64,000 nucleotides of DNA from Bacteroidota bacterium (GTDB taxonomy: Bacteria; Bacteroidota; Bacteroidia; Bacteroidales; F082): the NCBI GenBank assembly GCA_018830105.1, contig JAHJTC010000011.1, forward strand, positions 1 through 64,000, written 5' to 3'. Shown in pieces: positions 1 through 64,000 of this stretch (the stretch's first letter is position 1; each line of letters opens with the position of its first letter). The notes under the pieces are model-generated. The model was not told where the DNA came from. It saw nothing but the letters and a program-made list of their open reading frames with translations, and did not search any database. Position numbers and translations under genes: made by a program.

Positions 1-33
1 TCGGCCAGCTGATTTGAAACAATTCCAAAGCGT

Positions 34-393
34 GTTTCAATTCCAGTTTGGTACGATTGATAGCAGCATCGGCAAACTGTTTTCCGACCATATAAGCGCG
101 TTTCAATTCCAGTTTGGTACGATTGATAGCGGCGATCGTGCCATTTTTGGAAAATCGGTTTACTTGTTTCAATTCCAGTTTGGTACGATTGATAGGGCCT
201 GGAATGCTGTTACAACACTCATCGACTTTAGTTTCAATTCCAGTTTGGTACGATTGATAGTCGATACGTTCTTTAGGTTGCAGTTCTTCTTGGCGTTGTT
301 TCAATTCCAGTTTGGTACGATTGATAGTACCTCACAAAAAAGTAGTACATAATGATTTACCCAGTTTCAATTCCAGTTTGGTACGATTGATAG
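34..393 (-). CRISPR. CRISPR array, 6 repeats visible, type I-B-like
   Basis: Six identical 30-nt repeats start at 34, 100, 166, 231, 298 and 364. On the + strand each begins GTTTCAATTCC and ends CGATTGATAG. They are separated by five unique spacers of 36, 36, 35, 37 and 36 nt. Read on the minus strand the repeat ends in ATTGAAAC, the 8-nt crRNA 5' handle expected of type I-B repeats, so I infer leftward transcription, the same direction as the cas genes, with the leader on the right. Bases 1-33 are then part of a sixth spacer, and the array probably continues beyond the left edge. There is no repeat degeneracy, which fits the leader-proximal (newest) end. Confidence 0.97.
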
Positions 394-610
394 CCGTTGG
401 CTAAAACAATAAAAAATACTGTTCTTCAACAGCTTAGTTTTGCAAAAATAGCAAATTTCTGCACTTTTTTGCGTCAATATCCAATACCATGTTTTTGACC
501 GCTTACTGACAGATTTGTTATCTTGCTTATTTTCAGGATGTCAAAGAGCGAAAGCTTGTTTGTGCTTGCGAAATCTAGTTCTTTAATCGTTTAATTTTGT
601 CCACCGACAA
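394..610 (-). promoter_or_regulatory. CRISPR leader with possible promoter
   Basis: This AT-rich, gene-free stretch lies between the last repeat and the cas2 stop, where the leader belongs if the array is transcribed leftward. On the minus strand TATTTTTG (450 down to 443) fits the Bacteroidota -7 consensus TAnnTTTG and would start RNA roughly 40-50 nt before the first repeat. I see no clean -33 element. Leader identity is inferred from position and orientation. Confidence 0.6.
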
Positions 611-874
611 CTAAATAATCTGATCCAGACTGCTTCGCTCTTTTCCAACGATCTGTTTTTCAAGCCATTTTGCCTGTCGGGATTTGAAAATGATCAAACT
701 GTCATATTCTTTATCCATAATGCTTTCTGCTTTGGCAACAAGCTCCTTTAACTTCACCTCGCTCAGCTCGCCCTCAAAAACCGAATTCTGAACCCAATTT
801 AAATATCGACGGCACAATTTAAGCATTTTTCCCACGCGTTTCTGTCCGATGTCATAGACCAAAATTACGTACAT
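611..874 (-). CDS. cas2: CRISPR-associated endonuclease Cas2
   Basis: An 87-aa protein, the normal Cas2 length. It opens with MYVILVYDI, whose Asp8 is the conserved metal-binding residue after the first ferredoxin-fold strand; a Cas2-typical second strand (FEGELSE) follows near residue 33. Cas2 dimers bridge two Cas1 dimers in the spacer-integration complex. It is the last cas gene before the array. Unusually, it is not directly coupled to cas1: a four-helix-bundle gene and repeat tracts lie between them, so both must be expressed across that insert or separately. Confidence 0.95.
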   Translation of the reverse strand: MYVILVYDIGQKRVGKMLKLCRRYLNWVQNSVFEGELSEVKLKELVAKAESIMDKEYDSLIIFKSRQAKWLEKQIVGKERSSLDQII

Positions 875-880
875 TTTTTT

Positions 881-1012
881 AATGATTGGATGATTGGATG
901 ATTGAATGAGAGAATGAGAGAATGATTGGATGATTGAATGAGAGAATGATTGGATGATTGAATGAGAGAATGATTGGATGATTGAATGAGAGAATGATTG
1001 AATGGGGGAATG
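881..1012. repeat. Short tandem repeat tract, left flank of four-helix gene
   Basis: Low-complexity array of 8-nt words (gattggat, gattgaat, aatgagag). It includes three perfect consecutive 24-bp units at 921-944, 945-968 and 969-992. The same words in the same orientation recur at 1403-1456 on the other side of the four-helix-bundle gene, so the tract seems to belong to that gene's cassette rather than to the cas operon. Confidence 0.9.
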
Positions 1013-1022
1013 TTTGCATGGG

Positions 1023-1388
1023 TTATCTATTGCTGGTGGTTTTGCGGGCTTTTGAGAGGATTGATGTTATTTCATTGGCTTCTGACAAGAGGCGGCGTGC
1101 TTCTTCAGTGTTTTGTTTTCCGGATTCTATGAATAGTTCGAGCCAGAATCCACATTCGTCGCCTTCTTCAACAACAATGGAGAGTTTGCTGAAAAATTCT
1201 GCTTTAGACCTGGCTCTACATGCAGCTCTGTAGTTTGCGCCAACTGATGTGGCTGCCCGAAGCAGTTGATCACCCATCCTGTAAAAGGTATTACTTTTCG
1301 GCAATGCCTCACAGAATCTGATCACATCTAAGGCAAATTGTTTTGTCCGGATTTTCATTTTTTCTATGAATAGTTCTTTTTCGGTCAT
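1023..1388 (-). CDS. Four-helix bundle protein (23S rRNA IVS-protein family)
   Basis: A 121-aa all-helical protein with the TIGR02436/S23-type pattern: an N-terminal LFIEKMKIRTKQFALDVI helix, a central RMGDQLLRAATSVGANYRAA segment (residues ~38-56), then KAEFFSKLSIVVEEGDECGFWLELF. Family members form helical-bundle oligomers; some are encoded inside 23S rRNA intervening sequences and a relative (Avd) serves diversity-generating retroelements. The role of stand-alone copies is unknown. It lies between cas1 and cas2, bracketed on both sides by the same short repeats, which points to a mobile or inserted cassette rather than a CRISPR function. The ATG at 1388 is a natural start. Confidence 0.88.
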   Translation of the reverse strand: MTEKELFIEKMKIRTKQFALDVIRFCEALPKSNTFYRMGDQLLRAATSVGANYRAACRARSKAEFFSKLSIVVEEGDECGFWLELFIESGKQNTEEARRLLSEANEITSILSKARKTTSNR

Positions 1389-1402
1389 GTTGAGGGGTTT
1401 TT

Positions 1403-1456
1403 AATGATTGAATGATTGAATGAGTGGATGATTTAATGAGAGAATGATTGAATGGG
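1403..1456. repeat. Short tandem repeat tract, right flank of four-helix gene
   Basis: Degenerate run of gattgaat/aatgagag words like those at 881-1012, in the same orientation. It ends five bases before the cas1 stop codon. The paired tracts mark a ~575-bp insert between cas1 and cas2. Confidence 0.85.
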
Positions 1457-1460
1457 TTTT

Positions 1461-2465
1461 TTACCACCACATTTTGAAGGGTTTGTAGTCTTCAATTTGC
1501 ATGAGGTGTTTTACGAGTTTGTAGCATTCGAGCCGGATGAGGTAGCGGTAGCTCACGCTTTTGCCTAAGCTGCGGTGTTGTATGGTTTCGCTGAGGCGTT
1601 GCTCGAAACCGGCAACGAAAGCTTTCTTGCCTTTTTCCTTCAGCACAATGGCGTTCACTTTGGTGTCGAAGTCGTCTGCTTTTATTTCGCGTCGGTTTAG
1701 CATGCTAAAGATAAGCCGATCTACCAGCATGGGCTTAAAAATTTCGGCCAGATCGAGTGCCAGACTATAACGACGTTCGCCGGGCGAATGCAGATAGCTG
1801 ATGGTAGGGTTGAGTTGCGTTTGTTGTATGGCCCTCAAACATTGTGAGTAGCACATCATATTGCCAAACGAAATCAGGGCATTCACTTCGTTGAGCGGCG
1901 GTTGTTTACTGCGCCCTTCCATACTGAAATGCTGAATAATGGTATCGAACTCGCTGTAATAGCGTTGCCGTATATTTCCTTCGATGCCCATCAAACTTTC
2001 TATGTTTTGCGCTGTGTCGATTTGCTGGCTCAATGCCTTGATGTCGGCTATGGCTTCGTCCAGATCTTTGCCGCGGTTGCGATAATACATCAGGTTTTTT
2101 AAAATATTGTGTGCGGCACTTGCAATAAAAGCCTTTGCCAGAAACATCCGTTTGGCCTTGCTCAGGTTATGTTTTACCTGATTAACGAGCAGTTTTCCCG
2201 ACAGCAAGTGTTCGCGTGGCATAAATGAACCGGTATAGTTTTCGTAGTAGTCGAAAAAGTGAACCCCTATCTGGTTTTTGCCTAAGAAGTTGTAGAGGCT
2301 GCTATTGGCATCCAGCGATCCAAAACAATAAAACTCTTCCACATTTTCGACAGGCAGATAGCGGGGCTGGCCTTCAATGCCATCTTCATCAACAGGTGTA
2401 AACCGAAGGGTGTTGTCTTTTCGCGACAGGCGACCCGGATTCATCAGGTAGTAGGTTTTCTTCAT
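1461..2465 (-). CDS. cas1: CRISPR-associated endonuclease Cas1
   Basis: A 334-aa protein, usual for type I-B Cas1. The N-terminal beta domain spans about residues 1-85. The helical C-terminal domain carries the metal-binding residues Glu162 (GIEGN), His226 (YLHSPGERR) and Asp238/Glu241 (LDLAEIFKP). It is the integrase that inserts new spacers next to the leader, working with Cas2. Its ATG overlaps the cas4 stop by four bases (ATGA), so Cas4 and Cas1 are translationally coupled. It appears intact. Confidence 0.97.
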   Translation of the reverse strand: MKKTYYLMNPGRLSRKDNTLRFTPVDEDGIEGQPRYLPVENVEEFYCFGSLDANSSLYNFLGKNQIGVHFFDYYENYTGSFMPREHLLSGKLLVNQVKHNLSKAKRMFLAKAFIASAAHNILKNLMYYRNRGKDLDEAIADIKALSQQIDTAQNIESLMGIEGNIRQRYYSEFDTIIQHFSMEGRSKQPPLNEVNALISFGNMMCYSQCLRAIQQTQLNPTISYLHSPGERRYSLALDLAEIFKPMLVDRLIFSMLNRREIKADDFDTKVNAIVLKEKGKKAFVAGFEQRLSETIQHRSLGKSVSYRYLIRLECYKLVKHLMQIEDYKPFKMWW

Positions 2466-2980
2466 GGTTTGTCGGTATTTTCGTTTGTCCAGCAGAAATC
2501 ATGATAAGCACACTTTTTACAGATTTTCATTTTTTGCTTTTCAGGACAATGTTCGCTTTGGATGATTTCTTTAATCTGAAAGATCATCTCGGCTATGGCT
2601 TCTTCATCAAGACTGCTCAGCCAGACTTCTTTGGTTTGACGGGTTCGCGGGTATTCCAGGATTCCGCTGGCACCCTCAATGCCGTGCTGTTTCATCACAT
2701 AAAGGTAATACTTCACTTGCCATTCGTGCGCCGGCTCCAGGCTCGCCGATTTCTTGATTTCGTGTATGCATTTTTTGGCCGGATCGTAATAGTCGATTTT
2801 TATGCCGTCAATTTCCAGTTCTTCATACCGATTAGGCCGCTGCTGATAGCTGGTTTCGTGAATCAGCCTGCCTTCATCAACCAGTTCGGAATGTTGCTCC
2901 ATGGTGATTCCATTGCTGAACAACCAAAGTTTACGATGGCAGATCTGAAAGTAAGCGAAATGTGTTCCGGTGATGCGCAT
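2462..2980 (-). CDS. cas4: CRISPR-associated exonuclease Cas4
   Basis: A 172-aa RecB-type nuclease. Visible motifs are His41 (RLIHETS), the Glu74-Ile-Lys76 catalytic motif (IHEIKKS), a QVKYYLYVM motif near residue 88, and four cysteines (Cys14, Cys154, Cys157, Cys163) placed for the Fe-S cluster of Cas4. In type I-B systems Cas4 trims prespacers and checks the PAM. Its stop overlaps cas1. The next gene upstream is an unrelated-looking hypothetical only 36 bp away. Confidence 0.96.
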   Translation of the reverse strand: MRITGTHFAYFQICHRKLWLFSNGITMEQHSELVDEGRLIHETSYQQRPNRYEELEIDGIKIDYYDPAKKCIHEIKKSASLEPAHEWQVKYYLYVMKQHGIEGASGILEYPRTRQTKEVWLSSLDEEAIAEMIFQIKEIIQSEHCPEKQKMKICKKCAYHDFCWTNENTDKP

Positions 2981-3016
2981 GATTGAAGAAAGTTTGAAAA
3001 AAGATTGAATGTTATT

Positions 3017-3532
3017 CTAAAATGGGTGTTCGTTTTCATTTAAGCCTTCGAATTTGTCCATGTCAAGGTCCTTGTCTTCAATTTCAAATTCATCGCAAGT
3101 GTTGCAATAGCCGGGGAAGGGGCAGTTTGCTTTGTCGTATTCGCAAAATTCGATGTGGCTGGTGCCAATTCGCGTGGGTGTATGTTTTTCTGTCCAAAAG
3201 TTCCTGATAAACGGATATCGTAAATGGTTAGGATAGTTGTGAGGAAAATCAAGGGCAAAATTATAATGCTCCAAAAAGTTCTCTAGTTCAACCGATAATT
3301 GTGCCTGTTGGGATTCGTTGAGCTTATCGGGAGGTGGCAGTTGCTCAGGCAAGATGCCGGTAATTTCTGAAATTGGCAGTTGCTCGCCATGAAGGTAATT
3401 TTCTACGTCTTCTATATGTTTGAGAAATGTTTCATCGTCGTGAACCGTTTCTTCTTCTGTTTTGCCCGATGGATGCGTTATTTGCGCAATTTCGTGCAGG
3501 TCTTCAATGAGTTGGGTAATATAGCGTTGCAT
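3017..3532 (-). CDS. Hypothetical Cys-motif protein, paralogue 1
   Basis: A 171-aa protein of unknown function. Its N-terminus (MQRYITQLIEDL) nearly matches that of the next gene (MQRYIEQLIQDL), and its middle carries a possible metal site, C-x6-C-P-x4-C-x2-C, within FCEYDKANCPFPGYCNTC. Its end (NENEHPF) also resembles the neighbour's end (DENELPF). Compared with the 305-aa neighbour it lacks the UPF0158-like domain. It sits 36 bp upstream of cas4 in the same direction. No function can be assigned; the link to CRISPR is positional only. Confidence 0.7.
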   Translation of the reverse strand: MQRYITQLIEDLHEIAQITHPSGKTEEETVHDDETFLKHIEDVENYLHGEQLPISEITGILPEQLPPPDKLNESQQAQLSVELENFLEHYNFALDFPHNYPNHLRYPFIRNFWTEKHTPTRIGTSHIEFCEYDKANCPFPGYCNTCDEFEIEDKDLDMDKFEGLNENEHPF

Positions 3533-3561
3533 AGTTTGGTTTTTTATTTGTGTCGATTGAA

Positions 3562-4479
3562 TTAAAATGGCAATTCATTTTCATCAGAATTTTCTGGGAT
3601 TTTATGAATTTCAACATCAATTTTCGATCTTACATGATCCTTTAGCCAGTTCGTTTTAAAGATGAACCAATTTTCTCTATATTCTGAATTGTCGATCAAG
3701 GCCTTGAAATTTGCAAAGGGCTTCCTGTGGGTGAGGACATAAAAGAGTTCTTTCTGCAAAATTTCATCCTCCAGTCTATGGGCGAAACGCTCCATTATCT
3801 CAAATGATTCGCTTGAATCAAGAGGCTCAAAAACATAGCATGTATCCCATTTTTCATGGTTTAATTCTTCCTCTTCCAATGCAAAGCCGGTTGTCATTTC
3901 AAATTCTTGCGGATCGTCCATCAGTAGTTTTGGGATTTCTTCCATTTCCATTGTTTCAGGATTGAGGTAGCAAATAAAGCCTGCATCAATAGCTTGAGCG
4001 ATTGGATTTATTAAGTCGGCAAACTTTTCGGGGAGTTCATAGATATCGATATCGTCGCCACAATCACAATATTCGCCGTAAGGACAGGTCATTGGCTCGC
4101 CGGTGCAAAACTCTAAATCCATACCAGAAGAGGGCAGGTACTGTACCGGATAATCCCAATGGGTAGTGAGTACCTCATACAATTCTTCGGGAGGAATATC
4201 AGGTGGAAGGTTTACCAAATCAATGTGTAAGGTTTCAAATATTTTGAAGATCGCATCGTTTACCCTTTGCCACTGGTCACCTTCCAGATCGATTAGCTGT
4301 GGAAAGACTTCTTGCTTGATGCCGGTTAGTTCCTCGATGGTTTGGTAAGGGGTCAAGGCAATTTCTGCCGTTGCAATATCGTCTGCCAGATGGGGTGGCA
4401 CTTCGATGTAAGGTCGAATTGGTGTGGTATTTGCCACCTTTTCGAGGTCTTGGATGAGCTGTTCGATGTAGCGTTGCAT
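3562..4479 (-). CDS. Cys-motif protein with UPF0158-like domain, paralogue 2
   Basis: A 305-aa protein. Residues 1-~130 form the domain shared with the genes at 3017 and 6248 (MQRYIEQLIQDL, then a PPxYxxxEExTGI-like stretch and VQYLPSSGMDLEFC), followed by the cluster C-x6-C-P-x4-C-x-C. Residues ~168-290 resemble UPF0158 (PF03682): FICYLNPETMEMEEIP, then ILQKELFYVLTHRKPFANF and WFIFKTNWLKDHV. UPF0158 has no established function that I know of. The acidic DENELPF tail matches paralogue 1. It may be co-transcribed with paralogue 1 and cas4-cas1 (30-bp gap). Confidence 0.72.
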   Translation of the reverse strand: MQRYIEQLIQDLEKVANTTPIRPYIEVPPHLADDIATAEIALTPYQTIEELTGIKQEVFPQLIDLEGDQWQRVNDAIFKIFETLHIDLVNLPPDIPPEELYEVLTTHWDYPVQYLPSSGMDLEFCTGEPMTCPYGEYCDCGDDIDIYELPEKFADLINPIAQAIDAGFICYLNPETMEMEEIPKLLMDDPQEFEMTTGFALEEEELNHEKWDTCYVFEPLDSSESFEIMERFAHRLEDEILQKELFYVLTHRKPFANFKALIDNSEYRENWFIFKTNWLKDHVRSKIDVEIHKIPENSDENELPF

Positions 4480-4565
4480 GGGGGTGGTCTTTTATAAATA
4501 GGTCGTTTTTTTATCCCTGATAGCGTTCGAAACCCTGTTGTTAATATTGAATGAGATTAATTTTG

Positions 4566-5411
4566 TCATAGCAATGTTTTTAAAAATGTAGTGAGTTCGT
4601 GATAAACTTCATCAAAATCGGGTAAATCAGAAGTGGCGATCTGATTTGAAAGATTTTGATCCCAGGCTATCTTGTTTCTCAAGGCTTTTTCTTCATTAAC
4701 GAAATCTTGTACACCCAGAATTCTTAGACCTTTCAATTCAGATTTTTTCAACAACAACTCTCTTAATCCGGGAAAGGCTGCATTTGTCGACCTGGTAAGA
4801 TACCATGCATCATACACATCACGGGGGCGATTTCTTTGTTTAAGGGCCCTGATTTTTTCAGAAAGTATTTCTGTGAGATCATAACATACCGCTCTGTTTT
4901 TTACTAATTCAGCATCGGAATATGGATGCGAGATTTCCTTTTCAATGGCCGGCAACAAAAGCTTTTCTGAAAAACTGATATCGATAATTATGCTTGTTTG
5001 CCAACGAGAGGCCGGTAAAGGTCGTTGGTTGGGGCTGTGGTCTGCACCCCAAAATTTGATAACTGCTTTGTAACCCTGTGGAATATTTCCCGATTGCTGA
5101 AAGTGCAAATCAGCCAGATGAAACTTAATTCCAGAATCATCTGATGCTTTCTTCATTAGCTTGTTGATAAATGGTTTGTTAACATCAAAGGTGGCATCAA
5201 GTAATGTAAAGTCGAGGTCTTCCGAGAAGCGGTAATCCTTGATAAAGCATTTGTGCAGGCAGGTTCCTCCTTTAAACACAAAGTTATCCCGAACATCAGT
5301 AAAAGAATACATAGCATTCAGGAAATGCCCCAGAACCCAGTCTTTGTCAACAGTCATTTTTGGGACTTGCTTTCTGTTTGCTACCTCAACGATTTCCTTT
5401 TGCTTTATCAT
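4566..5411 (-). CDS. AbiEii-family nucleotidyltransferase toxin
   Basis: A 281-aa protein with the AbiEii/MenT active-site signature: GGT (Gly48-Gly49-Thr50, FKGGTCLHK) followed by SEDLDF (residues 63-68). Family members are DNA polymerase beta-type nucleotidyltransferases that act as toxins of type IV toxin-antitoxin systems; MenT relatives modify tRNA. The preceding AbiEi-like gene ends one base before this ATG, giving the usual antitoxin-then-toxin order. The pair lies inside the CRISPR locus between the adaptation and effector cas genes. Confidence 0.88.
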   Translation of the reverse strand: MIKQKEIVEVANRKQVPKMTVDKDWVLGHFLNAMYSFTDVRDNFVFKGGTCLHKCFIKDYRFSEDLDFTLLDATFDVNKPFINKLMKKASDDSGIKFHLADLHFQQSGNIPQGYKAVIKFWGADHSPNQRPLPASRWQTSIIIDISFSEKLLLPAIEKEISHPYSDAELVKNRAVCYDLTEILSEKIRALKQRNRPRDVYDAWYLTRSTNAAFPGLRELLLKKSELKGLRILGVQDFVNEEKALRNKIAWDQNLSNQIATSDLPDFDEVYHELTTFLKTLL

Positions 5412-5412
5412 C

Positions 5413-6186
5413 TCAGTATAAAGAATTTGCTATTTCCAATATTTCTTCTTCATCCATGTTTAATATCAGCTTCCATTTATTTAGATACTTTCCCTTGGCA
5501 GGCAGACTTGCATCAAACGGATTGTATTTTTCATTGCAAACCTCTGCCGCATATCGAAGGAAATACTCCATTTTAGGCTTGTTCAGCAACTCTGCCAGAT
5601 AGGCGAGCCGTTTTGTAACCGCAATATTGTTTACTGCTTTACAATAAGTTGTCAACTTGCGGGCGCTTAAACTTGCTTTATTGAAAGCCTTTATTATCTC
5701 GTTGTAACCTCCAGCATGTTGTGGAAGGTCGAAACAATCGATAATGGTTTTTTCAATATCGGTCATAGCGTAAGTGTGATTACCATAACCCATTGTTTTA
5801 TAACCAACGAGTTTTTCAGGTTTTACAGTCACAAAATGAAAGGCTGATCCGATACCAAATACCAAACGTTCTCCTCTGCGCCTGCTGTTCTGTATATAGA
5901 TTTTATTCGGGAACTGCTCCGTTAATCCATGTGCGTTCAATGCTGACCAATAAGCGATGCCGCCATCGGGAACCATAAAGCAGGCAATCACATTTTCGTC
6001 AGTAAAATGCCGGCGACGGTATTTGCCTTTTTCTATCTGAACGATTATCTTGTTGTTTGTCAAATACCACAAAGCACTATGAAGCGAGCTTTTACTTAAG
6101 CCTGTTTCTTTAAGCAACATAGCTAATGAAAACACATCCCAATGGTTTTCATTAATAAGGTTCAATATGGTAGCTTGTGGATTCAT
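5413..6186 (-). CDS. AbiEi-like antitoxin
   Basis: A 257-aa protein. An N-terminal winged-helix region (residues ~1-55: SLAMLLKETGLSKSSLHSALWYLTNNKII, then a GKYRR wing) is followed by the AbiEi C-terminal region including YAMTDIEKTIIDCFDLP near residue 145. AbiEi antitoxins counter AbiEii and repress their own operon. It is translationally adjacent to the toxin. A TATATTTG -7 element lies just upstream, so the pair probably has its own promoter, as expected for a self-regulated module. Confidence 0.85.
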   Translation of the reverse strand: MNPQATILNLINENHWDVFSLAMLLKETGLSKSSLHSALWYLTNNKIIVQIEKGKYRRRHFTDENVIACFMVPDGGIAYWSALNAHGLTEQFPNKIYIQNSRRRGERLVFGIGSAFHFVTVKPEKLVGYKTMGYGNHTYAMTDIEKTIIDCFDLPQHAGGYNEIIKAFNKASLSARKLTTYCKAVNNIAVTKRLAYLAELLNKPKMEYFLRYAAEVCNEKYNPFDASLPAKGKYLNKWKLILNMDEEEILEIANSLY

Positions 6187-6209
6187 AGTTCAACAACTTA
6201 TTATGGCTT

Positions 6210-6217
6210 CAAATATA
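6210..6217 (-). promoter_or_regulatory. -7 element for the AbiE operon
   Basis: On the minus strand this reads TATATTTG, a perfect match to the Bacteroidota TAnnTTTG element, 23-30 bp ahead of the AbiEi ATG. It predicts a 5' leader of roughly 15-20 nt. No clear -33 motif is visible. Confidence 0.55.
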
Positions 6218-6247
6218 GTAAAAAGCTAAATATGAACACACAATAAG

Positions 6248-6694
6248 TTAATTTTTTAATGTATTTATCATTTGATATACAGTATTTAAACTTCTATTCA
6301 ATGCTATATTCACATTTTTCCAGTTATTTTTTTCGGTCAATCTATTTTCAGGGTAATGGGTGCAAAGCTCCAGATCGAAACCTACCTCTGGCAGGTATTG
6401 AACCGCGATGTCAGAATAGGGCAGCTTGGGTGGGGCGTCAACGCGCGGGATATTTATGGCCTCAAAAGCCACATTCATAGCGGGCCATTCTTCGCACGAA
6501 AGGTCGATAAGTGCCGGAGAAGCCCTCTGCTGGATACCTGTCCATTCTTCGATGTAACGATAAGGTGGCAGAGCCAGCTCGGCTAGTTCAGGCCAGTCCT
6601 CAAACTGTGGAGGAAGTTTGATGAAAGGCCGTTTTGGTGGATTTTTGGCGGCTGTTTCGAGGTTTTCGATAAGGTGTTGGAGGTGGTTTGGCAT
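6248..6694 (-). CDS. Hypothetical protein, degenerate paralogue 3
   Basis: A 148-aa protein. Residues 1-~112 align by eye with the genes at 3562 and 3017: an LQHLIENLE start, RPFIKLPPQFEDWPELAELALPPYRYIEEWTGI, then VQYLPEVGFDLELC. Similarity stops at the first Cys of the metal motif, and the last ~35 residues (LTEKNNWKNVNIALNR) are unrelated. The reading frame was probably lost there by frameshift or deletion, so this is likely a truncated copy. It is separated from the other two by the AbiE pair. Confidence 0.6.
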   Translation of the reverse strand: MPNHLQHLIENLETAAKNPPKRPFIKLPPQFEDWPELAELALPPYRYIEEWTGIQQRASPALIDLSCEEWPAMNVAFEAINIPRVDAPPKLPYSDIAVQYLPEVGFDLELCTHYPENRLTEKNNWKNVNIALNRSLNTVYQMINTLKN

Positions 6695-6728
6695 ATAATC
6701 CGGATTGTTATTTTTGCAAATATCTGTC

Positions 6729-6791
6729 GCCTCTACGAGGCTACCATAATTTCGCCTCTATGAGGCTGCTATAGTGTCGCCTCTATGAGGC
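6729..6791. repeat. Three 25-bp hairpin repeats, left of transposase
   Basis: Palindromes GCCTC-TAC-GAGGC or GCCTC-TAT-GAGGC (5-bp stem, 3-nt loop) start at 6729, 6754 and 6779, exactly 25 bp apart. They end three bases before the transposase stop. The same 25-bp unit resumes on the far side of the gene. They resemble the REP sequences that flank RAYT-type transposases. Confidence 0.9.
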
Positions 6792-6793
6792 TG

Positions 6794-7255
6794 TTATTCA
6801 AAGAATTCGAAGATATAATTGTCTTCGAATGGAATTTCAAATTTTTCCAATAATTCCAGGTATTCTTCCCGAAATGTTTTTCTGGAATGATGCTTTTCCT
6901 GATTCATAATGTATTTAATGACATTGTTTCTTTGCGAACGGGCATAGGAGAATGCGCCAAATCCTTTCTGCCAGGAAAACTGCCCTTTTACGTAATGGTT
7001 TTCATTGATCCATTTGGATGAATTGGTTTTGATGTCGCGCATTACATCTGATAATGCCAATGAGGGGTTTAATTCGAAGAATGCGTGAACATGATCCCTG
7101 TATCCATTGACAGCGAGGGAATAATTTCCTGTTTTATTGATGATGCCGGCAATGTAGGCATGCAGCTGGTCGCTGAAATTAAGGGTGATGATGTTTTCCC
7201 GCCTTTTTACGCAAAACACTGCATGGATGTTGATTTGTGTGTATGTATTTGCCAT
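6794..7255 (-). CDS. IS200/IS605-like Y1 transposase flanked by REP-like hairpins
   Basis: A 153-aa single-strand HUH transposase. The metal-binding pair is His55-Val-His57 (YRDHVHAFFEL) and the likely nucleophile is Tyr115 (VIKYIMNQEKHH). Length and motifs indicate an intact TnpA-type enzyme. No accessory tnpB lies nearby. Three hairpin repeats precede and four follow the gene in 25-bp register, the arrangement of REP-associated (RAYT) transposases; such enzymes nick single-stranded DNA next to hairpins. It is inserted between the cas effector genes and the AbiE/adaptation part of the locus. Confidence 0.88.
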   Translation of the reverse strand: MANTYTQINIHAVFCVKRRENIITLNFSDQLHAYIAGIINKTGNYSLAVNGYRDHVHAFFELNPSLALSDVMRDIKTNSSKWINENHYVKGQFSWQKGFGAFSYARSQRNNVIKYIMNQEKHHSRKTFREEYLELLEKFEIPFEDNYIFEFFE

Positions 7256-7277
7256 ATTGTTGAATTATCATAATGCC

Positions 7278-7365
7278 GCCTCTACGAGGCTACCATAATT
7301 TCGCCTCTACGAGGCTACCATAATTTCGCCTCTACGAGGCTACCATAGTGTCGCCTCTACGAGGC
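7278..7365. repeat. Four 25-bp hairpin repeats, right of transposase
   Basis: Copies of GCCTC-TAC-GAGGC start at 7278, 7303, 7328 and 7353, each 25 bp apart with a conserved linker (taccataatttc). A decayed copy follows near 7383. Together with 6729-6791 they bracket the transposase gene. Confidence 0.9.
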
Positions 7366-7450
7366 TTTTTTGTCATAGTGTCGCTTCTATAAGGGTATTG
7401 TATATTGAAAAATTGTTGTTGCATACGCTTGCTTTTTCTTATGAGCATAA

Positions 7451-8066
7451 ATGCCAGTTCCGTAGGAACAGCAGTATGGTACAAAGATCTCAAATATCCC
7501 AAAGCTCCGTAGGAGCGACACAGGAATAGCTTGTTTGGTTTTTTTCGTTTTCCATCTGCTGCATGATTTGTCATAAATCTCTATTGTTAAATATTTTGGA
7601 GTTCTCTCGCTCATTTTAGCATGCCAGTTCCGTAGGAACGGCAGTATGGTACAAAATTATCCTCCCCAAATGCCCCAAAGCTCCGTAGGAGCGACACAGG
7701 AATAGCTTGTTTGGGTTTTTTCGTTTTCCATCTGCTGCATGATTTGTCATAAATCTCTATTGTTAAATATTTTGTAGTTCTCTCGCTCATTTTAGCATGC
7801 CAGTTCCGTAGGAACGGCAGTATGGTACAAAAAAATCCTCCCCAAATGCCCCAAAGCTCCGTAGGAGCGACACAGGAATAGCTTGTTTGGGTTTTTTCGT
7901 TTTCCATCTGCTGCATGATTTGTCATAAATCTCTATTGTTAAATATTTTGGAGTTCTCTCACCATTTTAGCATGCCAGTTCCGGAACGGTAGTATGGTAC
8001 AAAATTATCCTCCTCAAATATCCCAAAGCTCCACAGGAGCGACGCAGGAATAGCTTGTCTGTCTAT
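7451..8066. repeat. Four-copy ~175-bp direct repeat with paired hairpins
   Basis: Units start at 7451, 7621, 7797 and 7972 (periods 170, 176, 175), each beginning ATGCCAGTTCC. The first three carry two hairpins: GTTCC-GTA-GGAAC (7457, 7627, 7803) and GCTCC-GTA-GGAGC (7504, 7680, 7856). The fourth is decayed at both sites and shorter. Small open frames on the minus strand here repeat with the unit and are not convincing genes. With 8067-8244, where I see nothing recognisable, this makes a gene-free stretch of about 1 kb between the transposase and cas7. Confidence 0.88.
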
Positions 8067-8244
8067 CCTCTTTAGCTTTTCCCATGAAGTTTTGTTGTTC
8101 ATGATGGTGGGTGGTTTGTTAGGATTTAGTTGGTTTGTTATGCTAGAGATGCTATATTTAAGTTGTTTTTGGGGTGATTAATGTGGCTGATTAGATTTGG
8201 TGGTTGGGTGGAAGAATTACTTACATAGTTTGAAGGAATAAAGC

Positions 8245-8283
8245 CCAAATACCTTGGGTGAATTTTTTACCCAAGGTATTTGG
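8245..8283 (-). terminator. 15-bp perfect hairpin after cas7
   Basis: Inverted repeat: CCAAATACCTTGGGT at 8245-8259 pairs perfectly with 8269-8283 across a 9-nt AT loop. It begins seven bases past the cas7 stop in the direction of transcription. There is no long U tract after it on the minus strand, so it could be a weak or assisted terminator or a 3'-end stabiliser rather than a classical intrinsic terminator. Confidence 0.6.
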
Positions 8284-8290
8284 TAAATAA

Positions 8291-9367
8291 TTATAACTGA
8301 TTTTCGTAGTCGAATGCCATCATTAGATCGATAAGCTTTTGTTCTGCTTTGTCGAGGGCGTCGGCACTTTCTTTTTTCGTAATTATATATCCTGCAGCAG
8401 GAAGTGTAACAAATGTATCAACACCATTAAGATCCTCCTCAATTATTGGCACTGCTTTGTTTTCTTCTTCACCGCTTAGTTTAGCTCTAATACTTCCGGC
8501 AATTTTATTGGCATTATCACTGATAGAAACAGCTAATGTTTCCATTAAGCTAAAAGTACGTGATTGGTTTGAAGTTATGGCCCAATTAATGATCGAATTT
8601 GCCAAGGCAGGAATAAGTTTTTCCCTGGTAGCCTTAGGAGCAACTAAACATCTGCCAAATACATTTTCACTTTCTTCCCATCCATTCTCACAAAGCAGAT
8701 TTTCTGTTTCTTCAGTAATTTCCGGTTCAAGTTTATTCAATGAAACACAGAATAAACGGCGCAAATCAATAGCAATGTCTTGAATAAATAATCCATTAGC
8801 TCGTCGTTGATCTTGAATATATTTACTTGCCAAACTTGTGTGTTTCTCTCTGTTTTCGAGAAATTCAATTATTTCTTCTTCAGATAATTCTCTATAATCA
8901 TTACCCGCCTTAATTTTGACGATAACTTTTGTGTTCGAGCGATCCTTTCGATCAAAAGTTAAGTTTTCCTCATTAACACCTGCTAATAGGGGATGAAGGG
9001 CAGTCATTGCAGATATTGACAATGGACTTCTTCGTTTTAATACTCGACTACCAGATACAGCTTTCATCCAACCTCCTAAAAGCTGATCAGCATGCACGGG
9101 ATTGCATGTCCCGTATACTTCACCTTCTCCATCAAATTCTAATGTTTCTTTTTTGAATGCTACTTTTGAAACGAATGTTGTTGGTGAAGGTACTATGTTT
9201 AAAACTGAATTTAGTTTATCGAGTATTGAACGTTTAATTTGTTGTCCGCTTGAATAAGGCAAAGGACCTTTTTTAAACTGAGAATCCCAGTATATTTTTT
9301 GCCCTTTTTCTACACTAAAAACTGAATGGTTGACTCTCTTTAGAGTTCTAATGTAAATCGTGTTCAT
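8291..9367 (-). CDS. cas7: Cas7-family Cascade backbone protein (type I-B-like)
   Basis: A 358-aa protein. It has a Cas7-like RAMP start (MNTIYIRTLKRVNHSVFS), a mid-region with LKRRSPLSISAMTALHPLLAG, and a C-terminal TFVTLPAAGYIITKKESA segment. Cas7 subunits coat the crRNA guide in Cascade. It resembles the Cas7 (Csp1) type I associate with the Porphyromonas-like subtype; that name is from memory and not checked. It is the distal gene of the effector operon, 18 bp after the cas8-like gene and followed by a hairpin. Confidence 0.78.
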   Translation of the reverse strand: MNTIYIRTLKRVNHSVFSVEKGQKIYWDSQFKKGPLPYSSGQQIKRSILDKLNSVLNIVPSPTTFVSKVAFKKETLEFDGEGEVYGTCNPVHADQLLGGWMKAVSGSRVLKRRSPLSISAMTALHPLLAGVNEENLTFDRKDRSNTKVIVKIKAGNDYRELSEEEIIEFLENREKHTSLASKYIQDQRRANGLFIQDIAIDLRRLFCVSLNKLEPEITEETENLLCENGWEESENVFGRCLVAPKATREKLIPALANSIINWAITSNQSRTFSLMETLAVSISDNANKIAGSIRAKLSGEEENKAVPIIEEDLNGVDTFVTLPAAGYIITKKESADALDKAEQKLIDLMMAFDYENQL

Positions 9368-9385
9368 TGTTTTAAGATTTTAAAT

Positions 9386-10837
9386 TTATTTTTCTTGATA
9401 CCGATAATCTAGTTTCAATAAAGCAATAAAGTAACCAAATTCTTCTGTTTCCATATAAAACACTTTATCACTTATCTCTTTTAGCATTATTTTCTTTTCA
9501 GGTAATGCAATTACAATCTCCTCCCAGTGAATGAGAAAATTGCGTTTGCCTGATTGCAATAGTTTTTTCTCAACCAAGGCTTTCCTGTCAGTTCCTTTTG
9601 AACCATCTTTATACAGATGTAATATCTCTGATATTTCATTTGTAAGTCTTAAGGTTTCTTCTTTGTTAATCATAGCTAATAACCATATTTTATAAGTTCG
9701 AAATTTTATTAAATTTATTTTATTTTCATTTTGAATATCTTGAACTAATTGTTCAGGTCTTAGTGCTTGTATTCCAATAGCTCCAAATTGACAAGCTTTA
9801 TAAAACTTGAGCCCAAATATTTCTTCGTAAATTGGAGCCTCATTAATTGCTGTGTTTACCCCAAAGAGCTTTACATATAATTTTATCAGTTTCTGAGCTT
9901 GTTCGAATTTAAAAGGATAAAAACCTAAAGTTTTATTTTTCTCTCCTAAACTAAAAACATAACCAATAAATGTGTTTTGAGAAAATTGATTCGATAAATT
10001 GAAGAACAGTTTGCTCCATTTAACAGTTTCTATAACAGTTTCAGTATTACTATTCTTAAAAAAACCAAGCTGATCAAAAGTTGCATAATCGAAATCAGGT
10101 CTCCTGTTTTTACTAAAAGAATAGCTTAACCACTGCCCGTTCCAGCTTGTGATTTTATTGCCTGCTAACCTATTTAAGGACGGATTATTTAAGAATTCAC
10201 GATATACTTTCCATCCCTCATAAGTCTGGAGCAGAATTTCTGGTTGATTAAACAAAATCGAAAAGCCTCCTGATACACCTATGCTTAAACTGCTGCCAAT
10301 CCATGAGTAAAGAATTTCATCCAAGTTAGGATTAATGGGAATGTCCGTAACAAGTCCTGAATACTGACCAAAATCATCCACCTCTGATGCTGGGAATCCA
10401 ATTGCCATACTCGAGTCTATATTGTTTTGATCAAGACACTTATCAACTTTAATGGAGAATTTATTCAATAGGTTTTTTCTCTCGTCTATACTAAGTGTTT
10501 TGACAAGAAAGTAAACACTTTTTTTCTTTTCCTTCTTGATTTCAACATCTATCATATTATCCCATACAGTATGCCTTACGAACTCATCAGCTTTTTCCTT
10601 TGATTCAAATTTCATAATGTTGTTATCTACCCCCCTATATTGAATCCCAAGTTTACCATTTTGCATTGTTCTTATGCCTTGAACAAATTCAGAGTTCCCA
10701 GCCCATTGCAAATATTTTGGATGATTAAAAAACAACTCAAAATACTCCTGATCAAAGAACTCTTTGGCTGTCAGTTCTTTTTCATACTTTTGATTGTATG
10801 CCCGGAGAAATGTTCTCCCAATATTCACTGTTATCAT
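9386..10837 (-). CDS. Cas8-like large Cascade subunit
   Basis: A 483-aa protein assigned by position and size: it lies between cas3 and cas7 with gaps of only 12 and 18 bp. I see no zinc-finger motif and no strong family signature. It is rich in Lys, Phe and Tyr and has no signal peptide or membrane segment. Cas8 proteins recognise the PAM and contact Cas3. Large subunits diverge fast, and a Bacteroidota-specific family (Csp2-like) is plausible. Confidence 0.65.
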   Translation of the reverse strand: MITVNIGRTFLRAYNQKYEKELTAKEFFDQEYFELFFNHPKYLQWAGNSEFVQGIRTMQNGKLGIQYRGVDNNIMKFESKEKADEFVRHTVWDNMIDVEIKKEKKKSVYFLVKTLSIDERKNLLNKFSIKVDKCLDQNNIDSSMAIGFPASEVDDFGQYSGLVTDIPINPNLDEILYSWIGSSLSIGVSGGFSILFNQPEILLQTYEGWKVYREFLNNPSLNRLAGNKITSWNGQWLSYSFSKNRRPDFDYATFDQLGFFKNSNTETVIETVKWSKLFFNLSNQFSQNTFIGYVFSLGEKNKTLGFYPFKFEQAQKLIKLYVKLFGVNTAINEAPIYEEIFGLKFYKACQFGAIGIQALRPEQLVQDIQNENKINLIKFRTYKIWLLAMINKEETLRLTNEISEILHLYKDGSKGTDRKALVEKKLLQSGKRNFLIHWEEIVIALPEKKIMLKEISDKVFYMETEEFGYFIALLKLDYRYQEK

Positions 10838-10849
10838 AGGCTTTGTTGT

Positions 10850-13006
10850 TTATAATAGTTCATAACTGGATTTTGCTTTTTCAATGTCGAAGCCAAAGTT
10901 TGAATCATATGAATGTTTAGGTACAATAAATGGCTTATTTCCATATTCGGATTGGGAGAACATTTTGACTGACCAATATCTGGCCGGAATCTCCATCATC
11001 ATACGTTCTTCGAATGAGGCATTTTCATAGTTTTCAACATCTTCGTCAGTAATGCAACATACGCTGTCAATTTGGAGCAATTCAAGTAAATATGACTTTG
11101 GCCGATGCGTCAGGAAATCAATAACCATTGAACCATCCTTTTTAAAAATGGAATGTGTTTCAATGTCCATTACGTTAATTTCCGGAAATACTGTGTCAAT
11201 TTTCTTTTGCAAATCCTTTTCATGTAACACAGTATTGTCGGGTAAAATGTTGAAACTAGCCTTCAGAATATCTAATTCGTAAGGCAAGGCTTCTATTTTG
11301 TCATCCGGTGGCGGAATTATAAAAATAGGTTTGTATTTACCAATTGTTTCTTTTGTCCTTTTACGATTTACACGTCCAAATCGCTGTATTAATGAATCTA
11401 ATGGGGCTGTTTCGGTTATCATAAGGTCGAAACTAATATCCAGGCTCACTTCCACAACTTGGGTTGATACAACTATGCATGCATTTTTCGAGGTGTTAAA
11501 ACACCCTGTTGAGTTACCAAGTTCATCTAAACCAATGAGTTGTCTTTCCTTTTCGTTTCGGTCCCCTCGTTTGAAACGGCTATGAATCAATAAGGTTGGC
11601 AAGTTAGGATACTTTTCCTTGTAGTAATAAAATCGATTTTGGGCTGATTTTACACGATTGCAAACAATAAGTGCTTTTTGATCTGAACGAATCGCCTTTT
11701 CAATAATATTCTCTGCTTCATCCCAATCATTTAATTTATGTATTGTATGTCTGTTGAATGTTTCCAATTCTGATTTTGGCAAACTTACCTCATAAACATT
11801 TTCTTTACCAAGAATGTTAATAATGTTATTATGCAAATCAGTCGGTATTGTAGCAGTCCCAATGTGTAAGTTGCAGCCCAAGCGATTTAAGACTTCAACC
11901 ATTTTAATCACGATGGCACGTGATATTTCGGTGTAGGTATGAATTTCGTCCAGTATTACATCGTTGCCTTTCAAATCAAGTATAATGGATTCAAACCCAC
12001 GGGTTCCGAAGATTATTCCTGCTATTTGATGTGGAGTCAGTATTTTAATTGATGAACCAATCAATCCTTGTAACATTTGTTCTTCAATTGTTTTGCCTTG
12101 TGTAGCAATACTTGATGCAGAATGTAGTAATCTAATGTCAAGTTCTACATTTGTTGCCAGCAAATCATTTGATACTCGTTTATACATGGCGTTGATTGAA
12201 GCTTGAAATGGGAGTGTATAAAAAACTCTTCTTTTGCAACGGCGAAACAGGAAATCAGTTTTTCCAGCACCGGTGCTGGCAACAACTATTGTATGCTTTT
12301 TCCCGGAATCTATCTTCATCAATGAAAGAGGGTATAGCTCATGTTGCCTGTTAAAAAAACTAAAATCTGCTATTTTAAATATCTTTTTAAGTTCACTAGC
12401 TGTTTGCTCAATCATTGCTGAGGCAAAGTGATCTGCCGCCATCATCAGCCCTTTCCATTCAGAATACCCTTGTCTTGTGATATTGTTTTGGACATAGGCA
12501 ACAGCACTGTAATAGTTTTTCTCAGCCTCCTGAAGTGGGATGTCATGAATTTTAATGCCAAATTCCGCAAGGATTTTAAGTGCTTCTTTTGACCAATCTT
12601 TCCAATCAGCGATGTGAATCGCAAATACATCATCAATATTTTCTTCTAAATCCAGGATGCCTTTATTTCGCGAGTCTTTTTCGACGGATTTATGATGCGC
12701 AACCACCATTTCAATTAATTGTGGGTGATTTTCTGCATCAAATAGAGAAAGAAAAAATAAAGACGCCAATTCGTGCCTAAATGGTTTGTCACTTTCTCTT
12801 CTCTTGTATTCAGGATTTAAACGTTTTTGGAAAATTGGGCATGCCTTTCCAATATCGTGCATAATTGCACCAAATTTTGCAATACGTTTGTCAAACCCCA
12901 ATGAATCTGCGATTTTTTCTGTTGCTATTGCTACATGTTGTAAATGAGTGTGCAAGGGCGTATAATCAGGTTTCCCTTTCGCTTTTATATGTTCACAAAC
13001 TACCAT
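10850..13006 (-). CDS. cas3: CRISPR-associated helicase/nuclease Cas3
   Basis: A 718-aa protein with both Cas3 parts. The N-terminal HD nuclease domain has His24 and His50-Asp51 (IMHDIGKA) plus the AHH motif at residues 103-105. The superfamily 2 helicase has Walker A STGAGKT at 244-250, the DEIH box at 353-356, a GTATIPT motif III, and VSTQVVEVSLDI and QRFGRVNR motifs in the second RecA lobe. It unwinds and degrades target DNA after Cascade binding. It abuts cas5: the cas5 stop immediately precedes this ATG. Confidence 0.95.
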   Translation of the reverse strand: MVVCEHIKAKGKPDYTPLHTHLQHVAIATEKIADSLGFDKRIAKFGAIMHDIGKACPIFQKRLNPEYKRRESDKPFRHELASLFFLSLFDAENHPQLIEMVVAHHKSVEKDSRNKGILDLEENIDDVFAIHIADWKDWSKEALKILAEFGIKIHDIPLQEAEKNYYSAVAYVQNNITRQGYSEWKGLMMAADHFASAMIEQTASELKKIFKIADFSFFNRQHELYPLSLMKIDSGKKHTIVVASTGAGKTDFLFRRCKRRVFYTLPFQASINAMYKRVSNDLLATNVELDIRLLHSASSIATQGKTIEEQMLQGLIGSSIKILTPHQIAGIIFGTRGFESIILDLKGNDVILDEIHTYTEISRAIVIKMVEVLNRLGCNLHIGTATIPTDLHNNIINILGKENVYEVSLPKSELETFNRHTIHKLNDWDEAENIIEKAIRSDQKALIVCNRVKSAQNRFYYYKEKYPNLPTLLIHSRFKRGDRNEKERQLIGLDELGNSTGCFNTSKNACIVVSTQVVEVSLDISFDLMITETAPLDSLIQRFGRVNRKRTKETIGKYKPIFIIPPPDDKIEALPYELDILKASFNILPDNTVLHEKDLQKKIDTVFPEINVMDIETHSIFKKDGSMVIDFLTHRPKSYLLELLQIDSVCCITDEDVENYENASFEERMMMEIPARYWSVKMFSQSEYGNKPFIVPKHSYDSNFGFDIEKAKSSYELL

Positions 13007-13600
13007 TTAATAAAAGGTTTTAACAGGATTCCCTAAAGTTCTTAACCATCCATACATAGGCTGATTTTTATGCATTCGATTATAGCCAACCAGAAAAGAA
13101 TCGTCATTTTCTTCAAAAACGAGTTCAAATCCGCTAAACATTTCTTCATCCTCATTAAACTGTTGCGTTGAAAATTCCAGTATATCAGAATCGGGATAGA
13201 GCATGTCTTCATTTCTTGACAGACAAAGATGTTGTTTCGATGCTATTTCTGCATCCTCTTTTGAATCAAAAGCAAGGTATAAAGTGGGATTAACTAAAAC
13301 ACCTCGTTTTAATATGGAATAAGGCCGTGAAAACTCTTTATTACTTCCTTGTCCCTTTACATTCCACCCGCGGGGTTGAGTTTGTTCCTGTTGTTGTGAA
13401 ATTTGAGAATAGGTTAATCGATGTCCTTTTATCTTAAAAATGCCCCAATCTTCGTTTAAAAGTTCAGGAAAAAGTTTACGTTCAATACCTCCTATTATCG
13501 ATGGTGTTAAAAATTGTTGACTGTAAACCTCTTCATCTCTTACTGCAGTCCAAGGTTTGATAAACCCGAACGGACCTGAATATTTAACGATGTATAACAT
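13007..13600 (-). CDS. cas5: Cas5-family Cascade protein
   Basis: A 197-aa RAMP protein. The N-terminal strand/loop (KYSGPFGFIKPWTAVRD, EVYSQQFLTPSIIGGIERKL) is Cas5-like in holding the crRNA 5' handle; the closest type I recall is Cas5 of the Porphyromonas-like subtype. The C-terminus has FLVGYNRMHKNQPMYGWLRTLG. It directly precedes cas3. In a canonical I-B operon cas5 follows cas7, so the order here (cas6, cas5, cas3, cas8, cas7) is rearranged. Confidence 0.8.
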   Translation of the reverse strand: MLYIVKYSGPFGFIKPWTAVRDEEVYSQQFLTPSIIGGIERKLFPELLNEDWGIFKIKGHRLTYSQISQQQEQTQPRGWNVKGQGSNKEFSRPYSILKRGVLVNPTLYLAFDSKEDAEIASKQHLCLSRNEDMLYPDSDILEFSTQQFNEDEEMFSGFELVFEENDDSFLVGYNRMHKNQPMYGWLRTLGNPVKTFY

Positions 13601-13607
13601 AGTTGAA

Positions 13608-13865
13608 TTAATTTATTTTAATGTTCTTTGTTTTTATACCTGTCAGGTTTAAACATTCATCGGAGTTCCTAATCCTCACCAATAAATGAAAATGGTTTTT
13701 CATCAGAACCCATGCGTAAGTTACTGCCACTGGCGATATGTATTTATCGTAAAGCTTTAGAAAGTATTCGTAGTTGTTGGAGTCCTTAAACAGGTCACGC
13801 CCACCTACTGCATGATTGTAGATGTGGTAAAACTGGCTGTGTTCAAGTTGTTCAAATTGTCGCAT
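13608..13865 (-). pseudogene. Truncated REP-associated Y1 transposase
   Basis: An 85-aa frame with the N-terminal half of a RAYT-type transposase: FYHIYNHAVGGRDLF, then AWVLMKNHFHLLVRI with the HUH pair His58-Phe-His60. The C-terminal half with the catalytic Tyr is missing, and the frame ends in unrelated residues. The break lies by the palindrome ACCTG-T-CAGGT at 13638-13648. It sits between cas6 and cas5 with gaps of 29 and 7 bp, so the cas operon apparently still reads through it. It is distinct from the intact transposase at 6794. Confidence 0.78.
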
Positions 13866-13894
13866 TACTTGTTGCTTTTTTTGTCTAAGAATCC

Positions 13895-14554
13895 TTACTT
13901 AATCGCTCCAAACCCAATACCTGTAGAATTACCAATGCCCACATTCCAGGCAAACAAGATCTGCTCTGGTGTACCTTTAATTATAACAGGACAAATATTT
14001 ACCTTATTACCAATTTTGTTGTAGTAGATCACTTTGGTTCTAGCGATGCTATAGTCCAGATCAAATTGAACAGAAACATCTGCATCATTCAAATTGGCTT
14101 TTCTCAGTTTGTTTTTCAAGGTTTCGGTGAGTAATGCCGGGCTTTCTTGGTCTTGATATTCATAATGCTTTTCCTTTCCATCAATTTTTCTTTTGATGAA
14201 AACAGGACTGGCTGCAGAGAACTTATGTTCATACTCAAATATTGGGTCTTCCTGTATGACCATTTCATTTACAACAAGCCCAAAAGCAATTTCTGGATTT
14301 TCCCTTACTCCTTGAATAATATTTTTAAGCAGTCTTTGATCATGAACACTTATAAAAAAATGTGCGCCATTTTCAAATTTCAATCCTTGTTCTAGTGCTT
14401 TACCGCCATTTAGCCATGAAAAAGAATAAAGCGATAAACGATCATCATGTAAATCGTTCTTTCCAATCCATTTGTGTAGAGCTCCGGTTAAATAAGTTTG
14501 GTAATTAAATGGGATTAATTTTCCGGTTTTTGAAGTTTTTAAATGTATTCTCAT
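13895..14554 (-). CDS. cas6: CRISPR RNA endoribonuclease Cas6
   Basis: A 219-aa protein with the Cas6 layout: an N-terminal ferredoxin fold with candidate catalytic His27 (LTGALHKWIG) and the diagnostic C-terminal Gly-rich loop VGIGNSTGIGFGAIK at 205-219. It cuts the precursor transcript in each repeat to leave the ATTGAAAC-type handle. It is the first gene of the effector operon. It is separated from cas5 by a transposase remnant. Confidence 0.92.
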   Translation of the reverse strand: MRIHLKTSKTGKLIPFNYQTYLTGALHKWIGKNDLHDDRLSLYSFSWLNGGKALEQGLKFENGAHFFISVHDQRLLKNIIQGVRENPEIAFGLVVNEMVIQEDPIFEYEHKFSAASPVFIKRKIDGKEKHYEYQDQESPALLTETLKNKLRKANLNDADVSVQFDLDYSIARTKVIYYNKIGNKVNICPVIIKGTPEQILFAWNVGIGNSTGIGFGAIK

Positions 14555-14802
14555 TTTTATTCGTTTAAATCATGAAATTTATGGTCTTATAGATCCAGGC
14601 CGAGAGGGGATACTGATAATTGATCGGCAAAATGGCGTGCGACGGTTCTGTCACAACTAACGAGAGTCGAAATCGCATGGTTGATAGTTTTGGTCAGGCT
14701 TGGCCTGGTGTTTTTTGAAAGGGTTAAAAGTAAGCAATTATTAAAATATTTCAAAAAAAATGATGGTTTTAAAACGAACTGGTATTATTAGTTCCTGCTT
14801 TG
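14555..14802. other. Intergenic region upstream of cas6
   Basis: A 248-bp gap expected to hold the cas6 promoter, but I see no TAnnTTTG match on the minus strand. A short stem CAGGC-TTG-GCCTG at 14695-14707 followed by GTGTTTTTT could be a weak rightward terminator. Nothing else is recognised. Confidence 0.35.
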
Positions 14803-15285
14803 TTAGTTTTTTTGTTTGAAAGTGGCTTCCAGCTCTTCAATTTTATACCAAATCTTTTTACCCTTACCTACAGTATAATAATTAATTAGTCCTTCGTCGC
14901 GATAGTTTTGTAGCGTTCTTTTGCAGATATGAAAGATTTCTATCACCTGACTGGTGCTTAGGTAACCTCTTTCCTGCTGTAAATTTTTCAGCTCTGCGTA
15001 ATTTTTGGGTTTATATGGATTAACCTTCTCATCAGTGGCTTTGAATTTAGTATCAGGGTTCATTATTTCTTTTTTTATAGGTTGTTGCTTTTCAAAGTAT
15101 AATCTTTTCAGTATAGTAAGTTCATTTTCTATTGTTTCTAACCTTTCTTCCTGTTCTTGATTTTCACTTCTCAATTTTTTTATTTCAATTTCATGTTTAG
15201 ATGATCGTGCAACCAAATCCAAAAAATCCTCTGTTTTAATAGAAACAAAGTCTGTAGTGTTTTCTGATTTTTGGAGTTCGCTCAT
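14803..15285 (-). CDS. Coiled-coil helix-turn-helix protein
   Basis: A 160-aa protein. The middle (residues ~25-70) is a Glu/Lys/Leu-rich coiled coil. The C-terminal ~55 residues form a MerR/excisionase-type winged helix (HTH_17): YLSTSQVIEIFHICKRTLQNYRDEGLINYY. Such Bacteroidota proteins often belong to mobile elements. It is upstream of cas6 in the same direction and related to the gene at 15581, so a regulatory role for the cas operon is possible but only positional. Confidence 0.7.
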   Translation of the reverse strand: MSELQKSENTTDFVSIKTEDFLDLVARSSKHEIEIKKLRSENQEQEERLETIENELTILKRLYFEKQQPIKKEIMNPDTKFKATDEKVNPYKPKNYAELKNLQQERGYLSTSQVIEIFHICKRTLQNYRDEGLINYYTVGKGKKIWYKIEELEATFKQKN

Positions 15286-15580
15286 CCTATTTTTTCAAGT
15301 ACTGCTAAATAAGTAAATTCATTCCCTTCTCAACTGTCTATTTGTCGTCAATTGATGCTTCGTTGTTACTTTTTTAGGCAAAGAAATGAGGGAATACAAA
15401 CATCTGCAAGGCTGTTTTTTTTGGAGGGCTTATTGTCTGATGATACTTGCAAATAATAGCAGTACTCACATTAACAACGGCACTTTTTATGGGATTATCA
15501 TTTTTTGTATTGATTGTAAAAGTGCCATTGTTTCTTGCTGCATTGATGCTGTCAATAACATGAATAGCAGCTCTTATCGT

Positions 15581-15928
15581 CTAAGCATGATTTTTATCAT
15601 GTTTAGGATTAACCAATGCCTTCACAGCAGTAGCCGGATAATAAATTTTACCATTGAATTTGGTGAAAGGAATTTGCTTTCGGTTGCGGTAGTTCTGCAG
15701 CGTACGTTTACTGATACCCAGATAGGCTATCACCTGATTGGAGGTCAAAAAGTCGGGATGTGCAATCTGATGGTTTGGGCTGGGATTGGATTTGCTTTTT
15801 CGGCATGCAGGCTCAGTAGCTGTATTGGTTGTTTCGGTATTTATTTGCATGAAGTGTTTAAAATCTTCGATTAACTTTTGATGTTCTTCGGCAACTTCCA
15901 ATGCCAGGGTATAGATCTGATTATCCAT
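15581..15928 (-). CDS. Helix-turn-helix protein (HTH_17)
   Basis: About 115 aa from the ATG at 15928 (MDNQIYTLALEVAEEHQKL); a TTG at 15979 would add 17 residues and cannot be excluded. The C-terminus FLTSNQVIAYLGISKRTLQNYRNRKQIPFTKFNGKIYY is an HTH_17 DNA-binding domain nearly parallel to that of the gene at 14803 (SKRTLQNYRN versus CKRTLQNYRD). The two are probably tandem paralogues, perhaps relics of an integrated element at the edge of the CRISPR region. The 295-bp gap between them holds nothing I recognise. Confidence 0.65.
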   Translation of the reverse strand: MDNQIYTLALEVAEEHQKLIEDFKHFMQINTETTNTATEPACRKSKSNPSPNHQIAHPDFLTSNQVIAYLGISKRTLQNYRNRKQIPFTKFNGKIYYPATAVKALVNPKHDKNHA

Positions 15929-16151
15929 CAGACTTTCCCGAGCGAATTTCTTCAGTAGATATGGAAGCTCTTTATTCAATTTTATTTTCCTTTTTATGCT
16001 TCCGAAAATAAGTTAAGAGTGAAATTTATCAAAGGACACATCATTATAATGCTGAATAACAGCGATATAATAAAAATACTTTTTTTGATTGCTTTTTAAT
16101 TGAGGCATTTCGAAGGGAGCATCCCCTAGTTTCGCTCCTAACGGAAATAGA

Positions 16152-16216
16152 ATCCCATAGGGATGACATTATGGTTGAATCAAATTGTTTAATAATCTAT
16201 TAAGTGCCGTAGGCAC
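16152..16216. repeat. Two REP-like hairpins in a gene-free region
   Basis: ATCCC-ATA-GGGAT at 16152-16164 and GTGCC-GTA-GGCAC at 16204-16216 are 13-nt palindromes with 5-bp stems and 3-nt loops, like those at 6.7-8.0 kb. The surrounding gene-free stretch (15980-16655) also holds a CTGTCATGACAG palindrome near 16530 and otherwise nothing I recognise. It marks the transition from the CRISPR region to core genes. Confidence 0.7.
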
Positions 16217-16655
16217 GACACTTTTTAGTAGCAAAATCTTTTTTAAATCTAAATGAGACTGACCATTATTTAAGTGTCTTTAAGATTAGCCTAGTTAAGA
16301 GCTTAGCCCTACTAACATCTAATCAACACCCCTGCAACACTCCTTTATGTCTCCTGTTACTCCCCTTGAGGTCTCCTGTTTGAGGCCACTTATAGGCTTG
16401 ATGATGGAATTTTGATTGCTGATAATTTCGGTTTTGTATCAACTCTCATACTTGAGAACATGCCTCATGCTGTCATGCTTTGCCCCCTGCTGTCAGCTTT
16501 TGCACCTTTTTGCGCTTTGCTGTCAGGTCAGCTGTCATGACAGCCAGGTGAAAGCGGGTGAAAAGGAATGCAAATTCAGTTTGGCATACCCAAATGAAGC
16601 GGTATTTGATTGTGAGCATGTGTTCTTTTATTCATTAATTTAATACCATAATAAA

Positions 16656-17321
16656 ATGGGAAAATTTAATCAAGGAGTCCATGGAGGCTTCAAAGGAAGA
16701 GTTGGCAATATTGTTGGCTCAAATTGGAAAGGCACGGGTGTGATGCGTATCCGCCCTGCAAGTGTAAGTAACCCCAGAACTGATCTTCAACAGAACGTGC
16801 GTACACGTTTTGCACTGATGGGTCATTTTTTGTCGACACAGCGCGCGCTGGTACGTATTGGCTGGAGGGCGATGGTATCGAACACCACCCCTCACAATGA
16901 GGCTATGCGTTACAACCTGGCTAACGCTATTAGTGGAGAATACCCGGATTTGTTTATTGATTTCAGTAAAGTGAAACTGAGTGTTGGTGAGCTGTATGTT
17001 CCAACAGGTTTACAAGTGAGTTCGGCTTCGGCCAAAAGCTTGAACCTGAGTTGGCAACACGAACAGGGAACCAACCAAGGTGGCAATGACGACCTCTTGA
17101 TGATCGGCATTTATGACGCTGAATCAGCACAGGGTTTCACCCAGCTTGGAGGTGCAACACGACAGCAACAATCGGTAGTGATCACCCTGCCCGATAACTG
17201 GATCGGTCGAACTGTAGAGGTTTTCGTTTTCATGGTTTCGAGTATGGCGCTTACAGATCTTAACAATCCGGCGCATATCAGTCAAACCTTGTATGGCGGG
17301 AGCCTTGTGCTGACCGACTAA
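16656..17321 (+). CDS. DUF6266 family protein
   Basis: A 221-aa protein. The N-terminus (MGKFNQGVHGGFKGRVGNIVGSNWKG, then RPASVSNPRTDLQQNVRTRF) is the DUF6266 signature found in Bacteroidota. The C-terminal half (residues ~115-220) is beta-rich and fibronectin-like (PTGLQVSSASAKSLNLSWQ). Function is unknown; there is no signal peptide. It is followed by two strong terminator hairpins, so it is probably monocistronic. Confidence 0.85.
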   Translation: MGKFNQGVHGGFKGRVGNIVGSNWKGTGVMRIRPASVSNPRTDLQQNVRTRFALMGHFLSTQRALVRIGWRAMVSNTTPHNEAMRYNLANAISGEYPDLFIDFSKVKLSVGELYVPTGLQVSSASAKSLNLSWQHEQGTNQGGNDDLLMIGIYDAESAQGFTQLGGATRQQQSVVITLPDNWIGRTVEVFVFMVSSMALTDLNNPAHISQTLYGGSLVLTD

Positions 17322-17341
17322 GCCCTCTAAGTTTTCCAAAA

Positions 17342-17377
17342 GAAAATCCCGTCACATTGCTGTCGGGATTTTCTTTT
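17342..17377 (+). terminator. Intrinsic terminator after DUF6266 gene
   Basis: GAAAATCCCG (17342-17351) pairs with CGGGATTTTC (17364-17373), followed by TTTT. It lies 20 bp past the stop codon. Confidence 0.85.
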
Positions 17378-17381
17378 CAAT

Positions 17382-17430
17382 CAGGGATTTGTCCTCTAAA
17401 AAGGACAAATCCCTGATCGATTTTTTTTTC
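17382..17430 (+). terminator. Second, stronger intrinsic terminator
   Basis: CAGGGATTTGTCCT at 17382-17395 pairs perfectly with AGGACAAATCCCTG at 17402-17415, followed by ATCGA and a nine-T run. It insulates the ABC-F gene from upstream transcription. Confidence 0.9.
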
Positions 17431-17502
17431 TGCTCAGCAGATATCCATCAGCGCTAATATTAATTGCTATATACAACAGGTAACAGCCTCCCCAATTTTC
17501 CC

Positions 17503-17510
17503 TACTTTTG
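17503..17510 (+). promoter_or_regulatory. -7 element for ABC-F gene
   Basis: TACTTTTG matches TAnnTTTG and lies 20 bp before the ATG, predicting a very short leader. No clear -33 element is seen. Confidence 0.5.
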
Positions 17511-17530
17511 CCGTCCCATAACTTTATGCT

Positions 17531-19483
17531 ATGATTTCTGTTCAAAACCTTTCGATGCATTTCACCGGTGAAGACCTCTTTACTGATATCAATTTCCTGA
17601 TTCGGGAGAAAGACCGTATCGGTCTTGTCGGGAAAAATGGTGCCGGTAAAACGACACTTATCCGGTTGCTTTGCGGTCTCGAACAGCCTCACAAAGGCGA
17701 AGTGATCGTTCCTGAGGACGTTACCATTGGCTATCTGCCACAGGAAAAAGATTTGTCGAGCAATCTGCCTGTGCTGCAAGAAGCATTGACCGCTTTTGAG
17801 GAGTTTCACCGCCTGGAAGCCCAGCTTAAAACACTTGAAACACAGATTCAACAACGTACAGATTTCGAATCCGAGAGCTATCACAAGCTGATCGAAAAGC
17901 TGAGTTTCTACAACGAACGCATTGCTTTGCTTGGCGCCAATGCTATCGAGGGCGAAGCGGAGCGCATTTTAGTTGGATTGGGTTTTGTGCACGACGATAT
18001 GAGTCGCAAAATGTCCGAATTCAGCAATGGATGGCAGATGCGCGTTGAATTGGCAAAAATATTACTTAGCAAACCGGCATTGCTCTTGCTCGATGAGCCT
18101 ACCAATCACCTTGATATAGAGGCAATTCAGTGGCTTGAGGGCTTTTTGCAGACCTATTACGGTGCGATACTGATGGTGTCGCACGACCGTACTTTTTTGG
18201 ATAATATCACCATTCGAACCATCGAGATCAGCAATGGCAGAATCTATGATTACAAAGGAAGTTACAGTCATTATATTGAAGCACGCGAAAGCCGAATCGA
18301 CACCCAGCAGGCAGCATACAATAACCAACAAAAGGAAATCAAGGAGATAGAAAATTTTATCGAACGCTTTCGCTACAAGGCGACCAAGTCGAAACAGGTG
18401 CAGTCGCGCGTAAAATTGCTCGAGAAAATGGATGAGGTGGTTGTGGATGATATGGAAAAAAGCAGCATCCACTTTAAGTTTCCGCCGGCGCCCCATGCCG
18501 GAAAGATAACACTGGAGACAGATAATCTTTCTAAAAATTATGGGTCACTGCAGGTATTGAATAAGCTTAACCTATTAATAACCAGAGGAGAACGAATTGC
18601 CTTCGTGGGCAAGAATGGAGAGGGTAAGTCAACCTTGTCGAAAATATTGGCCGGCGTATTAGACTATGAAGGAGACCTGAAATTAGGGCATCAGGTAAAA
18701 GTTGGTTATTATGCCCAAAATCAGCATGATATGCTGGATGCAGAGAAAACCGTGTTCGAAACTTTGGACGAAGTGGCCGTGGGTGAAGTAAGGGCCAGGA
18801 TAAAGTCGTTGCTGGGGTCGTTTCTTTTTGGTGGCGATGCCATCGATAAGAAAGTGAAGGTGCTCTCTGGAGGCGAAAAAGCCAGACTCTCTTTAGCCAA
18901 GATGCTTTTATTCCCGGTAAACCTCTTGATTTTGGATGAGCCTACCAATCACCTGGATATGATGTCGAAAGATATTTTAAAAAGTGCGTTGCTGCGTTAT
19001 GATGGCACTTTGCTGATTGTTTCGCACGACAGGGATTTTTTGCAGGGACTTACGAATAAGGTCTATGAATTCAGAAAGCCACATATCAAGGTTTATGATG
19101 GCGACATCTTCGATTTTCTGGAACGACGCAAGCTGGAACACCTAAAGCAGCTCGAGATTAAGCAGTCGCAGGAAAAAACAAACACCGCATCTAATTCGGT
19201 CAACAAGCAAAACTACGGGCTGCGTAAGCAGCGCGACAAACAAATCAGGAAAGTAGAAAAGGAAATTCAGGATATCGAGACGGCAATTCACAGCCAGGAG
19301 AAGCAGATTGCGGAAATGGATCTGGTGCTAGCCAGTCCGGACGAGCATCAGGACGTTGTGACCGAGTTGTGGTATAAACGCTATGCCATGATTAAGAAAG
19401 AGGTGAGCGCGCTGATGAATCAATGGGAAAACAAACAGCTCGAAAAAGAATCACTCGAATCGGAAAGCCTTAAGTATCAGTAA
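17531..19483 (+). CDS. ABC-F family ATPase
   Basis: A 650-aa soluble protein with two ABC cassettes and no membrane segments. Walker A motifs are GKNGAGKTTL (near residue 35) and GKNGEGKSTL (near 360). Signatures are FSNGWQMRVELAK and LSGGEKARLSLAK. Both cassettes have LLLDEPTNHLD-type Walker B, with Glu as the catalytic residue. The inter-domain linker (residues ~250-300) is charged and helical, and the C-terminus is a coiled coil. ABC-F proteins bind the ribosomal E site and act in translation or ribosome rescue; the exact subgroup cannot be told by eye. It converges with and overlaps the prenyl synthase by 7 bp. Confidence 0.93.
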   Translation: MISVQNLSMHFTGEDLFTDINFLIREKDRIGLVGKNGAGKTTLIRLLCGLEQPHKGEVIVPEDVTIGYLPQEKDLSSNLPVLQEALTAFEEFHRLEAQLKTLETQIQQRTDFESESYHKLIEKLSFYNERIALLGANAIEGEAERILVGLGFVHDDMSRKMSEFSNGWQMRVELAKILLSKPALLLLDEPTNHLDIEAIQWLEGFLQTYYGAILMVSHDRTFLDNITIRTIEISNGRIYDYKGSYSHYIEARESRIDTQQAAYNNQQKEIKEIENFIERFRYKATKSKQVQSRVKLLEKMDEVVVDDMEKSSIHFKFPPAPHAGKITLETDNLSKNYGSLQVLNKLNLLITRGERIAFVGKNGEGKSTLSKILAGVLDYEGDLKLGHQVKVGYYAQNQHDMLDAEKTVFETLDEVAVGEVRARIKSLLGSFLFGGDAIDKKVKVLSGGEKARLSLAKMLLFPVNLLILDEPTNHLDMMSKDILKSALLRYDGTLLIVSHDRDFLQGLTNKVYEFRKPHIKVYDGDIFDFLERRKLEHLKQLEIKQSQEKTNTASNSVNKQNYGLRKQRDKQIRKVEKEIQDIETAIHSQEKQIAEMDLVLASPDEHQDVVTELWYKRYAMIKKEVSALMNQWENKQLEKESLESESLKYQ

Positions 19484-20454
19484 TTCCTCTTGTAGAGAAA
19501 ACTTGCAAAGGCTTCCAGCTCTTCTTTTTTCTCTGCTTTGGCATGGATATGCTTCAGCTGCCGGCGCGCTTCGTTGTAGTAGTTTTCCATGGCAAGCTCT
19601 ACGGCTGCTTTCACTTGAATTTTCTCAAACAACAGTTTTACATGGGCAATTTTTTGTTCGTCGGCCAGGCCGTTATTGTTGTCGTATAAGGCCAAAAGCT
19701 TTTCGCGGTCTTCCGTATTGGCCATTTCGAGGGCCTTTAAAAACAGGTATGTTTTTTTGTTTGCGGCAATATCTCCGCCCGACATTTTCCCGAAATCTTC
19801 CTGCTTGCCATACACATCAAGCAGGTCGTCCTTCAGCTGGAAGGCCATGCCCAAAGCCATGCCGAAATCGTAAATGGCTTTCACATCTTTTTTGGCAGCT
19901 CCGGCTATCACAGCGCCAATCTCAAGGCTGGCACCCAACAATACCGCTGTCTTGAGGCGTATCATATTCAGATAGTCTGCCAGCGATACCTCCGTTTCAG
20001 TCTCAAAATCCATATCAAGCTGCTGGCCCTCGCAAACTTCAATAGCAGCTTTGCTGAAAACTTGCAAAATGTCAGGAATTAGCGCTGCATCAGTCTGCAG
20101 GGTGTACTGATAAGCCATGGCAAACATGGTGTCGCCCGAAAGTATGGCAATATCCGAATTCCATTTCTTGTAAACTGTTTCTTTGCCGCGGCGCAATGGT
20201 GCCTTATCCATGATGTCGTCGTGCACCAAAGTGAAATTATGAAACACTTCGACCGCCAGAGCGGGATAGAGGGCCTTCTCCGTATCTCCGTCGAAAAGGT
20301 CGCAAGCCAGCAAGGTAAGCAACGGCCTGAGTCTTTTGCCTCCCTGATTCAACGTATAGGAGATGGGCTCGTAAAGTGCACGCGGGTTTCCATCGAATTT
20401 CTGACGATGTATCAAGTCGTTGATCACTTGCTGAAATTGCTCAATTTTTGTCAT
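19477..20454 (-). CDS. Polyprenyl diphosphate synthase
   Basis: About 325 aa from the ATG at 20454; an in-frame TTG two codons upstream is less likely. It carries the first Asp-rich motif as DDIMD (LVHDDIMDKAPLRRGKET) and the second as DDLLD (FQLKDDLLDVYG), with the GGKRLRP motif at the start of the domain. It makes long- or medium-chain allylic diphosphates for quinones or the cell-wall lipid carrier; chain length is not predictable here. It is the last gene of a leftward operon, 6 bp after rfbA. Confidence 0.93.
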   Translation of the reverse strand: MTKIEQFQQVINDLIHRQKFDGNPRALYEPISYTLNQGGKRLRPLLTLLACDLFDGDTEKALYPALAVEVFHNFTLVHDDIMDKAPLRRGKETVYKKWNSDIAILSGDTMFAMAYQYTLQTDAALIPDILQVFSKAAIEVCEGQQLDMDFETETEVSLADYLNMIRLKTAVLLGASLEIGAVIAGAAKKDVKAIYDFGMALGMAFQLKDDLLDVYGKQEDFGKMSGGDIAANKKTYLFLKALEMANTEDREKLLALYDNNNGLADEQKIAHVKLLFEKIQVKAAVELAMENYYNEARRQLKHIHAKAEKKEELEAFASFLYKRNY

Positions 20455-20460
20455 CTGCAA

Positions 20461-21321
20461 CTATTTGATCAAGTTCATTAAATACTCCCCGTACCCACTT
20501 TTCAAAAGAGGCTCGGCCATTTTTCTTAACTGTTTTGCATCGATATAACCGTTGTTATAGGCGATCTCTTCGATACAGCCAATCTTTAGCCCTTGCCGGT
20601 TTTCGATGACTTCAACAAATTGCGAAGCCTGAAGTAATGACGTAAAAGTGCCCGTATCGAGCCAGGCAGTTCCACGACCCAGCACACCAACTTTCAAAAG
20701 GCCTTTTTCGAGGTAATAACGATTTACATCGGTGATCTCGTACTCGCCTCTGGCACTTGGCTTGATGTTTTTGGCTACTTCCACCACACTGTTGTCATAA
20801 AAATAAAGTCCGGGAACAGCAAAATTGGATTTTGGTTTCAGCGGTTTTTCTTCAATACTGACAGCTTTTTGAGTGGCATCGAACTCCACCACGCCATAGC
20901 GCTCAGGATCAGAAACATGGTAGGCAAAAACTACCCCGCCTTCCGGCTTGCTGTTTTCGATCATCAACTGCTGTAAGCCTCGTCCGTAAAAGATATTGTC
21001 GCCTAAAATCAAAGCTACTGTATCTGATCCAATAAATTTTTCTCCTATTACAAAAGCTTGCGCCAGACCGTTGGGAACAGCTTGCTCGGCATATTCAAAG
21101 CGACAACCCAAATTGCTTCCATCGCCCAGCAGACGTTCAAAATGCGGTAAATCATGCGGCGTAGAGATGATGAGTATTTCCTGTATCCCGGCCATCATAA
21201 GGATTGAGAGGGGATAATAGATCATGGGTTTGTCGTAAATAGGCATCAGCTGCTTGCTTACGGCAAGCGTAAGCGGATGCAAGCGTGTGCCGGAGCCTCC
21301 GGCTAAAATTATTCCTTTCAT
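20461..21321 (-). CDS. rfbA: Glucose-1-phosphate thymidylyltransferase
   Basis: 286 aa when started at MKGIILAGG (ATG at 21321), the normal RfbA/RmlA length; the longer open frame would add 13 unlikely residues. Motifs: [11 protein letters not shown] nucleotide-binding loop, [29 protein letters not shown], and [10 protein letters not shown]. It forms dTDP-glucose, the first step to dTDP-rhamnose and related sugars. No other rml genes lie nearby. It sits in an operon between a MMPL transporter and a prenyl synthase. Confidence 0.95.
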
Positions 21322-21362
21322 GTTTGCTATTTTTTTGTGCCTTTGTTTTGAAAGCAACAAAT

Positions 21363-23768
21363 TTAATTCATTTTAGTTTCTTCTAAGCCTTCAATTTCCA
21401 GATCATCGATTTCAATATCATCCTCTTCATCCAGGATTTCAAGCAGCGGTTCTTTGAAGGCCATTGTGGTTATGCGCTTGTCGAGTGTTAGTAGCAGCGA
21501 TGGCAATAAAAATAAATTGGACAGCATGGCAGTAATAAGGGTGAATGAGACCAGATAGCCCAGTGCTTCGGTGCCACCAAATGACGACAAGATAAAGATC
21601 GCGAAGCCAAAGAACAGAACAACCGCCGAATAGATCATGCTAAACCCTGTTTCGAGCAGCGCCGCCAATACCGATTCTTTGATTTTCCAGTTATTGAGCA
21701 ACAATTGCAGGCGGTATCGCGACAAAAAATGTATGGTATTATCCACGCTGATTCCCAGGGCAATACTGAATATCAGTATGGTAGATGGTTTTATGGGAAT
21801 GCCGGCATAACCCATCATTGCAGCGGTAAGAAGCTGTGGGATAAGGTTTGGAATCAACGAGATGATAACCATTTTAAAGGAAGTAAAAGTAAGTGCCATC
21901 AAGGTGGCAATCACTACCAAGGCCAGCAACAGCGACGAAATCAGGTTTTTAACCAGGTAATTGGTCCCTTTCAAAAATACGATGCTGCTTCCGGTAATGC
22001 GTACATCGAAATCTTCGGGCGGAAATAGTTTATCGATTTTGGGTTCCAGGGATTTTTGCAGGCTGTCGATTTCTTTTGTGCCAATATTCGCCATTTGCAC
22101 GCTGATACGGGTTTTCTGCAGGCTGCTGTCGACAAATGCGCTCAAAACAGATTTTTTGCCACTATCACTAAGTTTCGGAAGGTAAGAAAGTATAAAATTG
22201 CGTTCCTGATTATTAGGGAGGCTGTAATAATAAGGGTTGCCCCTGAAAAAGGCCTGCTTGGAAAATTTTGCTACCTCTACCATTGAAACAGGCTTGCTTA
22301 GCTCTTTGTAACTTGCCAGTGTATCCTGCAAGGCATCGATTTTTTGAATGGTGGAAGCCCTCAAAATGCCTTTCGGTTTTCGGGTGTCGATGCTGATCTC
22401 AAAAGGCATCACGCCATTGAAGTGTTGTTCAAAAAACATCAGGTCTTTGTACAGCGCACTTTTTTTGGAAATATCATCCACCATATTTCCGGTGGTTTTT
22501 AACATAGTCACGCCAAAGACACCGGCAATGACAACAAAAATTGTTATGCCATAAACCACATTCCGCCGGTTCAATACAACCCAAACAATTTTGCCCAGCA
22601 GCTGATTTACGTTGCCTTTTTCGAAATGCTGCAGGTGCTGTGGTTTGGGATTGGGTAAGTAACTAAAAATGATTGGTATTAAAACCAGGCTGACAATAAA
22701 TGCAATCAAGATATTGATGGAGGCTACGATACCAAATTCTACCAGCAAGGCATTTCCGGTTATCGTAAAGGCGGCAAATCCGGCAGCAGTTGTGGCATTG
22801 GTGAGCAGATTGGCTGCCCCGATGCGACGGATTACCCTGCTTAATGCCTTGATTTTATTGCCGTGATTCAAATATTCATTGTAGTACTTGTTGAGCAAAA
22901 AGATGGAGTTTTCAACACCAATTACAATCAATAAGGGGGGTAAAATTCCGGTTAGTATGGTGATCTTAAAGTTCAAGAGCGAAAGGGTGCCAAACATAAT
23001 CACCACGGTGATGACCACAATGAAAATGATGAACACGACTGCCCTGAACGACCTGAAAAAGGCATAAAGGATTATGGCCGCTACCAATAGTGACAGAAAA
23101 GTAAAAAGAACCAGCTCTTTTTGGATTTTTTCGGAGGTGATCGTCCGGATATAAGGCATGCCGGAATAGTAAAGCTTTATACCATAATCATCTGAAAACG
23201 TATTGAGTTCGTCTTCAATTTCATGGATTAACGCCACCCTGTTTTTGGTGTTAAGCACTTCCTTGTCGAGCGTGATCATCATCATGCTCACATTGGTTTC
23301 GCTGTTAAAAAGGCGTCCTTCATAAAACGGAAGCCCGTAGATAATCTTTCTGATGGAATCAAGTTCAGCCTGTGTTTCAGGCATGCGTGCCAGCACAGGA
23401 GCAAAATCGAACTTTTTTAAGCTGTCATTGCGTTGCAGCTGAAAAATACGGGCCAGCGAAACGGCTTCTTCTACCCCCTCGATTTGCCGTACGGTTTGGG
23501 TTAGCCTGTACCAGGCCTGAAAGTGATCCAGCTCAAAAAGTTTAGCATCCTGCATGCCCACAAACATCACGCTGCCATCCTCTCCAAATTGTTTTTTAAA
23601 ATTCTCGTAAATAATAATAGCTGAGTCGCTTTCTGGCAACATTCTCGCCATTTCGTAGGTCATCTGAACTTTGGTACCCATCCAGCCCATCAAAATCGTA
23701 ACAAGGCCGATACCTATTAAATTGGCAAGTCTGTTTCTAAGAATGTAACGCGTGAGTATTGTCCACAT
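21363..23768 (-). CDS. MMPL/RND-superfamily transporter
   Basis: An 801-aa inner-membrane protein with the duplicated RND layout. TM1 ([17 protein letters not shown]) is followed by a large periplasmic loop, then a five-helix block around residues 220-380 with SSD-like [13 protein letters not shown]; the second half repeats this with [15 protein letters not shown]. Substrates of this group are typically lipids or hydrophobic molecules exported with proton motive force. There is an acidic cytoplasmic tail ([20 protein letters not shown]). It is the first gene of the operon with rfbA. Confidence 0.88.
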
Positions 23769-23973
23769 CTTTAATTAAGCTTAAAACCTGATCAGGCAGG
23801 CGAAATGGCTGTCTGATATTTTTTTGAGTGCCGAAATTACTACATTAATCCTGAATTTAAAAAAACTGGTTCAAAATTTGTAAGGAATTAGGTGCTGATA
23901 TAAATTCTTCCTTCACAAATGATGGAATTTTCAAGTCACCTAATGATAAAAAAGTGTTTAAAATCATACTGTT

Positions 23974-25026
23974 ATGAAAATTAAAATGTTTAGCCTGGTA
24001 TTATTGGCTTTCGTGATCGGATGCAGCTCTCCGCAAAAACTGATGGAGCAGCAACGTTATGATGAGGCCATCTTAAAAAGCAGCGAAAAAATAAGCGCAG
24101 GCTCGGAGAACAAAAAAAATCTACTTATTTTTCAGGAGGCCTATCATACTGCCAATCAAAAGGATCATGACCGCATCATACAGCTAAAGGCCAGTGGCGA
24201 ACCGGATATTTGGCCTGCGGTTTATTGGCATTATGCTGCCATTCAAAAACGGATTGTAACGGCTCAAAAGTTACCTGAAGCACAGCGCAAGAAACTGGAT
24301 CTGCCCGGGATGACTGTAGAAGATGAGCTGAATGCGGCAAAAAATAAGGCGACACATTTTTTATTTGCCAGCGCAACTTTGCTGTTGGAAAAAGGGGGTA
24401 AGGCAGCTGCTTTAGAAGCTTTTAATGAGCTTTCGGAACTTCAGCGCATTCATAAGAATTACCCCGGATTGGATGCCGCGATGCGCAAGGCATTGCTGCA
24501 ATCTGCTGATAATATCCTGATTGGATTCAGGAACAATACCAGCCACAATTTGCCTGCCGGCTTTGCTGATAAGGTGTTGGATTTTAAGTTTGAAGCGCTG
24601 AAAGAAGCTTATCCAACAATTGACTTACAGCCCCAAGCCGGGAAGCGCTACGACTATCAGCTTGTAATACAGCTTGATGAAATTACAATCTCGCCTGAGA
24701 AACGCGAAGAGGTAAGGTTTGTGGAGAAAAATAATCAGACCGAAGCGCGGATAACTGATTTCAGTTTAGAGAAATCAGCTACTTTAATAGGGCAACTCCG
24801 GTTTATCTACAAGGCTGAGGATCGGCTGGTTTATTCAGCACCATTTAATGTTTCATCCGTTTTTAAGTATAACTTTGCTCGTGCCGCAGGAGACGAAAAG
24901 GCTTTTAGTGCGACTACCGCTGAGCTTGTAAAAAAGCCGGCACTGCCTTTCCCGGCTGATGGTTCTCTGGTAAATGATGCCGCAAAAAATCTTCAGCAAA
25001 CTGTTGCACAAATGCTGGGCCTGTAG
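23974..25026 (+). CDS. Lipoprotein of unknown function
   Basis: A 350-aa protein with a lipoprotein signal: the hydrophobic stretch MFSLVLLAFVIGC puts the lipidated Cys at residue 17. The mature start (QKLMEQQRYDEAILKSSEKI) looks like a single TPR-type helix pair. The C-terminal half is beta-rich. I recognise no domain family. It is likely envelope-located. It is followed after 25 bp by the dehydrogenase gene, so the two may be co-transcribed. Confidence 0.75.
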   Translation: MKIKMFSLVLLAFVIGCSSPQKLMEQQRYDEAILKSSEKISAGSENKKNLLIFQEAYHTANQKDHDRIIQLKASGEPDIWPAVYWHYAAIQKRIVTAQKLPEAQRKKLDLPGMTVEDELNAAKNKATHFLFASATLLLEKGGKAAALEAFNELSELQRIHKNYPGLDAAMRKALLQSADNILIGFRNNTSHNLPAGFADKVLDFKFEALKEAYPTIDLQPQAGKRYDYQLVIQLDEITISPEKREEVRFVEKNNQTEARITDFSLEKSATLIGQLRFIYKAEDRLVYSAPFNVSSVFKYNFARAAGDEKAFSATTAELVKKPALPFPADGSLVNDAAKNLQQTVAQMLGL

Positions 25027-25051
25027 CTTAACACCTTAAACAAACGTTTTG

Positions 25052-25996
25052 ATGCCGGATCAAAAAAAAGTACTTTTTATCGATACTGCGCATCCTGTAT
25101 TACAGGATGATTTGCAGGCGATGGGCTTTAACTGTGACTATTTCCCAGAAGCTGATCTTGCTGCCTATCAGCAGATGGCCCATGAATATGAAGGTTTTGT
25201 GGTGCGTAGCAAAATTCCTTTGGACGATCAGATTCTGCCACTGGCCAAAAAGCTAAAGTTTATTGCACGGGTAGGTGCCGGCATGGAGAATATTGATGTA
25301 GATCTGGCCGAAAAACTGGGTATCGTTTGTTTAAACGCACCCGAAGGTAACCGCGATGCTGTTGGGGAGCATGTGATTGGCATGTTGCTCTCGCTGTGGA
25401 ATAAATTGCCTCAGGTTGATCGCGAAGTACGACAGGGTGTGTGGATTCGTGCTGAAAACAGGGGAATAGAAATCAAGGGAAAGACAATTGCGCTGATTGG
25501 ATACGGAAACACCGGAAGTGCCACTGCACGTAAGCTTTCGGGCTTTGAGGCCAATGTTATCGCCTACGATAAATACAAACATGATTTTTCTGATAAATAT
25601 GTGCAGGAAGTAAGGATGCAAACCATTTTTGAACAGGCCGATGTGCTTAGTTTGCATGTGCCACTGACCGAAGAAACCAATTATCTGGTGAATACAGCTT
25701 TTCTGCAATATTTCAAAAAGCCCATTTACCTCATCAATACCGCACGTGGCAAAGTTGTTAATACAGCAGATTTAGTAACCGGACTGCAGCAAGGCAAAGT
25801 GCTTGGCGCCTGCCTTGATGTGTTGGAATTCGAAAAGTTTTCTTTTGAGGCGTTGGGTAGTGAAACCCTTCCCGCAACTTTCAAAAAGCTACTGGAACTG
25901 CCTAATGTCTTGTTGAGCCCGCATATCGCCGGATGGACACACGAATCGCATTATAAGCTGTCGAAGGTGTTGGCAGATAAAATCAAAGTGCTTTAA
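25052..25996 (+). CDS. D-2-hydroxyacid dehydrogenase, PGDH-like
   Basis: 314 aa from the ATG at 25052; a TTG one codon upstream is the alternative. Motifs: ARVGAGMENIDV, the NAD-binding loop ALIGYGNTGSATA, NTARGKVVNT with the substrate Arg, and the catalytic His in SPHIAGWTHES. It lacks the C-terminal ACT domain of long SerA, so it is a short-form phosphoglycerate dehydrogenase or another 2-hydroxyacid dehydrogenase. No serC neighbour is present, so serine synthesis is likely but not proven. Confidence 0.85.
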   Translation: MPDQKKVLFIDTAHPVLQDDLQAMGFNCDYFPEADLAAYQQMAHEYEGFVVRSKIPLDDQILPLAKKLKFIARVGAGMENIDVDLAEKLGIVCLNAPEGNRDAVGEHVIGMLLSLWNKLPQVDREVRQGVWIRAENRGIEIKGKTIALIGYGNTGSATARKLSGFEANVIAYDKYKHDFSDKYVQEVRMQTIFEQADVLSLHVPLTEETNYLVNTAFLQYFKKPIYLINTARGKVVNTADLVTGLQQGKVLGACLDVLEFEKFSFEALGSETLPATFKKLLELPNVLLSPHIAGWTHESHYKLSKVLADKIKVL

Positions 25997-26196
25997 AAAC
26001 GTCATCTCTGAAGTTTCGCGCCTACAGAACCATCCTGATCTGTGTTAACAACTTGTATGTAAAAATTTAATTCTGAGGCGAGATGTTTTTGTTTCCCTCA
26101 TCCCCGAACTTCCAGTTCATGGAGACTTCTATCTGGCGACAATTTTAGTAGGTGTTTTGAGGTGATAATTTTGCCTTTTCTTCATGCTAGTCTGAG

Positions 26197-26240
26197 CCGA
26201 AGCCCCCAATTTTGTGGGTATGTGGGCTTCGGTCCGTTTT
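26197..26240 (+). terminator. Terminator-like hairpin between convergent genes
   Basis: CCGAAGCCC at 26197-26205 pairs with GGGCTTCGG at 26224-26232, followed by TCCGTTTTA. It lies in the 275-bp gap between the convergent dehydrogenase and phosphofructokinase genes and could serve either. Nothing else is recognised in that gap. Confidence 0.6.
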
Positions 26241-26270
26241 ATTGTGAAGTAAAAGTTTGGAGGTGGGTAG

Positions 26271-27491
26271 TTAGTCCCAGCCTAAAATTTTCCTGAAATC
26301 GTAATCTTTTGGGTTTTCCAGATACAGCTTCGCGGCATCATAATCTTCTTCGCTCAGGTATTGCATGCCATTATTGAAAACCATCTTCGCTTTTTCTCCA
26401 GTCATCTTAACCAAACGGGGCTTAACTTTCCCATCTTTATCGGCAACATCTTTCAAATATAGCGGGGCAGCATCACCGGCAGGATCGGAAGTAACCATAG
26501 CAGCCGTAATGCCTTTATCGAACAGTTCTTTTACACCATAGCCAAGCAGCCCGCAATACATCAGGTCGAATGCAGTGGGTCTTACACAGCGTAACTCATA
26601 GCCAAGTTCAACCGGACGGCTTTTGATGTTAAGCCGGATCTCTTTTAGCTTGTGTTGCAATAACACATTGTAAATATGCGCTTTACTAACATTTCCAAGC
26701 TCTGGATGGCCGTGGTCGTCGTAGGTAAAGTTTACGCCTGAATTCTCTATTTCATCATCTGTCATAAAATGGAAAACGCCTTCACTAACGATAGCAACGC
26801 CATATTCAATGCCCAGCAGTTTGCGCTTTACCATCGAAGAGATAATCAAACGTGTGATGCGGTCGAAGGTGACAGGCACATTATAAAACATCTCAGGTAT
26901 AATAATCATGGGATAATGACAGGCAGCGCCAATGCCAAAGGCCAGGTGTCCGGCTTCACGACCCATGGCCGATACCACAAACCAATTGCCACTTGTACGG
27001 GCGTCTTCATAAACCGTCTGCGCTATTCTAACACCCTCGTCTTTTGCAGAATAATAACCGAAGGTTGGTGAGCCTTCGGGTAATGGAAGGTCATTATCGA
27101 TCGTTTTTGGTACGTGGATGTTCTGTATTTTAACTTTATTCTCTGCCAAATACTGCGAAATGCGATTGGCTGTCGAGGCTGTGTCGTCACCTCCAATAGT
27201 AACAAGCAGCTTTACGTTGTGCTTTAGAAAAAACTTTGTGTTAAACTCACTGTCCTTTGGTTTGTAGCGACTCATCCGCAATGCCGAACCGCCTTGTTTC
27301 TGGATATCATCAGCAAATTCGAAATTGAAAAAAATCATTTCAGGGTTTTCGGCAAAAAGACTTTGATAGCCACCATGTAACCCAATCACCTCATAACCTG
27401 ATTTTAAAAACACTTTGGCTACCGTGCTGATTACTGTATTGATGCCCGGCGCTGGTCCGCCGCCTGCCAAGATAACAATGGATGCCTGCAT
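26271..27491 (-). CDS. pfp: 6-phosphofructokinase, PPi-dependent type
   Basis: A 406-aa protein. GGGPAPGINTV opens the domain, the phosphoryl-donor loop reads GGDDTAS, and the catalytic loop is PKTIDNDLPLPEG. In this family GGDD rather than GGDGS, with Lys before TIDND, marks pyrophosphate rather than ATP as donor, so I infer a reversible PPi-PFK of glycolysis. This fits anaerobic Bacteroidota. A TATCTTTG -7 element lies just upstream. The FBPase encoded nearby runs the opposite step. Confidence 0.9.
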   Translation of the reverse strand: MQASIVILAGGGPAPGINTVISTVAKVFLKSGYEVIGLHGGYQSLFAENPEMIFFNFEFADDIQKQGGSALRMSRYKPKDSEFNTKFFLKHNVKLLVTIGGDDTASTANRISQYLAENKVKIQNIHVPKTIDNDLPLPEGSPTFGYYSAKDEGVRIAQTVYEDARTSGNWFVVSAMGREAGHLAFGIGAACHYPMIIIPEMFYNVPVTFDRITRLIISSMVKRKLLGIEYGVAIVSEGVFHFMTDDEIENSGVNFTYDDHGHPELGNVSKAHIYNVLLQHKLKEIRLNIKSRPVELGYELRCVRPTAFDLMYCGLLGYGVKELFDKGITAAMVTSDPAGDAAPLYLKDVADKDGKVKPRLVKMTGEKAKMVFNNGMQYLSEEDYDAAKLYLENPKDYDFRKILGWD

Positions 27492-27508
27492 ATGGTATAA
27501 ATTTTGAG

Positions 27509-27516
27509 CAAAGATA
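27509..27516 (-). promoter_or_regulatory. -7 element for pfp
   Basis: The minus strand reads TATCTTTG, matching TAnnTTTG, 18-25 bp upstream of the pfp ATG. It predicts a leader of about 10-15 nt. Confidence 0.55.
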
Positions 27517-27733
27517 AGGTCTTAAGATTAATGAAAAAAAATATTGCGGTTTTAAAAAATTGGCCATGATGCCTCAACTATAAGCGTTTTTTGGTTGAAA
27601 GCAACCTATAATCAGGAGGTTAAATGCTTGTTGTTATATTTTTTATGTGAACATTGACCGCTTTTTGGTGTTAAAATTAGGCAGGATTTAAACCCTGATA
27701 GCGACTTTTTATCACTAACTAATGAAAAATATA

Positions 27734-27741
27734 TATTTTTG
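27734..27741 (+). promoter_or_regulatory. -7 element for subtilisin gene
   Basis: TATTTTTG matches TAnnTTTG and lies 33 bp before the ATG at 27775. It overlaps the longer open frame's start, which supports the later start. The 27492-27733 stretch upstream holds nothing else recognised. Confidence 0.55.
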
Positions 27742-27774
27742 TTAGCAATAGTTTTACATCAAAATACAAATTAC

Positions 27775-30513
27775 ATGAGATTAAATTTTAAAAACTTAGC
27801 TTTAGTGAGCTTGTTGACAATTGCCTTTGTTTTTCCGGCAATGTCGCAAAATGGCACCAATAAGGCAGCGCTGGAACAGTTAGTTCGCGAACAAAATCGC
27901 GAATGGAAGAAAATGGAAAAACGCGCTCAGGAATATGCTAGTGAAAACCAGCTGGAAATTCGACAGGAACTCGAAGATGGAACCATCATTCAGTTGGTCG
28001 ATGTTATTGATGGCCAGCCTATTTATTATAAAACGGATAACCTTGGAGCAGCTATCACCACCCGCGCCAGTGAATTATGGAGCGGTGGTAGTGTAGGCGT
28101 AATTATTGAAGGAGAGGGATATGAAAATGTTGGTATCTGGGATGGTGGAAAGGTGCGTAATACACACCAGGAATTTAACCAAACCGGAGAGCAGCGTATA
28201 ATTTTGGGAGATAATGCCTCCTCCGTATCTTCCCATGCCACACATGTGGCGGGCACAATCATAGCAGGTGGTGTTAATAGTAATGCACATGGCATGGCGC
28301 CCTTAGCAAAGCTCAAAACCCATGACTGGAACAGTGTAGAGGCTGAGATGGCCTCGGCAGCTTCAGCAGGAATGGAAATCAGTAACCACTCCTGGGGTAT
28401 GATCCGCGGCTGGAATTATGACAATAGCTGGGAGTGGAATGGTAATTCTGCTATTTCTCCTACCGAAGATTACCTCTTTGGGTTTTATAACTCTCAAGCC
28501 AGAACATGGGATATCATTGCCAATAATGCGCCCTATTTCCTGATTGTAAAATCAGCCGGTAACGACCGCGGCGAAGGGCCGGGCAATGCCGGTCAGGGTG
28601 GCGAACCCGAAAAAGATGGTGGTGCCGATGGCTACGACTGTATCGGTGGTTCCGGAAACTCTAAAAACACTCTTACCGTAGGAGCTGTTAACGAAGTGTT
28701 AGACTATACCGGTCCGGGCAGTGTTTCAATGAGTAGCTTCAGTGGCTGGGGTCCTACCGACGATGGCCGTATCAAACCTGATGTTGTTGGCAAAGGCGTC
28801 AATGTCTATTCCTCTACTTCTGGCTCAAATACTTCCTATTCAAGTTATAATGGAACAAGTATGTCGGCTCCTAATGTAACAGGAACCATGGCCTTGTTAC
28901 AACAGCTTTATCAGGAATCACACGACGATCCAATGCGCGCTTCAACACTCAAAGGTTTAGTGATTCATACTGCTGATGAAGCCGGCTCAACTACTGGTCC
29001 GGATTATATTTATGGCTGGGGATTGGTTAATGCAGAAGCTGCTGCCAATATCATTATCGAAGACGATGTGATGCAGAATTCTATTGATGAGGTTTTGTTA
29101 CCTGTTGATGGTACTTACTCACGTGACGTTACCGTATCGGGCGGCAGTCCGCTACGTGTAACGATTAGCTGGACAGATCCACACGGATCCGTTCCTGCTG
29201 CTTCATTAAACCCACGCACCCCTATCTTGGTGCACGACCTCGATTTAAGAGTAGAAGATGAAGATGGAAATATGTTCTTTCCTTATATGCTTGACCCCGA
29301 AAACCCTTCAGCAGCAGCTACCACGACTACCAAAAATAATTTGGATAACGTTGAAATGGTATTTCTTGAAGAAGCTCCTGCCGGAACCTATACCATTTTG
29401 GTAAACCATGACGGCAGCATGAATAACGATCAGGTTTTCTCTATTATCATCAGCGGTATCGACGAATTTACAGGCCTTCCGGATTGTTCAGCAGGCTTGA
29501 TAAGCCCTCTTGATGGTGCTGACGAAGCCTTCCTGAATCATACCATAACATGGAATCCGGCAGCGTTCTCTTCGGGCTATGATGTTTATTTTGGTACTGA
29601 TGGTGAAGGTGCAACGCCTCCAACAAATATCATGAACGGTGAAACCATTACCGACAATTTCTTTGTGCCCAATATGATGCCATCAACAACCTATTATTTG
29701 ATGGTACAGCCTCGTAACAACTTGGGTGTAAATGATGAATGTGTCAATATTTACAGCTTTACGACCATGCCAGCAGAAGCTAATTATCCTTACGTGGAAG
29801 GTGCTGAAGAAGCAGAACATCCAGCCTTACCGGCTCATTGGCAAGCCATGGATTTTGGTAGCATGGAATGGAAAACTACAAACCTGATCGGTTATGAAGG
29901 TGATAAAGCTTTTGCCTGTTTCACCAGTAATGGCCAGCCGGATGCTTTGAATAACTTCCTTATAAGTCCACCTTTCGACGTTGAAAATGGCAAGGAATAC
30001 CTGGTAAGTTTCGCCTACCGCAGTTTCTCTCCGGCAAGCGATGAAGCGCTCAGAATGATCTGGGGAACCAATGCCGATACAATGGAAATGAATGCCAATG
30101 TTGCCTTCGATAATCCTGCCTTCGGTGTACCAAACTGGTTAATGGGCGAAGCACTGATCGTTCCCGAAACAGACGATCATATCTTTATCGGTTTCCATGC
30201 ATATACGGCTAATGGTATGGGCATGTTTATTGACGAAGTAATGGTTCAGGACTGGGGTCCTGTTGGTGTGAACGAAGCGATCGAACGTCAGCTAACTGTT
30301 CGGTATGCTAATGGAGAACTTGACCTGCAGTCGGAACGGGTATTCGAGAAACTTAGAATCACGGCTACCAATGCTGCCGGACAAATGGTTTTGGATACTG
30401 AACTGAACAATGTGCAGCAACACAAACTCAATTTTGCGCCGGATGCAGGAGTTTACCTCATTCAACTGCAAGCAGAAAATATGAACAAAACAGTAAGACT
30501 GTTTATTCAATAA
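27775..30513 (+). CDS. Secreted S8 subtilisin-like protease with T9SS sorting domain
   Basis: 912 aa from MRLNFKNLALVSLL, which gives a proper Sec signal peptide (cleavage after AMSQ). The peptidase S8 triad is Asp123 (GIWDGG), His154 (SSHATHVAGT) and Ser362 (GTSMSAP). After the catalytic domain come a beta-sandwich P-like domain, a fibronectin-like segment, and a cleaved-adhesin/MAM-like domain starting near YPYVEGAEEAEHPALPAHW, as in gingipains. The last ~75 residues (ending GVYLIQLQAENMNKTVRLF) look like a type A T9SS sorting domain, so secretion and outer-surface anchoring through the type IX system are inferred. Confidence 0.92.
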   Translation: MRLNFKNLALVSLLTIAFVFPAMSQNGTNKAALEQLVREQNREWKKMEKRAQEYASENQLEIRQELEDGTIIQLVDVIDGQPIYYKTDNLGAAITTRASELWSGGSVGVIIEGEGYENVGIWDGGKVRNTHQEFNQTGEQRIILGDNASSVSSHATHVAGTIIAGGVNSNAHGMAPLAKLKTHDWNSVEAEMASAASAGMEISNHSWGMIRGWNYDNSWEWNGNSAISPTEDYLFGFYNSQARTWDIIANNAPYFLIVKSAGNDRGEGPGNAGQGGEPEKDGGADGYDCIGGSGNSKNTLTVGAVNEVLDYTGPGSVSMSSFSGWGPTDDGRIKPDVVGKGVNVYSSTSGSNTSYSSYNGTSMSAPNVTGTMALLQQLYQESHDDPMRASTLKGLVIHTADEAGSTTGPDYIYGWGLVNAEAAANIIIEDDVMQNSIDEVLLPVDGTYSRDVTVSGGSPLRVTISWTDPHGSVPAASLNPRTPILVHDLDLRVEDEDGNMFFPYMLDPENPSAAATTTTKNNLDNVEMVFLEEAPAGTYTILVNHDGSMNNDQVFSIIISGIDEFTGLPDCSAGLISPLDGADEAFLNHTITWNPAAFSSGYDVYFGTDGEGATPPTNIMNGETITDNFFVPNMMPSTTYYLMVQPRNNLGVNDECVNIYSFTTMPAEANYPYVEGAEEAEHPALPAHWQAMDFGSMEWKTTNLIGYEGDKAFACFTSNGQPDALNNFLISPPFDVENGKEYLVSFAYRSFSPASDEALRMIWGTNADTMEMNANVAFDNPAFGVPNWLMGEALIVPETDDHIFIGFHAYTANGMGMFIDEVMVQDWGPVGVNEAIERQLTVRYANGELDLQSERVFEKLRITATNAAGQMVLDTELNNVQQHKLNFAPDAGVYLIQLQAENMNKTVRLFIQ

Positions 30514-30532
30514 ATTGACCTAATTAAATTTC

Positions 30533-30568
30533 AAAGCCCTGAGTACATCGGTATTCAGGGCTTTTTTT
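30533..30568 (+). terminator. Intrinsic terminator after subtilisin gene
   Basis: AAAGCCCTGA at 30533-30542 pairs with TCAGGGCTTT at 30555-30564, extended into a seven-T run. It lies 20 bp past the stop. Confidence 0.92.
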
Positions 30569-30656
30569 ATAGATGCCCGATCAATTAAACGAAATACGGT
30601 ATGAAAGGATTGTTGAAGCAAAATTTAGGGACTCAGTTCAGCACTGGCATTGAAAT

Positions 30657-31967
30657 TTAGGGTGTTTTCATTGCCTCTTCAATCAGTTGAATATTGAGCG
30701 ATTTAACGACCAGCTGTAAGGTAGTTCTGCTGCGTTGCTCCAATAAAACCTCGTGATGGTGGGTGAGCTTATCAGCAAGATTTCGGGTGTAATGGCGGAT
30801 GGTAAACAAGGTTAGATGGCTGTTGTAGCGCATTGAGAAAGCTGCTTCCAGTTTATGTTTGAGGCTTTTTAGCTTCAGCTCGTCTTCGTCGAAGCAAACA
30901 GACAAACTCAATGCCGAAGTTTGCATTACATTGATATGTATGCGGGTCTCATCAAAAACACCCAGCAGCCTATGTAAAATATGCTCATTCATAAATGAAA
31001 AATCGCGTGCGCTGATGCTCATCAGTATTTGCTGATCTTTTATGATAAACGATGGGACTGTAACAGCTGGTTCTTCGATATGATCGATCAAACTTGGCGG
31101 CAGATCAGGATGGAGGAAAGATTGTACGCGAAGGCATATTTTGCCGTTTTGAAGTGGTTTTATTGTTTTTGGATGTATCACCGTTGCGCCATAATAAGCC
31201 AGTTCGATGGCTTCGGCATAGGAGATATGGTCAATTTTTTCGCTGTGGGCAAGTCGCTTGGGATCGGCATTGAGTAAGCCGGGAACATCTTTCCAAATTG
31301 TAACTTCTGCGGCTCCTAAGCAATAGGCAATAATGGCGGCCGTAAAATCTGATCCCTCGCGTCCCAGTGTTGTAGTTTCTCCGGTGGATGTGGCGCCAAT
31401 AAACCCCTGTGTGATTAATAAGATGGTGCTTTCATTCAAGGAAACCGCTTCGTTTATTCGTGCGCTACTTTTCTCCCAATCAACATTTGCTGCCCTGAAA
31501 CGGTTGTCTGTCAAGATCAATTGCCGGGCATCAATCGTTTTGACCGAAAGTTGTTGGGAATTTAAAAAATGACTGATAATAGTGGTTGAAAGCAACTCGC
31601 CACAACTGACCGTGGTATCATAATGTTTGTCGTAATCAAGGTGTTTTTTGTCAAGGTCGGCGTCTAACTGATTAAAAATTGTGTTTAACTCAGCACGTAA
31701 CGGCTCGATTTCTGAGCTTGCAAAAAGCGCTTCGGCTATGTCAAAATGAAAGCTTTTAAGCATGGCGAAAAGAGAAGCTTTCACTTCAACTTGATCGTTT
31801 CGGCTGGCCTTTAAAAGCTGCTCAATGGCATTGGTCGTTTTTCCCATGGCAGAAAATACAAGAATAATTTTCTGATTGGGATAGCGCATTAAAATCTGAT
31901 ACAGATTTCGAACAGCAGCAGCATTTTTAACAGAGGCTCCACCAAACTTATAAACTTTTCGCGACAT
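30657..31967 (-). CDS. lysC: Aspartate kinase
   Basis: 436 aa from MSRKVYKFGGASV (ATG at 31967); the longer frame's start at 31988 is less likely. Motifs: KFGGASVKNA, TLGREGSDFTAA, WKDVPGLLNADP, and tandem ACT regulatory modules after residue ~290 (ISARDFSFMNEHIL, INVMQTSALSLSVCFD). It phosphorylates aspartate for Lys, Thr and Met synthesis. It is monofunctional: no homoserine dehydrogenase domain follows, unlike the fused enzymes common in the phylum. It diverges from fbp. Confidence 0.92.
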   Translation of the reverse strand: MSRKVYKFGGASVKNAAAVRNLYQILMRYPNQKIILVFSAMGKTTNAIEQLLKASRNDQVEVKASLFAMLKSFHFDIAEALFASSEIEPLRAELNTIFNQLDADLDKKHLDYDKHYDTTVSCGELLSTTIISHFLNSQQLSVKTIDARQLILTDNRFRAANVDWEKSSARINEAVSLNESTILLITQGFIGATSTGETTTLGREGSDFTAAIIAYCLGAAEVTIWKDVPGLLNADPKRLAHSEKIDHISYAEAIELAYYGATVIHPKTIKPLQNGKICLRVQSFLHPDLPPSLIDHIEEPAVTVPSFIIKDQQILMSISARDFSFMNEHILHRLLGVFDETRIHINVMQTSALSLSVCFDEDELKLKSLKHKLEAAFSMRYNSHLTLFTIRHYTRNLADKLTHHHEVLLEQRSRTTLQLVVKSLNIQLIEEAMKTP

Positions 31968-31992
31968 AGGCTTTTGATTAGGAATCAAAAAA

Positions 31993-32021
31993 CAAAGGTA
32001 CTACATTTGTGCCTCGACAAA
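31993..32021 (-). promoter_or_regulatory. Promoter for lysC
   Basis: On the minus strand TTTG (32021-32018), a 17-nt spacer, then TACCTTTG (32000-31993), a good Bacteroidota -33/-7 pair 26 bp ahead of the ATG. This supports the start at 31967. Confidence 0.65.
32002..32009 (+). promoter_or_regulatory. -7 element for fbp
   Basis: TACATTTG matches TAnnTTTG on the plus strand. It overlaps the divergent lysC promoter region, so the two genes may compete for polymerase. The predicted fbp leader is about 100 nt. Confidence 0.5.
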
Positions 32022-32117
32022 AATTTGCTTGCGACTCCTTGATTATCAAGTCTATCGCAAGCCTGTTTTTTTTCGCAATCGTTTGAAATTCAATGCCAAT
32101 CAATTGTAAAATCACCT

Positions 32118-33149
32118 ATGAAAACACTTGTAGAATTTGTTTGGGAGCAACAGGAAAATGTTAAATATGCAACAGGAGAGTTCTCTCGTTTGCTCAACGA
32201 TATTGGAATTGCAGCCAAAATTGTTAACCGCGATGTGAATCGTGCGGGCTTGTCAGGAATTTTAGGCTTCGAAGGAAGTGTAAATGTGCAAGGCGAAAAC
32301 CAGAAAAAGCTCGACGTGATGGCCAATAATGAGTTTATCAAAGCCTTGCGCAGTGGTAAACAATGTGCCGCTATCATTTCCGAGGAAAATGATGATGTTG
32401 TGCTCTTTGATGATGAAACAACCCGTAATGCCAAATATATAGTGGCACTTGATCCGCTTGATGGATCTTCAAATATTGAGGTAAACGTGCCTATTGGGAC
32501 AATCTTTGCCATATACAAGCGCAAATCTGTCGGCACATTAATTACCCGTGAAGACGTTCTTCAGGCTGGAACCGAGTTGGTTTGCGGCGGATATATTATT
32601 TACGGTTCCTCCACCATGCTGGTTTATACTACAGGTCAAGGTGTTAATGGTTTTACTTATGATCCAACCTGTGGCTTGTTTGTGCTTTCGCACGAGAATA
32701 TTAAAATTGGTGACGAGGGAGGCATTTACTCCATCAATGAAGCCAATTATATATATTTCCCCGAAGGTGTAAAAAAGTACATCAAATATTGTCAGGAAGA
32801 TGATCCTGAAACCAACCGCCCCTATACCGCGCGTTATATTGGTTCGCTGGTGTCCGATTTTCATCGCAATCTGCTCAGAGGTGGCATCTATATCTATCCC
32901 GGCACCTTAAAAAACCCCAAAGGAAAATTGCGGCTGATGTATGAATGTGTTCCGGTTGCTTTCTTGGCCGAACAGGCCGGTGGCAAGGCTTCTGATGGTT
33001 TCAAGCGCATTTTGGATATGAATCCTGAGGAGATTCATCAGCGCTGTCCACTTTTTATTGGCTCAAAAGCAATGGTAGAAAAAGCGGAAAAGCTGATGCA
33101 GGAATACAGTAGCGACTTCCAAAAGATAGCTATGGAAAAACAGGCTTAA
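32118..33149 (+). CDS. fbp: Fructose-1,6-bisphosphatase, class I
   Basis: A 343-aa protein with the class I motifs: IISEENDD (metal Glu), [47 protein letters not shown], and [25 protein letters not shown]. It hydrolyses fructose 1,6-bisphosphate in gluconeogenesis. It is full length with no anomalies. Its stop lies 9 bp from the convergent O-methyltransferase gene. Confidence 0.96.
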
Positions 33150-33158
33150 CAGCTTGCC

Positions 33159-33797
33159 TTAAACTCCGATTTTTCTTATCATAGCGATGCCATCGCGCAG
33201 AGGCAGGATAATTTGTTCTAAACCTTTGTGATGCAAAACCATGGTGTTGAACTTACGGATGGCAGCCGTTTCCTCGTCATGAATGTCGGGATCGGCCACT
33301 TTACCGCCCCATAAAACATTATCGGCCAAGATGAAACCACCCGTCTTCACCTTGTCAACAATCAAATCCAGGTAGTGTGGATAGTTGCGTTTGTCGGCAT
33401 CGATAAAAACCAGGTCAAAGCTGTTTGAAAGCCCGGGGATAACGGAAAGGGCATCTCCGATGACTAACTCAACGCGTTGTGCTACACCGGCTTTGAGCAG
33501 GTTTTTATGAATGGTGTCTTCATATTCTTCGTTGGATTCAATGGTAATTATCTTGCTTTCGTCAGAAAGTGCCCTGGCCATCGAAATGGTAGAATAAGCC
33601 ATAAATGTCCCGATTTCAAGCACGTATTTTGGCTGGTACATGGCACAAATCATCTCTAGAAATTTGCCCTGAACCGGCCCCGAAAGCATGCGGGGATAAA
33701 GCTGTGTCAAATTGGTATGCCGGTAAATTTCATGAAGAACAGCATCCGCTTTAACGGAATGCTCAATGATGTAATTTTCAATTTTTTGATCAATCAT
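33159..33797 (-). CDS. SAM-dependent O-methyltransferase
   Basis: A 212-aa class I methyltransferase of the catechol/caffeoyl-CoA OMT type. The SAM loop is VLEIGTFMAYSTISMA, with motif II DLVFIDADKRNYPHYLDL and GGFILADNVLWGGKVADP. The Asp and Asn metal ligands (DADK, DNVLW) are present. The substrate is unknown. It overlaps the following gene's end by four bases (ATGA), indicating an operon with the secreted hypothetical upstream. Confidence 0.9.
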   Translation of the reverse strand: MIDQKIENYIIEHSVKADAVLHEIYRHTNLTQLYPRMLSGPVQGKFLEMICAMYQPKYVLEIGTFMAYSTISMARALSDESKIITIESNEEYEDTIHKNLLKAGVAQRVELVIGDALSVIPGLSNSFDLVFIDADKRNYPHYLDLIVDKVKTGGFILADNVLWGGKVADPDIHDEETAAIRKFNTMVLHHKGLEQIILPLRDGIAMIRKIGV

Positions 33798-34363
33798 TGG
33801 AAACGCGTATTAAATACAAATTGAAGGTCAAAACTGCTTGCATTGTTCAACTTGAAAAAGTCATGATTGAAAGGGTATTCCTGATCATTTATTTCGATCA
33901 GCTCGGGACGCAGCACTACAAAACCAATTTCTTCGGGATTAATGCTCTCGCAAATTACTTCAAGCCTGACCTTTTGTCCGCCTGCAATTCCGGTGAATAG
34001 CACAGCTTGTTCGCGGTATAGAAAGCCACTTTTTTTATCAAGCAGCCTAAGCTGAAACCAAATATGGTCAACATAATCTTCGCTCTTGTTTTGTAAGGCA
34101 ATAATTAAGCGTGCCGACTGATAGTATTTTGTAAGTTGCTCGAAAGTAACGACAAAGGCAGAATCATAGCTGGTTTCATCATCAATAATCAAGGGTTTTA
34201 TTTCCGCAACCTGAGCGGGAGGACTGAATATTTCGGTGCCAAACTCAGCGATTTCGGGCTTCTTTTCCTGTGAATAGGTAGCTGGATTCAGCGCTAACAA
34301 AAAGGCGAAAAGCAAAAGTGCCTTGAATATTTTATAGGGTGAAGTGGTGTAAAATGCAAACAC
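33794..34363 (-). CDS. Secreted hypothetical protein
   Basis: 189 aa from a GTG start at 34363; no ATG is available before the signal peptide. A Sec signal (KALLLFAFLLALNPATYS) is followed by a ~155-residue beta-rich domain. No family is recognised. It lies in an operon with the methyltransferase downstream (ATGA overlap) and starts 10 bp after the M16 peptidase stop, so all three may be co-transcribed. Confidence 0.65.
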   Translation of the reverse strand: MFAFYTTSPYKIFKALLLFAFLLALNPATYSQEKKPEIAEFGTEIFSPPAQVAEIKPLIIDDETSYDSAFVVTFEQLTKYYQSARLIIALQNKSEDYVDHIWFQLRLLDKKSGFLYREQAVLFTGIAGGQKVRLEVICESINPEEIGFVVLRPELIEINDQEYPFNHDFFKLNNASSFDLQFVFNTRFQ

Positions 34364-34373
34364 GGTTTTCTAT

Positions 34374-35630
34374 TTAGTTGGATGCGAAATCTTTTTGAGT
34401 TCCTTTATAAATCAGCGTATTAAAATTATCAAAATCAAAAATTTCCTGGGCTACTTCCATCAGTTTTGAGGCATCAGTTTTCAATATTTTCTGTATAATC
34501 TGATTCATATTGTCCACATTATCGAACAACAAATGACTACGGGCAATGGATAGCGTTTCCGAAAGGCCTGACTCAAAACCTATGGCTAACTGCCCGATCA
34601 GTTGTTGCTGGGCGCGATGCAATTGCAGGGAGCCCAATTGTTGATTTTTCAACTTATAAAGTTCTTTATATACCAGCTGCATGGCTTTCTCTGCTGATCG
34701 CGGATCAATACCCAGATAGACCAGAAAAATTCCTGTGTCGGAATAGGCCGTATAATGGGATTCGATATTGTAGGCAAAGCCGTATTTTTCGCGAATATTC
34801 AGATTCAGTCTGGAATTCAGCCCCGGGCCACCCAAAATATTATTGAGTAACACCATGCCATGTTTGTTCGGGTGCTGGCGGTTGTAGCTTTTATTGCCTA
34901 ATATACAGTGGCTCAGGTAGCTGTTTTTTTCTTTTTGGATATGTTGTATTGTTGGGTTGATAACGCTATCTAATTTTGGGGCATGGCCTTTGGCCAAAGT
35001 GTTCCCAAAATATTTTTCCGCTATCTGCCAAAACTTATCGAAAGGAATATCTCCTACCAAGGCCAGAACCATTTGATCAGTGGCATAATTTCTTTTTACA
35101 AAACGAAAAAGAGCATTGCGCGAAAAGGACTTAACAGCTTGTTCGGTGCCCAATATCGGATGGCCGATTGGATGCCCGTCGAAAAGCTGATCTTCAAATT
35201 CATCGAAAATTTCTTCTGAAGGATTATCGCGGTAGGCATTAATTTCATCCAGAACCACCTCTTTTTCTTTTTCCAGCTCCGAGGCCGGAAAGCTTGCCTG
35301 AAAAGCAATATCAGCCAGCAACTCCATGCTGCGTTCTGCATAAATATTAAGAAATGAGGCGTGTATGCAGGTTTCTTCTTTGGTGGTGTAGGCATTGAGC
35401 TCTCCGCCAACATTTTCGAGCCGGCTGAGCACATGATAAGCTTTACGCTTTTTGGTGCCTTTAAAAATCATGTGCTCAATCAGATGGGCAAGACCAAATT
35501 CATGCGCCTGCTCATCGCGCGAGCCGGTATTTACCATCAATGCCAAATGGGCAATCTGCCCGGCTTTCTGACGATGTATCAGCCGTATGCCATTGGGAAG
35601 CCTGCGATAATTATAGCTGTCAGTGATCAT
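34374..35630 (-). CDS. M16 family zinc peptidase
   Basis: A 418-aa protein with the inverted zinc motif HxxEH as HLIEH (FGLAHLIEHMIFKGT, near residue 47) and the distal zinc Glu in ELEKEKEVVLDEI. It has the typical RNYATDQMVLALVGD and GGPGLNSRLNLNIREKYGFAYNI segments. There is no signal peptide, so it is presumably cytoplasmic, like the processing-peptidase-like PqqL/YmxG group. The ATG at 35630 is a good start, with TACTTTTG on the minus strand about 50 bp upstream. Confidence 0.92.
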   Translation of the reverse strand: MITDSYNYRRLPNGIRLIHRQKAGQIAHLALMVNTGSRDEQAHEFGLAHLIEHMIFKGTKKRKAYHVLSRLENVGGELNAYTTKEETCIHASFLNIYAERSMELLADIAFQASFPASELEKEKEVVLDEINAYRDNPSEEIFDEFEDQLFDGHPIGHPILGTEQAVKSFSRNALFRFVKRNYATDQMVLALVGDIPFDKFWQIAEKYFGNTLAKGHAPKLDSVINPTIQHIQKEKNSYLSHCILGNKSYNRQHPNKHGMVLLNNILGGPGLNSRLNLNIREKYGFAYNIESHYTAYSDTGIFLVYLGIDPRSAEKAMQLVYKELYKLKNQQLGSLQLHRAQQQLIGQLAIGFESGLSETLSIARSHLLFDNVDNMNQIIQKILKTDASKLMEVAQEIFDFDNFNTLIYKGTQKDFASN

Positions 35631-35679
35631 AAAGGTGTCATTTTCAACTGTTTTTGCTAAAGTTAGGCAAAACAGATGG

Positions 35680-35687
35680 CAAAAGTA
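35680..35687 (-). promoter_or_regulatory. -7 element for M16 peptidase gene
   Basis: The minus strand reads TACTTTTG, matching TAnnTTTG, 50 bp upstream of the ATG. No clear -33 element. Confidence 0.45.
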
Positions 35688-35754
35688 AGTATTCTAAAGT
35701 GATAAGCATTTTGCAACTTGACATTATCGGTGATGTATTTCATGTTTTTCGGCT

Positions 35755-35762
35755 TATTTTTG
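35755..35762 (+). promoter_or_regulatory. -7 element for DSD1-family gene
   Basis: TATTTTTG matches TAnnTTTG, 28 bp before the ATG at 35791. It is divergent from the M16 peptidase promoter. Confidence 0.5.
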
Positions 35763-35790
35763 TGCTATATATAACCTTACAAACTGCCTG

Positions 35791-36891
35791 ATGGTACCTA
35801 AAATTTCTAAACCCACTTTGTTGATTGATGAGAAGAAAGTCGGTCTTCATATACTTGAAATGCTCAAAAAGGCAGCGGCTAATAATGCTGTTTTGCGACC
35901 CCACTTCAAAACCCATCAGTCGGGCCTGGTAGGGCAGTGGTTCAGGCAGCTGGGCGTAAAGGCTATTACGGTATCATCAGTTACCATGGCCCAATATTTT
36001 GCGCTGCATGACTGGAAAGACATTTTGATTGCATTCCCTGTAAACCTTTTGGAAATCAATGCGATAAATCAGCTTGCTGCTAGCGTAAGTTTGCAACTGC
36101 TGCTTGAGGATAAAGCAGTAGCTGCCGAACTTTCGAAACAACTTTCAGCATCAGTTGGCGTATATATTAAAATTGATGTAGGAGCAAGGCGTACAGGAAT
36201 TCCTATGCATGAGGAAGCCCGAATTCTGGCGCTTGTTAAGGCTATTAAGGAGTTGCCAAATTTAGAATTAATGGGTTTTTTGGCGCATGCTGGTCAGCAT
36301 TATCATGCAGGGGGGGGCTTCCCACAAATCGCACAAAGCACCAAAGAAGCGGCTGAGGTTATGGGAGATTTACGCCGAAAATCGGGTGATCAATCACTTA
36401 TTTTAAGCTGGGGCGACACGCCTTCCTGCTCTATGCTTGAGGTGCTGGAAGGTTTTGACGAATGGCGTCCTGGAAATTTTGTGTACTACGATGTGATGCA
36501 GTACCATATCGGGGCATGCAGGCTGGATGAAATTGCAGTTGCTGTGGTATGTCCTGTTGTCGCGATTCATGCCGAAAGGAACGAAATGGTGATTTATGGT
36601 GGCGCAGTGCACTTTTCTACAGAGTTTATCGCTGCCGATCAGGGTTTCAGGCTTTATGGTTATCTGGTAAAGCTAAACAGCGATGGCTGGTCCGATCCTA
36701 TTGCGGGAGCCTGGCTCACCGGGCTTTCGCAGGAGCATGGACTGGTGCGCCTTCCCAAAGAATTGTTGCAGCAATTTAAACCCGGCGATCTGATTGGAAT
36801 ATTGCCTGTGCATGCCTGCCTAACGGTTGATGCTATTGGGGATCAATATACATTAATGGGTCAGCTTGTGCCTAAAATGAATACCGCTTAA
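35791..36891 (+). CDS. DSD1-family PLP enzyme (D-threonine aldolase-like)
   Basis: A 366-aa fold III PLP enzyme. The PLP Lys lies in LRPHFKTHQSGL near residue 42. The barrel continues with IKIDVGARRTGIP and LMGFLAHAGQHYHAGG. The C-terminal beta domain has the zinc-type PVHACLTVDAIGDQY motif seen in D-threonine aldolase and D-serine dehydratase. It cleaves or dehydrates a D-hydroxyamino acid; the substrate cannot be fixed from sequence. Probably monocistronic. Confidence 0.88.
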   Translation: MVPKISKPTLLIDEKKVGLHILEMLKKAAANNAVLRPHFKTHQSGLVGQWFRQLGVKAITVSSVTMAQYFALHDWKDILIAFPVNLLEINAINQLAASVSLQLLLEDKAVAAELSKQLSASVGVYIKIDVGARRTGIPMHEEARILALVKAIKELPNLELMGFLAHAGQHYHAGGGFPQIAQSTKEAAEVMGDLRRKSGDQSLILSWGDTPSCSMLEVLEGFDEWRPGNFVYYDVMQYHIGACRLDEIAVAVVCPVVAIHAERNEMVIYGGAVHFSTEFIAADQGFRLYGYLVKLNSDGWSDPIAGAWLTGLSQEHGLVRLPKELLQQFKPGDLIGILPVHACLTVDAIGDQYTLMGQLVPKMNTA

Positions 36892-36974
36892 ATTTATTAT
36901 TAAAAGAGCAAATCAGGCATTATGGACAAAAACTATTTTAGCAAATTTCGATAGAACCTGTTTAATGGAATCAT

Positions 36975-36982
36975 TACCTTTG
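36975..36982 (+). promoter_or_regulatory. -7 element for outer-membrane protein gene
   Basis: TACCTTTG matches TAnnTTTG, 27 bp before the ATG at 37010. It lies inside the longer open frame beginning at 36965, arguing for the later start. Confidence 0.5.
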
Positions 36983-37009
36983 TCGCTTCTCCTTTGTAAG
37001 AACCTATTC

Positions 37010-37771
37010 ATGAGAAAAAAACTATTTCTACTGACCTTGATTTCCTTGTTGGGTGTGGCGCAGCTTTTTGCCCAGAAACGCATTTCCGATACAATAGTTT
37101 CATCATTGATGTTTCAGGCTACCTATGCGTTTCAGTTTCCCGGCGGTGATTTAACAACCTATTTTGGGAATAACTCTACCATTGGTGGTGGTGTGAGTTA
37201 TAAGACAGATAAAAACTGGATGTTTGGAGCTTTTGGTCATTTTATTTTTGGTGATCAGGTAAAAAACAGAGCAGAAATCCTAAGTCTGATCAGCACTTCT
37301 GAAGGCGAAGTGATCGATGGCAATGGCCTGTACACCAGTTTGGCGCTTTTCGAGCGAGGATATCACCTTCAGCTTAAGGCTGGAAAAATATTTAATATAC
37401 TGGCACCAAATCCCAATTCGGGCTTTTTTGTGCAAGCAGGGCTTGGGTATTTGATGCACAGGATTCGCATCGAAACACAATTTGGTACTGCCCCGCAAAT
37501 CATGGACGACTATGCTCTTGGCTATGATCGGATGAGAGGCGGAATGGCTTTAACGGCTGAATTAGGCTATCTGCTTATGAGCAACACCAGAGCGTTAAAC
37601 TTCAGTGTTTCGCTCGAATTTACCCAGGCTTCAACAAAAGGTTTGCGTGATTATGATTTTGTGTTGATGGGAAAGGATACAAAATCCTATACCGATCAAT
37701 ATATGGGAATCCGCATCAACTGGATGATTCCAACCTATAAACGAGCCCCACAGCAATACTATTATTATTAG
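37010..37771 (+). CDS. Outer-membrane beta-barrel-like protein
   Basis: 253 aa from MRKKLFLLTLISLLG, giving a clean signal peptide ending AQLFAQ. The mature protein has alternating aromatic strands typical of an 8-10-stranded barrel (WMFGAFGHFIFGD, GFFVQAGLGYLMHRIRIE, LNFSVSLEFTQ) and ends PQQYYYY. No named family is recognised. It probably resides in the outer membrane. The Kdo transferase gene begins 4 bp after its stop, so the two may be co-expressed for envelope assembly. Confidence 0.75.
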   Translation: MRKKLFLLTLISLLGVAQLFAQKRISDTIVSSLMFQATYAFQFPGGDLTTYFGNNSTIGGGVSYKTDKNWMFGAFGHFIFGDQVKNRAEILSLISTSEGEVIDGNGLYTSLALFERGYHLQLKAGKIFNILAPNPNSGFFVQAGLGYLMHRIRIETQFGTAPQIMDDYALGYDRMRGGMALTAELGYLLMSNTRALNFSVSLEFTQASTKGLRDYDFVLMGKDTKSYTDQYMGIRINWMIPTYKRAPQQYYYY

Positions 37772-37775
37772 GCTG

Positions 37776-39005
37776 ATGCGTTTTTTATACACGATAAGCA
37801 TACAATTATACAGTTTGGCCATTCGTTTTGTGTCCTTATGGAATCCCAAAGCAAAACTGTGGATGGAGGGCCGTAAAGGATGGCGAAAACAATTACCTGC
37901 TATCCAGCCGCAAACAGAATGGTTATGGTTTCACGCTGCTTCACTGGGTGAATTTGAACAAGGTCGGCCGCTTATAGAATCCATAAAAACAGACTTTCCA
38001 GAGTATAAAATCCTGCTCACTTTTTTTTCGCCTTCGGGCTACGAAATCCGAAAGAATTATGAGCATGCCGATAAAGTAATGTATTTGCCCGCTGATACTT
38101 GCCAAAACGCCCGTTTTTTGGTCGACCATTTTAAGTTTAAAGCCGTATTTTTTATTAAGTATGAGTTTTGGTTCAATTATATCAAGGCGATTTCAAAAGC
38201 CAAAATCCCGCTTTATTTTATTGCGGTTCGTTTTCGTGCGGATCAGCATTTTTTTAAGTGGTATGGAAGCTGGTTTCGAAAGCATTTAATGCAAGTGCAA
38301 CATTTTTTTGTTCAAGACGAGCCATCTAAATACTTGCTAAAAAGTATTGCTGTTGAACGGGTTACAGTCAATGGCGACCCACGTTTCGACAGGGTAGCAG
38401 CTATTGCGCAACAGGCTGCAAATTTCCCGGATGTGGAGTCGTTTATGGCTAAGCGTAAAGCCATTGTTGCAGGTAGCACCTGGCCTCCCGACGAGCAGCT
38501 ATTGCTCCCTTTGCTGGCTGTTTTGCCGGCAGATTATTGCCTGATCCTGGCACCACATGATGTTAGCAAATCGCATATCAGGCAAATTGAAAATGCCTTA
38601 CCCGACAAAGCGCAACTTTTTAGCAATCTTGCCAATCCGGTGGCTTCACAAGTGCTGATTGTTGACAAAATTGGCATACTGTCGCAATTGTATCAATATG
38701 CCACTTTAGCTTATATTGGCGGCGGATTTGGTAAGGCAATTCATAACATTCAGGAGCCGGTTACTTTTGGTGTACCGGTTATTTTTGGGCCGAATCACCA
38801 GCAATTTAATGAAGCCGTGGATTTGATAAAGTTGGGAGGAGCTTTCAGTGTAAATACAGCTGAAAACCTTAAACAACAAGTGATAAAGCTAATAAATGAA
38901 ACAGAGTTCAGGCAGCGTGCTGCAACAATTTGCAAACAATATGTTGCTGATCAGTTAGGTGCTACGGCAAAAATTTCAGCTTATTTGATCTCTCGCTGGA
39001 GTTAA
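37776..39005 (+). CDS. waaA: 3-deoxy-D-manno-octulosonic acid transferase
   Basis: A 409-aa GT-B glycosyltransferase. It has an N-terminal membrane-associated helix (ISIQLYSLAIRFVSLW), the N-lobe WFHAASLGEFEQGRPLIE with the catalytic Glu, IKYEFWFNYI, and the C-lobe VAGSTWPPDEQLLLP with YIGGGFGKAIHNIQEPVTFGVPVIFG. It adds Kdo to lipid A precursor at the inner face of the cytoplasmic membrane. It follows an outer-membrane protein gene directly. Confidence 0.95.
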   Translation: MRFLYTISIQLYSLAIRFVSLWNPKAKLWMEGRKGWRKQLPAIQPQTEWLWFHAASLGEFEQGRPLIESIKTDFPEYKILLTFFSPSGYEIRKNYEHADKVMYLPADTCQNARFLVDHFKFKAVFFIKYEFWFNYIKAISKAKIPLYFIAVRFRADQHFFKWYGSWFRKHLMQVQHFFVQDEPSKYLLKSIAVERVTVNGDPRFDRVAAIAQQAANFPDVESFMAKRKAIVAGSTWPPDEQLLLPLLAVLPADYCLILAPHDVSKSHIRQIENALPDKAQLFSNLANPVASQVLIVDKIGILSQLYQYATLAYIGGGFGKAIHNIQEPVTFGVPVIFGPNHQQFNEAVDLIKLGGAFSVNTAENLKQQVIKLINETEFRQRAATICKQYVADQLGATAKISAYLISRWS

Positions 39006-39006
39006 G

Positions 39007-39036
39007 TTTGCTGCAAGCAGATGTTTTGTAAATTTG
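39007..39036 (+). promoter_or_regulatory. Promoter for pepA
   Basis: TTTG at 39007-39010, an 18-nt spacer, then TAAATTTG at 39029-39036: the best -33/-7 pair in the window. It lies ~50 bp ahead of the ATG at 39089 and overlaps the end of waaA. Confidence 0.7.
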
Positions 39037-39088
39037 CCCTCTCTTTTATTATGAACGCAGCTAACCATTATTATTAACACAACGAATC

Positions 39089-40528
39089 ATGACGCTATCA
39101 ATACATCATATTGCACAAAGCGATAACCTGGACAGGCTTTTGCTTATTGAAAAAACGGAATCCTTGGAGCAACTTCAGCTCAATCAGGAAGCGCTGGAAT
39201 TTGTGCAATTTCAAAAAACGAAATTAAAAAAGGATTTTGTTGTCCTCAACCAGTTCAAGGGAATGACTTATGTGTTGTTTTTTGACCGGGAAATGAATCT
39301 GGCAAAACGACTGGAATGGTGTCGCAAACAAGGTGCAATTGTTGGTAGGTCAGCAAATGAATATGGTATTTCGTGCTTAACACTGGAAACCAAATCTGAG
39401 GCATTAAACGAAGTACTGGCTTTGGCCGAAGGCATAGCACTCGCCAATTATCAGTTTCTTAAATACCGCAAAGATGCCGATGAGAAGCGAAACAGTTTGG
39501 AGAAGGTAGAGATTCAGGTTGCCGGCCTGGAACCAAAAACTCTCGAAGATCTGAATACCGTTATCGAAGCCAATTGTTGGGCCCGCGATCTGGTGAATGA
39601 ACCCCTGAATAAACTCAGTGCCGTTGATCTGGCCGAGCAAATCAGTAGTAAATTCAGGGCTGTTGGGGGTAAAGCAGAGGTTTTTAATAAACGGAAAATT
39701 GAAGCGCTCAAAATGGGTGGTTTGCTTGCTGTAAACAAAGGCAGCATCGATCCTCCAACCTTCACCATTCTTGAATGGAATCCTAAAAATGCGAAAAATA
39801 CAAAAGCCATTGTGCTTGTAGGCAAAGGCGTGGTTTATGATACCGGTGGCCTCAGCTTGAAACCTTCGAGTGGTATGGATACCATGAAGTGCGATATGGC
39901 CGGTGCTGCAACTGTTGCAGCAGCTATTTATGCAGTTGCCAAAGCAGCCCTGCCCCTGCATGTTATCGCCCTTGTGCCTGCCACAGATAACCGCCCCGAT
40001 GGCAATGCTTATGTTCCCGGCGATGTGATCAGCATGTTCGATGGCACCAGCGTTGAGGTGTTGAATACCGATGCCGAAGGAAGACTTATTCTTGCTGATG
40101 CCCTGGCTTATGCCAAGAAGTTTGAACCGGAATTGGTGTTCAATTTTGCTACCTTAACAGGATCCGCCTCAAGAGCTATTGGCTCACAAGGTATTGTGGC
40201 CATGGAAGTAAAAGCTGCTGAGTTGTTTTGTAAATTGGCTGATAGCGGTGATGCTGTACACGAACGCGTGGTTAAGTTTCCGATGTGGGACGAATACAGA
40301 GAGCAGCTGAACTCCGAAATCGCTGATCTAAAAAATATTGGAGGGCCGGAGGCAGGAGCCATCACCGCCGGAAAGTTTCTGGAGCATTTTACGGATTACC
40401 CTTTCATTCATTTCGATATTGCAGGCCCTGCATTTATCGAAAAACGCGATAGCTACCGCGGTATTGGTGGCACAGGAATAGGCGTGAGGTTGATGTTTCA
40501 TTACCTTAACGAATACGCAAAAAGTTAA
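39089..40528 (+). CDS. pepA: Leucyl aminopeptidase (M17)
   Basis: A 479-aa protein. The C-terminal catalytic domain holds the M17 motifs: LVGKGVVYDTGGLSLKPS (Lys, Asp), MDTMKCDMAGAATV, PATDNRPDGNAYVPGDV, and NTDAEGRLILADAL, all metal and catalytic residues intact. The N-terminal ~150 residues form the divergent alpha/beta domain. It removes N-terminal residues, preferably Leu, from peptides. It has its own good promoter. Confidence 0.95.
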   Translation: MTLSIHHIAQSDNLDRLLLIEKTESLEQLQLNQEALEFVQFQKTKLKKDFVVLNQFKGMTYVLFFDREMNLAKRLEWCRKQGAIVGRSANEYGISCLTLETKSEALNEVLALAEGIALANYQFLKYRKDADEKRNSLEKVEIQVAGLEPKTLEDLNTVIEANCWARDLVNEPLNKLSAVDLAEQISSKFRAVGGKAEVFNKRKIEALKMGGLLAVNKGSIDPPTFTILEWNPKNAKNTKAIVLVGKGVVYDTGGLSLKPSSGMDTMKCDMAGAATVAAAIYAVAKAALPLHVIALVPATDNRPDGNAYVPGDVISMFDGTSVEVLNTDAEGRLILADALAYAKKFEPELVFNFATLTGSASRAIGSQGIVAMEVKAAELFCKLADSGDAVHERVVKFPMWDEYREQLNSEIADLKNIGGPEAGAITAGKFLEHFTDYPFIHFDIAGPAFIEKRDSYRGIGGTGIGVRLMFHYLNEYAKS

Positions 40529-40551
40529 TTGATCCTGCTCTTATCACTGCA

Positions 40552-40974
40552 TTAACTCATATTAACCAGATTGATAAAGTCGAGGTAGTGCGGGGCATCG
40601 ATGCCAAAAGTTTCAACAGAACGACCCATAATTTTGTAGGTGCTTTTTTGTCCTGCAACCCGCGAAAAGTGCAACTCAAATAGTTTTCCGTTTTTGTCGT
40701 GATATTGAACCATCACCAGATTATCATTCAAATCTGAATGCAGTTTATGATGGCATACCGGACAGAAAAAATCGTACTTATCGCCTTCATGAACCTTTAC
40801 CGAGGGGTGATAGACGGTGTCATAATGCCCGATCTCGGGATTCATGAGCAGCAAAAAACTTTCGTTAGGTTCATCAGATGAAACATGTCGCGCCGTTAAT
40901 ATTAATTTGTTCTCGAGCAATAGATAGCTCAAGCAAAATGGACAGCTGTAATCAGTTTTGTAATCGGATTTCAT
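40552..40974 (-). CDS. Zinc-ribbon-like hypothetical protein
   Basis: A 140-aa protein with two paired cysteine knuckles, CPFC near residue 11 and CPVC near residue 74, plausibly a zinc site. Other parts are beta-rich with no family recognised. It has no signal peptide, so it is cytoplasmic. It converges on pepA with a 23-bp gap. Confidence 0.7.
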   Translation of the reverse strand: MKSDYKTDYSCPFCLSYLLLENKLILTARHVSSDEPNESFLLLMNPEIGHYDTVYHPSVKVHEGDKYDFFCPVCHHKLHSDLNDNLVMVQYHDKNGKLFELHFSRVAGQKSTYKIMGRSVETFGIDAPHYLDFINLVNMS

Positions 40975-41176
40975 TTTTCCTCCTTTTTTTGATAAAGTTA
41001 CAAAATATCAGCGCTGATTTCAAGTTTTTATGCAACGCATTGCGTTTTTGCTGATGGATTTTTGTTCGGGGGATTCCAGTTATTCCATTGATTGTAGTTG
41101 ATGCCTAATCAGGATGTTATTTTGATGGAGAAATTTCAGCTATACTATTTGGGTTCGTCGGCATTCCGGAAGTTAG

Positions 41177-41184
41177 TATATTTG
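41177..41184 (+). promoter_or_regulatory. -7 element for GH97 gene
   Basis: TATATTTG matches TAnnTTTG, 63 bp before the ATG. The 272-bp gap upstream (40975-41247) holds nothing else recognised. Confidence 0.55.
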
Positions 41185-41247
41185 TGTAACATTCAAATTT
41201 TTGTTTGTACCGTCGGAAAAGCGGTAAAAACTCCAAAACTGTAAGCT

Positions 41248-43383
41248 ATGAATACGGAAAATTTTCTGCCAAAATCCTTTGCTATGCTGGTCATAATAAT
41301 GGCAGCGCTCACCACTTCCTGTCAAAAAGCAGCGCACACGCCACAAGTAAAATCACCCGACGGTCAGCTGGCTGTTACTTTGATTTCGGGCGAAAATGGC
41401 AAACTCGGATATACCTTGAGTTTTAAGAACGAGCTGCTTATCGACACTTCATGGATTGGCTTTGAATTCAAAGATCAACCGCTTTTGGCCGAAAAGCTCG
41501 AAGTACTTGATGTAGCGCTAAGTCAGGCCGATGAAAGCTGGGAAATGCCCTGGGGTGAGCAGCGTTTGGTGCGCAATCATTACCAGATGATGCGTGTTGA
41601 AATTCAGGAAGCAGTGGCACCAAACCGCAGTTTTCAGATGGAGTTTAAGCTGTATGACGATGGCATGGGATTTCGCTTTCTATTTCCCGATTTGGAAGAA
41701 GAGCAGGAAACAATTATCCTGGATGAAAACACCGAATTCAGGCTTACAGCAGATCATCAGGCCTGGTGGATTCCGGGCGACTGGGATATTTACGAGCATT
41801 TATATAACCATAGCCGAATCAGTGAAATAAATGCCATTGCCTTACGCGATCACAATGATCTGGCACAGACTTATATCCCTGAGAATGCAGTAAATACACC
41901 TGTCACCATGAAAACTAATCAGGGTATTTACCTGAGTTTTCATGAGGCTAATCTTACGGATTATGCCGATATGACCCTAAAGATCGATACCGTTGAATTC
42001 CATTTAGTTAGCGAATTGGTAGGTTCCGACCGTTTAGGGTATAAGGTGAAGCGCAGCGGACCTTTTCATACGCCGTGGCGTACAATTCAGGTGAGTGAAA
42101 CAGCTGCCGGGCTCATCGAATCGAATTTAATTGTTAACCTGAACGAGCCAAACCGCCTGGGCGATGTTTCCTGGTTTCAGCCTGCCAAATATGTAGGCAT
42201 TTGGTGGGATATGCACCTGGGCACAAAAACCTGGGACTATGCCAGTACACAGGATATGAATACCTATATGGGTCAAAATCCACATGGCAAACATGGCGCA
42301 ACAACTGCTTACGCCAAGGAACTCATTGATTTTGCAGCAGAAAATGGCATACAAGCTATTTTGGTCGAAGGCTGGAATACCGGCTGGGAACACTGGATTG
42401 GCTTTGAAGACAGGGAAGGGGTGTTTGATTTTGTGACGCCTTATCCCGATTATGATTTGAAAGAGGTGGTGCGTTATGGCAAGTCGAAAGCTGTTGAGTT
42501 GATTATGCATCATGAAACTTCCGCTGCTCCGCGCACTTACGACCAGCAACTTGATACAGCTTTCAAGCTGATGCATTCGCTGGGTATTCATGCTGTTAAA
42601 ACCGGCTATGTCGGGAAAATCATCCCCAAGGGCGAATACCATCACGGGCAGTGGATGGTAAATCATTACCGCCGTGTGCTGGAAACAGCAGCAAGCTATC
42701 AGATCGCCATCAATGCCCACGAACCCATAAAAGCTACTGGGATTCGAAGAACATTACCCAACGCCATCTCTCGTGAAGGCTTGCGCGGACAAGAGTTTAA
42801 TGCCTGGGCCTCTGATGGTGGCAACCCGCCAAATCATCTGCCTACGATTGCTTTTACCCGCATGCTTGCTGGCCCTATCGATTACACGCCTGGCATTTTT
42901 AATATAAAACTCAAGCCGCATAAGCCGGATAATCAAGTAAATACAACACTGGCGCATCAACTGGCGCTCTATGTGGTTATCAATAGTCCTATTCAAATGG
43001 TACCGGATTTGAAGGAAGCCTATGTTGGCCATCCTGCTTTTCAGTTTATCCGCGATGTTGCTGTAAACTGGGAACAAACCAAAGTCCTCAATGGCGAGGT
43101 AGGTGAGTTTGTGACCATAGCACGGCAGGACAGAAATTCGGCCAATTGGTTTCTTGGCGCCATCACCAACGAGATTGCCAGAACACTGGAGATTGATCTT
43201 GATTTTTTGGAGGCAGACAAAACCTACGAGGCACGTCTTTACCTGGATGCAGAGGATGCACACTGGAACGATAATCCTACAGCATACAAGATCGTGAACC
43301 AGCAACTACAGCAAGGCGATGTTCTCAATCTTAAACTTGCGCCCGGAGGAGGTGCTGCGGTGAGTTTGATACCGGTGGAATAG
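41248..43383 (+). CDS. Glycoside hydrolase family 97, SusB-like lipoprotein
   Basis: A 711-aa protein with a lipoprotein signal (MLVIIMAALTTSC, Cys25). The N-terminal beta-sandwich is followed by the GH97 (beta/alpha)8 barrel. Recognisable motifs are WWDMHLGTKTW, LVEGWNTGWEHW, LIMHHETSAAPRTY, NAHEPIKATGIRRTLPN and LRGQEFNAW. The Glu residues in the HHE, HEP and RGQE motifs match the inverting alpha-glucosidase branch (SusB type) rather than the retaining branch, by inference from the family. No susCD genes are adjacent, so it is not in an obvious polysaccharide locus. Confidence 0.93.
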   Translation: MNTENFLPKSFAMLVIIMAALTTSCQKAAHTPQVKSPDGQLAVTLISGENGKLGYTLSFKNELLIDTSWIGFEFKDQPLLAEKLEVLDVALSQADESWEMPWGEQRLVRNHYQMMRVEIQEAVAPNRSFQMEFKLYDDGMGFRFLFPDLEEEQETIILDENTEFRLTADHQAWWIPGDWDIYEHLYNHSRISEINAIALRDHNDLAQTYIPENAVNTPVTMKTNQGIYLSFHEANLTDYADMTLKIDTVEFHLVSELVGSDRLGYKVKRSGPFHTPWRTIQVSETAAGLIESNLIVNLNEPNRLGDVSWFQPAKYVGIWWDMHLGTKTWDYASTQDMNTYMGQNPHGKHGATTAYAKELIDFAAENGIQAILVEGWNTGWEHWIGFEDREGVFDFVTPYPDYDLKEVVRYGKSKAVELIMHHETSAAPRTYDQQLDTAFKLMHSLGIHAVKTGYVGKIIPKGEYHHGQWMVNHYRRVLETAASYQIAINAHEPIKATGIRRTLPNAISREGLRGQEFNAWASDGGNPPNHLPTIAFTRMLAGPIDYTPGIFNIKLKPHKPDNQVNTTLAHQLALYVVINSPIQMVPDLKEAYVGHPAFQFIRDVAVNWEQTKVLNGEVGEFVTIARQDRNSANWFLGAITNEIARTLEIDLDFLEADKTYEARLYLDAEDAHWNDNPTAYKIVNQQLQQGDVLNLKLAPGGGAAVSLIPVE

Positions 43384-43635
43384 GAGCGCATATGGAGGGA
43401 ATTGGAATTATTCATTCGTGGGTGGTGAAAACTCATTAGCGAATGGAATCCAGACTGCCGTGTGATTTTCCGGATAATTCTACCCATAGCCCGCGGATTC
43501 ATCTGTCGGTTATAGGGGATCAGGATTAAATTTCACACAATGGATTTATCCATTTATAACTTGCTACCTTTATAATCAAATCGTTTTATCCACTTACAAA
43601 AATTTGTATTAAAAAAGCCCGATTGCTCAAGCTTA

Positions 43636-43950
43636 TTAATAATTTCTTGTTTTCTCTTGCCAGATTTTGGGGTTGCGGTCGGTGCTAATCACCGCTAAAA
43701 CTTCAACCGTATTGTTTTCATCGTTAATATAGAAGTGAGCCATGAACGGAAATTTTTTAATAACCACGCAACGAATTTCATTGTAACGAATGGCATAAAT
43801 CTGTGGGTCTTTGCTGAGTGAGTTAATTTGCTTGATAGCCGTTTTCTGAAACCTTTTGCCAAGCCCTGCTTGCTCTTCATTATACCAATCTGTAATTTCC
43901 TGAATATCTGAAAGGGCTTCAGGTTCAATCTTCACCTTGAATTTTTTCAT
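43636..43950 (-). CDS. RelE/ParE-family toxin
   Basis: A 104-aa protein with the ParE pattern: VKIEPEALSDIQEITDWYNEEQAGLGKRF helices, then KDPQIYAIRYNEIRCVVIKKFPFMAHFYI strands. RelE members cut mRNA and ParE members inhibit gyrase; which applies is unclear. Its ATG overlaps the preceding antitoxin stop by one base. The 252-bp gap to the GH97 gene holds nothing recognised. Confidence 0.85.
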   Translation of the reverse strand: MKKFKVKIEPEALSDIQEITDWYNEEQAGLGKRFQKTAIKQINSLSKDPQIYAIRYNEIRCVVIKKFPFMAHFYINDENNTVEVLAVISTDRNPKIWQEKTRNY

Positions 43951-44183
43951 CAGGCTTTCAGTGTTTTCTTAGCTTCATCCCAAACCAAAAGCCTGTCCGG
44001 GTCTTTGCGCACCTTGTCAAAACGTTCCATTACCAGTTTTTGGTGAGCTTCGGGAACTTCAAATCTTTCCTGTTCTTTTTTCAAAGCATAATCAAGAATG
44101 TTCTTGATGGCATGAATCAGGTTTTCATCGTTTACCTGTCTGAACTGCTCTATAATAATCGCTTTTTCGGCTTGTATGTCCAT
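43950..44183 (-). CDS. Antitoxin of the ParE-like pair
   Basis: About 77 aa from MDIQAEKAIIIEQFRQVND (ATG at 44183); a longer frame to 44306 starts with implausible sequence. It is helical and ends in the usual toxin-binding tail (RLLVWDEAKKTLKA). It is the upstream partner of the toxin, overlapping it by one base. The DNA-binding fold is not identifiable. Autoregulation is expected for the class but not shown. Confidence 0.75.
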   Translation of the reverse strand: MDIQAEKAIIIEQFRQVNDENLIHAIKNILDYALKKEQERFEVPEAHQKLVMERFDKVRKDPDRLLVWDEAKKTLKA

Positions 44184-44210
44184 GATACTGTTTTTTACTT
44201 GGTTAAACAA

Positions 44211-44218
44211 CAAAATTA
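44211..44218 (-). promoter_or_regulatory. -7 element for the toxin-antitoxin pair
   Basis: The minus strand reads TAATTTTG, matching TAnnTTTG, 28 bp before the antitoxin ATG chosen here. The rest of the 312-bp gap up to 44496 holds nothing recognised. Confidence 0.5.
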
Positions 44219-44496
44219 CTTTAAATTTTGTATTTAAAAGACATGCATCCATCAGGTCATGCAAATACCAGTTATCTTCCCTTGGTGCCGGCCATCCGGA
44301 ATGCAATCCGTTTCCGAAATATTAAATTTAATGCCACAATGTGCATTTAAAAAAACACGAATTCATTGATGAGGATTGATTATTTTTGATGTCCGAGCTT
44401 AATGCAAGAATGCCGCTAACTAAAGCAAGATGATAGCAGCAGCTGCCTTATCTTTTGCCGAATGACATGTTAAAGTCAACATAGTGTTTGCGCTGA

Positions 44497-45525
44497 TTAG
44501 CGCTTGAGAATTATTTTATACCTGCCCCAAAATTTGTAATGCGTCAAAGATGTAAACGCAATTATTTTTGCCGCCAAGCTGTTTCTGAGTAACAGCTGTT
44601 GCAAACGGTAAAACATCCACAAACAGGCGATAAATACAATTGTGAAAGGCACTAATCTTATATATCCCGCATGGTTACTGATTCCTGATAGCTTGTATAA
44701 AATAAGCGTAGTTAATGCTGAGCTTATGAAACTGATTGCCACAAATAACCCATGTGCTGTTTCAATGGCATTCTTCGGACAGGAATTCATGCATTTCATG
44801 CAGCTTTCACACTTAAAAGTCCAGTAGGGCCGCGCATTGAGCAAGTTGATAGCTTTTACAGGACAACTTTTTATACATAAGCCGCAATTATCGCAGGCAT
44901 AGGAGGCATAAAAAGATTTTGCAATAGCAAATCTTCCGGCAGTATAGTATAAAAATGATACCGGAGCAATCAGAACATCCTGAATCAGATCTCTATAGGC
45001 ATAAAAATCAGGTTTCCCTGCAAAAATTTTGTTACAATGTTTTTCAAGACGTTCATGATTTTTCTTGCAGATAAACATGACTGTTTTTTCGTTGAGTGCA
45101 GGATGAATTGAAATCCAGTTTGAAGGCATATCAAACGGAACCTGGCCTTTAATGTGATAGCCTTTTGTTTTTAATAGTATCGAGGAAAGCATAAATGCAA
45201 TGCCAGTGAGTCCGGGCGTTACATAGCGACCGATTTTCATGCCTGCTCTCGTGTTCATCAAAACAATATTATTTTTCCCCTTGGGAAATTGCCTGATGAA
45301 TTTCAGCATAATCTTTGGATAATTGAAACCGTGAATTGGGGATATAAAAATTATTAACGCATCAGGATCAGTTGTTAAAGTTGAAGCCGTAACAACTTTC
45401 GCGATATTAATCGTTTGGCATTCAATATCCCTTTTTTGTGCAAGTTCGGCAATCCAATATGCAATTTGCTTTGCATTGCCTGTTCCTGAAAAGTAATAAA
45501 TTGCGATGCGCCTGTATTGAACCAT
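44497..45525 (-). CDS. EFR1-type flavodoxin-ferredoxin membrane protein
   Basis: A 342-aa protein. The N-terminal flavodoxin domain has the FMN loop YYFSGTGNAKQIA. Two 4Fe-4S motifs follow, CDNCGLCIKSCP and CESCMKCMNSCP, near residues 215-250. Two C-terminal membrane helices (LFVAISFISSALTTLILY; LVPFTIVFIACLWMFY) anchor it. Members are proposed low-potential electron carriers in anaerobes; the partner is unknown. It lies alone, divergent from pdxA. Confidence 0.85.
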   Translation of the reverse strand: MVQYRRIAIYYFSGTGNAKQIAYWIAELAQKRDIECQTINIAKVVTASTLTTDPDALIIFISPIHGFNYPKIMLKFIRQFPKGKNNIVLMNTRAGMKIGRYVTPGLTGIAFMLSSILLKTKGYHIKGQVPFDMPSNWISIHPALNEKTVMFICKKNHERLEKHCNKIFAGKPDFYAYRDLIQDVLIAPVSFLYYTAGRFAIAKSFYASYACDNCGLCIKSCPVKAINLLNARPYWTFKCESCMKCMNSCPKNAIETAHGLFVAISFISSALTTLILYKLSGISNHAGYIRLVPFTIVFIACLWMFYRLQQLLLRNSLAAKIIAFTSLTHYKFWGRYKIILKR

Positions 45526-45794
45526 TCAATCAATCTTTTTTTTTGCCGGCTAATCAATTTTAGTAAAGTATTCTTAACCAAGCTCACGACTCTGGCGATA
45601 AAAAACAGCACTCAAACTATTTTTTTGGCCCGATTTCCGTGCTAAATTAATCAATATCTCATTTTGAAAGGCAGTTTATTAAGTGATTTATTCGGGTTCG
45701 GTTTTGGTTATTGCAGAGGCAGCAGCAGATTCAAATGACACTAAGACTGCCAGACCATTTATTTCCCTTAAATTTGCTTCAAAATGTTCAGGGT

Positions 45795-46871
45795 ATGAAA
45801 ACAGAAAATCAAGGGGAAGCGCAAGGAAATCGTCCCAGAATCGGCATCACGCATGGCGACTTCAACGGGATTGGTTATGAGGTGATGCTAAAGGCTTTGG
45901 CCGATAATCGCATGTTGGAGTTGATGTCGCCGGTAATCTATGGACAGTCGAAAGTGGCTTCTTTTTACAAGAAGCACCTCAATCTCAATGATATTCACCT
46001 CAATCTGGTAAAAGACGCCGGTCAGGCTCATCCCAAGAGAATCAATATTGTTAACTGCACCGAAAACGATCTGAAAATTGAAATGGGTCAATCAACCCCG
46101 CTTGCCGGCGAGGCAGCTTTTGAGGCGCTCGAAATGGCGATGTCCGACTTTAAACAAGGAAGGATAGATCTGGTAGTAACGGCACCGATAAACAAGCAGA
46201 ATATACAATCTGAAAGCTTTAGTTTTCCGGGGCACACGGAATATCTCAGCGCTCAATTTGATCAAAAAGAGCCTTTGATGCTGATGGTTTGGAATGAATT
46301 GAGGGTGGGAACATTAACGGGACATATTCCGCTCAAAGAGGTGCCGGAAAAGCTTACAGAATCCTTAATCCTAAAGAAAATACAATTATTAAACAGGAGC
46401 TTGATTGAAGATTTTGCAATTGTAAAACCAAAGATTGCAGTACTTGGACTAAATCCGCATGCCGGAGATGGTGGCTTGTTGGGATTAGAAGAACAAACAA
46501 CGATCACTCCTGCGTTGGAAAAGTTGCGACAAGAAGGAATACTTGTTTTTGGGCCTTTCCCCGCAGATGGCTTTTTTGGTTCGGGCACCTGGAAAAAATA
46601 TGATGGCGTTATGGGAATGTATCACGATCAGGCCCTGGCACCCTTTAAAAGTATTGCCTTCGATGGAGGCGTCAATTTCACCGCCGGATTGCCGCTGGTG
46701 CGTACTTCGCCTGCTCATGGCACCGCATACGAAATTGCAGGCCGGAATGTGGCCTCTCCCGATTCATTCAGAGAAGCCTTGTACCTGGCCATTGATGTGT
46801 TTAGAAACAGAGTTACCTATGCCGAGAATACCGCCAATCCTTTGCCACCTGATGATAATAATTTTAGTTAG
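45795..46871 (+). CDS. pdxA: 4-hydroxythreonine-4-phosphate dehydrogenase
   Basis: 358 aa from the ATG at 45795 (MKTENQGEAQ); the longer frame's 28 extra residues do not fit the family. Motifs: RIGITHGDFNGIGYEV, VVTAPINKQNI, SFPGHTEYL, LNPHAGDGG, and MYHDQALAPFKSIAFDGGVNFTAGLP with the metal His residues. It makes the precursor of pyridoxal phosphate. It is followed 9 bp later by murF-alr, whose racemase half needs PLP. Confidence 0.95.
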   Translation: MKTENQGEAQGNRPRIGITHGDFNGIGYEVMLKALADNRMLELMSPVIYGQSKVASFYKKHLNLNDIHLNLVKDAGQAHPKRINIVNCTENDLKIEMGQSTPLAGEAAFEALEMAMSDFKQGRIDLVVTAPINKQNIQSESFSFPGHTEYLSAQFDQKEPLMLMVWNELRVGTLTGHIPLKEVPEKLTESLILKKIQLLNRSLIEDFAIVKPKIAVLGLNPHAGDGGLLGLEEQTTITPALEKLRQEGILVFGPFPADGFFGSGTWKKYDGVMGMYHDQALAPFKSIAFDGGVNFTAGLPLVRTSPAHGTAYEIAGRNVASPDSFREALYLAIDVFRNRVTYAENTANPLPPDDNNFS

Positions 46872-46880
46872 GGTGATTTT

Positions 46881-49373
46881 ATGAACCACCAAAAGTACCT
46901 TCTTCAGGAGTTAGCCGAAATCGTAGATGGACAGTTGTTGTCAGGTGCTGCGGAGCACTTTACGGTAAGAGATATTATTATCGACAGCCGCCAGTTTATC
47001 ACCGCCGCAAATTGCATGTTTGTTGCCCTTGTCAGCGACCGAAATGATGGACATCGCTATATCAAGCAGTTGTACGACAGTGGGCTGCGTGTGTTTTTGA
47101 TAAGTCGTACCGATATCGCCATCGAAAGCATGCCGGATGCTGCCTTTTTGTTGGTAGCCGACACGCTTACTGCCTTGCAACAATTGGCTGCTTTTCACCG
47201 CAAACAATTTGATATTCCTGTTATTGGCATCACGGGCAGCAATGGAAAAACAATTATCAAAGAATGGCTGTTTCAACTGCTAAGCCCCGACAGAACGATT
47301 ATCCGAAGCCCCAAAAGTTATAACTCTCAGATTGGCGTGCCGCTCTCGGTCTGGCAAATGGACAAACAGCATGATCTGGCAATTTTTGAAGCCGGAATTT
47401 CAGAGCCTGATGAGATGGACAAGCTGCAAGCGATCATAAAACCCAGCATTGGCTTATTTACCAATATCGGTCAGGCCCATAGTGAGAATTTTATTCAGAC
47501 CAACCAAAAAGTAGGGGAGAAGCTGAAGCTGTTTACCAAAGTCGATACGCTTGTTTACTGTGCTGATCATGCCGATATTCAATCGATAATTATCCGCTCC
47601 GAATTGCTGCGTACCATACAGGCGTTCAGCTGGAGCAGAAAATATCCGGCTGATTTAAGGATTCTTGAAGTCACCAAAACGGCACATCTCAGCAATATCG
47701 TTGGGGTGTATAAAGAGAAAGAGATTCGTGTAGCGATTCCTTTTACGGATGAGGCATCCATTGAAAATGCGATTCATTGCTGGGCAATGATGCTGCTGTT
47801 GGGGATTCCACAAACATCAATCAGTGAGCGCATGGAACGGCTGGTGCCCATTGCGATGCGTCTGGAGCTGAAATCGGGGATCAACAACTGCACCATCATC
47901 AACGACAGCTATAATTCCGATGTGAACTCCCTGGTGATTGCGCTGGACTTTATGAATCAGCAGCAGCAGCACCCTCGCAAAACATTGATCTTGTCAGATA
48001 TTTTACAAAGCGGCAGAAATGAGGTGGATTTATATGCCTTTATTGCCCAACTGGTTGAAGCTAAAGGGATAAATAATTTGATCGGAATAGGTCCGGCGAT
48101 CAGCAGACAGGCCGAGCGTTTTACCATTCCCAAAGTATTTTATCCATCTACCGCGGATTTCTTGTCGCATTTTTCTTTGGCGTCGCTAAGCAACCAGACG
48201 ATATTGTTAAAAGGCGCCAGGGTGTTTGAGTTTGAACAGATCAGTAATCAGTTGCAGGAAAAGGCACACGAAACAGTATTAGAAATCAACTTGAATCAGC
48301 TGGTCAGCAACCTCAACTATTTTCGCTCACGTGTAAGCAAATCAACGAAGATTATGGCGATGGTTAAGGCTTTCAGCTATGGAAGCGGGAGTTTTGAGGT
48401 GGCCAACGTATTGCAATTTCATCAAGTGGATTACCTGGCAGTGGCTTATACCGATGAAGGCGTCGAATTGCGCAAAGCCGGTGTCAATCTGCCAATTATG
48501 GTAATGAGTCCCGAAGAGAGTAGTTTTGATGGCATGTTGAAACATCAGCTTGAGCCGGAGGTTTTTAGTTTTCGGATTTTAGATTTGCTGGAGGAAACAA
48601 TACGCCGCACGGCCTTACCGCCTAACAAGCCCGTCAGAATTCACCTGAAACTGGATACAGGGATGCACCGCCTGGGTTTTTGTCCGGATCAAACGGAAGA
48701 GCTGCTAAAAAGGGTGCGGAAAAACCCGATGTTGATGGTTAAATCGATCTTTTCGCACCTGGCTGCCAGCGATAAACCGGATCATGACGATTTTACAAGG
48801 GAGCAAATCGCTTTATTTGATAGTCTGAGTGCTCGTTTGGCCAATGGTTTCTCGTATCCTGTGATGCGGCACATCCTCAATACCGGCGGTATCATGCGTT
48901 TCCCTGAGGCGCAGTTTGATATGGTACGGCTCGGCATCGGGCTTTATGGCGTTCCTCAAACCGCTGAAGAAGCAGAAAAGCTGCAAGCTGTCGTCTCACT
49001 AAAATCTATTCTGTCGCAGATCAAGACGATTAAACCCGGCGAAAGTGTGGGCTACAACAGAAGTGGTCTGGTCCGGGAAACGGTAACAATTGGCGTTGTT
49101 CCTGTTGGTTATGCGGATGGCTTGCCCCGACGACTGGGCAATGGCGTGGGTTGTGTGTGGGTTCGCAGACAAAAGGCACCATTAATCGGAGATGTGTGTA
49201 TGGATATGTGTATGGTTGATCTTAGCGGCATTGCGGCTTCGGAAGGGGATACGGTAATCGTATTTGATGACGCCGGCAAACTCCTGACGTTGGCAGCGGC
49301 AGCTGAAACCATTCCTTATGAAATACTTACACGTATTTCGCGTAGGGTAAAAAGGGTGTATTTTCAGGAATAG
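46881..49373 (+). CDS. murF-alr: Bifunctional MurF ligase / alanine racemase
   Basis: An 830-aa fusion. Residues 1-~450 are MurF: ATP loop GITGSNGKT (~117-125), SYNSQIGVPLSVW, and NDSYNSDVNSL. Residues ~460-830 are alanine racemase: PLP Lys496 (MAMVKAFSYGSG), HLKLDTGMHRLGF, GIGLYGV, and GYADGLPRRLGNG with the catalytic-Tyr region SVGYNRSG. It makes D-Ala and attaches D-Ala-D-Ala to the peptidoglycan precursor. The fusion is known in Bacteroidota. Operon with pdxA. Confidence 0.96.
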   Translation: MNHQKYLLQELAEIVDGQLLSGAAEHFTVRDIIIDSRQFITAANCMFVALVSDRNDGHRYIKQLYDSGLRVFLISRTDIAIESMPDAAFLLVADTLTALQQLAAFHRKQFDIPVIGITGSNGKTIIKEWLFQLLSPDRTIIRSPKSYNSQIGVPLSVWQMDKQHDLAIFEAGISEPDEMDKLQAIIKPSIGLFTNIGQAHSENFIQTNQKVGEKLKLFTKVDTLVYCADHADIQSIIIRSELLRTIQAFSWSRKYPADLRILEVTKTAHLSNIVGVYKEKEIRVAIPFTDEASIENAIHCWAMMLLLGIPQTSISERMERLVPIAMRLELKSGINNCTIINDSYNSDVNSLVIALDFMNQQQQHPRKTLILSDILQSGRNEVDLYAFIAQLVEAKGINNLIGIGPAISRQAERFTIPKVFYPSTADFLSHFSLASLSNQTILLKGARVFEFEQISNQLQEKAHETVLEINLNQLVSNLNYFRSRVSKSTKIMAMVKAFSYGSGSFEVANVLQFHQVDYLAVAYTDEGVELRKAGVNLPIMVMSPEESSFDGMLKHQLEPEVFSFRILDLLEETIRRTALPPNKPVRIHLKLDTGMHRLGFCPDQTEELLKRVRKNPMLMVKSIFSHLAASDKPDHDDFTREQIALFDSLSARLANGFSYPVMRHILNTGGIMRFPEAQFDMVRLGIGLYGVPQTAEEAEKLQAVVSLKSILSQIKTIKPGESVGYNRSGLVRETVTIGVVPVGYADGLPRRLGNGVGCVWVRRQKAPLIGDVCMDMCMVDLSGIAASEGDTVIVFDDAGKLLTLAAAAETIPYEILTRISRRVKRVYFQE

Positions 49374-49377
49374 AAGT

Positions 49378-50229
49378 TCAGCGAATTTTTTCAGCTACAA
49401 CAAGCCGATATTCCCATAGCTTCTGCTTCAAAGCCAGAAATTGATATTTCCCCGATAAATATTGGGTTTTTGCAAAGCGGGAGGAGTTGTGCGTCAAATT
49501 ATACAGAACAGCTGGCAGGCTTCCGATCAGGTAGGCATGATACATCCGCTTGGCGGATTTATATACCTGTTGACTGAAATCTTTATTTTCAATGATTTGA
49601 AAACCGTTTCTTTCCAATGATTTTGAGAAAGCATGCAGCTCATTGAAATGAGAAATGGCCCAGGTATTGCCCCACTTTTTCATCAATGACTGTTCATCAG
49701 CAATTCCTTTTTGCGTGAGGAAATAATCGCTGAGGACAATTTTCCCGCCTTTTTTTAGTAATCTATTGGCCTCCGATAAAAAAAGATCTGTATTGCTGGC
49801 ATAGCACAGGCTTTCACAGGCCCAAATCAAGTCGAAGCTGTTGTTGGCAAAAGGGGTTTTGTTGTAATCAGCCACCATAAACCGGGTGGATTTTTCGAGC
49901 TGAAGCTCAGAAGCAGAAGCTTTTGCCAGCTCAATCTGACGTTCGCTCAGGCTAATGCCATCAACTGTGCAATTGTAGGCTGTAGCCAGATAAAAAGCAG
50001 CGCCACCTACTCCGCAGCCTGCATCCATCACCCGGGCGCCTTTTTTTATGCCGGCCAATTCAGCCATTTTGAGATTGGTTTGCTGTAGTGCTTCACCAAA
50101 AGTTTTGGTATCGTGGTCCCAAATGCCATAATGAATTGCTTTCGACTGATCCATTCTCCACCACATCCGATAGTGAGTCAGGGTTTGATTGTAGTAATCA
50201 GCAATGTCTTTTGAAGTAAATGCCGGCAT
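49378..50229 (-). CDS. SAM-dependent methyltransferase
   Basis: A 283-aa class I methyltransferase. Motif I is VMDAGCGVGGAAFYLA; a cyclopropane-synthase/tocopherol-methyltransferase-like start reads DIADYYNQTLTHYRMWW and HYGIWDHDTKTFGEAL; SLCYASNTDLFLSEANRLLKKGGKIVLSD follows. The substrate is probably a lipid or quinone-like small molecule but is not determined. It converges with murF-alr (4-bp gap). A TATTTTTG element lies upstream on the minus strand. Confidence 0.85.
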   Translation of the reverse strand: MPAFTSKDIADYYNQTLTHYRMWWRMDQSKAIHYGIWDHDTKTFGEALQQTNLKMAELAGIKKGARVMDAGCGVGGAAFYLATAYNCTVDGISLSERQIELAKASASELQLEKSTRFMVADYNKTPFANNSFDLIWACESLCYASNTDLFLSEANRLLKKGGKIVLSDYFLTQKGIADEQSLMKKWGNTWAISHFNELHAFSKSLERNGFQIIENKDFSQQVYKSAKRMYHAYLIGSLPAVLYNLTHNSSRFAKTQYLSGKYQFLALKQKLWEYRLVVAEKIR

Positions 50230-50255
50230 AAACGCGTATTTGTAGGTTGAAGTCG

Positions 50256-50263
50256 CAAAAATA
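50256..50263 (-). promoter_or_regulatory. -7 element for methyltransferase gene
   Basis: The minus strand reads TATTTTTG, matching TAnnTTTG, 27 bp before the ATG at 50229. Confidence 0.5.
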
Positions 50264-50321
50264 GGTGATTAGTATTTAGCGGCTATCAAATGCTACCTAC
50301 AAATACGGTATCGACACAAAA

Positions 50322-52130
50322 CTAAAGCACAACAAAGTCTAAATCCAGTTCGTTCAGTTTCTCGTCTTTTGGAATGGTAGTCGCAACGTCCCAGCCTCTT
50401 TCGGCATAATACGAATCCATCATTTCCTTGAAGTCAGTTTTTTTCAGTACTTCATCTTTATGAGGGCCGTATGTATGTCCGTCTTTGAAAAAGCGTTCCG
50501 GTAAAACATCATCAGCTCGGCCAAATCCTTCTCTCAGATTGAGCATTTTTTCGAGGTTATAAATGCGTTCGCCGGTTTGATTATACTGTTCTTCACTCAT
50601 TTCGGTGCCGGTAACGGCTGCAATAAAGTGTCGGGGATGCATTTCGTCGCGGTACCAGGAAGCCGCAAAGCTACAGATGCCGATGGTGTCGCGCAAGGCA
50701 GCCTGATCCTGCCTGCCGGGTTCTCCTCCATTCATATGGCAGGCGCCCCGATTGGCCAGGGTGTACGACTTGCCATTGCTTTTGGCATATCCCTGCACAT
50801 TCCAGGCTGCAAGCTCGTGTCCTTTCACGTGAATAGCAAAATCTGAGGAGTCTGAACCTATCAGGCTTGCTAAATGTTTGACACCTTTGGAGGCTTCTTT
50901 GCCAATACCTTCGCATTTCCCGATTTTGTGAATCATCGCAATGACACTGTCTGCATCACCCCATTTCAGGTCGATACCATCCAGGAACTCCAGGTTGATC
51001 AATGCTTTTTCGTGGCACTCCATCAAAAAGCCTAAAACATTGCCCAGGCTGATAATGTCGATGCCGTAATCATCAGCAATTTCTATCATTTTGTTCAGGG
51101 CGTTCAAGTCGTCAACCAAAAGGTTGGCGCCCAGCATGGTGCCCGTTTCATATTCGATACCTTCGTGAACGACACCGCCATAAGCGCCTTTGGCAAAGCC
51201 GCTTTTCTTGCAGGCCAAATGACAGGCATAGCAGGCAAAGTCGCGTTTCCACACCGATTTGCGTGCGGCATCTGCGTTGATCTTGCTGATATTTGCAAAG
51301 CTTCCTTCGCTGTAGTTTTTCACTGCCTGACTTCCCCGATCTGAGGAATACTGCAAGGCATTGGCTGTTCCGCCATAGCGCCAGTCGGTTTTTGATTCGG
51401 AATCGGCAGCAAAGGAGAGCCTGATCTGTTCCAGTAAATTATTGTAGGCAGCTATATTTGCAATTTCCGGCATTTTGGTGCCTCGCACGGCTATTGCCTT
51501 GAGTTTTTTGCTGCCCATCACAGTTCCTGTGCCTCCGCGGCCCGCTGCACGTGCTGCCGTATTGATTACACTGCCAAAAAGTACCCCATTCTCAGCTCCG
51601 GGACCGATATAGGCTGTTTCAAAACGCCGGTCGCCAAGTTCATCGATAATGGCTTTGTCAAAGGCATCGGTTCCCATGCCCCAGAATTTGTCCGCCGGCC
51701 GCAAGCTTACCTGATCATCTTCAACAAGCAGATAAACCGGAGCCTCTGAAACGCCCGTAAAGACAATAGCATCATAACCGGCAAATTTTATTTCGGGACC
51801 GATAAAGCCACCCATATTGCTGTACGAAATGGTAGATCCGTTGGCATGTTTTGGGTTTACAGGACTTGTCATTGGCGATTTGGTTACCATGCAGCTGCGT
51901 GATGCCGAAGGTAAGGGATAGCCACATAACATTCCCGGAACAAATAGCAAGGGATTGTCTTCTCCTAAAGCATCTACTCCTTTGCCGGGGAGGTAATCAT
52001 AAAGTAAACGCATGCCTAAACCACGGCCTCCAAAATATTGCGTGTAATAACTTTCGGGCAGGGCGACAGTTTTTATGTGTCCGGTGCTGAGGTTAACCTC
52101 TAGTATTTTTCCGTTTATTCCTTTGTTCAT
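50322..52130 (-). CDS. Aldehyde ferredoxin oxidoreductase (tungsten/pterin type)
   Basis: A 602-aa AOR-family enzyme. The N-terminal domain reads GKILEVNLSTGHIK with the FGGRGLGMRLLYD pterin loop, then ARAAGRGGTGTVMGSKKLKAIAVRG. The 4Fe-4S ligands start at CYACHLACKKS near residue 300, and LLVDDLNALNKMIEIADDYGID follows. It oxidises aldehydes to acids (or the reverse) with ferredoxin and a bis-pterin W/Mo cofactor, and points to an anaerobic lifestyle. Its ATG overlaps the ferredoxin stop by four bases. Confidence 0.93.
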   Translation of the reverse strand: MNKGINGKILEVNLSTGHIKTVALPESYYTQYFGGRGLGMRLLYDYLPGKGVDALGEDNPLLFVPGMLCGYPLPSASRSCMVTKSPMTSPVNPKHANGSTISYSNMGGFIGPEIKFAGYDAIVFTGVSEAPVYLLVEDDQVSLRPADKFWGMGTDAFDKAIIDELGDRRFETAYIGPGAENGVLFGSVINTAARAAGRGGTGTVMGSKKLKAIAVRGTKMPEIANIAAYNNLLEQIRLSFAADSESKTDWRYGGTANALQYSSDRGSQAVKNYSEGSFANISKINADAARKSVWKRDFACYACHLACKKSGFAKGAYGGVVHEGIEYETGTMLGANLLVDDLNALNKMIEIADDYGIDIISLGNVLGFLMECHEKALINLEFLDGIDLKWGDADSVIAMIHKIGKCEGIGKEASKGVKHLASLIGSDSSDFAIHVKGHELAAWNVQGYAKSNGKSYTLANRGACHMNGGEPGRQDQAALRDTIGICSFAASWYRDEMHPRHFIAAVTGTEMSEEQYNQTGERIYNLEKMLNLREGFGRADDVLPERFFKDGHTYGPHKDEVLKKTDFKEMMDSYYAERGWDVATTIPKDEKLNELDLDFVVL

Positions 52131-52789
52131 GATAGATTTTGTTGGTAGTAAGAAGCAATCAGCTGATTGGCAATTTTTTCGGGTTGCATTTGCCGATAAG
52201 GCATATCAACAGTAATTTCTAAGAAGGCTAAGGCATCGTAAGGGCAGTATTTTACGCAGTTGGGATCGCCCTGACAAAGGTCGCAAATGCCATTGGGACG
52301 GCCTTCTTCGTCAGGGAAAATTACACCACCTCTTGAGCTTTGGCAGGCTTCGGCACATTGTTCGCAGCCAATGCAGCGATCAAGGTCATTCTGTATCGTG
52401 TGCAACACCTCATCGCGGTATAGTGCTCTACGGCCTGTAACTTTGTCGGGCCTTACCGGACAAGCTTCAATGCATGGTGCGTCATCGCACAGAAAGCAGG
52501 TCACCGGCACATCCATGGGTGGGTTATAGTGCCACACTTTGATATTAGACCATGCAGGAATTCCTTTTCCACGGAACTGCTGACCTTCGTGAGCAATCTG
52601 ATGGTGAAATGCGGAACAGACCGTTTCGCAGGTGCGGCAGCCGGCACATTTGCTATAATCAACGACGATGGCCTTGATGGTGGAACCACTAAAAATGGGA
52701 ACACCGGCAATGGCTAACTTGCTGGCAGCAAGGATACCGCCTGTGCCCAGAAGCAGAGTCTGCAGAAATTCTTTTCGATTGAATGACAT
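52127..52789 (-). CDS. 4Fe-4S dicluster ferredoxin subunit for the AOR
   Basis: A 220-aa protein with four Cys clusters of the DmsB/HybA type: CAGCRTCETVC, CFLCDDAPCIEACP, CIGCEQCAEAC and CDLCQGDPNCVKYCP. It probably passes electrons to or from the AOR encoded immediately downstream (ATGA overlap). The N-terminus, SFNRKEFLQTLLLGTGGILAAS, resembles a Tat signal but has Arg-Lys instead of twin Arg, so export is uncertain and would be odd with a cytoplasmic AOR. Confidence 0.88.
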   Translation of the reverse strand: MSFNRKEFLQTLLLGTGGILAASKLAIAGVPIFSGSTIKAIVVDYSKCAGCRTCETVCSAFHHQIAHEGQQFRGKGIPAWSNIKVWHYNPPMDVPVTCFLCDDAPCIEACPVRPDKVTGRRALYRDEVLHTIQNDLDRCIGCEQCAEACQSSRGGVIFPDEEGRPNGICDLCQGDPNCVKYCPYDALAFLEITVDMPYRQMQPEKIANQLIASYYQQNLS

Positions 52790-52808
52790 AGTAGCATAAT
52801 TTGGGATT

Positions 52809-52840
52809 CAAATATAAAGTCTTAGTCTTGAGTATCCAAG
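52809..52840 (-). promoter_or_regulatory. Promoter for the ferredoxin-AOR operon
   Basis: On the minus strand TATATTTG (52816-52809) is a perfect -7 element, preceded by a TTG about 20 bp upstream. It predicts a ~10-nt leader. The rest of the 351-bp gap to 53140 holds nothing recognised. Confidence 0.6.
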
Positions 52841-53140
52841 CGTTGGTAGCAATCAAGAATCTTTATAAATAGTTCTTTCGTAAAGTCCGGCCTTTAGTTT
52901 GGAGGGAGCCAAAGGAGCATTCAATGCGAATCATTATTTCATTGATAGATATTCTGGCGTCAAAGTCGTTTTTAAAATATACCCGAAGTGAATGCGCTTT
53001 TTGAACCCTTTTTTCGTATTTTTGAAGGGGTTAAACCAGAATAATCCTGCTTATGCATCAATTAGGCCATTTTAAACATGAGAAGGAAAATAATATGCTA
53101 GATATCGTAAACCTATAATACCAGCAAACCGGAATTAAAA

Positions 53141-54175
53141 ATGATGAGAAAAATAAAAAAAAGCGATATTGTTCGTTCATCGGCTGCCGAATATTTAACC
53201 TTTATTGCAGCTCATGGCGAGGGGGGTGTTGAGGCTGTTTATGCCGATGAAAATATTTGGCTGACACAAAAAATGATGGGCACACTGTATCATGTAGAAA
53301 CCCATACCATCAATTATCATTTAAAGAAAATATTTACCGACAGCGAATTACAGGAAGATTCAGTTATTCGAAATTTTCGAATAACTGCTTCCGATGGAAA
53401 AAACTATACAACAAAACATTATAATTTATCGGCTATAATAGCAGTAGGATACAAGGTGAATTCGGAGCGAGCCGTGCAATTTCGCAAATGGGCAACGGGC
53501 ATTATTCAGGAGTTTACCATAAAAGGGTTTGCCATGGACGATGAACGCCTGAAAAACGATGGAACTATCCTAGGGAAAAAATACTTCGAAGAACAACTAC
53601 AACGTATTCGGGAAATACGCCTGAGCGAAAGGAAGTTTTACCAGAAAATCACAGACATTTATGCTACGGCAATAGACTACGATGTAACTGCCCAAGCCAC
53701 AAAACGCTTTTTTGCAACCGTGCAAAACAAACTGCATTGGGCTATACATGGGCAAACAGCAGCAGAAATAATTGTAAGCAGGGCCAACCATCAAAAAGCG
53801 AATATGGGACTTTCAACATGGAAAGATGCACCAAAAGGTAAAATCCAGAAATTCGATGTTAGTGTCGCCAAGAACTATTTATCAGAAAACGAAATGCAAC
53901 AACTTCAGCGACTGGTTTCGGCCTATCTTGATATTGCCGAGGATATGGCGTTACGACAAATACCAATGACCATGGAAGACTGGGAAACCCGGCTCAACAA
54001 ATTCATTGCTGCTACCGACAGGGATATTTTACAGGATGCCGGAAAAGTAACTGCTGAAATAGCCAAAGCACATGCCGAATGTGAGTTTGAGAAATACCGT
54101 ATTATTCAGGATAGATTGTTTGAAAGCGATTTTGATAGAACATTAAAGATATTATTGGATAAAAAACATCTTTAG
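53141..54175 (+). CDS. RhuM family protein
   Basis: A 344-aa protein with the RhuM/virulence-RhuM pattern: AVYADENIWLTQKMMGTLYHVETHTINYHLKKIF, then VIRNFRITASDGKNYTTKHYNLSAIIAVGYKVNSERAVQFRKWA, and a C-terminal LNKFIAATDRDILQDAGKVTAEIAKAHAECEFEKYR helix. The function is unproven; such genes sit in pathogenicity or defence islands and resemble phage antirepressor/KilA-N regulators. It opens the defence island. It is full length. Confidence 0.88.
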   Translation: MMRKIKKSDIVRSSAAEYLTFIAAHGEGGVEAVYADENIWLTQKMMGTLYHVETHTINYHLKKIFTDSELQEDSVIRNFRITASDGKNYTTKHYNLSAIIAVGYKVNSERAVQFRKWATGIIQEFTIKGFAMDDERLKNDGTILGKKYFEEQLQRIREIRLSERKFYQKITDIYATAIDYDVTAQATKRFFATVQNKLHWAIHGQTAAEIIVSRANHQKANMGLSTWKDAPKGKIQKFDVSVAKNYLSENEMQQLQRLVSAYLDIAEDMALRQIPMTMEDWETRLNKFIAATDRDILQDAGKVTAEIAKAHAECEFEKYRIIQDRLFESDFDRTLKILLDKKHL

Positions 54176-54252
54176 TAACGCCTGACGAAATGGCAATTGC
54201 TTAAATGAAATAAACGAAACCATCTACTGGCTCGGCGCTTGGGATCCGAATA

Positions 54253-55305
54253 TCAATAAAGAGAACCAATACTGAATTTTCTGTTTGGCTCATAGTCTTC
54301 CCTTTTTTGAATTAGTGTAATAGGTGTTTCACTACTTTGTATCTTTTTGACAAGTGATGTTAATTGTCTTTGGTCAATAGAATACATTAATCCACGTGCA
54401 CCATCAAAGAAGCAATTTAAGGCGCCTAATGATTGCCCATATTTCAATGCTTTTTTGACGTTTGATTCATTGCATCTGTCGAAAGACTTAATACCATTTA
54501 CTGCCAGTTTAGAAATTAAACCCGCAGAAAACCAATCTCCCGAACCCGCAGCATCCACTACATATGATATTTTATAGCTTTGTATAGTATTCCATTGCTC
54601 GGCACTTAAACTATGACTGAATCTATATCTAAGCCCATCTTTGCCTAAGGTTTCTATCTCGAGGGGAACTTGTTGCTTTGTAAATTTAGCTGAATAATTT
54701 TTAATTCTATCATATGAAAACTTAATAATGTGAGCAACTTTTAGACATTCTTCGAACTGTTTGTTTTCTTGCATTGATGAAGGTTCAAAGAATATTAATG
54801 AACCTTTTTCTCTATAGTACTTTGCTAAATCAATAGCAGACCGATTTACTCTATCAAAATAAAACACAGATGCCAATGGTGACTTTTTTATTAACTTTCC
54901 AACATCTGATCCAAGTACCGGCTTGTATGCAGGAAGCCATTCGCCAGAATCTGGATTTTTGAATTGAAAGCTGTGCAATGAATTGCCATTTTTGTCTTTT
55001 TTTATTCTTTGAATGATAATAGGTGTACTTCCATCTACTGTTTGACTAATTAAAGTTGTATGTACATTCCATTTTTTCAAATCTGATAGTAGTTCTTTTG
55101 AGGCATTATTCTCTTTAAATCTTGCAACTGGAAATGCTTCCCAATTCAAAAAAGAGAGTATAGTTAAAACATTTCCACAAGAACCTCCTGCAAATAGTTT
55201 TAATGGTACTTTAGGATTGCCGTTTATCACAACGTCTAGAGCAATTAATTCTGATCCAACACAAATTGGTTTCTTCTTTAATTTAGATGTCATTTTATTT
55301 TGCAT
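54253..55305 (-). CDS. PfkB-family carbohydrate/nucleoside kinase-like protein
   Basis: A 350-aa ribokinase-fold protein. An FAGGSCGNVLTILSFL substrate loop lies near residue 40 and the catalytic motif reads DAAGSGDWFSAGL near residue 250, where the family has DTxGAGD; the Asp base (GSGDWF) is kept. The substrate is unknown. Its location between RhuM and a restriction system suggests a defence or element cargo role rather than sugar metabolism. Its ATG lies 6 bp from a miniature inverted-repeat element, so its original upstream region may be altered. Confidence 0.8.
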   Translation of the reverse strand: MQNKMTSKLKKKPICVGSELIALDVVINGNPKVPLKLFAGGSCGNVLTILSFLNWEAFPVARFKENNASKELLSDLKKWNVHTTLISQTVDGSTPIIIQRIKKDKNGNSLHSFQFKNPDSGEWLPAYKPVLGSDVGKLIKKSPLASVFYFDRVNRSAIDLAKYYREKGSLIFFEPSSMQENKQFEECLKVAHIIKFSYDRIKNYSAKFTKQQVPLEIETLGKDGLRYRFSHSLSAEQWNTIQSYKISYVVDAAGSGDWFSAGLISKLAVNGIKSFDRCNESNVKKALKYGQSLGALNCFFDGARGLMYSIDQRQLTSLVKKIQSSETPITLIQKREDYEPNRKFSIGSLY

Positions 55306-55311
55306 TATAGG

Positions 55312-55416
55312 GGCTGTCTAAAAAGTATTTTCGACCTTGATTTATTCGGGCACCTATACGACACAAAAGTCAAATATTCGATTCTAAAGGACAAATCACT
55401 GACTTTTTAGACAGCC
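55312..55416. mobile_element. ~105-bp MITE-like element
   Basis: Terminal inverted repeats: GGCTGTCTAAAAAGT at 55312-55326 is exactly complementary to 55402-55416. The ends resemble IS1182/IS4-group termini (resemblance from memory). There is no coding sequence inside. It lies between the kinase gene and the 163-aa gene, and the last residues of the latter (TEAV, stop) are encoded by the element's end. Confidence 0.82.
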
Positions 55417-55898
55417 TCAGTTAAAAATAATTCGCTTTGTTCATTAATTTCTCCTAATGATTCTTCTTCCTCAATTCTGTAACCTCTTGAGTCTACATTC
55501 AAAACGCCAATGCCAATTTTGTCATTGAGCCTGTTATTCAGTTCGTTGGCAGTGATTAGAGCACCTATAGAAAGAAGCTTACTAGAAAAGGTTGAAATGG
55601 CTGCTTTACATCCTGCTATTATTGACAGGGTTTTATTGTAGTTAATAATTGCATTACTAAGGTTACGATAAACTTCAAAAGGATTCTGTTCCGGCACATA
55701 CAACAGATTTTGAAATTCAATTCTCAATTCATCAAAAAGTAGCTGATGATATTCAATGATTAGGGTATCTGATCTCCTCGGATCCTTTGCAGGAAAAGAA
55801 AGCAGAGGGCAAATCTCTCGTGGGTCAATTTTATTTTGCACAACAACTATAAGCAACTCTTCATAGAACCAAAAGAGCCAATTTCGCCAACCACTCAA
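55407..55898 (-). pseudogene. Hypothetical protein, truncated by MITE
   Basis: 163 aa of open frame. The only start near the upstream stop is TTG at 55898, and the C-terminus (LTEAV) comes from the inserted element, so both ends look unnatural. The content is mixed helical with VYRNLSNAIINYNKTLSIIAGCKAAIST and a GIGVLNVDSRGYRIEEEE segment. I do not recognise the family. Probably a remnant of a larger gene once paired with the PfkB-like kinase in the same direction; that pairing is inference. Confidence 0.55.
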
Positions 55899-55964
55899 TA
55901 TTGATACTTATAGTCCGTAGTCTTATTTGCATCTATTTGTGACCTTTGTGACTAAATTACAAAA

Positions 55965-56204
55965 ATGGGAACAGCATATACTAAAAGAGATAAAGTCTAT
56001 TTGGAACGAATAGGAAATAGGATACGAGAATTTCGTCTTGAAGCAGATTTATCTCAAGAAAAATTAGCTTTCGTTTGTGACCTCGACAGAACTTACATCG
56101 GGTCTGTTGAAAGGGGCGAAAGAAATATTTCTGTAATTAATCTCAGTAAAATTGCGAGAGCCTTAAAAGTTCAAGTATCCGCTTTACTAAACGTTGAAGA
56201 ATGA
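55965..56204 (+). CDS. Controller (C) protein / XRE-type repressor
   Basis: A 79-aa single-domain HTH_XRE protein: IGNRIREFRLEADLSQEKLAFVCDLDRTYIGSVERGERNIS. Its size and placement fit the C proteins that time restriction-modification expression. Its stop overlaps the endonuclease start by four bases (ATGA), so it precedes and couples to the nuclease gene, the classic C-R order. Confidence 0.88.
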   Translation: MGTAYTKRDKVYLERIGNRIREFRLEADLSQEKLAFVCDLDRTYIGSVERGERNISVINLSKIARALKVQVSALLNVEE

Positions 56205-57319
56205 ATAAAGACTTTAAAACTCCTCCAAAATCAGTTAAAATGCTGACTGATTCAGATACATTAGCTAAGTGCTTATTAGGATTGGTTGGAAAGCCATTTA
56301 CTTTAACTGGAAAAACAAGGACTGACGGTTCAAACATACGCAAACTGATAGCTTCAATATTGGAGAAAAACCGCTTACCGGAATTAGCAGACAGTGGGCA
56401 ATTTGAAATTGTTCCCCCGAAGGGAAAGGGTGTTCCAAAAATTACCAGAGAGTTTATTGATACATACATTATAACGAGTGGCACATCTTATAATTTGCAA
56501 GTCTGGAATAGAGTTCCAGCGGCTGAATCACTATTAATAAAATATGAATCGGGCGAAAGCCTGAAATGTACGGATGTGCGATTTGTTTTTGCCCGAATTG
56601 ATGCGGTAAAAAACATTATAGCTTCGATTGTAATATTAACCCCTGGATATATAGAACTAAGGTTTGGAAAGTTTGGTAAGCCAACGATTAAGCATCAACT
56701 TCTAATTTCAAGAAAAGTAAGACAGGATATTTACAAACGTGAAGATAGAATCCTTTCATTTCCCGATTCCAAAAAACTCTCTTACTTCATTCGACACGAT
56801 TACCAACCACCTAAATCAGGAATGATTGAGGAACCGGATATTAAACATTTATACTCCATTGCTTTATTAAAAAAAATGGTTGCTGAAAAGTTAATTGGGT
56901 TCAAATTGGATGCGGCAGCCACAAAAAATAGAGGTCAAGCTCTTGAAAAGAAAGTTCTTGAATTACTTGGATATGAGATAAAGGAAACAGATTTGTTATA
57001 CGGTGCTTTCCCCGACATTAGAAATCAGTTGATGGAAATAAAAGTACAGGACAGTCCGACAGTAGATTTAGGCAAATTTTCACCTGAAAAGGAAGAAATT
57101 GTTATTGAAGATTCTAGATTGACAACCTTTGACGTAAGGTATTTGATAGCATTAACCAATCCTGAAACTGAAATAATTGAAGGCATTATACTTGCTCCCG
57201 GTGAAAAGTTGGGCGATTTATTTTCTTATGTAAGTGCTGAAAGCTATAAATGTCAACGGGCCATACCAATGGCTTTTTTCGACAACTTTTACGGAAAATC
57301 TGTTTTTAATCCAGCTTAA
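56201..57319 (+). CDS. Type II restriction endonuclease, PD-(D/E)XK fold
   Basis: A 372-aa protein. The catalytic motif is visible: Pro271-Asp272, then Glu279-Ile280-Lys281 (FPDIRNQLMEIK), preceded by GQALEKKVLELLGYEIKET, a typical helix of the fold. The recognition sequence cannot be predicted. It is co-translated with the C protein and convergent with an N6-adenine methyltransferase, overlapping it by 14 bp, which completes a restriction-modification system. I could not assign a named endonuclease family. Confidence 0.85.
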   Translation: MNKDFKTPPKSVKMLTDSDTLAKCLLGLVGKPFTLTGKTRTDGSNIRKLIASILEKNRLPELADSGQFEIVPPKGKGVPKITREFIDTYIITSGTSYNLQVWNRVPAAESLLIKYESGESLKCTDVRFVFARIDAVKNIIASIVILTPGYIELRFGKFGKPTIKHQLLISRKVRQDIYKREDRILSFPDSKKLSYFIRHDYQPPKSGMIEEPDIKHLYSIALLKKMVAEKLIGFKLDAAATKNRGQALEKKVLELLGYEIKETDLLYGAFPDIRNQLMEIKVQDSPTVDLGKFSPEKEEIVIEDSRLTTFDVRYLIALTNPETEIIEGIILAPGEKLGDLFSYVSAESYKCQRAIPMAFFDNFYGKSVFNPA

Positions 57320-59018
57320 AAACAGGTTCTACACCAAAAGATTTTGCTATTCTAATTTCCAATTGTATTTCCAATTCAGAAATGTCTTTTTTATCGTTTG
57401 ATAGATTCAATTTTTTCACGATAGAAACAATCTCTTTCGCTATCGGAGAGCGAAAATCGGGTAATGGATACCTTTCTACATATTGTGTAAAATACCTTCT
57501 TCTGCCGGAATACAATTTGTTATTGAACATCAAATCATGGTACTTGGTCATTAATTTTGAATTAGCGATCCCCTGAATCAATAAGAGTTTTTCAATATCT
57601 TCTTCATTTGTTGCCACAATCCAGTAACAATTACCATTTACTATTTTGCCACCAATATCAAAACAAAAACGGGGAATTAAACTAATATCAGGAAAAACAA
57701 GCTTTGGGTATTTCCATTGATCAGGATGATGAGGAACCCATAATTCAAACCATTGCCGACCTGCCTCAATAAGATATTTTCGTGACTTTAATTTTTCTTC
57801 GTGCTGCAAAAAATAATTTTTGGCTTTAGGATATTTCTCAATATCAATGGTTTGCTTTTCACCATTAACGGAAATGTGTGGATAGAGTACTTTTAATTTA
57901 AAATTATCAGTTGCATTCCACGGTTCCACATTTTCTTGTGAAATTAAATCTTTCAATAATTTATATTCTGGCTTATCAGTTTTGAGTTCTTCCCATTTAT
58001 CACTAATAAATACTTTATCTGCAGTTGATTTTATGCCAACTTTTACCTTAAAAAAATCCTCAACTCGATTTTTTGCAGCCTTGTCAATTTTTGAAACCCA
58101 ATCCGATTCATTATTTGACAACATTTCCCAACAAGAACCGGAAGCAACTTTATACTTCAATATACCTGATGATTTTTTGTACCGTTTGCCATTTGCAATA
58201 AAATATCCCGACTGTTCATTGTTTAACACATCATAGACAGTTTCTACAGCAATCAAATCGCCTTTATAACCATTCAATACCTCATAAATCTTAAGAAACT
58301 TTGCAGCAGACTGTTTTTTTTGTTTTTGCTTTCGCCCAATAAAAATAGCGGGTAATACAGCAGCATCAAATAGCTTTGTATCTCCTAAATCAATCATTTC
58401 CAAAATATCATAATTTTCTGACAGAAATTTTCGGATACTTTCTCCTCCTTTTGTTGACAAATATCTGTTAGAAGTAATTACCCCAAGGATTCCCCCTTCT
58501 TTCAGGCCTTTAGTCATGGCAATCAGAAAAGGATAATACAGGTCAACCCTTCCTTTTAAATTAAACTTTCGAGCAAGTTCCTGTGCCTGTTTCGTTCCCA
58601 ATAGCTGAGTTCGTACATAAGGAGGGTTAGCAATGACGATATCAAAGGAATTATTTACCGATGACTTATTGTTTTCTTGAAACAAATCTAAACTACTTTG
58701 ATGGGAAGAAACATCAATAGCCTGTAAGAAATCTTCGTGAACGAGTTTAGTGTTTTCAGTACCAAATCGTAAAATCCTTTCATGAGCTAAGCTCAAGTAT
58801 TGCTCATTGGCATCATAGCCTGTAAGTGAAAAATCAATATCTGAATCAAAAAGAATATCGCCCATTGCAATGAGTAATTCTCCTTCACCACAGGCAGGGT
58901 CAAGCACCTTTTGATTGGTTGGTTTGATATAAGAAGCAATCTTTTCCGCTAAAAAAACGGAAAGCCCTTGTGGGGTAAATGTAGCCCCTGTATTTTTTAT
59001 TTGCTCCTTTGTTGTCAT
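57306..59018 (-). CDS. N6-adenine DNA methyltransferase (Eco57I/TaqI-like)
   Basis: About 570 aa from ATG at 59018 (MTTKEQIKNTGATFTP); a TTG four codons upstream is less likely. SAM motif I is VLDPACGEGELLIAMGD and catalytic motif IV is NPPY (DIVIANPPYVRTQLLG), marking adenine-N6 methylation. The C-terminal ~300 residues match TaqI-like target recognition. It protects host DNA from the convergent endonuclease. TATCTTTG on the minus strand (59035-59028) is a probable -7 element, making the message nearly leaderless. Confidence 0.92.
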   Translation of the reverse strand: MTTKEQIKNTGATFTPQGLSVFLAEKIASYIKPTNQKVLDPACGEGELLIAMGDILFDSDIDFSLTGYDANEQYLSLAHERILRFGTENTKLVHEDFLQAIDVSSHQSSLDLFQENNKSSVNNSFDIVIANPPYVRTQLLGTKQAQELARKFNLKGRVDLYYPFLIAMTKGLKEGGILGVITSNRYLSTKGGESIRKFLSENYDILEMIDLGDTKLFDAAVLPAIFIGRKQKQKKQSAAKFLKIYEVLNGYKGDLIAVETVYDVLNNEQSGYFIANGKRYKKSSGILKYKVASGSCWEMLSNNESDWVSKIDKAAKNRVEDFFKVKVGIKSTADKVFISDKWEELKTDKPEYKLLKDLISQENVEPWNATDNFKLKVLYPHISVNGEKQTIDIEKYPKAKNYFLQHEEKLKSRKYLIEAGRQWFELWVPHHPDQWKYPKLVFPDISLIPRFCFDIGGKIVNGNCYWIVATNEEDIEKLLLIQGIANSKLMTKYHDLMFNNKLYSGRRRYFTQYVERYPLPDFRSPIAKEIVSIVKKLNLSNDKKDISELEIQLEIRIAKSFGVEPVFKLD

Positions 59019-59106
59019 TGATACATGCAAAGATACTTAAAATCATCAAAAAAGAGAGACATGAATTCCATATACTTATTAACAAACGACTGGGGAAGTT
59101 AAGAGA

Positions 59107-60183
59107 TTAACACTCAAAGATTTCTTTGATATACCTTGGATTTTCTTCAATTCTCCCAATATTTGTTCTCAATTGGTTTGAGATGTAGCTTTTCTGCATA
59201 CCAGTTATTTTATCTTGCAGATTATTGTTTGAGTTTGCAATATCCATCAAACTTTTTTGTCTCAACTTCTTTGAAATAAAGTCCATACAATTCAAAAGAT
59301 TTTCGGTCGGTGAAGTATAAACTCCAAAATTATTTTCTGATAATGCATCAACCACACATTGCTCAACCACCAAAGTGGGTAACGGCAATCTATTCCTGTC
59401 TCTGTATGTTTTCAAAAGTTTTATAACTGTTCTTGCTTCAGGTTTATTTATAGTCATGCTTTTTTGAACACCAACGTTTGTTTTAAACGAACTTCCCCTT
59501 TGCCAAATCCAATCAGGTTTTACAAATAGATTCAAGTCCTTTTCAACAGTGTAATTATTGATTTCCCTTCCCGGAACAACATCAAAGTGAATTGGATTGC
59601 CATTATTTTCAAAAGTTAGCCCAATAGCTTTTGTTTGTTTAGTTACTATAGCTCTATCACCAAACTCTTTCCCTACAACCTCATAAACATCATAGTACAT
59701 TTCTTCCAAAGAGTTGTAACTATTTCGCTTAAATGGAAGCACAATATCTAAATCGTAATTTGAGCTAATTGCAGTTCGCTTATAAAACGAACCAGTGTCT
59801 TCTGGCATAGTGACAAGTTTGTTACCAAATTTATCTGCCAACCATTGTTTTACTTTCTCACGATAAGCAACTACACTTTTAAAAACAGTAGGGTTTGCTT
59901 TCAGATGTTCTTCCGTCAAAATCTTTTTCACATAATCATCTGAATTAAAAGGGAGCTTTGCCTCTTCTTTAGTTTTAAAACAGTAAACCGCATAACCAAC
60001 ACCACCACCAATAACACCAGCAATTGAAGCATATTTTATAGTTCTCCAACCGTTGTAACTTTCCCAAGTGAAATCTTTACCTCTCTCATTATGTTCAAGC
60101 CCTTGAATAAAAATATCTGCAAGTGCTGTTACACCTGCAAAAATTACAGTTCCATTTACAATGTGTCTGTCTTGTCTTCTCAT
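59107..60183 (-). CDS. Second CBASS nucleotidyltransferase with two N-terminal TM segments
   Basis: A 358-aa protein. Two hydrophobic segments (residues ~8-27 and ~49-68) precede a polymerase-beta-type nucleotidyltransferase domain with Gly131-Ser132, Asp144-Leu-Asp146 (NYDLDIVLP) and Asp201 (HFDVVP), so the metal-binding triad is intact. An EARTVIKLLKTYRDRN helix follows, as in OAS/cGAS-like enzymes. It is the last gene of the CBASS operon; its ATG overlaps the E2 stop by four bases. Its role is unknown: a second messenger enzyme, a membrane effector, or a modifier. It is separate from the CD-NTase at 60614 and only distantly similar. Confidence 0.85.
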   Translation of the reverse strand: MRRQDRHIVNGTVIFAGVTALADIFIQGLEHNERGKDFTWESYNGWRTIKYASIAGVIGGGVGYAVYCFKTKEEAKLPFNSDDYVKKILTEEHLKANPTVFKSVVAYREKVKQWLADKFGNKLVTMPEDTGSFYKRTAISSNYDLDIVLPFKRNSYNSLEEMYYDVYEVVGKEFGDRAIVTKQTKAIGLTFENNGNPIHFDVVPGREINNYTVEKDLNLFVKPDWIWQRGSSFKTNVGVQKSMTINKPEARTVIKLLKTYRDRNRLPLPTLVVEQCVVDALSENNFGVYTSPTENLLNCMDFISKKLRQKSLMDIANSNNNLQDKITGMQKSYISNQLRTNIGRIEENPRYIKEIFEC

Positions 60184-60614
60184 TTGCTTTTTGTTTTAGA
60201 TTTTGGATGTTCACCACCACCAAGCCATTCACCAGTCAAGTGCCAAACCTCATAATGATATAACCACAATGAAGTCCAAGGGATAATTGTATCAGTTAAT
60301 AAATCCGTTCGGGTGAACTCACGGTATTTAGGTTGATACAGACATAAATATCCATTGGTGTAAAGATGCTCCGCATTTTCTCCTTTCTCATTTTTTTTTA
60401 GTTCAGGTGAAACAATTTTTATTCTCGGGCTATCAGTCAAATTGTATTTCAAGATGAAATTATAGATGGCACTTCTTGAAGTCGGTTGTAATGCACCAGT
60501 TACCTTCAATCCACTATGTCCAGTAAAAACGGTTTCAAACTGTGGATATTTACTTCTCATTGCAGCAAGCTGGTCAGCAATAGTTTTATCTCTTACCCTG
60601 AATTTTGCTCCCAT
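60180..60614 (-). CDS. E2-like conjugating protein of type II-short CBASS
   Basis: A 144-aa protein with a single cysteine, Cys91, in NGYLCLYQPKYREF, the expected thioester position of prokaryotic E2-like domains. The C-terminal half (DTIIPWTSLWLYHYEVWHLTGEWLGGGEHP) is the conserved signature of CBASS E2 proteins as I know it. No E1 or JAB protease is encoded nearby, so this is the short type II form, in which the E2 acts on the CD-NTase C-terminus. The gene starts one base inside the CD-NTase stop (TAATG), so the two are tightly coupled. Confidence 0.87.
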   Translation of the reverse strand: MGAKFRVRDKTIADQLAAMRSKYPQFETVFTGHSGLKVTGALQPTSRSAIYNFILKYNLTDSPRIKIVSPELKKNEKGENAEHLYTNGYLCLYQPKYREFTRTDLLTDTIIPWTSLWLYHYEVWHLTGEWLGGGEHPKSKTKSK

Positions 60615-61744
60615 TATCCTCCAAAAAAAGTATTTGATTTTATAGTAGCAGTACCTATGGAACTTGCCGAGGAAAGCATTCCTGTATTTCGTGTAACACC
60701 CAAATCGTTACTTTTTCTCAATTCTTCAATTCTTGCGGTCTGACTGATTTGAGCCTTTCTAAAAATATCATCACCGAATAATCCTTTCATAATTATTCCT
60801 TCTTCGGGAACACCATTTTGCGTTTTCAATTTCTGCCATTCATTGTATAAATGACTTGCAAATTTTTTAAACGCCTCATAGTATTCAGGTTCATCGTCCC
60901 ATTTATCGGTAAAATCTTCTTCTGCATTTACAGGATTCACAATCTTCAATCTGCCGGTTGGTTGATTTACTTTTGTGCGAATAGTGGTAATGATATTATC
61001 AACTGTATCAAAAATGCTTTCTTCACCTTGATAGAATTGAGCTGTAATAGTAGTAAGAATGATACTCGATGTTCTATAAGTATCATCTTTCTGAAAATAC
61101 ATATCACGATACCGCTTTATTAACTGAACAGCTCGCTGCAATGGCTTTTTATGTTTAAAATTATCGGTTGGTAGTTTTTCAGCTCTTAATGCTTTTTCAA
61201 GCAAACTTTCTTTTATCAAATTAGCCTTGCCAATAAACCAATCACCGTAGCCCCTTGGATTACTGCTTACCCAATCTCCCAATTCACGGTCAGGAACTTT
61301 TATTTTGTTTTGGTCAAACGGATTTTCTTGAATACCCGGAAGTATGTCCATATGAAAATCTCCAGTATAATTAAGACGGATACAACGATTCTTAGCTTCA
61401 AGCTTTAATCCATGTTTTTTTGCGTATGCCTCCATGCACCTTTTTAATTCCGCATAAATTCTTTGCGGTGTATGTGGCGTAGTACTTTTCAAATGAATGG
61501 CAATATCCAAATCAAACTCATCCTTACCAATTGGTTTCACGGTAGTAAGTATTCTGACTGAACCATGAGGATAAACGTCATAATTATATGGCTTGAAAAA
61601 TATTTCATCATCCTCAATCCAACTCTTTACGGATTCATAACTTGTTTTCATACGGTCATATCTTGTGTCGTCAAGTTGAACCGCTTCTGCCATCTTATCT
61701 AACAGGTCATCAAGTTGCGTGGCTTTGTTTTCTAGTCTTATCAT
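60614..61744 (-). CDS. CD-NTase (cGAS/DncV-like), CBASS signalling enzyme
   Basis: A 376-aa protein. The active site has Gly61-Ser62 (YPHGSVRILT), Asp78-Leu-Asp80 (DEFDLDIAIHL) and Asp133 (FHMDILPGI). The helical half contains PLQRAVQLIKRYRDMYF. It should make a cyclic nucleotide on phage infection. The extreme C-terminus reads NTFFGG, a Gly-Gly tail like the ones CBASS E2/Cap2 enzymes act on. It overlaps the NUDIX gene upstream (ATGA) and the E2 gene downstream. The nucleotide product cannot be told from sequence. Confidence 0.93.
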   Translation of the reverse strand: MIRLENKATQLDDLLDKMAEAVQLDDTRYDRMKTSYESVKSWIEDDEIFFKPYNYDVYPHGSVRILTTVKPIGKDEFDLDIAIHLKSTTPHTPQRIYAELKRCMEAYAKKHGLKLEAKNRCIRLNYTGDFHMDILPGIQENPFDQNKIKVPDRELGDWVSSNPRGYGDWFIGKANLIKESLLEKALRAEKLPTDNFKHKKPLQRAVQLIKRYRDMYFQKDDTYRTSSIILTTITAQFYQGEESIFDTVDNIITTIRTKVNQPTGRLKIVNPVNAEEDFTDKWDDEPEYYEAFKKFASHLYNEWQKLKTQNGVPEEGIIMKGLFGDDIFRKAQISQTARIEELRKSNDLGVTRNTGMLSSASSIGTATIKSNTFFGG

Positions 61745-62544
61745 CGTGGTAATATTTTAAATGTATGTGGTAATATGGTTTCGCCATTGATAGATGAACC
61801 TTTTCTAATCTCGTCAGGACTTACAAAAATGATTTCTCCATGCTTATTCAAAAGATTAGCTATAGCTGTTTTTTGTGCATCTGTTTCAGGTCTTAATTCA
61901 TAAATTTCTGCATACCTGAACTCATCTATTGGAAAAACAGGAGAAGGTAATATGCCTTCTGTATGTTTTCCAATAAAAACGTACTTCACGTGCCTAAAGG
62001 GTTCAGAAGGCAATAATCCAGGTTCTATTAGTTCCTCATAAAATTCCCTCCAAGGATCAATTTCTCTGTTTTTTCGGCTTTCAAACCACTTCAAAAATTC
62101 AATGAGATTCTTCCGTTTATTTATTCTTATCCTTAAATCATGCTCTGTATCTTCATCTCGTGGGACATGGTCACATGGTTCTATACCAAGGCTGTCAAAA
62201 AGTTCTCTGTTCTCTTCTTTGAAAAATTTAAATGCCCCTCCAACTGGCTGGTATCCTACTCTATCCTTTTTGTGCCTTTTAATAAGAGCATATTTACCGT
62301 TTACCTCAATGCGAAATAAATATGCGACCGTAACTCTTACAGGCTTCGATGATTTAAAAATCTTTGTTTTTAAAAGATTCCATCGCTTTCTGTTTTCAAT
62401 AATAAAAACAATAAATTCAATTAGCCCACCAGCAACAAAACCCAATGAGATTTTGAAAATGGTATTTTTCGGTTCATCTTCTTTGAGAAAAAAACAAACT
62501 ACAAAACCTATAAGGCCAATAACGAAACTAACTTTACCTTTCAT
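61741..62544 (-). CDS. Two-TM NUDIX-domain CBASS effector
   Basis: A 267-aa protein. Two N-terminal membrane helices (residues ~4-20 and ~29-49) are followed by a NUDIX-like domain: ALIKRHKKDRVGYQPVGGAFKFF, and much later WREFYEEL (Arg166-Glu167, Glu170-Glu171). The helix residues of the Nudix box are kept but ~60 residues separate them from the GG turn, so it probably senses the cyclic nucleotide rather than hydrolysing a Nudix substrate. This is the SMODS-associated 2TM-NUDIX type (called Cap16-like, from memory). The membrane helices suggest killing by membrane disruption. Confidence 0.85.
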   Translation of the reverse strand: MKGKVSFVIGLIGFVVCFFLKEDEPKNTIFKISLGFVAGGLIEFIVFIIENRKRWNLLKTKIFKSSKPVRVTVAYLFRIEVNGKYALIKRHKKDRVGYQPVGGAFKFFKEENRELFDSLGIEPCDHVPRDEDTEHDLRIRINKRKNLIEFLKWFESRKNREIDPWREFYEELIEPGLLPSEPFRHVKYVFIGKHTEGILPSPVFPIDEFRYAEIYELRPETDAQKTAIANLLNKHGEIIFVSPDEIRKGSSINGETILPHTFKILPR

Positions 62545-62547
62545 TCC

Positions 62548-62781
62548 TTAATGCTTTTTATCTTTTGGAGGATTAGGATCATTGCCGTAGGAATCTTTAT
62601 CCCTTATTGTTCCGTCAGGTCGATGAATTACTACTTCCGATTTCTTATTGAGTGCAATTTCACGGGCAATTTTTATTGCCTCAGCTTGGGTATCTACAAT
62701 CTTGGTAGCCTTGCTGTTCCCTGCTCCTTTTACAGCCCAATCTTTACCATTAGGTACTACATGTTGATTTTTCTTGCTCAT
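62548..62781 (-). CDS. DUF2188 protein
   Basis: A 77-aa protein matching DUF2188 along its length: HVVPNGKDWAVKGAGNSKATKIVDTQAEAI, then VVIHRPDGTIRDKDSYGNDPNPPKDKKH. Function is unknown. It starts the CBASS operon, three bases from the effector gene, so co-transcription is likely. Whether it belongs to the defence mechanism or is a passenger is unclear; DUF2188 genes are widespread near mobile elements. Confidence 0.85.
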   Translation of the reverse strand: MSKKNQHVVPNGKDWAVKGAGNSKATKIVDTQAEAIKIAREIALNKKSEVVIHRPDGTIRDKDSYGNDPNPPKDKKH

Positions 62782-62873
62782 AATGTTTATCTTATTTAAT
62801 AAAACTTATTCCCAATTCCTACCAAAAAGGCAGCCAACAGTTTCGACTTGACATAATGGCAGAAATTAAGGTC

Positions 62874-62956
62874 TTCTAATAGAGTATGCTATAAATTCAA
62901 TTAAATTTGCCATCCAATGGCAAATATTTATCAGAACTTAGCATACTCTATTAGAA
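62874..62956. promoter_or_regulatory. Nested perfect inverted repeats (18 bp outside, 9 bp inside)
   Basis: TTCTAATAGAGTATGCTA at 62874-62891 is exactly complementary to 62939-62956. Inside the 47-bp spacer is a second perfect palindrome: ATTTGCCAT at 62905-62913 and ATGGCAAAT at 62917-62925 around CCA. It ends seven bases before the ATG at 62964, in the divergent gap between the CBASS operon and the sigma-like gene. It could be an operator for that gene, a large hairpin in its leader, or a tiny MITE. Confidence 0.8.
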
Positions 62957-62963
62957 AGCAGTA

Positions 62964-63485
62964 ATGACTTTAGAAGAAGCCCTCCATAAAAACGACATTA
63001 ATGAAACCATGGACAGCATGACTGCCTATGTGTATGGTCGTATAAAAACTATTGGAGTGAAGGACTTGGAAGGGAAAACCCCGGAAGATTTTGTAGGAGA
63101 GGTTTTGATGAAGGTTGCGAAAGGTGAAAGAGATTGGTCAAAGGCAAAATGTTCTTTTAAGGATTTTCTTTTCAGTTGCCTCAAAAGCCATCTGTATAAT
63201 TTTTTCAAATCCTTTGAACAGAAGTATGAAGCAGAGTTACCCGACATTGAAAGCCGAGCACCAGAAAATGAATTAGAGTTGAAACAAATTGCAATTCAAA
63301 AATTGAAAGAAGACGGAGCAGACCAAGATGAAATTGATGTTTTTGAATGTTGGATTGAGGACATGAACAAACCAGCAGAAATAGCTGAACTATTAGGGAA
63401 AAATGTGAAAGAGATTTACAATATCACAAAACGACTTGAAAGGAAAATTCCAAAACTTCAAATGCAAATATTAAAATTAGTATGA
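62964..63485 (+). CDS. Sigma-70-like (ECF-type) protein
   Basis: A 173-aa protein. Residues ~35-80 (GKTPEDFVGEVLMKVAKGE, FKDFLFSCLKSHLYNFFKS) resemble sigma region 2, and ~133-160 (MNKPAEIAELLGKNVKEIYNITKRLERKI) resemble the region 4 HTH. Homologues start small operons in Bacteroidota, but the function as a true sigma factor is not shown. It follows the nested inverted repeat closely. Its stop overlaps the next ATG (ATGA). Confidence 0.75.
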   Translation: MTLEEALHKNDINETMDSMTAYVYGRIKTIGVKDLEGKTPEDFVGEVLMKVAKGERDWSKAKCSFKDFLFSCLKSHLYNFFKSFEQKYEAELPDIESRAPENELELKQIAIQKLKEDGADQDEIDVFECWIEDMNKPAEIAELLGKNVKEIYNITKRLERKIPKLQMQILKLV

Positions 63486-63877
63486 GCAGAGTAATCAAAA
63501 ATAAAATTGATGATGCTTTGTTCAACTTCTATTTAGAAGCCGACAAAGATATAATCAAGGATTCACTGCAAGAGAATATTCAGAATCTTGTAGAATATGA
63601 ACAAAAGAAAAAGAAATTATTGTTTTTAGCTAAAGCAACTGCCAAAAAAAGGCACAATGATTCTTTAATGGAATTAGCAAATAAATTTCAAGAGGCATTG
63701 CTACTAAATATTGAAAAGCCAATTGCGATTTTGAAACAACTTGTTCAAGGCAATCCTTCTTTTGCTTTATACAGAAATCTTGACAAAATTTCTAAGGAGG
63801 ATATTATTGAAATCATTAAGGATAAAAATCTTATTCAACTATTTGAACAACTAGAAGAAAATGACAAGAGCCACTAA
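63482..63877 (+). CDS. Hypothetical helical protein
   Basis: A 131-aa, highly charged, all-helical protein (SRVIKNKIDDALFNFYLEADKD; RHNDSLMELANKFQEALL). No family is recognised. It overlaps the sigma-like gene by four bases and the next gene by 17, so three genes are co-translated. It may be a small regulator or anti-sigma-like partner; that is only a guess from position. Confidence 0.65.
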   Translation: MSRVIKNKIDDALFNFYLEADKDIIKDSLQENIQNLVEYEQKKKKLLFLAKATAKKRHNDSLMELANKFQEALLLNIEKPIAILKQLVQGNPSFALYRNLDKISKEDIIEIIKDKNLIQLFEQLEENDKSH

Positions 63878-64000
63878 TGCCCATATTCAGGCACAGCAAT
63901 TACTTGGTAATTGTGGGTTAGATGAAATTACTGACCTGGAAATGGACTTATTTGTTGCAGGGATTGATGCTATGCTACTTGAAGAAGAACTGAAAAATTG
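63861..64000 (+). CDS. Partial gene running off the right edge
   Basis: The first 46 residues (MTRATNAHIQAQQLLGNCGL, then DEITDLEMDLFVAGIDAM) begin at the ATG at 63861 and continue past the window. The opening resembles the start of ImmA/IrrE-type metallopeptidases, but the HEXXH region is not included, so the family is unproven. It overlaps the preceding gene by 17 bp and completes the visible part of a three-gene operon. Confidence 0.55.
   Translation, partial: MTRATNAHIQAQQLLGNCGLDEITDLEMDLFVAGIDAMLLEEELKN

What the first reader, a model, noticed from the sequence alone, without database searches (positions are those of the whole stretch)
62874..62956. Nested perfect palindromes between CBASS and a sigma-like operon
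An 18-bp perfect inverted repeat encloses a second perfect 9-bp inverted repeat in its 47-bp spacer, ending 7 bp before the start codon of the sigma-like gene. Two perfect nested repeats are unlikely by chance. It could be a dual operator, an RNA switch in the leader, or the ends of a miniature element.
Basis: seen in the sequence. Interest (0 to 1): 0.62.

Follow-up and report, generated by a model that had tools for sequence, protein, structure and literature searches.

The report
Two-way promoter of an immune switch
The nested palindrome is most likely a mirror-image promoter, read by a sigma factor encoded right beside it, that could turn on that sigma factor's own operon and a neighbouring antiviral operon at the same moment; the same kind of site sits between the same regulator genes and several different immune systems in related bacteria.

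Summary
Observation confirmed. The 18-bp and 9-bp perfect inverted repeats are real, single-copy, and share exactly one centre (62915). The 18-bp repeat arose in 0 of 200 shuffles.

The site goes with its right-hand neighbours: a sigma-70/ECF-like gene, a small protein weakly resembling CapH, and a full-length CapP peptidase (known from DNA-damage control of CBASS). In relatives the left-hand operon is CBASS, Pycsar, a ubiquitin-like (Bub) operon or others. The site resolves into two head-to-head half-sites, TATGCT(A/C)-N14-TTTGCCA. In the 20 loci with a strong site the 14-bp gap scores best, its sequence is nearly free, and the gap between the halves varies (3-11 bp). Seven loci also carry a lone half-site.

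Fixed inner spacing, free centre and lone half-sites point to two nose-to-nose promoters, not an RNA hairpin, a dimer operator or a mobile-element end. Best model: CapP cleaves the small protein (an anti-sigma), freeing the sigma factor to fire both operons. The two-part DNA site is shown; promoter activity, protease target and anti-sigma role are inferred. It is a new variant of CapH/CapP control that would work like Calp. Eight of 13 distant sigma relatives lack a significant site, and no transcript start has been mapped.

The parts
62885..62891 (+). -35-like box TATGCTA of the rightward half-site (3' end of the left 18-bp arm)
   Evidence: GCT is present in 40 of 40 halves of 20 loci
62874..62884 (+). 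outer part of the left 18-bp arm, upstream of the -35-like box; weakly conserved, A/T-rich
   Evidence: mean 0.52 bit per position in 13 loci
62906..62911 (+). -10-like box TTTGCC of the rightward half-site (inner arm 62905-62913), 14 bp from the -35-like box
   Evidence: last C in 39 of 40 halves
62912..62918 (.). centre between the two -10-like boxes, 7 bp here; 3 to 11 bp in relatives; common centre of both palindromes at 62915
62919..62924 (-). -10-like box of the leftward half-site (GGCAAA on the + strand; inner arm 62917-62925)
62939..62945 (-). -35-like box of the leftward half-site (TAGCATA on the + strand), 14 bp from its -10-like box
62946..62956 (-). outer part of the right 18-bp arm, upstream of the leftward -35-like box
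   Evidence: mean 0.61 bit per position in 13 loci
62964..63485 (+). sigma-70/ECF-like protein, 173 aa
   Evidence: TIGR02937 E 1.2e-7, below cut-off; alignment profile finds PDB sigma-H 3mzy E 5.9e-7; best structural matches of the model are mostly ECF sigma factors, best E 0.012
63482..63877 (+). 131-aa protein, proposed anti-sigma factor cleaved by CapP
   Evidence: Weak capH match E 0.0012; 9 of 15 homologues match capH at E up to 0.05, best 2.7e-5; no HTH match in Pfam; no convincing solved fold
63861..64000 (+). CapP-family M78 metallopeptidase, 269 aa, runs past the window end (L004 1862-2671)
   Evidence: capP E 6.6e-64, Peptidase_M78 E 2.2e-16; profile finds PDB 7t5t CapP E 2.7e-14
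62548..62781 (-). DUF2188 small protein, first gene of the leftward operon
   Evidence: PF09954 E 1.9e-25; start and length
61741..62544 (-). CBASS effector with SMODS-associated NUDIX domain
   Evidence: PF18167 E 3.8e-63; PADLOC 2TM effector E 4.5e-90
60614..61744 (-). CBASS cyclase (SMODS/DncV-like)
   Evidence: PADLOC cyclase E 1.1e-146
60180..60614 (-). CBASS E2-like protein
   Evidence: PADLOC E2 E 5e-44
59107..60183 (-). second nucleotidyltransferase-like protein of the CBASS operon
   Evidence: PADLOC cyclase E 1.6e-55

Best explanation
The palindrome is a symmetric two-way promoter. Each half is a complete promoter (-35-like TATGCTA, 14 bp, -10-like TTTGCCA) and the halves point at each other, so RNA polymerase carrying the neighbouring sigma factor can bind in either direction and start near the centre: rightward into sigma / small protein / CapP, leftward into DUF2188 and CBASS. 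At rest the small protein (an anti-sigma) holds the sigma factor. On DNA damage or phage attack, CapP (activated by single-stranded DNA, as published for its relatives) cleaves the small protein, the sigma factor is freed, and it fires both operons, with positive feedback on itself. Shown here: the conserved site, its geometry and its link to the sigma/CapP module. Inferred: that it is transcribed as a promoter, that this sigma reads it, that the small protein is an anti-sigma, that CapP cleaves it, and the ssDNA trigger.
For: Site directly upstream of the sigma gene in 15 of 15 sigma/small protein/CapP loci of the closest family. A motif trained on 3 of these also finds it in 5 of 13 more distant loci that were picked by protein; in each of these 20 loci 0 of 400 shuffles reached the score, and a 14-bp gap beat every other gap from 8 to 20. 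Halves scored singly with a free gap: 14 bp best in 15 of 15 rightward and 14 of 15 leftward. Boxes about 1.5 bits per position, spacers 0.3-0.5 in 13 non-redundant loci; centre 3, 4, 6, 7, 8 or 11 bp. Lone rightward half-sites 75-77 bp upstream in 6 loci and 134 bp upstream in a seventh. The last -35 base differs between clades and is the same in both halves in 18 of 20 loci. Partner operons differ: CBASS, Pycsar, Bub, others. Strict full-site pattern in 3 of 395 genomes, all at the module, reversed control 0. Sigma identity. CapP. A sigma gene lies upstream of CapP in 21 of 30 CapP loci of the phylum that were fetched.
Against: No transcript start or binding data exist here. In 8 of 13 distant sigma relatives the motif is not significant (shuffles reaching the score, of 400: L058 15, L015 49, L053 64, L056 132, L060 170, L016 199, L059 277, L067 279), nor in any of 9 loci with the other ECF type. 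Box limits were set after I had seen the 15 loci, and L038-L040 had been looked at by eye before the scoring. The strict pattern misses the weaker sites of G639 and G769, which are in the same class sample. Pfam and NCBIfam matches of the window sigma are below curated cut-offs, and no structural match reached E 0.001. The small protein's fold matches nothing convincing, and its family profile finds a true HTH CapH only at E 0.078, so 'anti-sigma' is inference. In the Arenibacter group the leftward -10 box is altered (TTATCC or ATATCC). Many of the 15 loci are close relatives, so they are not 15 independent cases. In the window the palindrome also folds very strongly as RNA.
Confidence: 0.72

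Rival explanations
1. It is an operator: a repressor or activator dimer (the sigma-like protein acting as a plain DNA-binding protein, the small protein, or an unlinked regulator) binds the palindrome and controls both operons.
For: Palindromes between divergent genes are classic operators (recalled); the canonical CapH is a DNA-binding repressor (PMC13373217 passages).
Against: The centre varies from 3 to 11 bp while the 14-bp gap inside each half is fixed, unlike one rigid dimer across the dyad. Lone half-sites exist. The second gene has no HTH family match.
Confidence: 0.15
2. It is an RNA element: a long hairpin in the leader of the sigma operon acting as a switch, attenuator or processing signal.
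For: Very strong predicted fold in the window, z -8.6 and -9.3; 11 relatives folded also have negative z, -1.3 to -6.3; the arms vary together between clades.
Against: Any DNA palindrome folds. The fold is weak in some relatives (z -1.3 in L014, -1.9 in L024). The two 14-nt internal-loop strands would not need fixed length while the terminal loop varies. No Rfam match reached its family's gathering score.
Confidence: 0.07
3. It is an invertible promoter (inverton) flanked by recombinase sites.
For: Bacteroidota often use short invertible promoters between inverted repeats (recalled).
Against: No flip seen in the window group: the leftward spacer begins AG[AGT]T[CT] in 7 of 7 loci and the rightward one in 0 of 7. 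Inverting a nearly symmetric site would change little. Both halves hold complete boxes.
Confidence: 0.03
4. It is a miniature transposable element or transposon end.
For: Perfect terminal inverted repeats.
Against: One copy in the genome assembly; no target duplication seen by eye; strict site found only beside the sigma/CapP module in 395 genomes and not at all in viral contigs.
Confidence: 0.01

Closest known systems
CapH+CapP controllers of CBASS, Bub and other immune operons
   Same: Full-length CapP peptidase encoded beside an immune operon, preceded by a small gene weakly matching the capH model; same kinds of partner.
   Different: An ECF-like sigma gene comes first, the small protein has no recognised HTH, and the site looks like a two-way promoter: activation instead of derepression. 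For contrast, L050 has a true CapH (HTH_3 E 5.6e-15, capH E 1e-24).
Calp (CalpL/CalpT/CalpS) of type III CRISPR
   Same: Predicted logic: a protease cleaves an anti-sigma and frees a sigma factor (PMC12751052, abstract and passages).
   Different: The protease is CapP-type M78, not Lon-SAVED; the expected signal is ssDNA, not cA4; found with CBASS, Bub and Pycsar. Homology of the small protein to CalpT was not tested directly; a PDB sequence search with its profile gave nothing convincing.
Bidirectional promoters of Escherichia coli (Warman, Grainger and colleagues)
   Same: Pseudo-symmetric DNA that can take RNA polymerase in either orientation, often serving linked divergent genes (PMC12825309 passages).
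   Different: There the -10 element is shared by both directions and sigma70 is used; here two separate -10-like boxes lie 3-11 bp apart, both -35-like boxes are conserved, and a dedicated sigma is proposed.
PprI/DdrO and ImmA/ImmR
   Same: M78-type protease that cleaves a partner regulator; ssDNA activates PprI (PMC10904395 passages; ImmA/ImmR recalled and search listing only).
   Different: Their targets are HTH repressors.

Membership tests
CapH+CapP controller | CapP-family metallopeptidase with an HExxH site | tested here: met
   capP E 6.6e-64; H78, E79 and H82 invariant in 15 of 15; profile finds PDB CapP 7t5t E 2.7e-14
CapH+CapP controller | partner is an HTH DNA-binding repressor | tested here: not met
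   No HTH family in the 131-aa protein; an ECF-like sigma gene is present instead. A true HTH partner was found in 1 of 30 CapP loci, L050
CapH+CapP controller | partner protein related to CapH | tested here: inconclusive
   9 of 15 match the capH model at E up to 0.05, best 2.7e-5; the small-protein profile finds CapH of L050 only at E 0.078
CapH+CapP controller | ssDNA-activated cleavage of the partner | not testable with these tools
   needs biochemistry
ECF/sigma-70 family | sigma region 2 and region 4 homology | tested here: inconclusive
   TIGR02937 in 15 of 15 at E up to 0.001, window protein 31.6 bits against a cut-off of 42.9; Sigma70_r2 E 0.059; PDB sigma-H 5.9e-7 by profile; top Foldseek matches mostly ECF sigma factors, best E 0.012, none at 0.001
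Calp | Lon-SAVED protease | tested here: not met
   the protease is Peptidase_M78/CapP
Bidirectional promoter | two opposing sets of core boxes on one short DNA | tested here: met
   two half-sites with the same boxes and gap; promoter activity itself not tested
Bidirectional promoter (E. coli type) | one shared -10 element | tested here: not met
   two -10-like boxes separated by 3-11 bp
Bidirectional promoter | mapped divergent transcript starts | not testable with these tools
   no RNA data
MITE | several copies in the genome | tested here: not met
   one copy in the assembly
Inverton | segment found in both orientations | tested here: inconclusive
   no flip among 7 related loci; no reads available

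The most novel reading that the evidence does not exclude
Bacteroidota carry a portable immune switch: a DNA-damage-sensing CapP protease destroys an anti-sigma, the freed dedicated sigma factor fires a mirror-image promoter, and whichever immune operon lies on the far side (CBASS, Pycsar, ubiquitin-like or unknown) is turned on together with the switch itself. Scanning for the half-site would then reveal new immune operons by their promoter.
Probability: 0.6. Interest if true: 0.8.

Novelty: new variant of a known kind. Interest (0 to 1): 0.72.

Why it matters
How dangerous abortive-infection systems are kept silent and then switched on is still being worked out. Here one short, readable DNA signature and three genes appear to control several unrelated immune operons. 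If right, it turns the known CapP repressor-removal scheme into active sigma-driven transcription, gives a natural case of a symmetric promoter for a dedicated sigma factor, and supplies a search motif for undiscovered defence operons (the 416-aa protein family beside L014, L023, L025 and L026 is a first candidate). In the 30 CapP loci fetched from the window's phylum, a sigma gene accompanies CapP in 21 and a recognised HTH CapH in 1; 8 are unresolved.

Tried and rejected
Mobile element: searched the own genome, 395 genomes of the class and viral contigs; one copy in the own genome, otherwise only at the module. RNA families: no match at a gathering score. Viral relatives of the sigma protein: none. 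Fold search with the small protein: nothing convincing, best E 2.3. Similarity of the small-protein profile to the HTH CapH of L050: not significant, E 0.078. The 39-base match on contig 31 lies before another gene and lacks the arms; taken as chance or a shared promoter-like string. Third half-site hit in the own genome, contig 19 with gap 15: no partner half was listed, taken as chance.

Results against the reading: the motif is not significant in L053, L056, L058, L059, L060, L067, L015 and L016 nor in 9 loci of the other ECF type. L015 has a rightward half-site only and L016 a leftward-like half only. L053, L058 and L060 show palindromic boxes with other letters, which I did not count as support. 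L066 was left out, as were 8 CapP loci with no assigned upstream regulator (L051, L055, L061, L063, L064, L068, L069, L070). Two of the 11 window-type sigma assignments are weak (L056 E 5.7e-4, L067 E 8.3e-4), and L059 rests.

Duplicates: L019 is the record behind G036/L009; L014, L010, L013, L033 and L054 are one locus; L040, L037 and L046 are one; L045 is the window. L019, L014 and L040 are counted once each.

Full report
What is there. The window holds an 83-bp interrupted palindrome at 62874-62956: outer arms of 18 bp, inner arms of 9 bp, both perfect and both centred on 62915. It is the only perfect inverted repeat of that length with a loop up to 100 in the window, and 0 of 200 dinucleotide shuffles had one. 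It occurs once in the genome assembly. To the left, on the minus strand, lie a DUF2188 gene and a CBASS operon (NUDIX/2TM effector, cyclase, E2, second nucleotidyltransferase). To the right, on the plus strand, lie a 173-aa sigma-like gene, a 131-aa gene and a gene for a 269-aa peptidase that runs past the window end.

What the right-hand genes are. The peptidase is CapP: PADLOC capP E 6.6e-64, and the alignment profile finds the solved CapP 7t5t at E 2.7e-14. The first protein is a remote sigma factor: TIGR02937 at E 1.2e-7, below its cut-off, and in 15 of 15 homologues at E up to 0.001; PDB sigma-H at 5.9e-7 by profile; top structural matches mostly ECF sigma factors, best E 0.012 and none at 0.001, from a model of mean pLDDT 75. 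The middle protein matches the capH model weakly (9 of 15 members at E up to 0.05, best 2.7e-5), has no HTH match and no convincing fold match. A profile of such middle proteins also finds the N-terminus of an SNF2 helicase encoded beside a related sigma gene in L016, E 3.7e-5. That suggests the N-terminal part goes with the sigma factor and the C-terminal part with CapP; this is inference.

Relatives. A scan of genome contigs with a three-sequence alignment gave 13 loci. With the window and G233 (L014) that makes 15, of which L019 repeats the G036 record used in that alignment. All 15 have sigma, small protein and CapP in that order, and the head-to-head site lies directly upstream of sigma in 15 of 15. 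A profile search of 395 genomes of the class gave 6 genomes with a match, three of them new (L038, L039, L040). A capP search of 395 genomes of the phylum gave 44 genomes with CapP at E up to 1e-20, of which 30 loci, one per genome, were fetched. In those 30, which include the window, G233 and G462, a sigma gene precedes CapP in 21: 11 of the window's kind (two weakly assigned) and 10 of another ECF kind, all 10 matching TIGR02937 or TIGR02985 at E up to 0.001. One has a true HTH CapH. Eight were not resolved. The phylum is Bacteroidota, judged from the record titles of the named relatives.

The geometry. With the gap left free from 8 to 21, the best rightward half-site has a 14-bp gap in 15 of 15 loci and the best leftward one in 14 of 15 (L027 excepted). 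A weight matrix from three loci (window, L019, L014), applied to 37 upstream regions, gave head-to-head pairs beyond all 400 shuffles in 20: the 15 above, three of them training loci, and L038, L039, L040, L047 and L057 among 13 distant ones; in these 20 a 14-bp gap beat all others from 8 to 20. L058 reached 15 of 400; the other 7 distant loci and the 9 loci of the other ECF kind were not significant. In 13 non-redundant loci the boxes carry about 1.5 bits per position and the spacers 0.3-0.5. GCT of the -35-like box is present in 40 of 40 halves and the last C of the -10-like box in 39 of 40. The centre is 3, 4, 6, 7, 8 or 11 bp. Six Flavobacteriaceae-type loci have a second, unpaired rightward half-site 75-77 bp further upstream, and a seventh has one 134 bp upstream. 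These seven are close relatives, so this is not seven independent events.

Why a promoter. A single dimer across the dyad would need a fixed centre, and an RNA hairpin would not need fixed 14-nt internal-loop strands. Two boxes at a rigid distance of about two helical turns, each half pointing its own way, is what a sigma factor reads with its regions 4 and 2 (recalled). Both halves should not be occupied at once, as noted for Escherichia coli bidirectional promoters (PMC12825309, passages). The last -35 base is A in the window group and C in the Arenibacter group and is the same in both halves in 18 of 20 loci, as expected if one protein reads both. The site follows the sigma/CapP genes, not the immune operon. 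Partners by family search: CBASS cyclases (window, L021, L022, L024, L027, L028, L040), Pycsar (L029), Bub-type genes (Multi_ubiq, ThiF and JAB in L020; E1-like in L018 and in L009, the same record as L019; L017 by likeness), a trypsin-like protein (L039), DUF1508 (L038), and a 416-aa protein without a family (L014 and L023 tested; L025 and L026 by likeness). A leftward gene starts within 350 bp of the sigma start in 22 of 24 loci checked; in L027 and L038 the next leftward ORF listed is further away. A strict full-site pattern found 3 of 395 genomes of the class, all at the module, with 0 in the reversed control; it misses the weaker sites of G639 and G769.

How it would work. The published CapH/CapP scheme is ssDNA-activated cleavage of a repressor (PMC13373217 passages; PMC10904395 passages; the original CapH/CapP paper is not held). 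The published Calp scheme is protease cleavage of an anti-sigma that frees a sigma factor (PMC12751052 abstract and passages). The locus combines the CapP protease of the first with the logic of the second. Autoregulation and co-activation of the immune operon follow from the symmetric site.

Novelty. Searches of the held papers for CapP or CapH with sigma factor, anti-sigma, SMODS, Bub or CBASS listed no paper that, from title and abstract, describes a sigma/CapP module. This covers open-licence papers only, and some listings were capped. In PMC13373217 I saw 12 of 15 passages with those words; none describes it. I therefore call it a new variant of a known kind.

Limits. No transcription or biochemical data were available. 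The sigma identity is remote. The anti-sigma role is inferred from operon order and weak CapH likeness. Whole-genome sampling was within the window's own phylum.

Noticed in passing
L041 3286-3314; L043 3342-3366: CapP loci with the other ECF-type sigma have a different, compact perfect or near-perfect palindrome just upstream of the sigma gene, so a parallel promoter or operator type may exist there.
   Followed up: no
L016 6391-8580: SNF2 helicase beside a related sigma gene carries an N-terminal stretch matching the small-protein family (E 3.7e-5; SNF2 E 2.9e-62). I saw no CapP by eye among the ORFs. The presumed sigma-binding part may be fused directly to an immune effector.
   Followed up: partly
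L023 5097-6347 and relatives in L014, L025, L026: A 416-aa protein with no PADLOC match (L014, L023) and no Pfam match (L023) is the main divergent partner of the module in several marine Flavobacteriaceae; in L023 a macro-domain protein lies two genes further on: candidate unknown defence operon.
   Followed up: partly
window 62548-62781; L021, L039, L058, L038: Small DUF2188 or DUF1508-type proteins recur as the first gene on the immune side of the site (family search for the window and L038; the others by likeness).
   Followed up: no
L004 3059-3131 (window coordinate about 65058-65130): A tRNA-Met gene lies about 390 bp beyond the CapP gene, next to housekeeping GTPase genes: a common kind of integration place.
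   Followed up: no
window 53141-59030: Further defence-like genes left of CBASS: RhuM-family protein, type II restriction enzyme-like protein and Eco57I/N6 methylase.
   Followed up: no
L053 367-420: A 54-bp imperfect palindrome with other box letters upstream of a distant sigma/CapP module; may be the same architecture with changed sigma specificity.
   Followed up: partly
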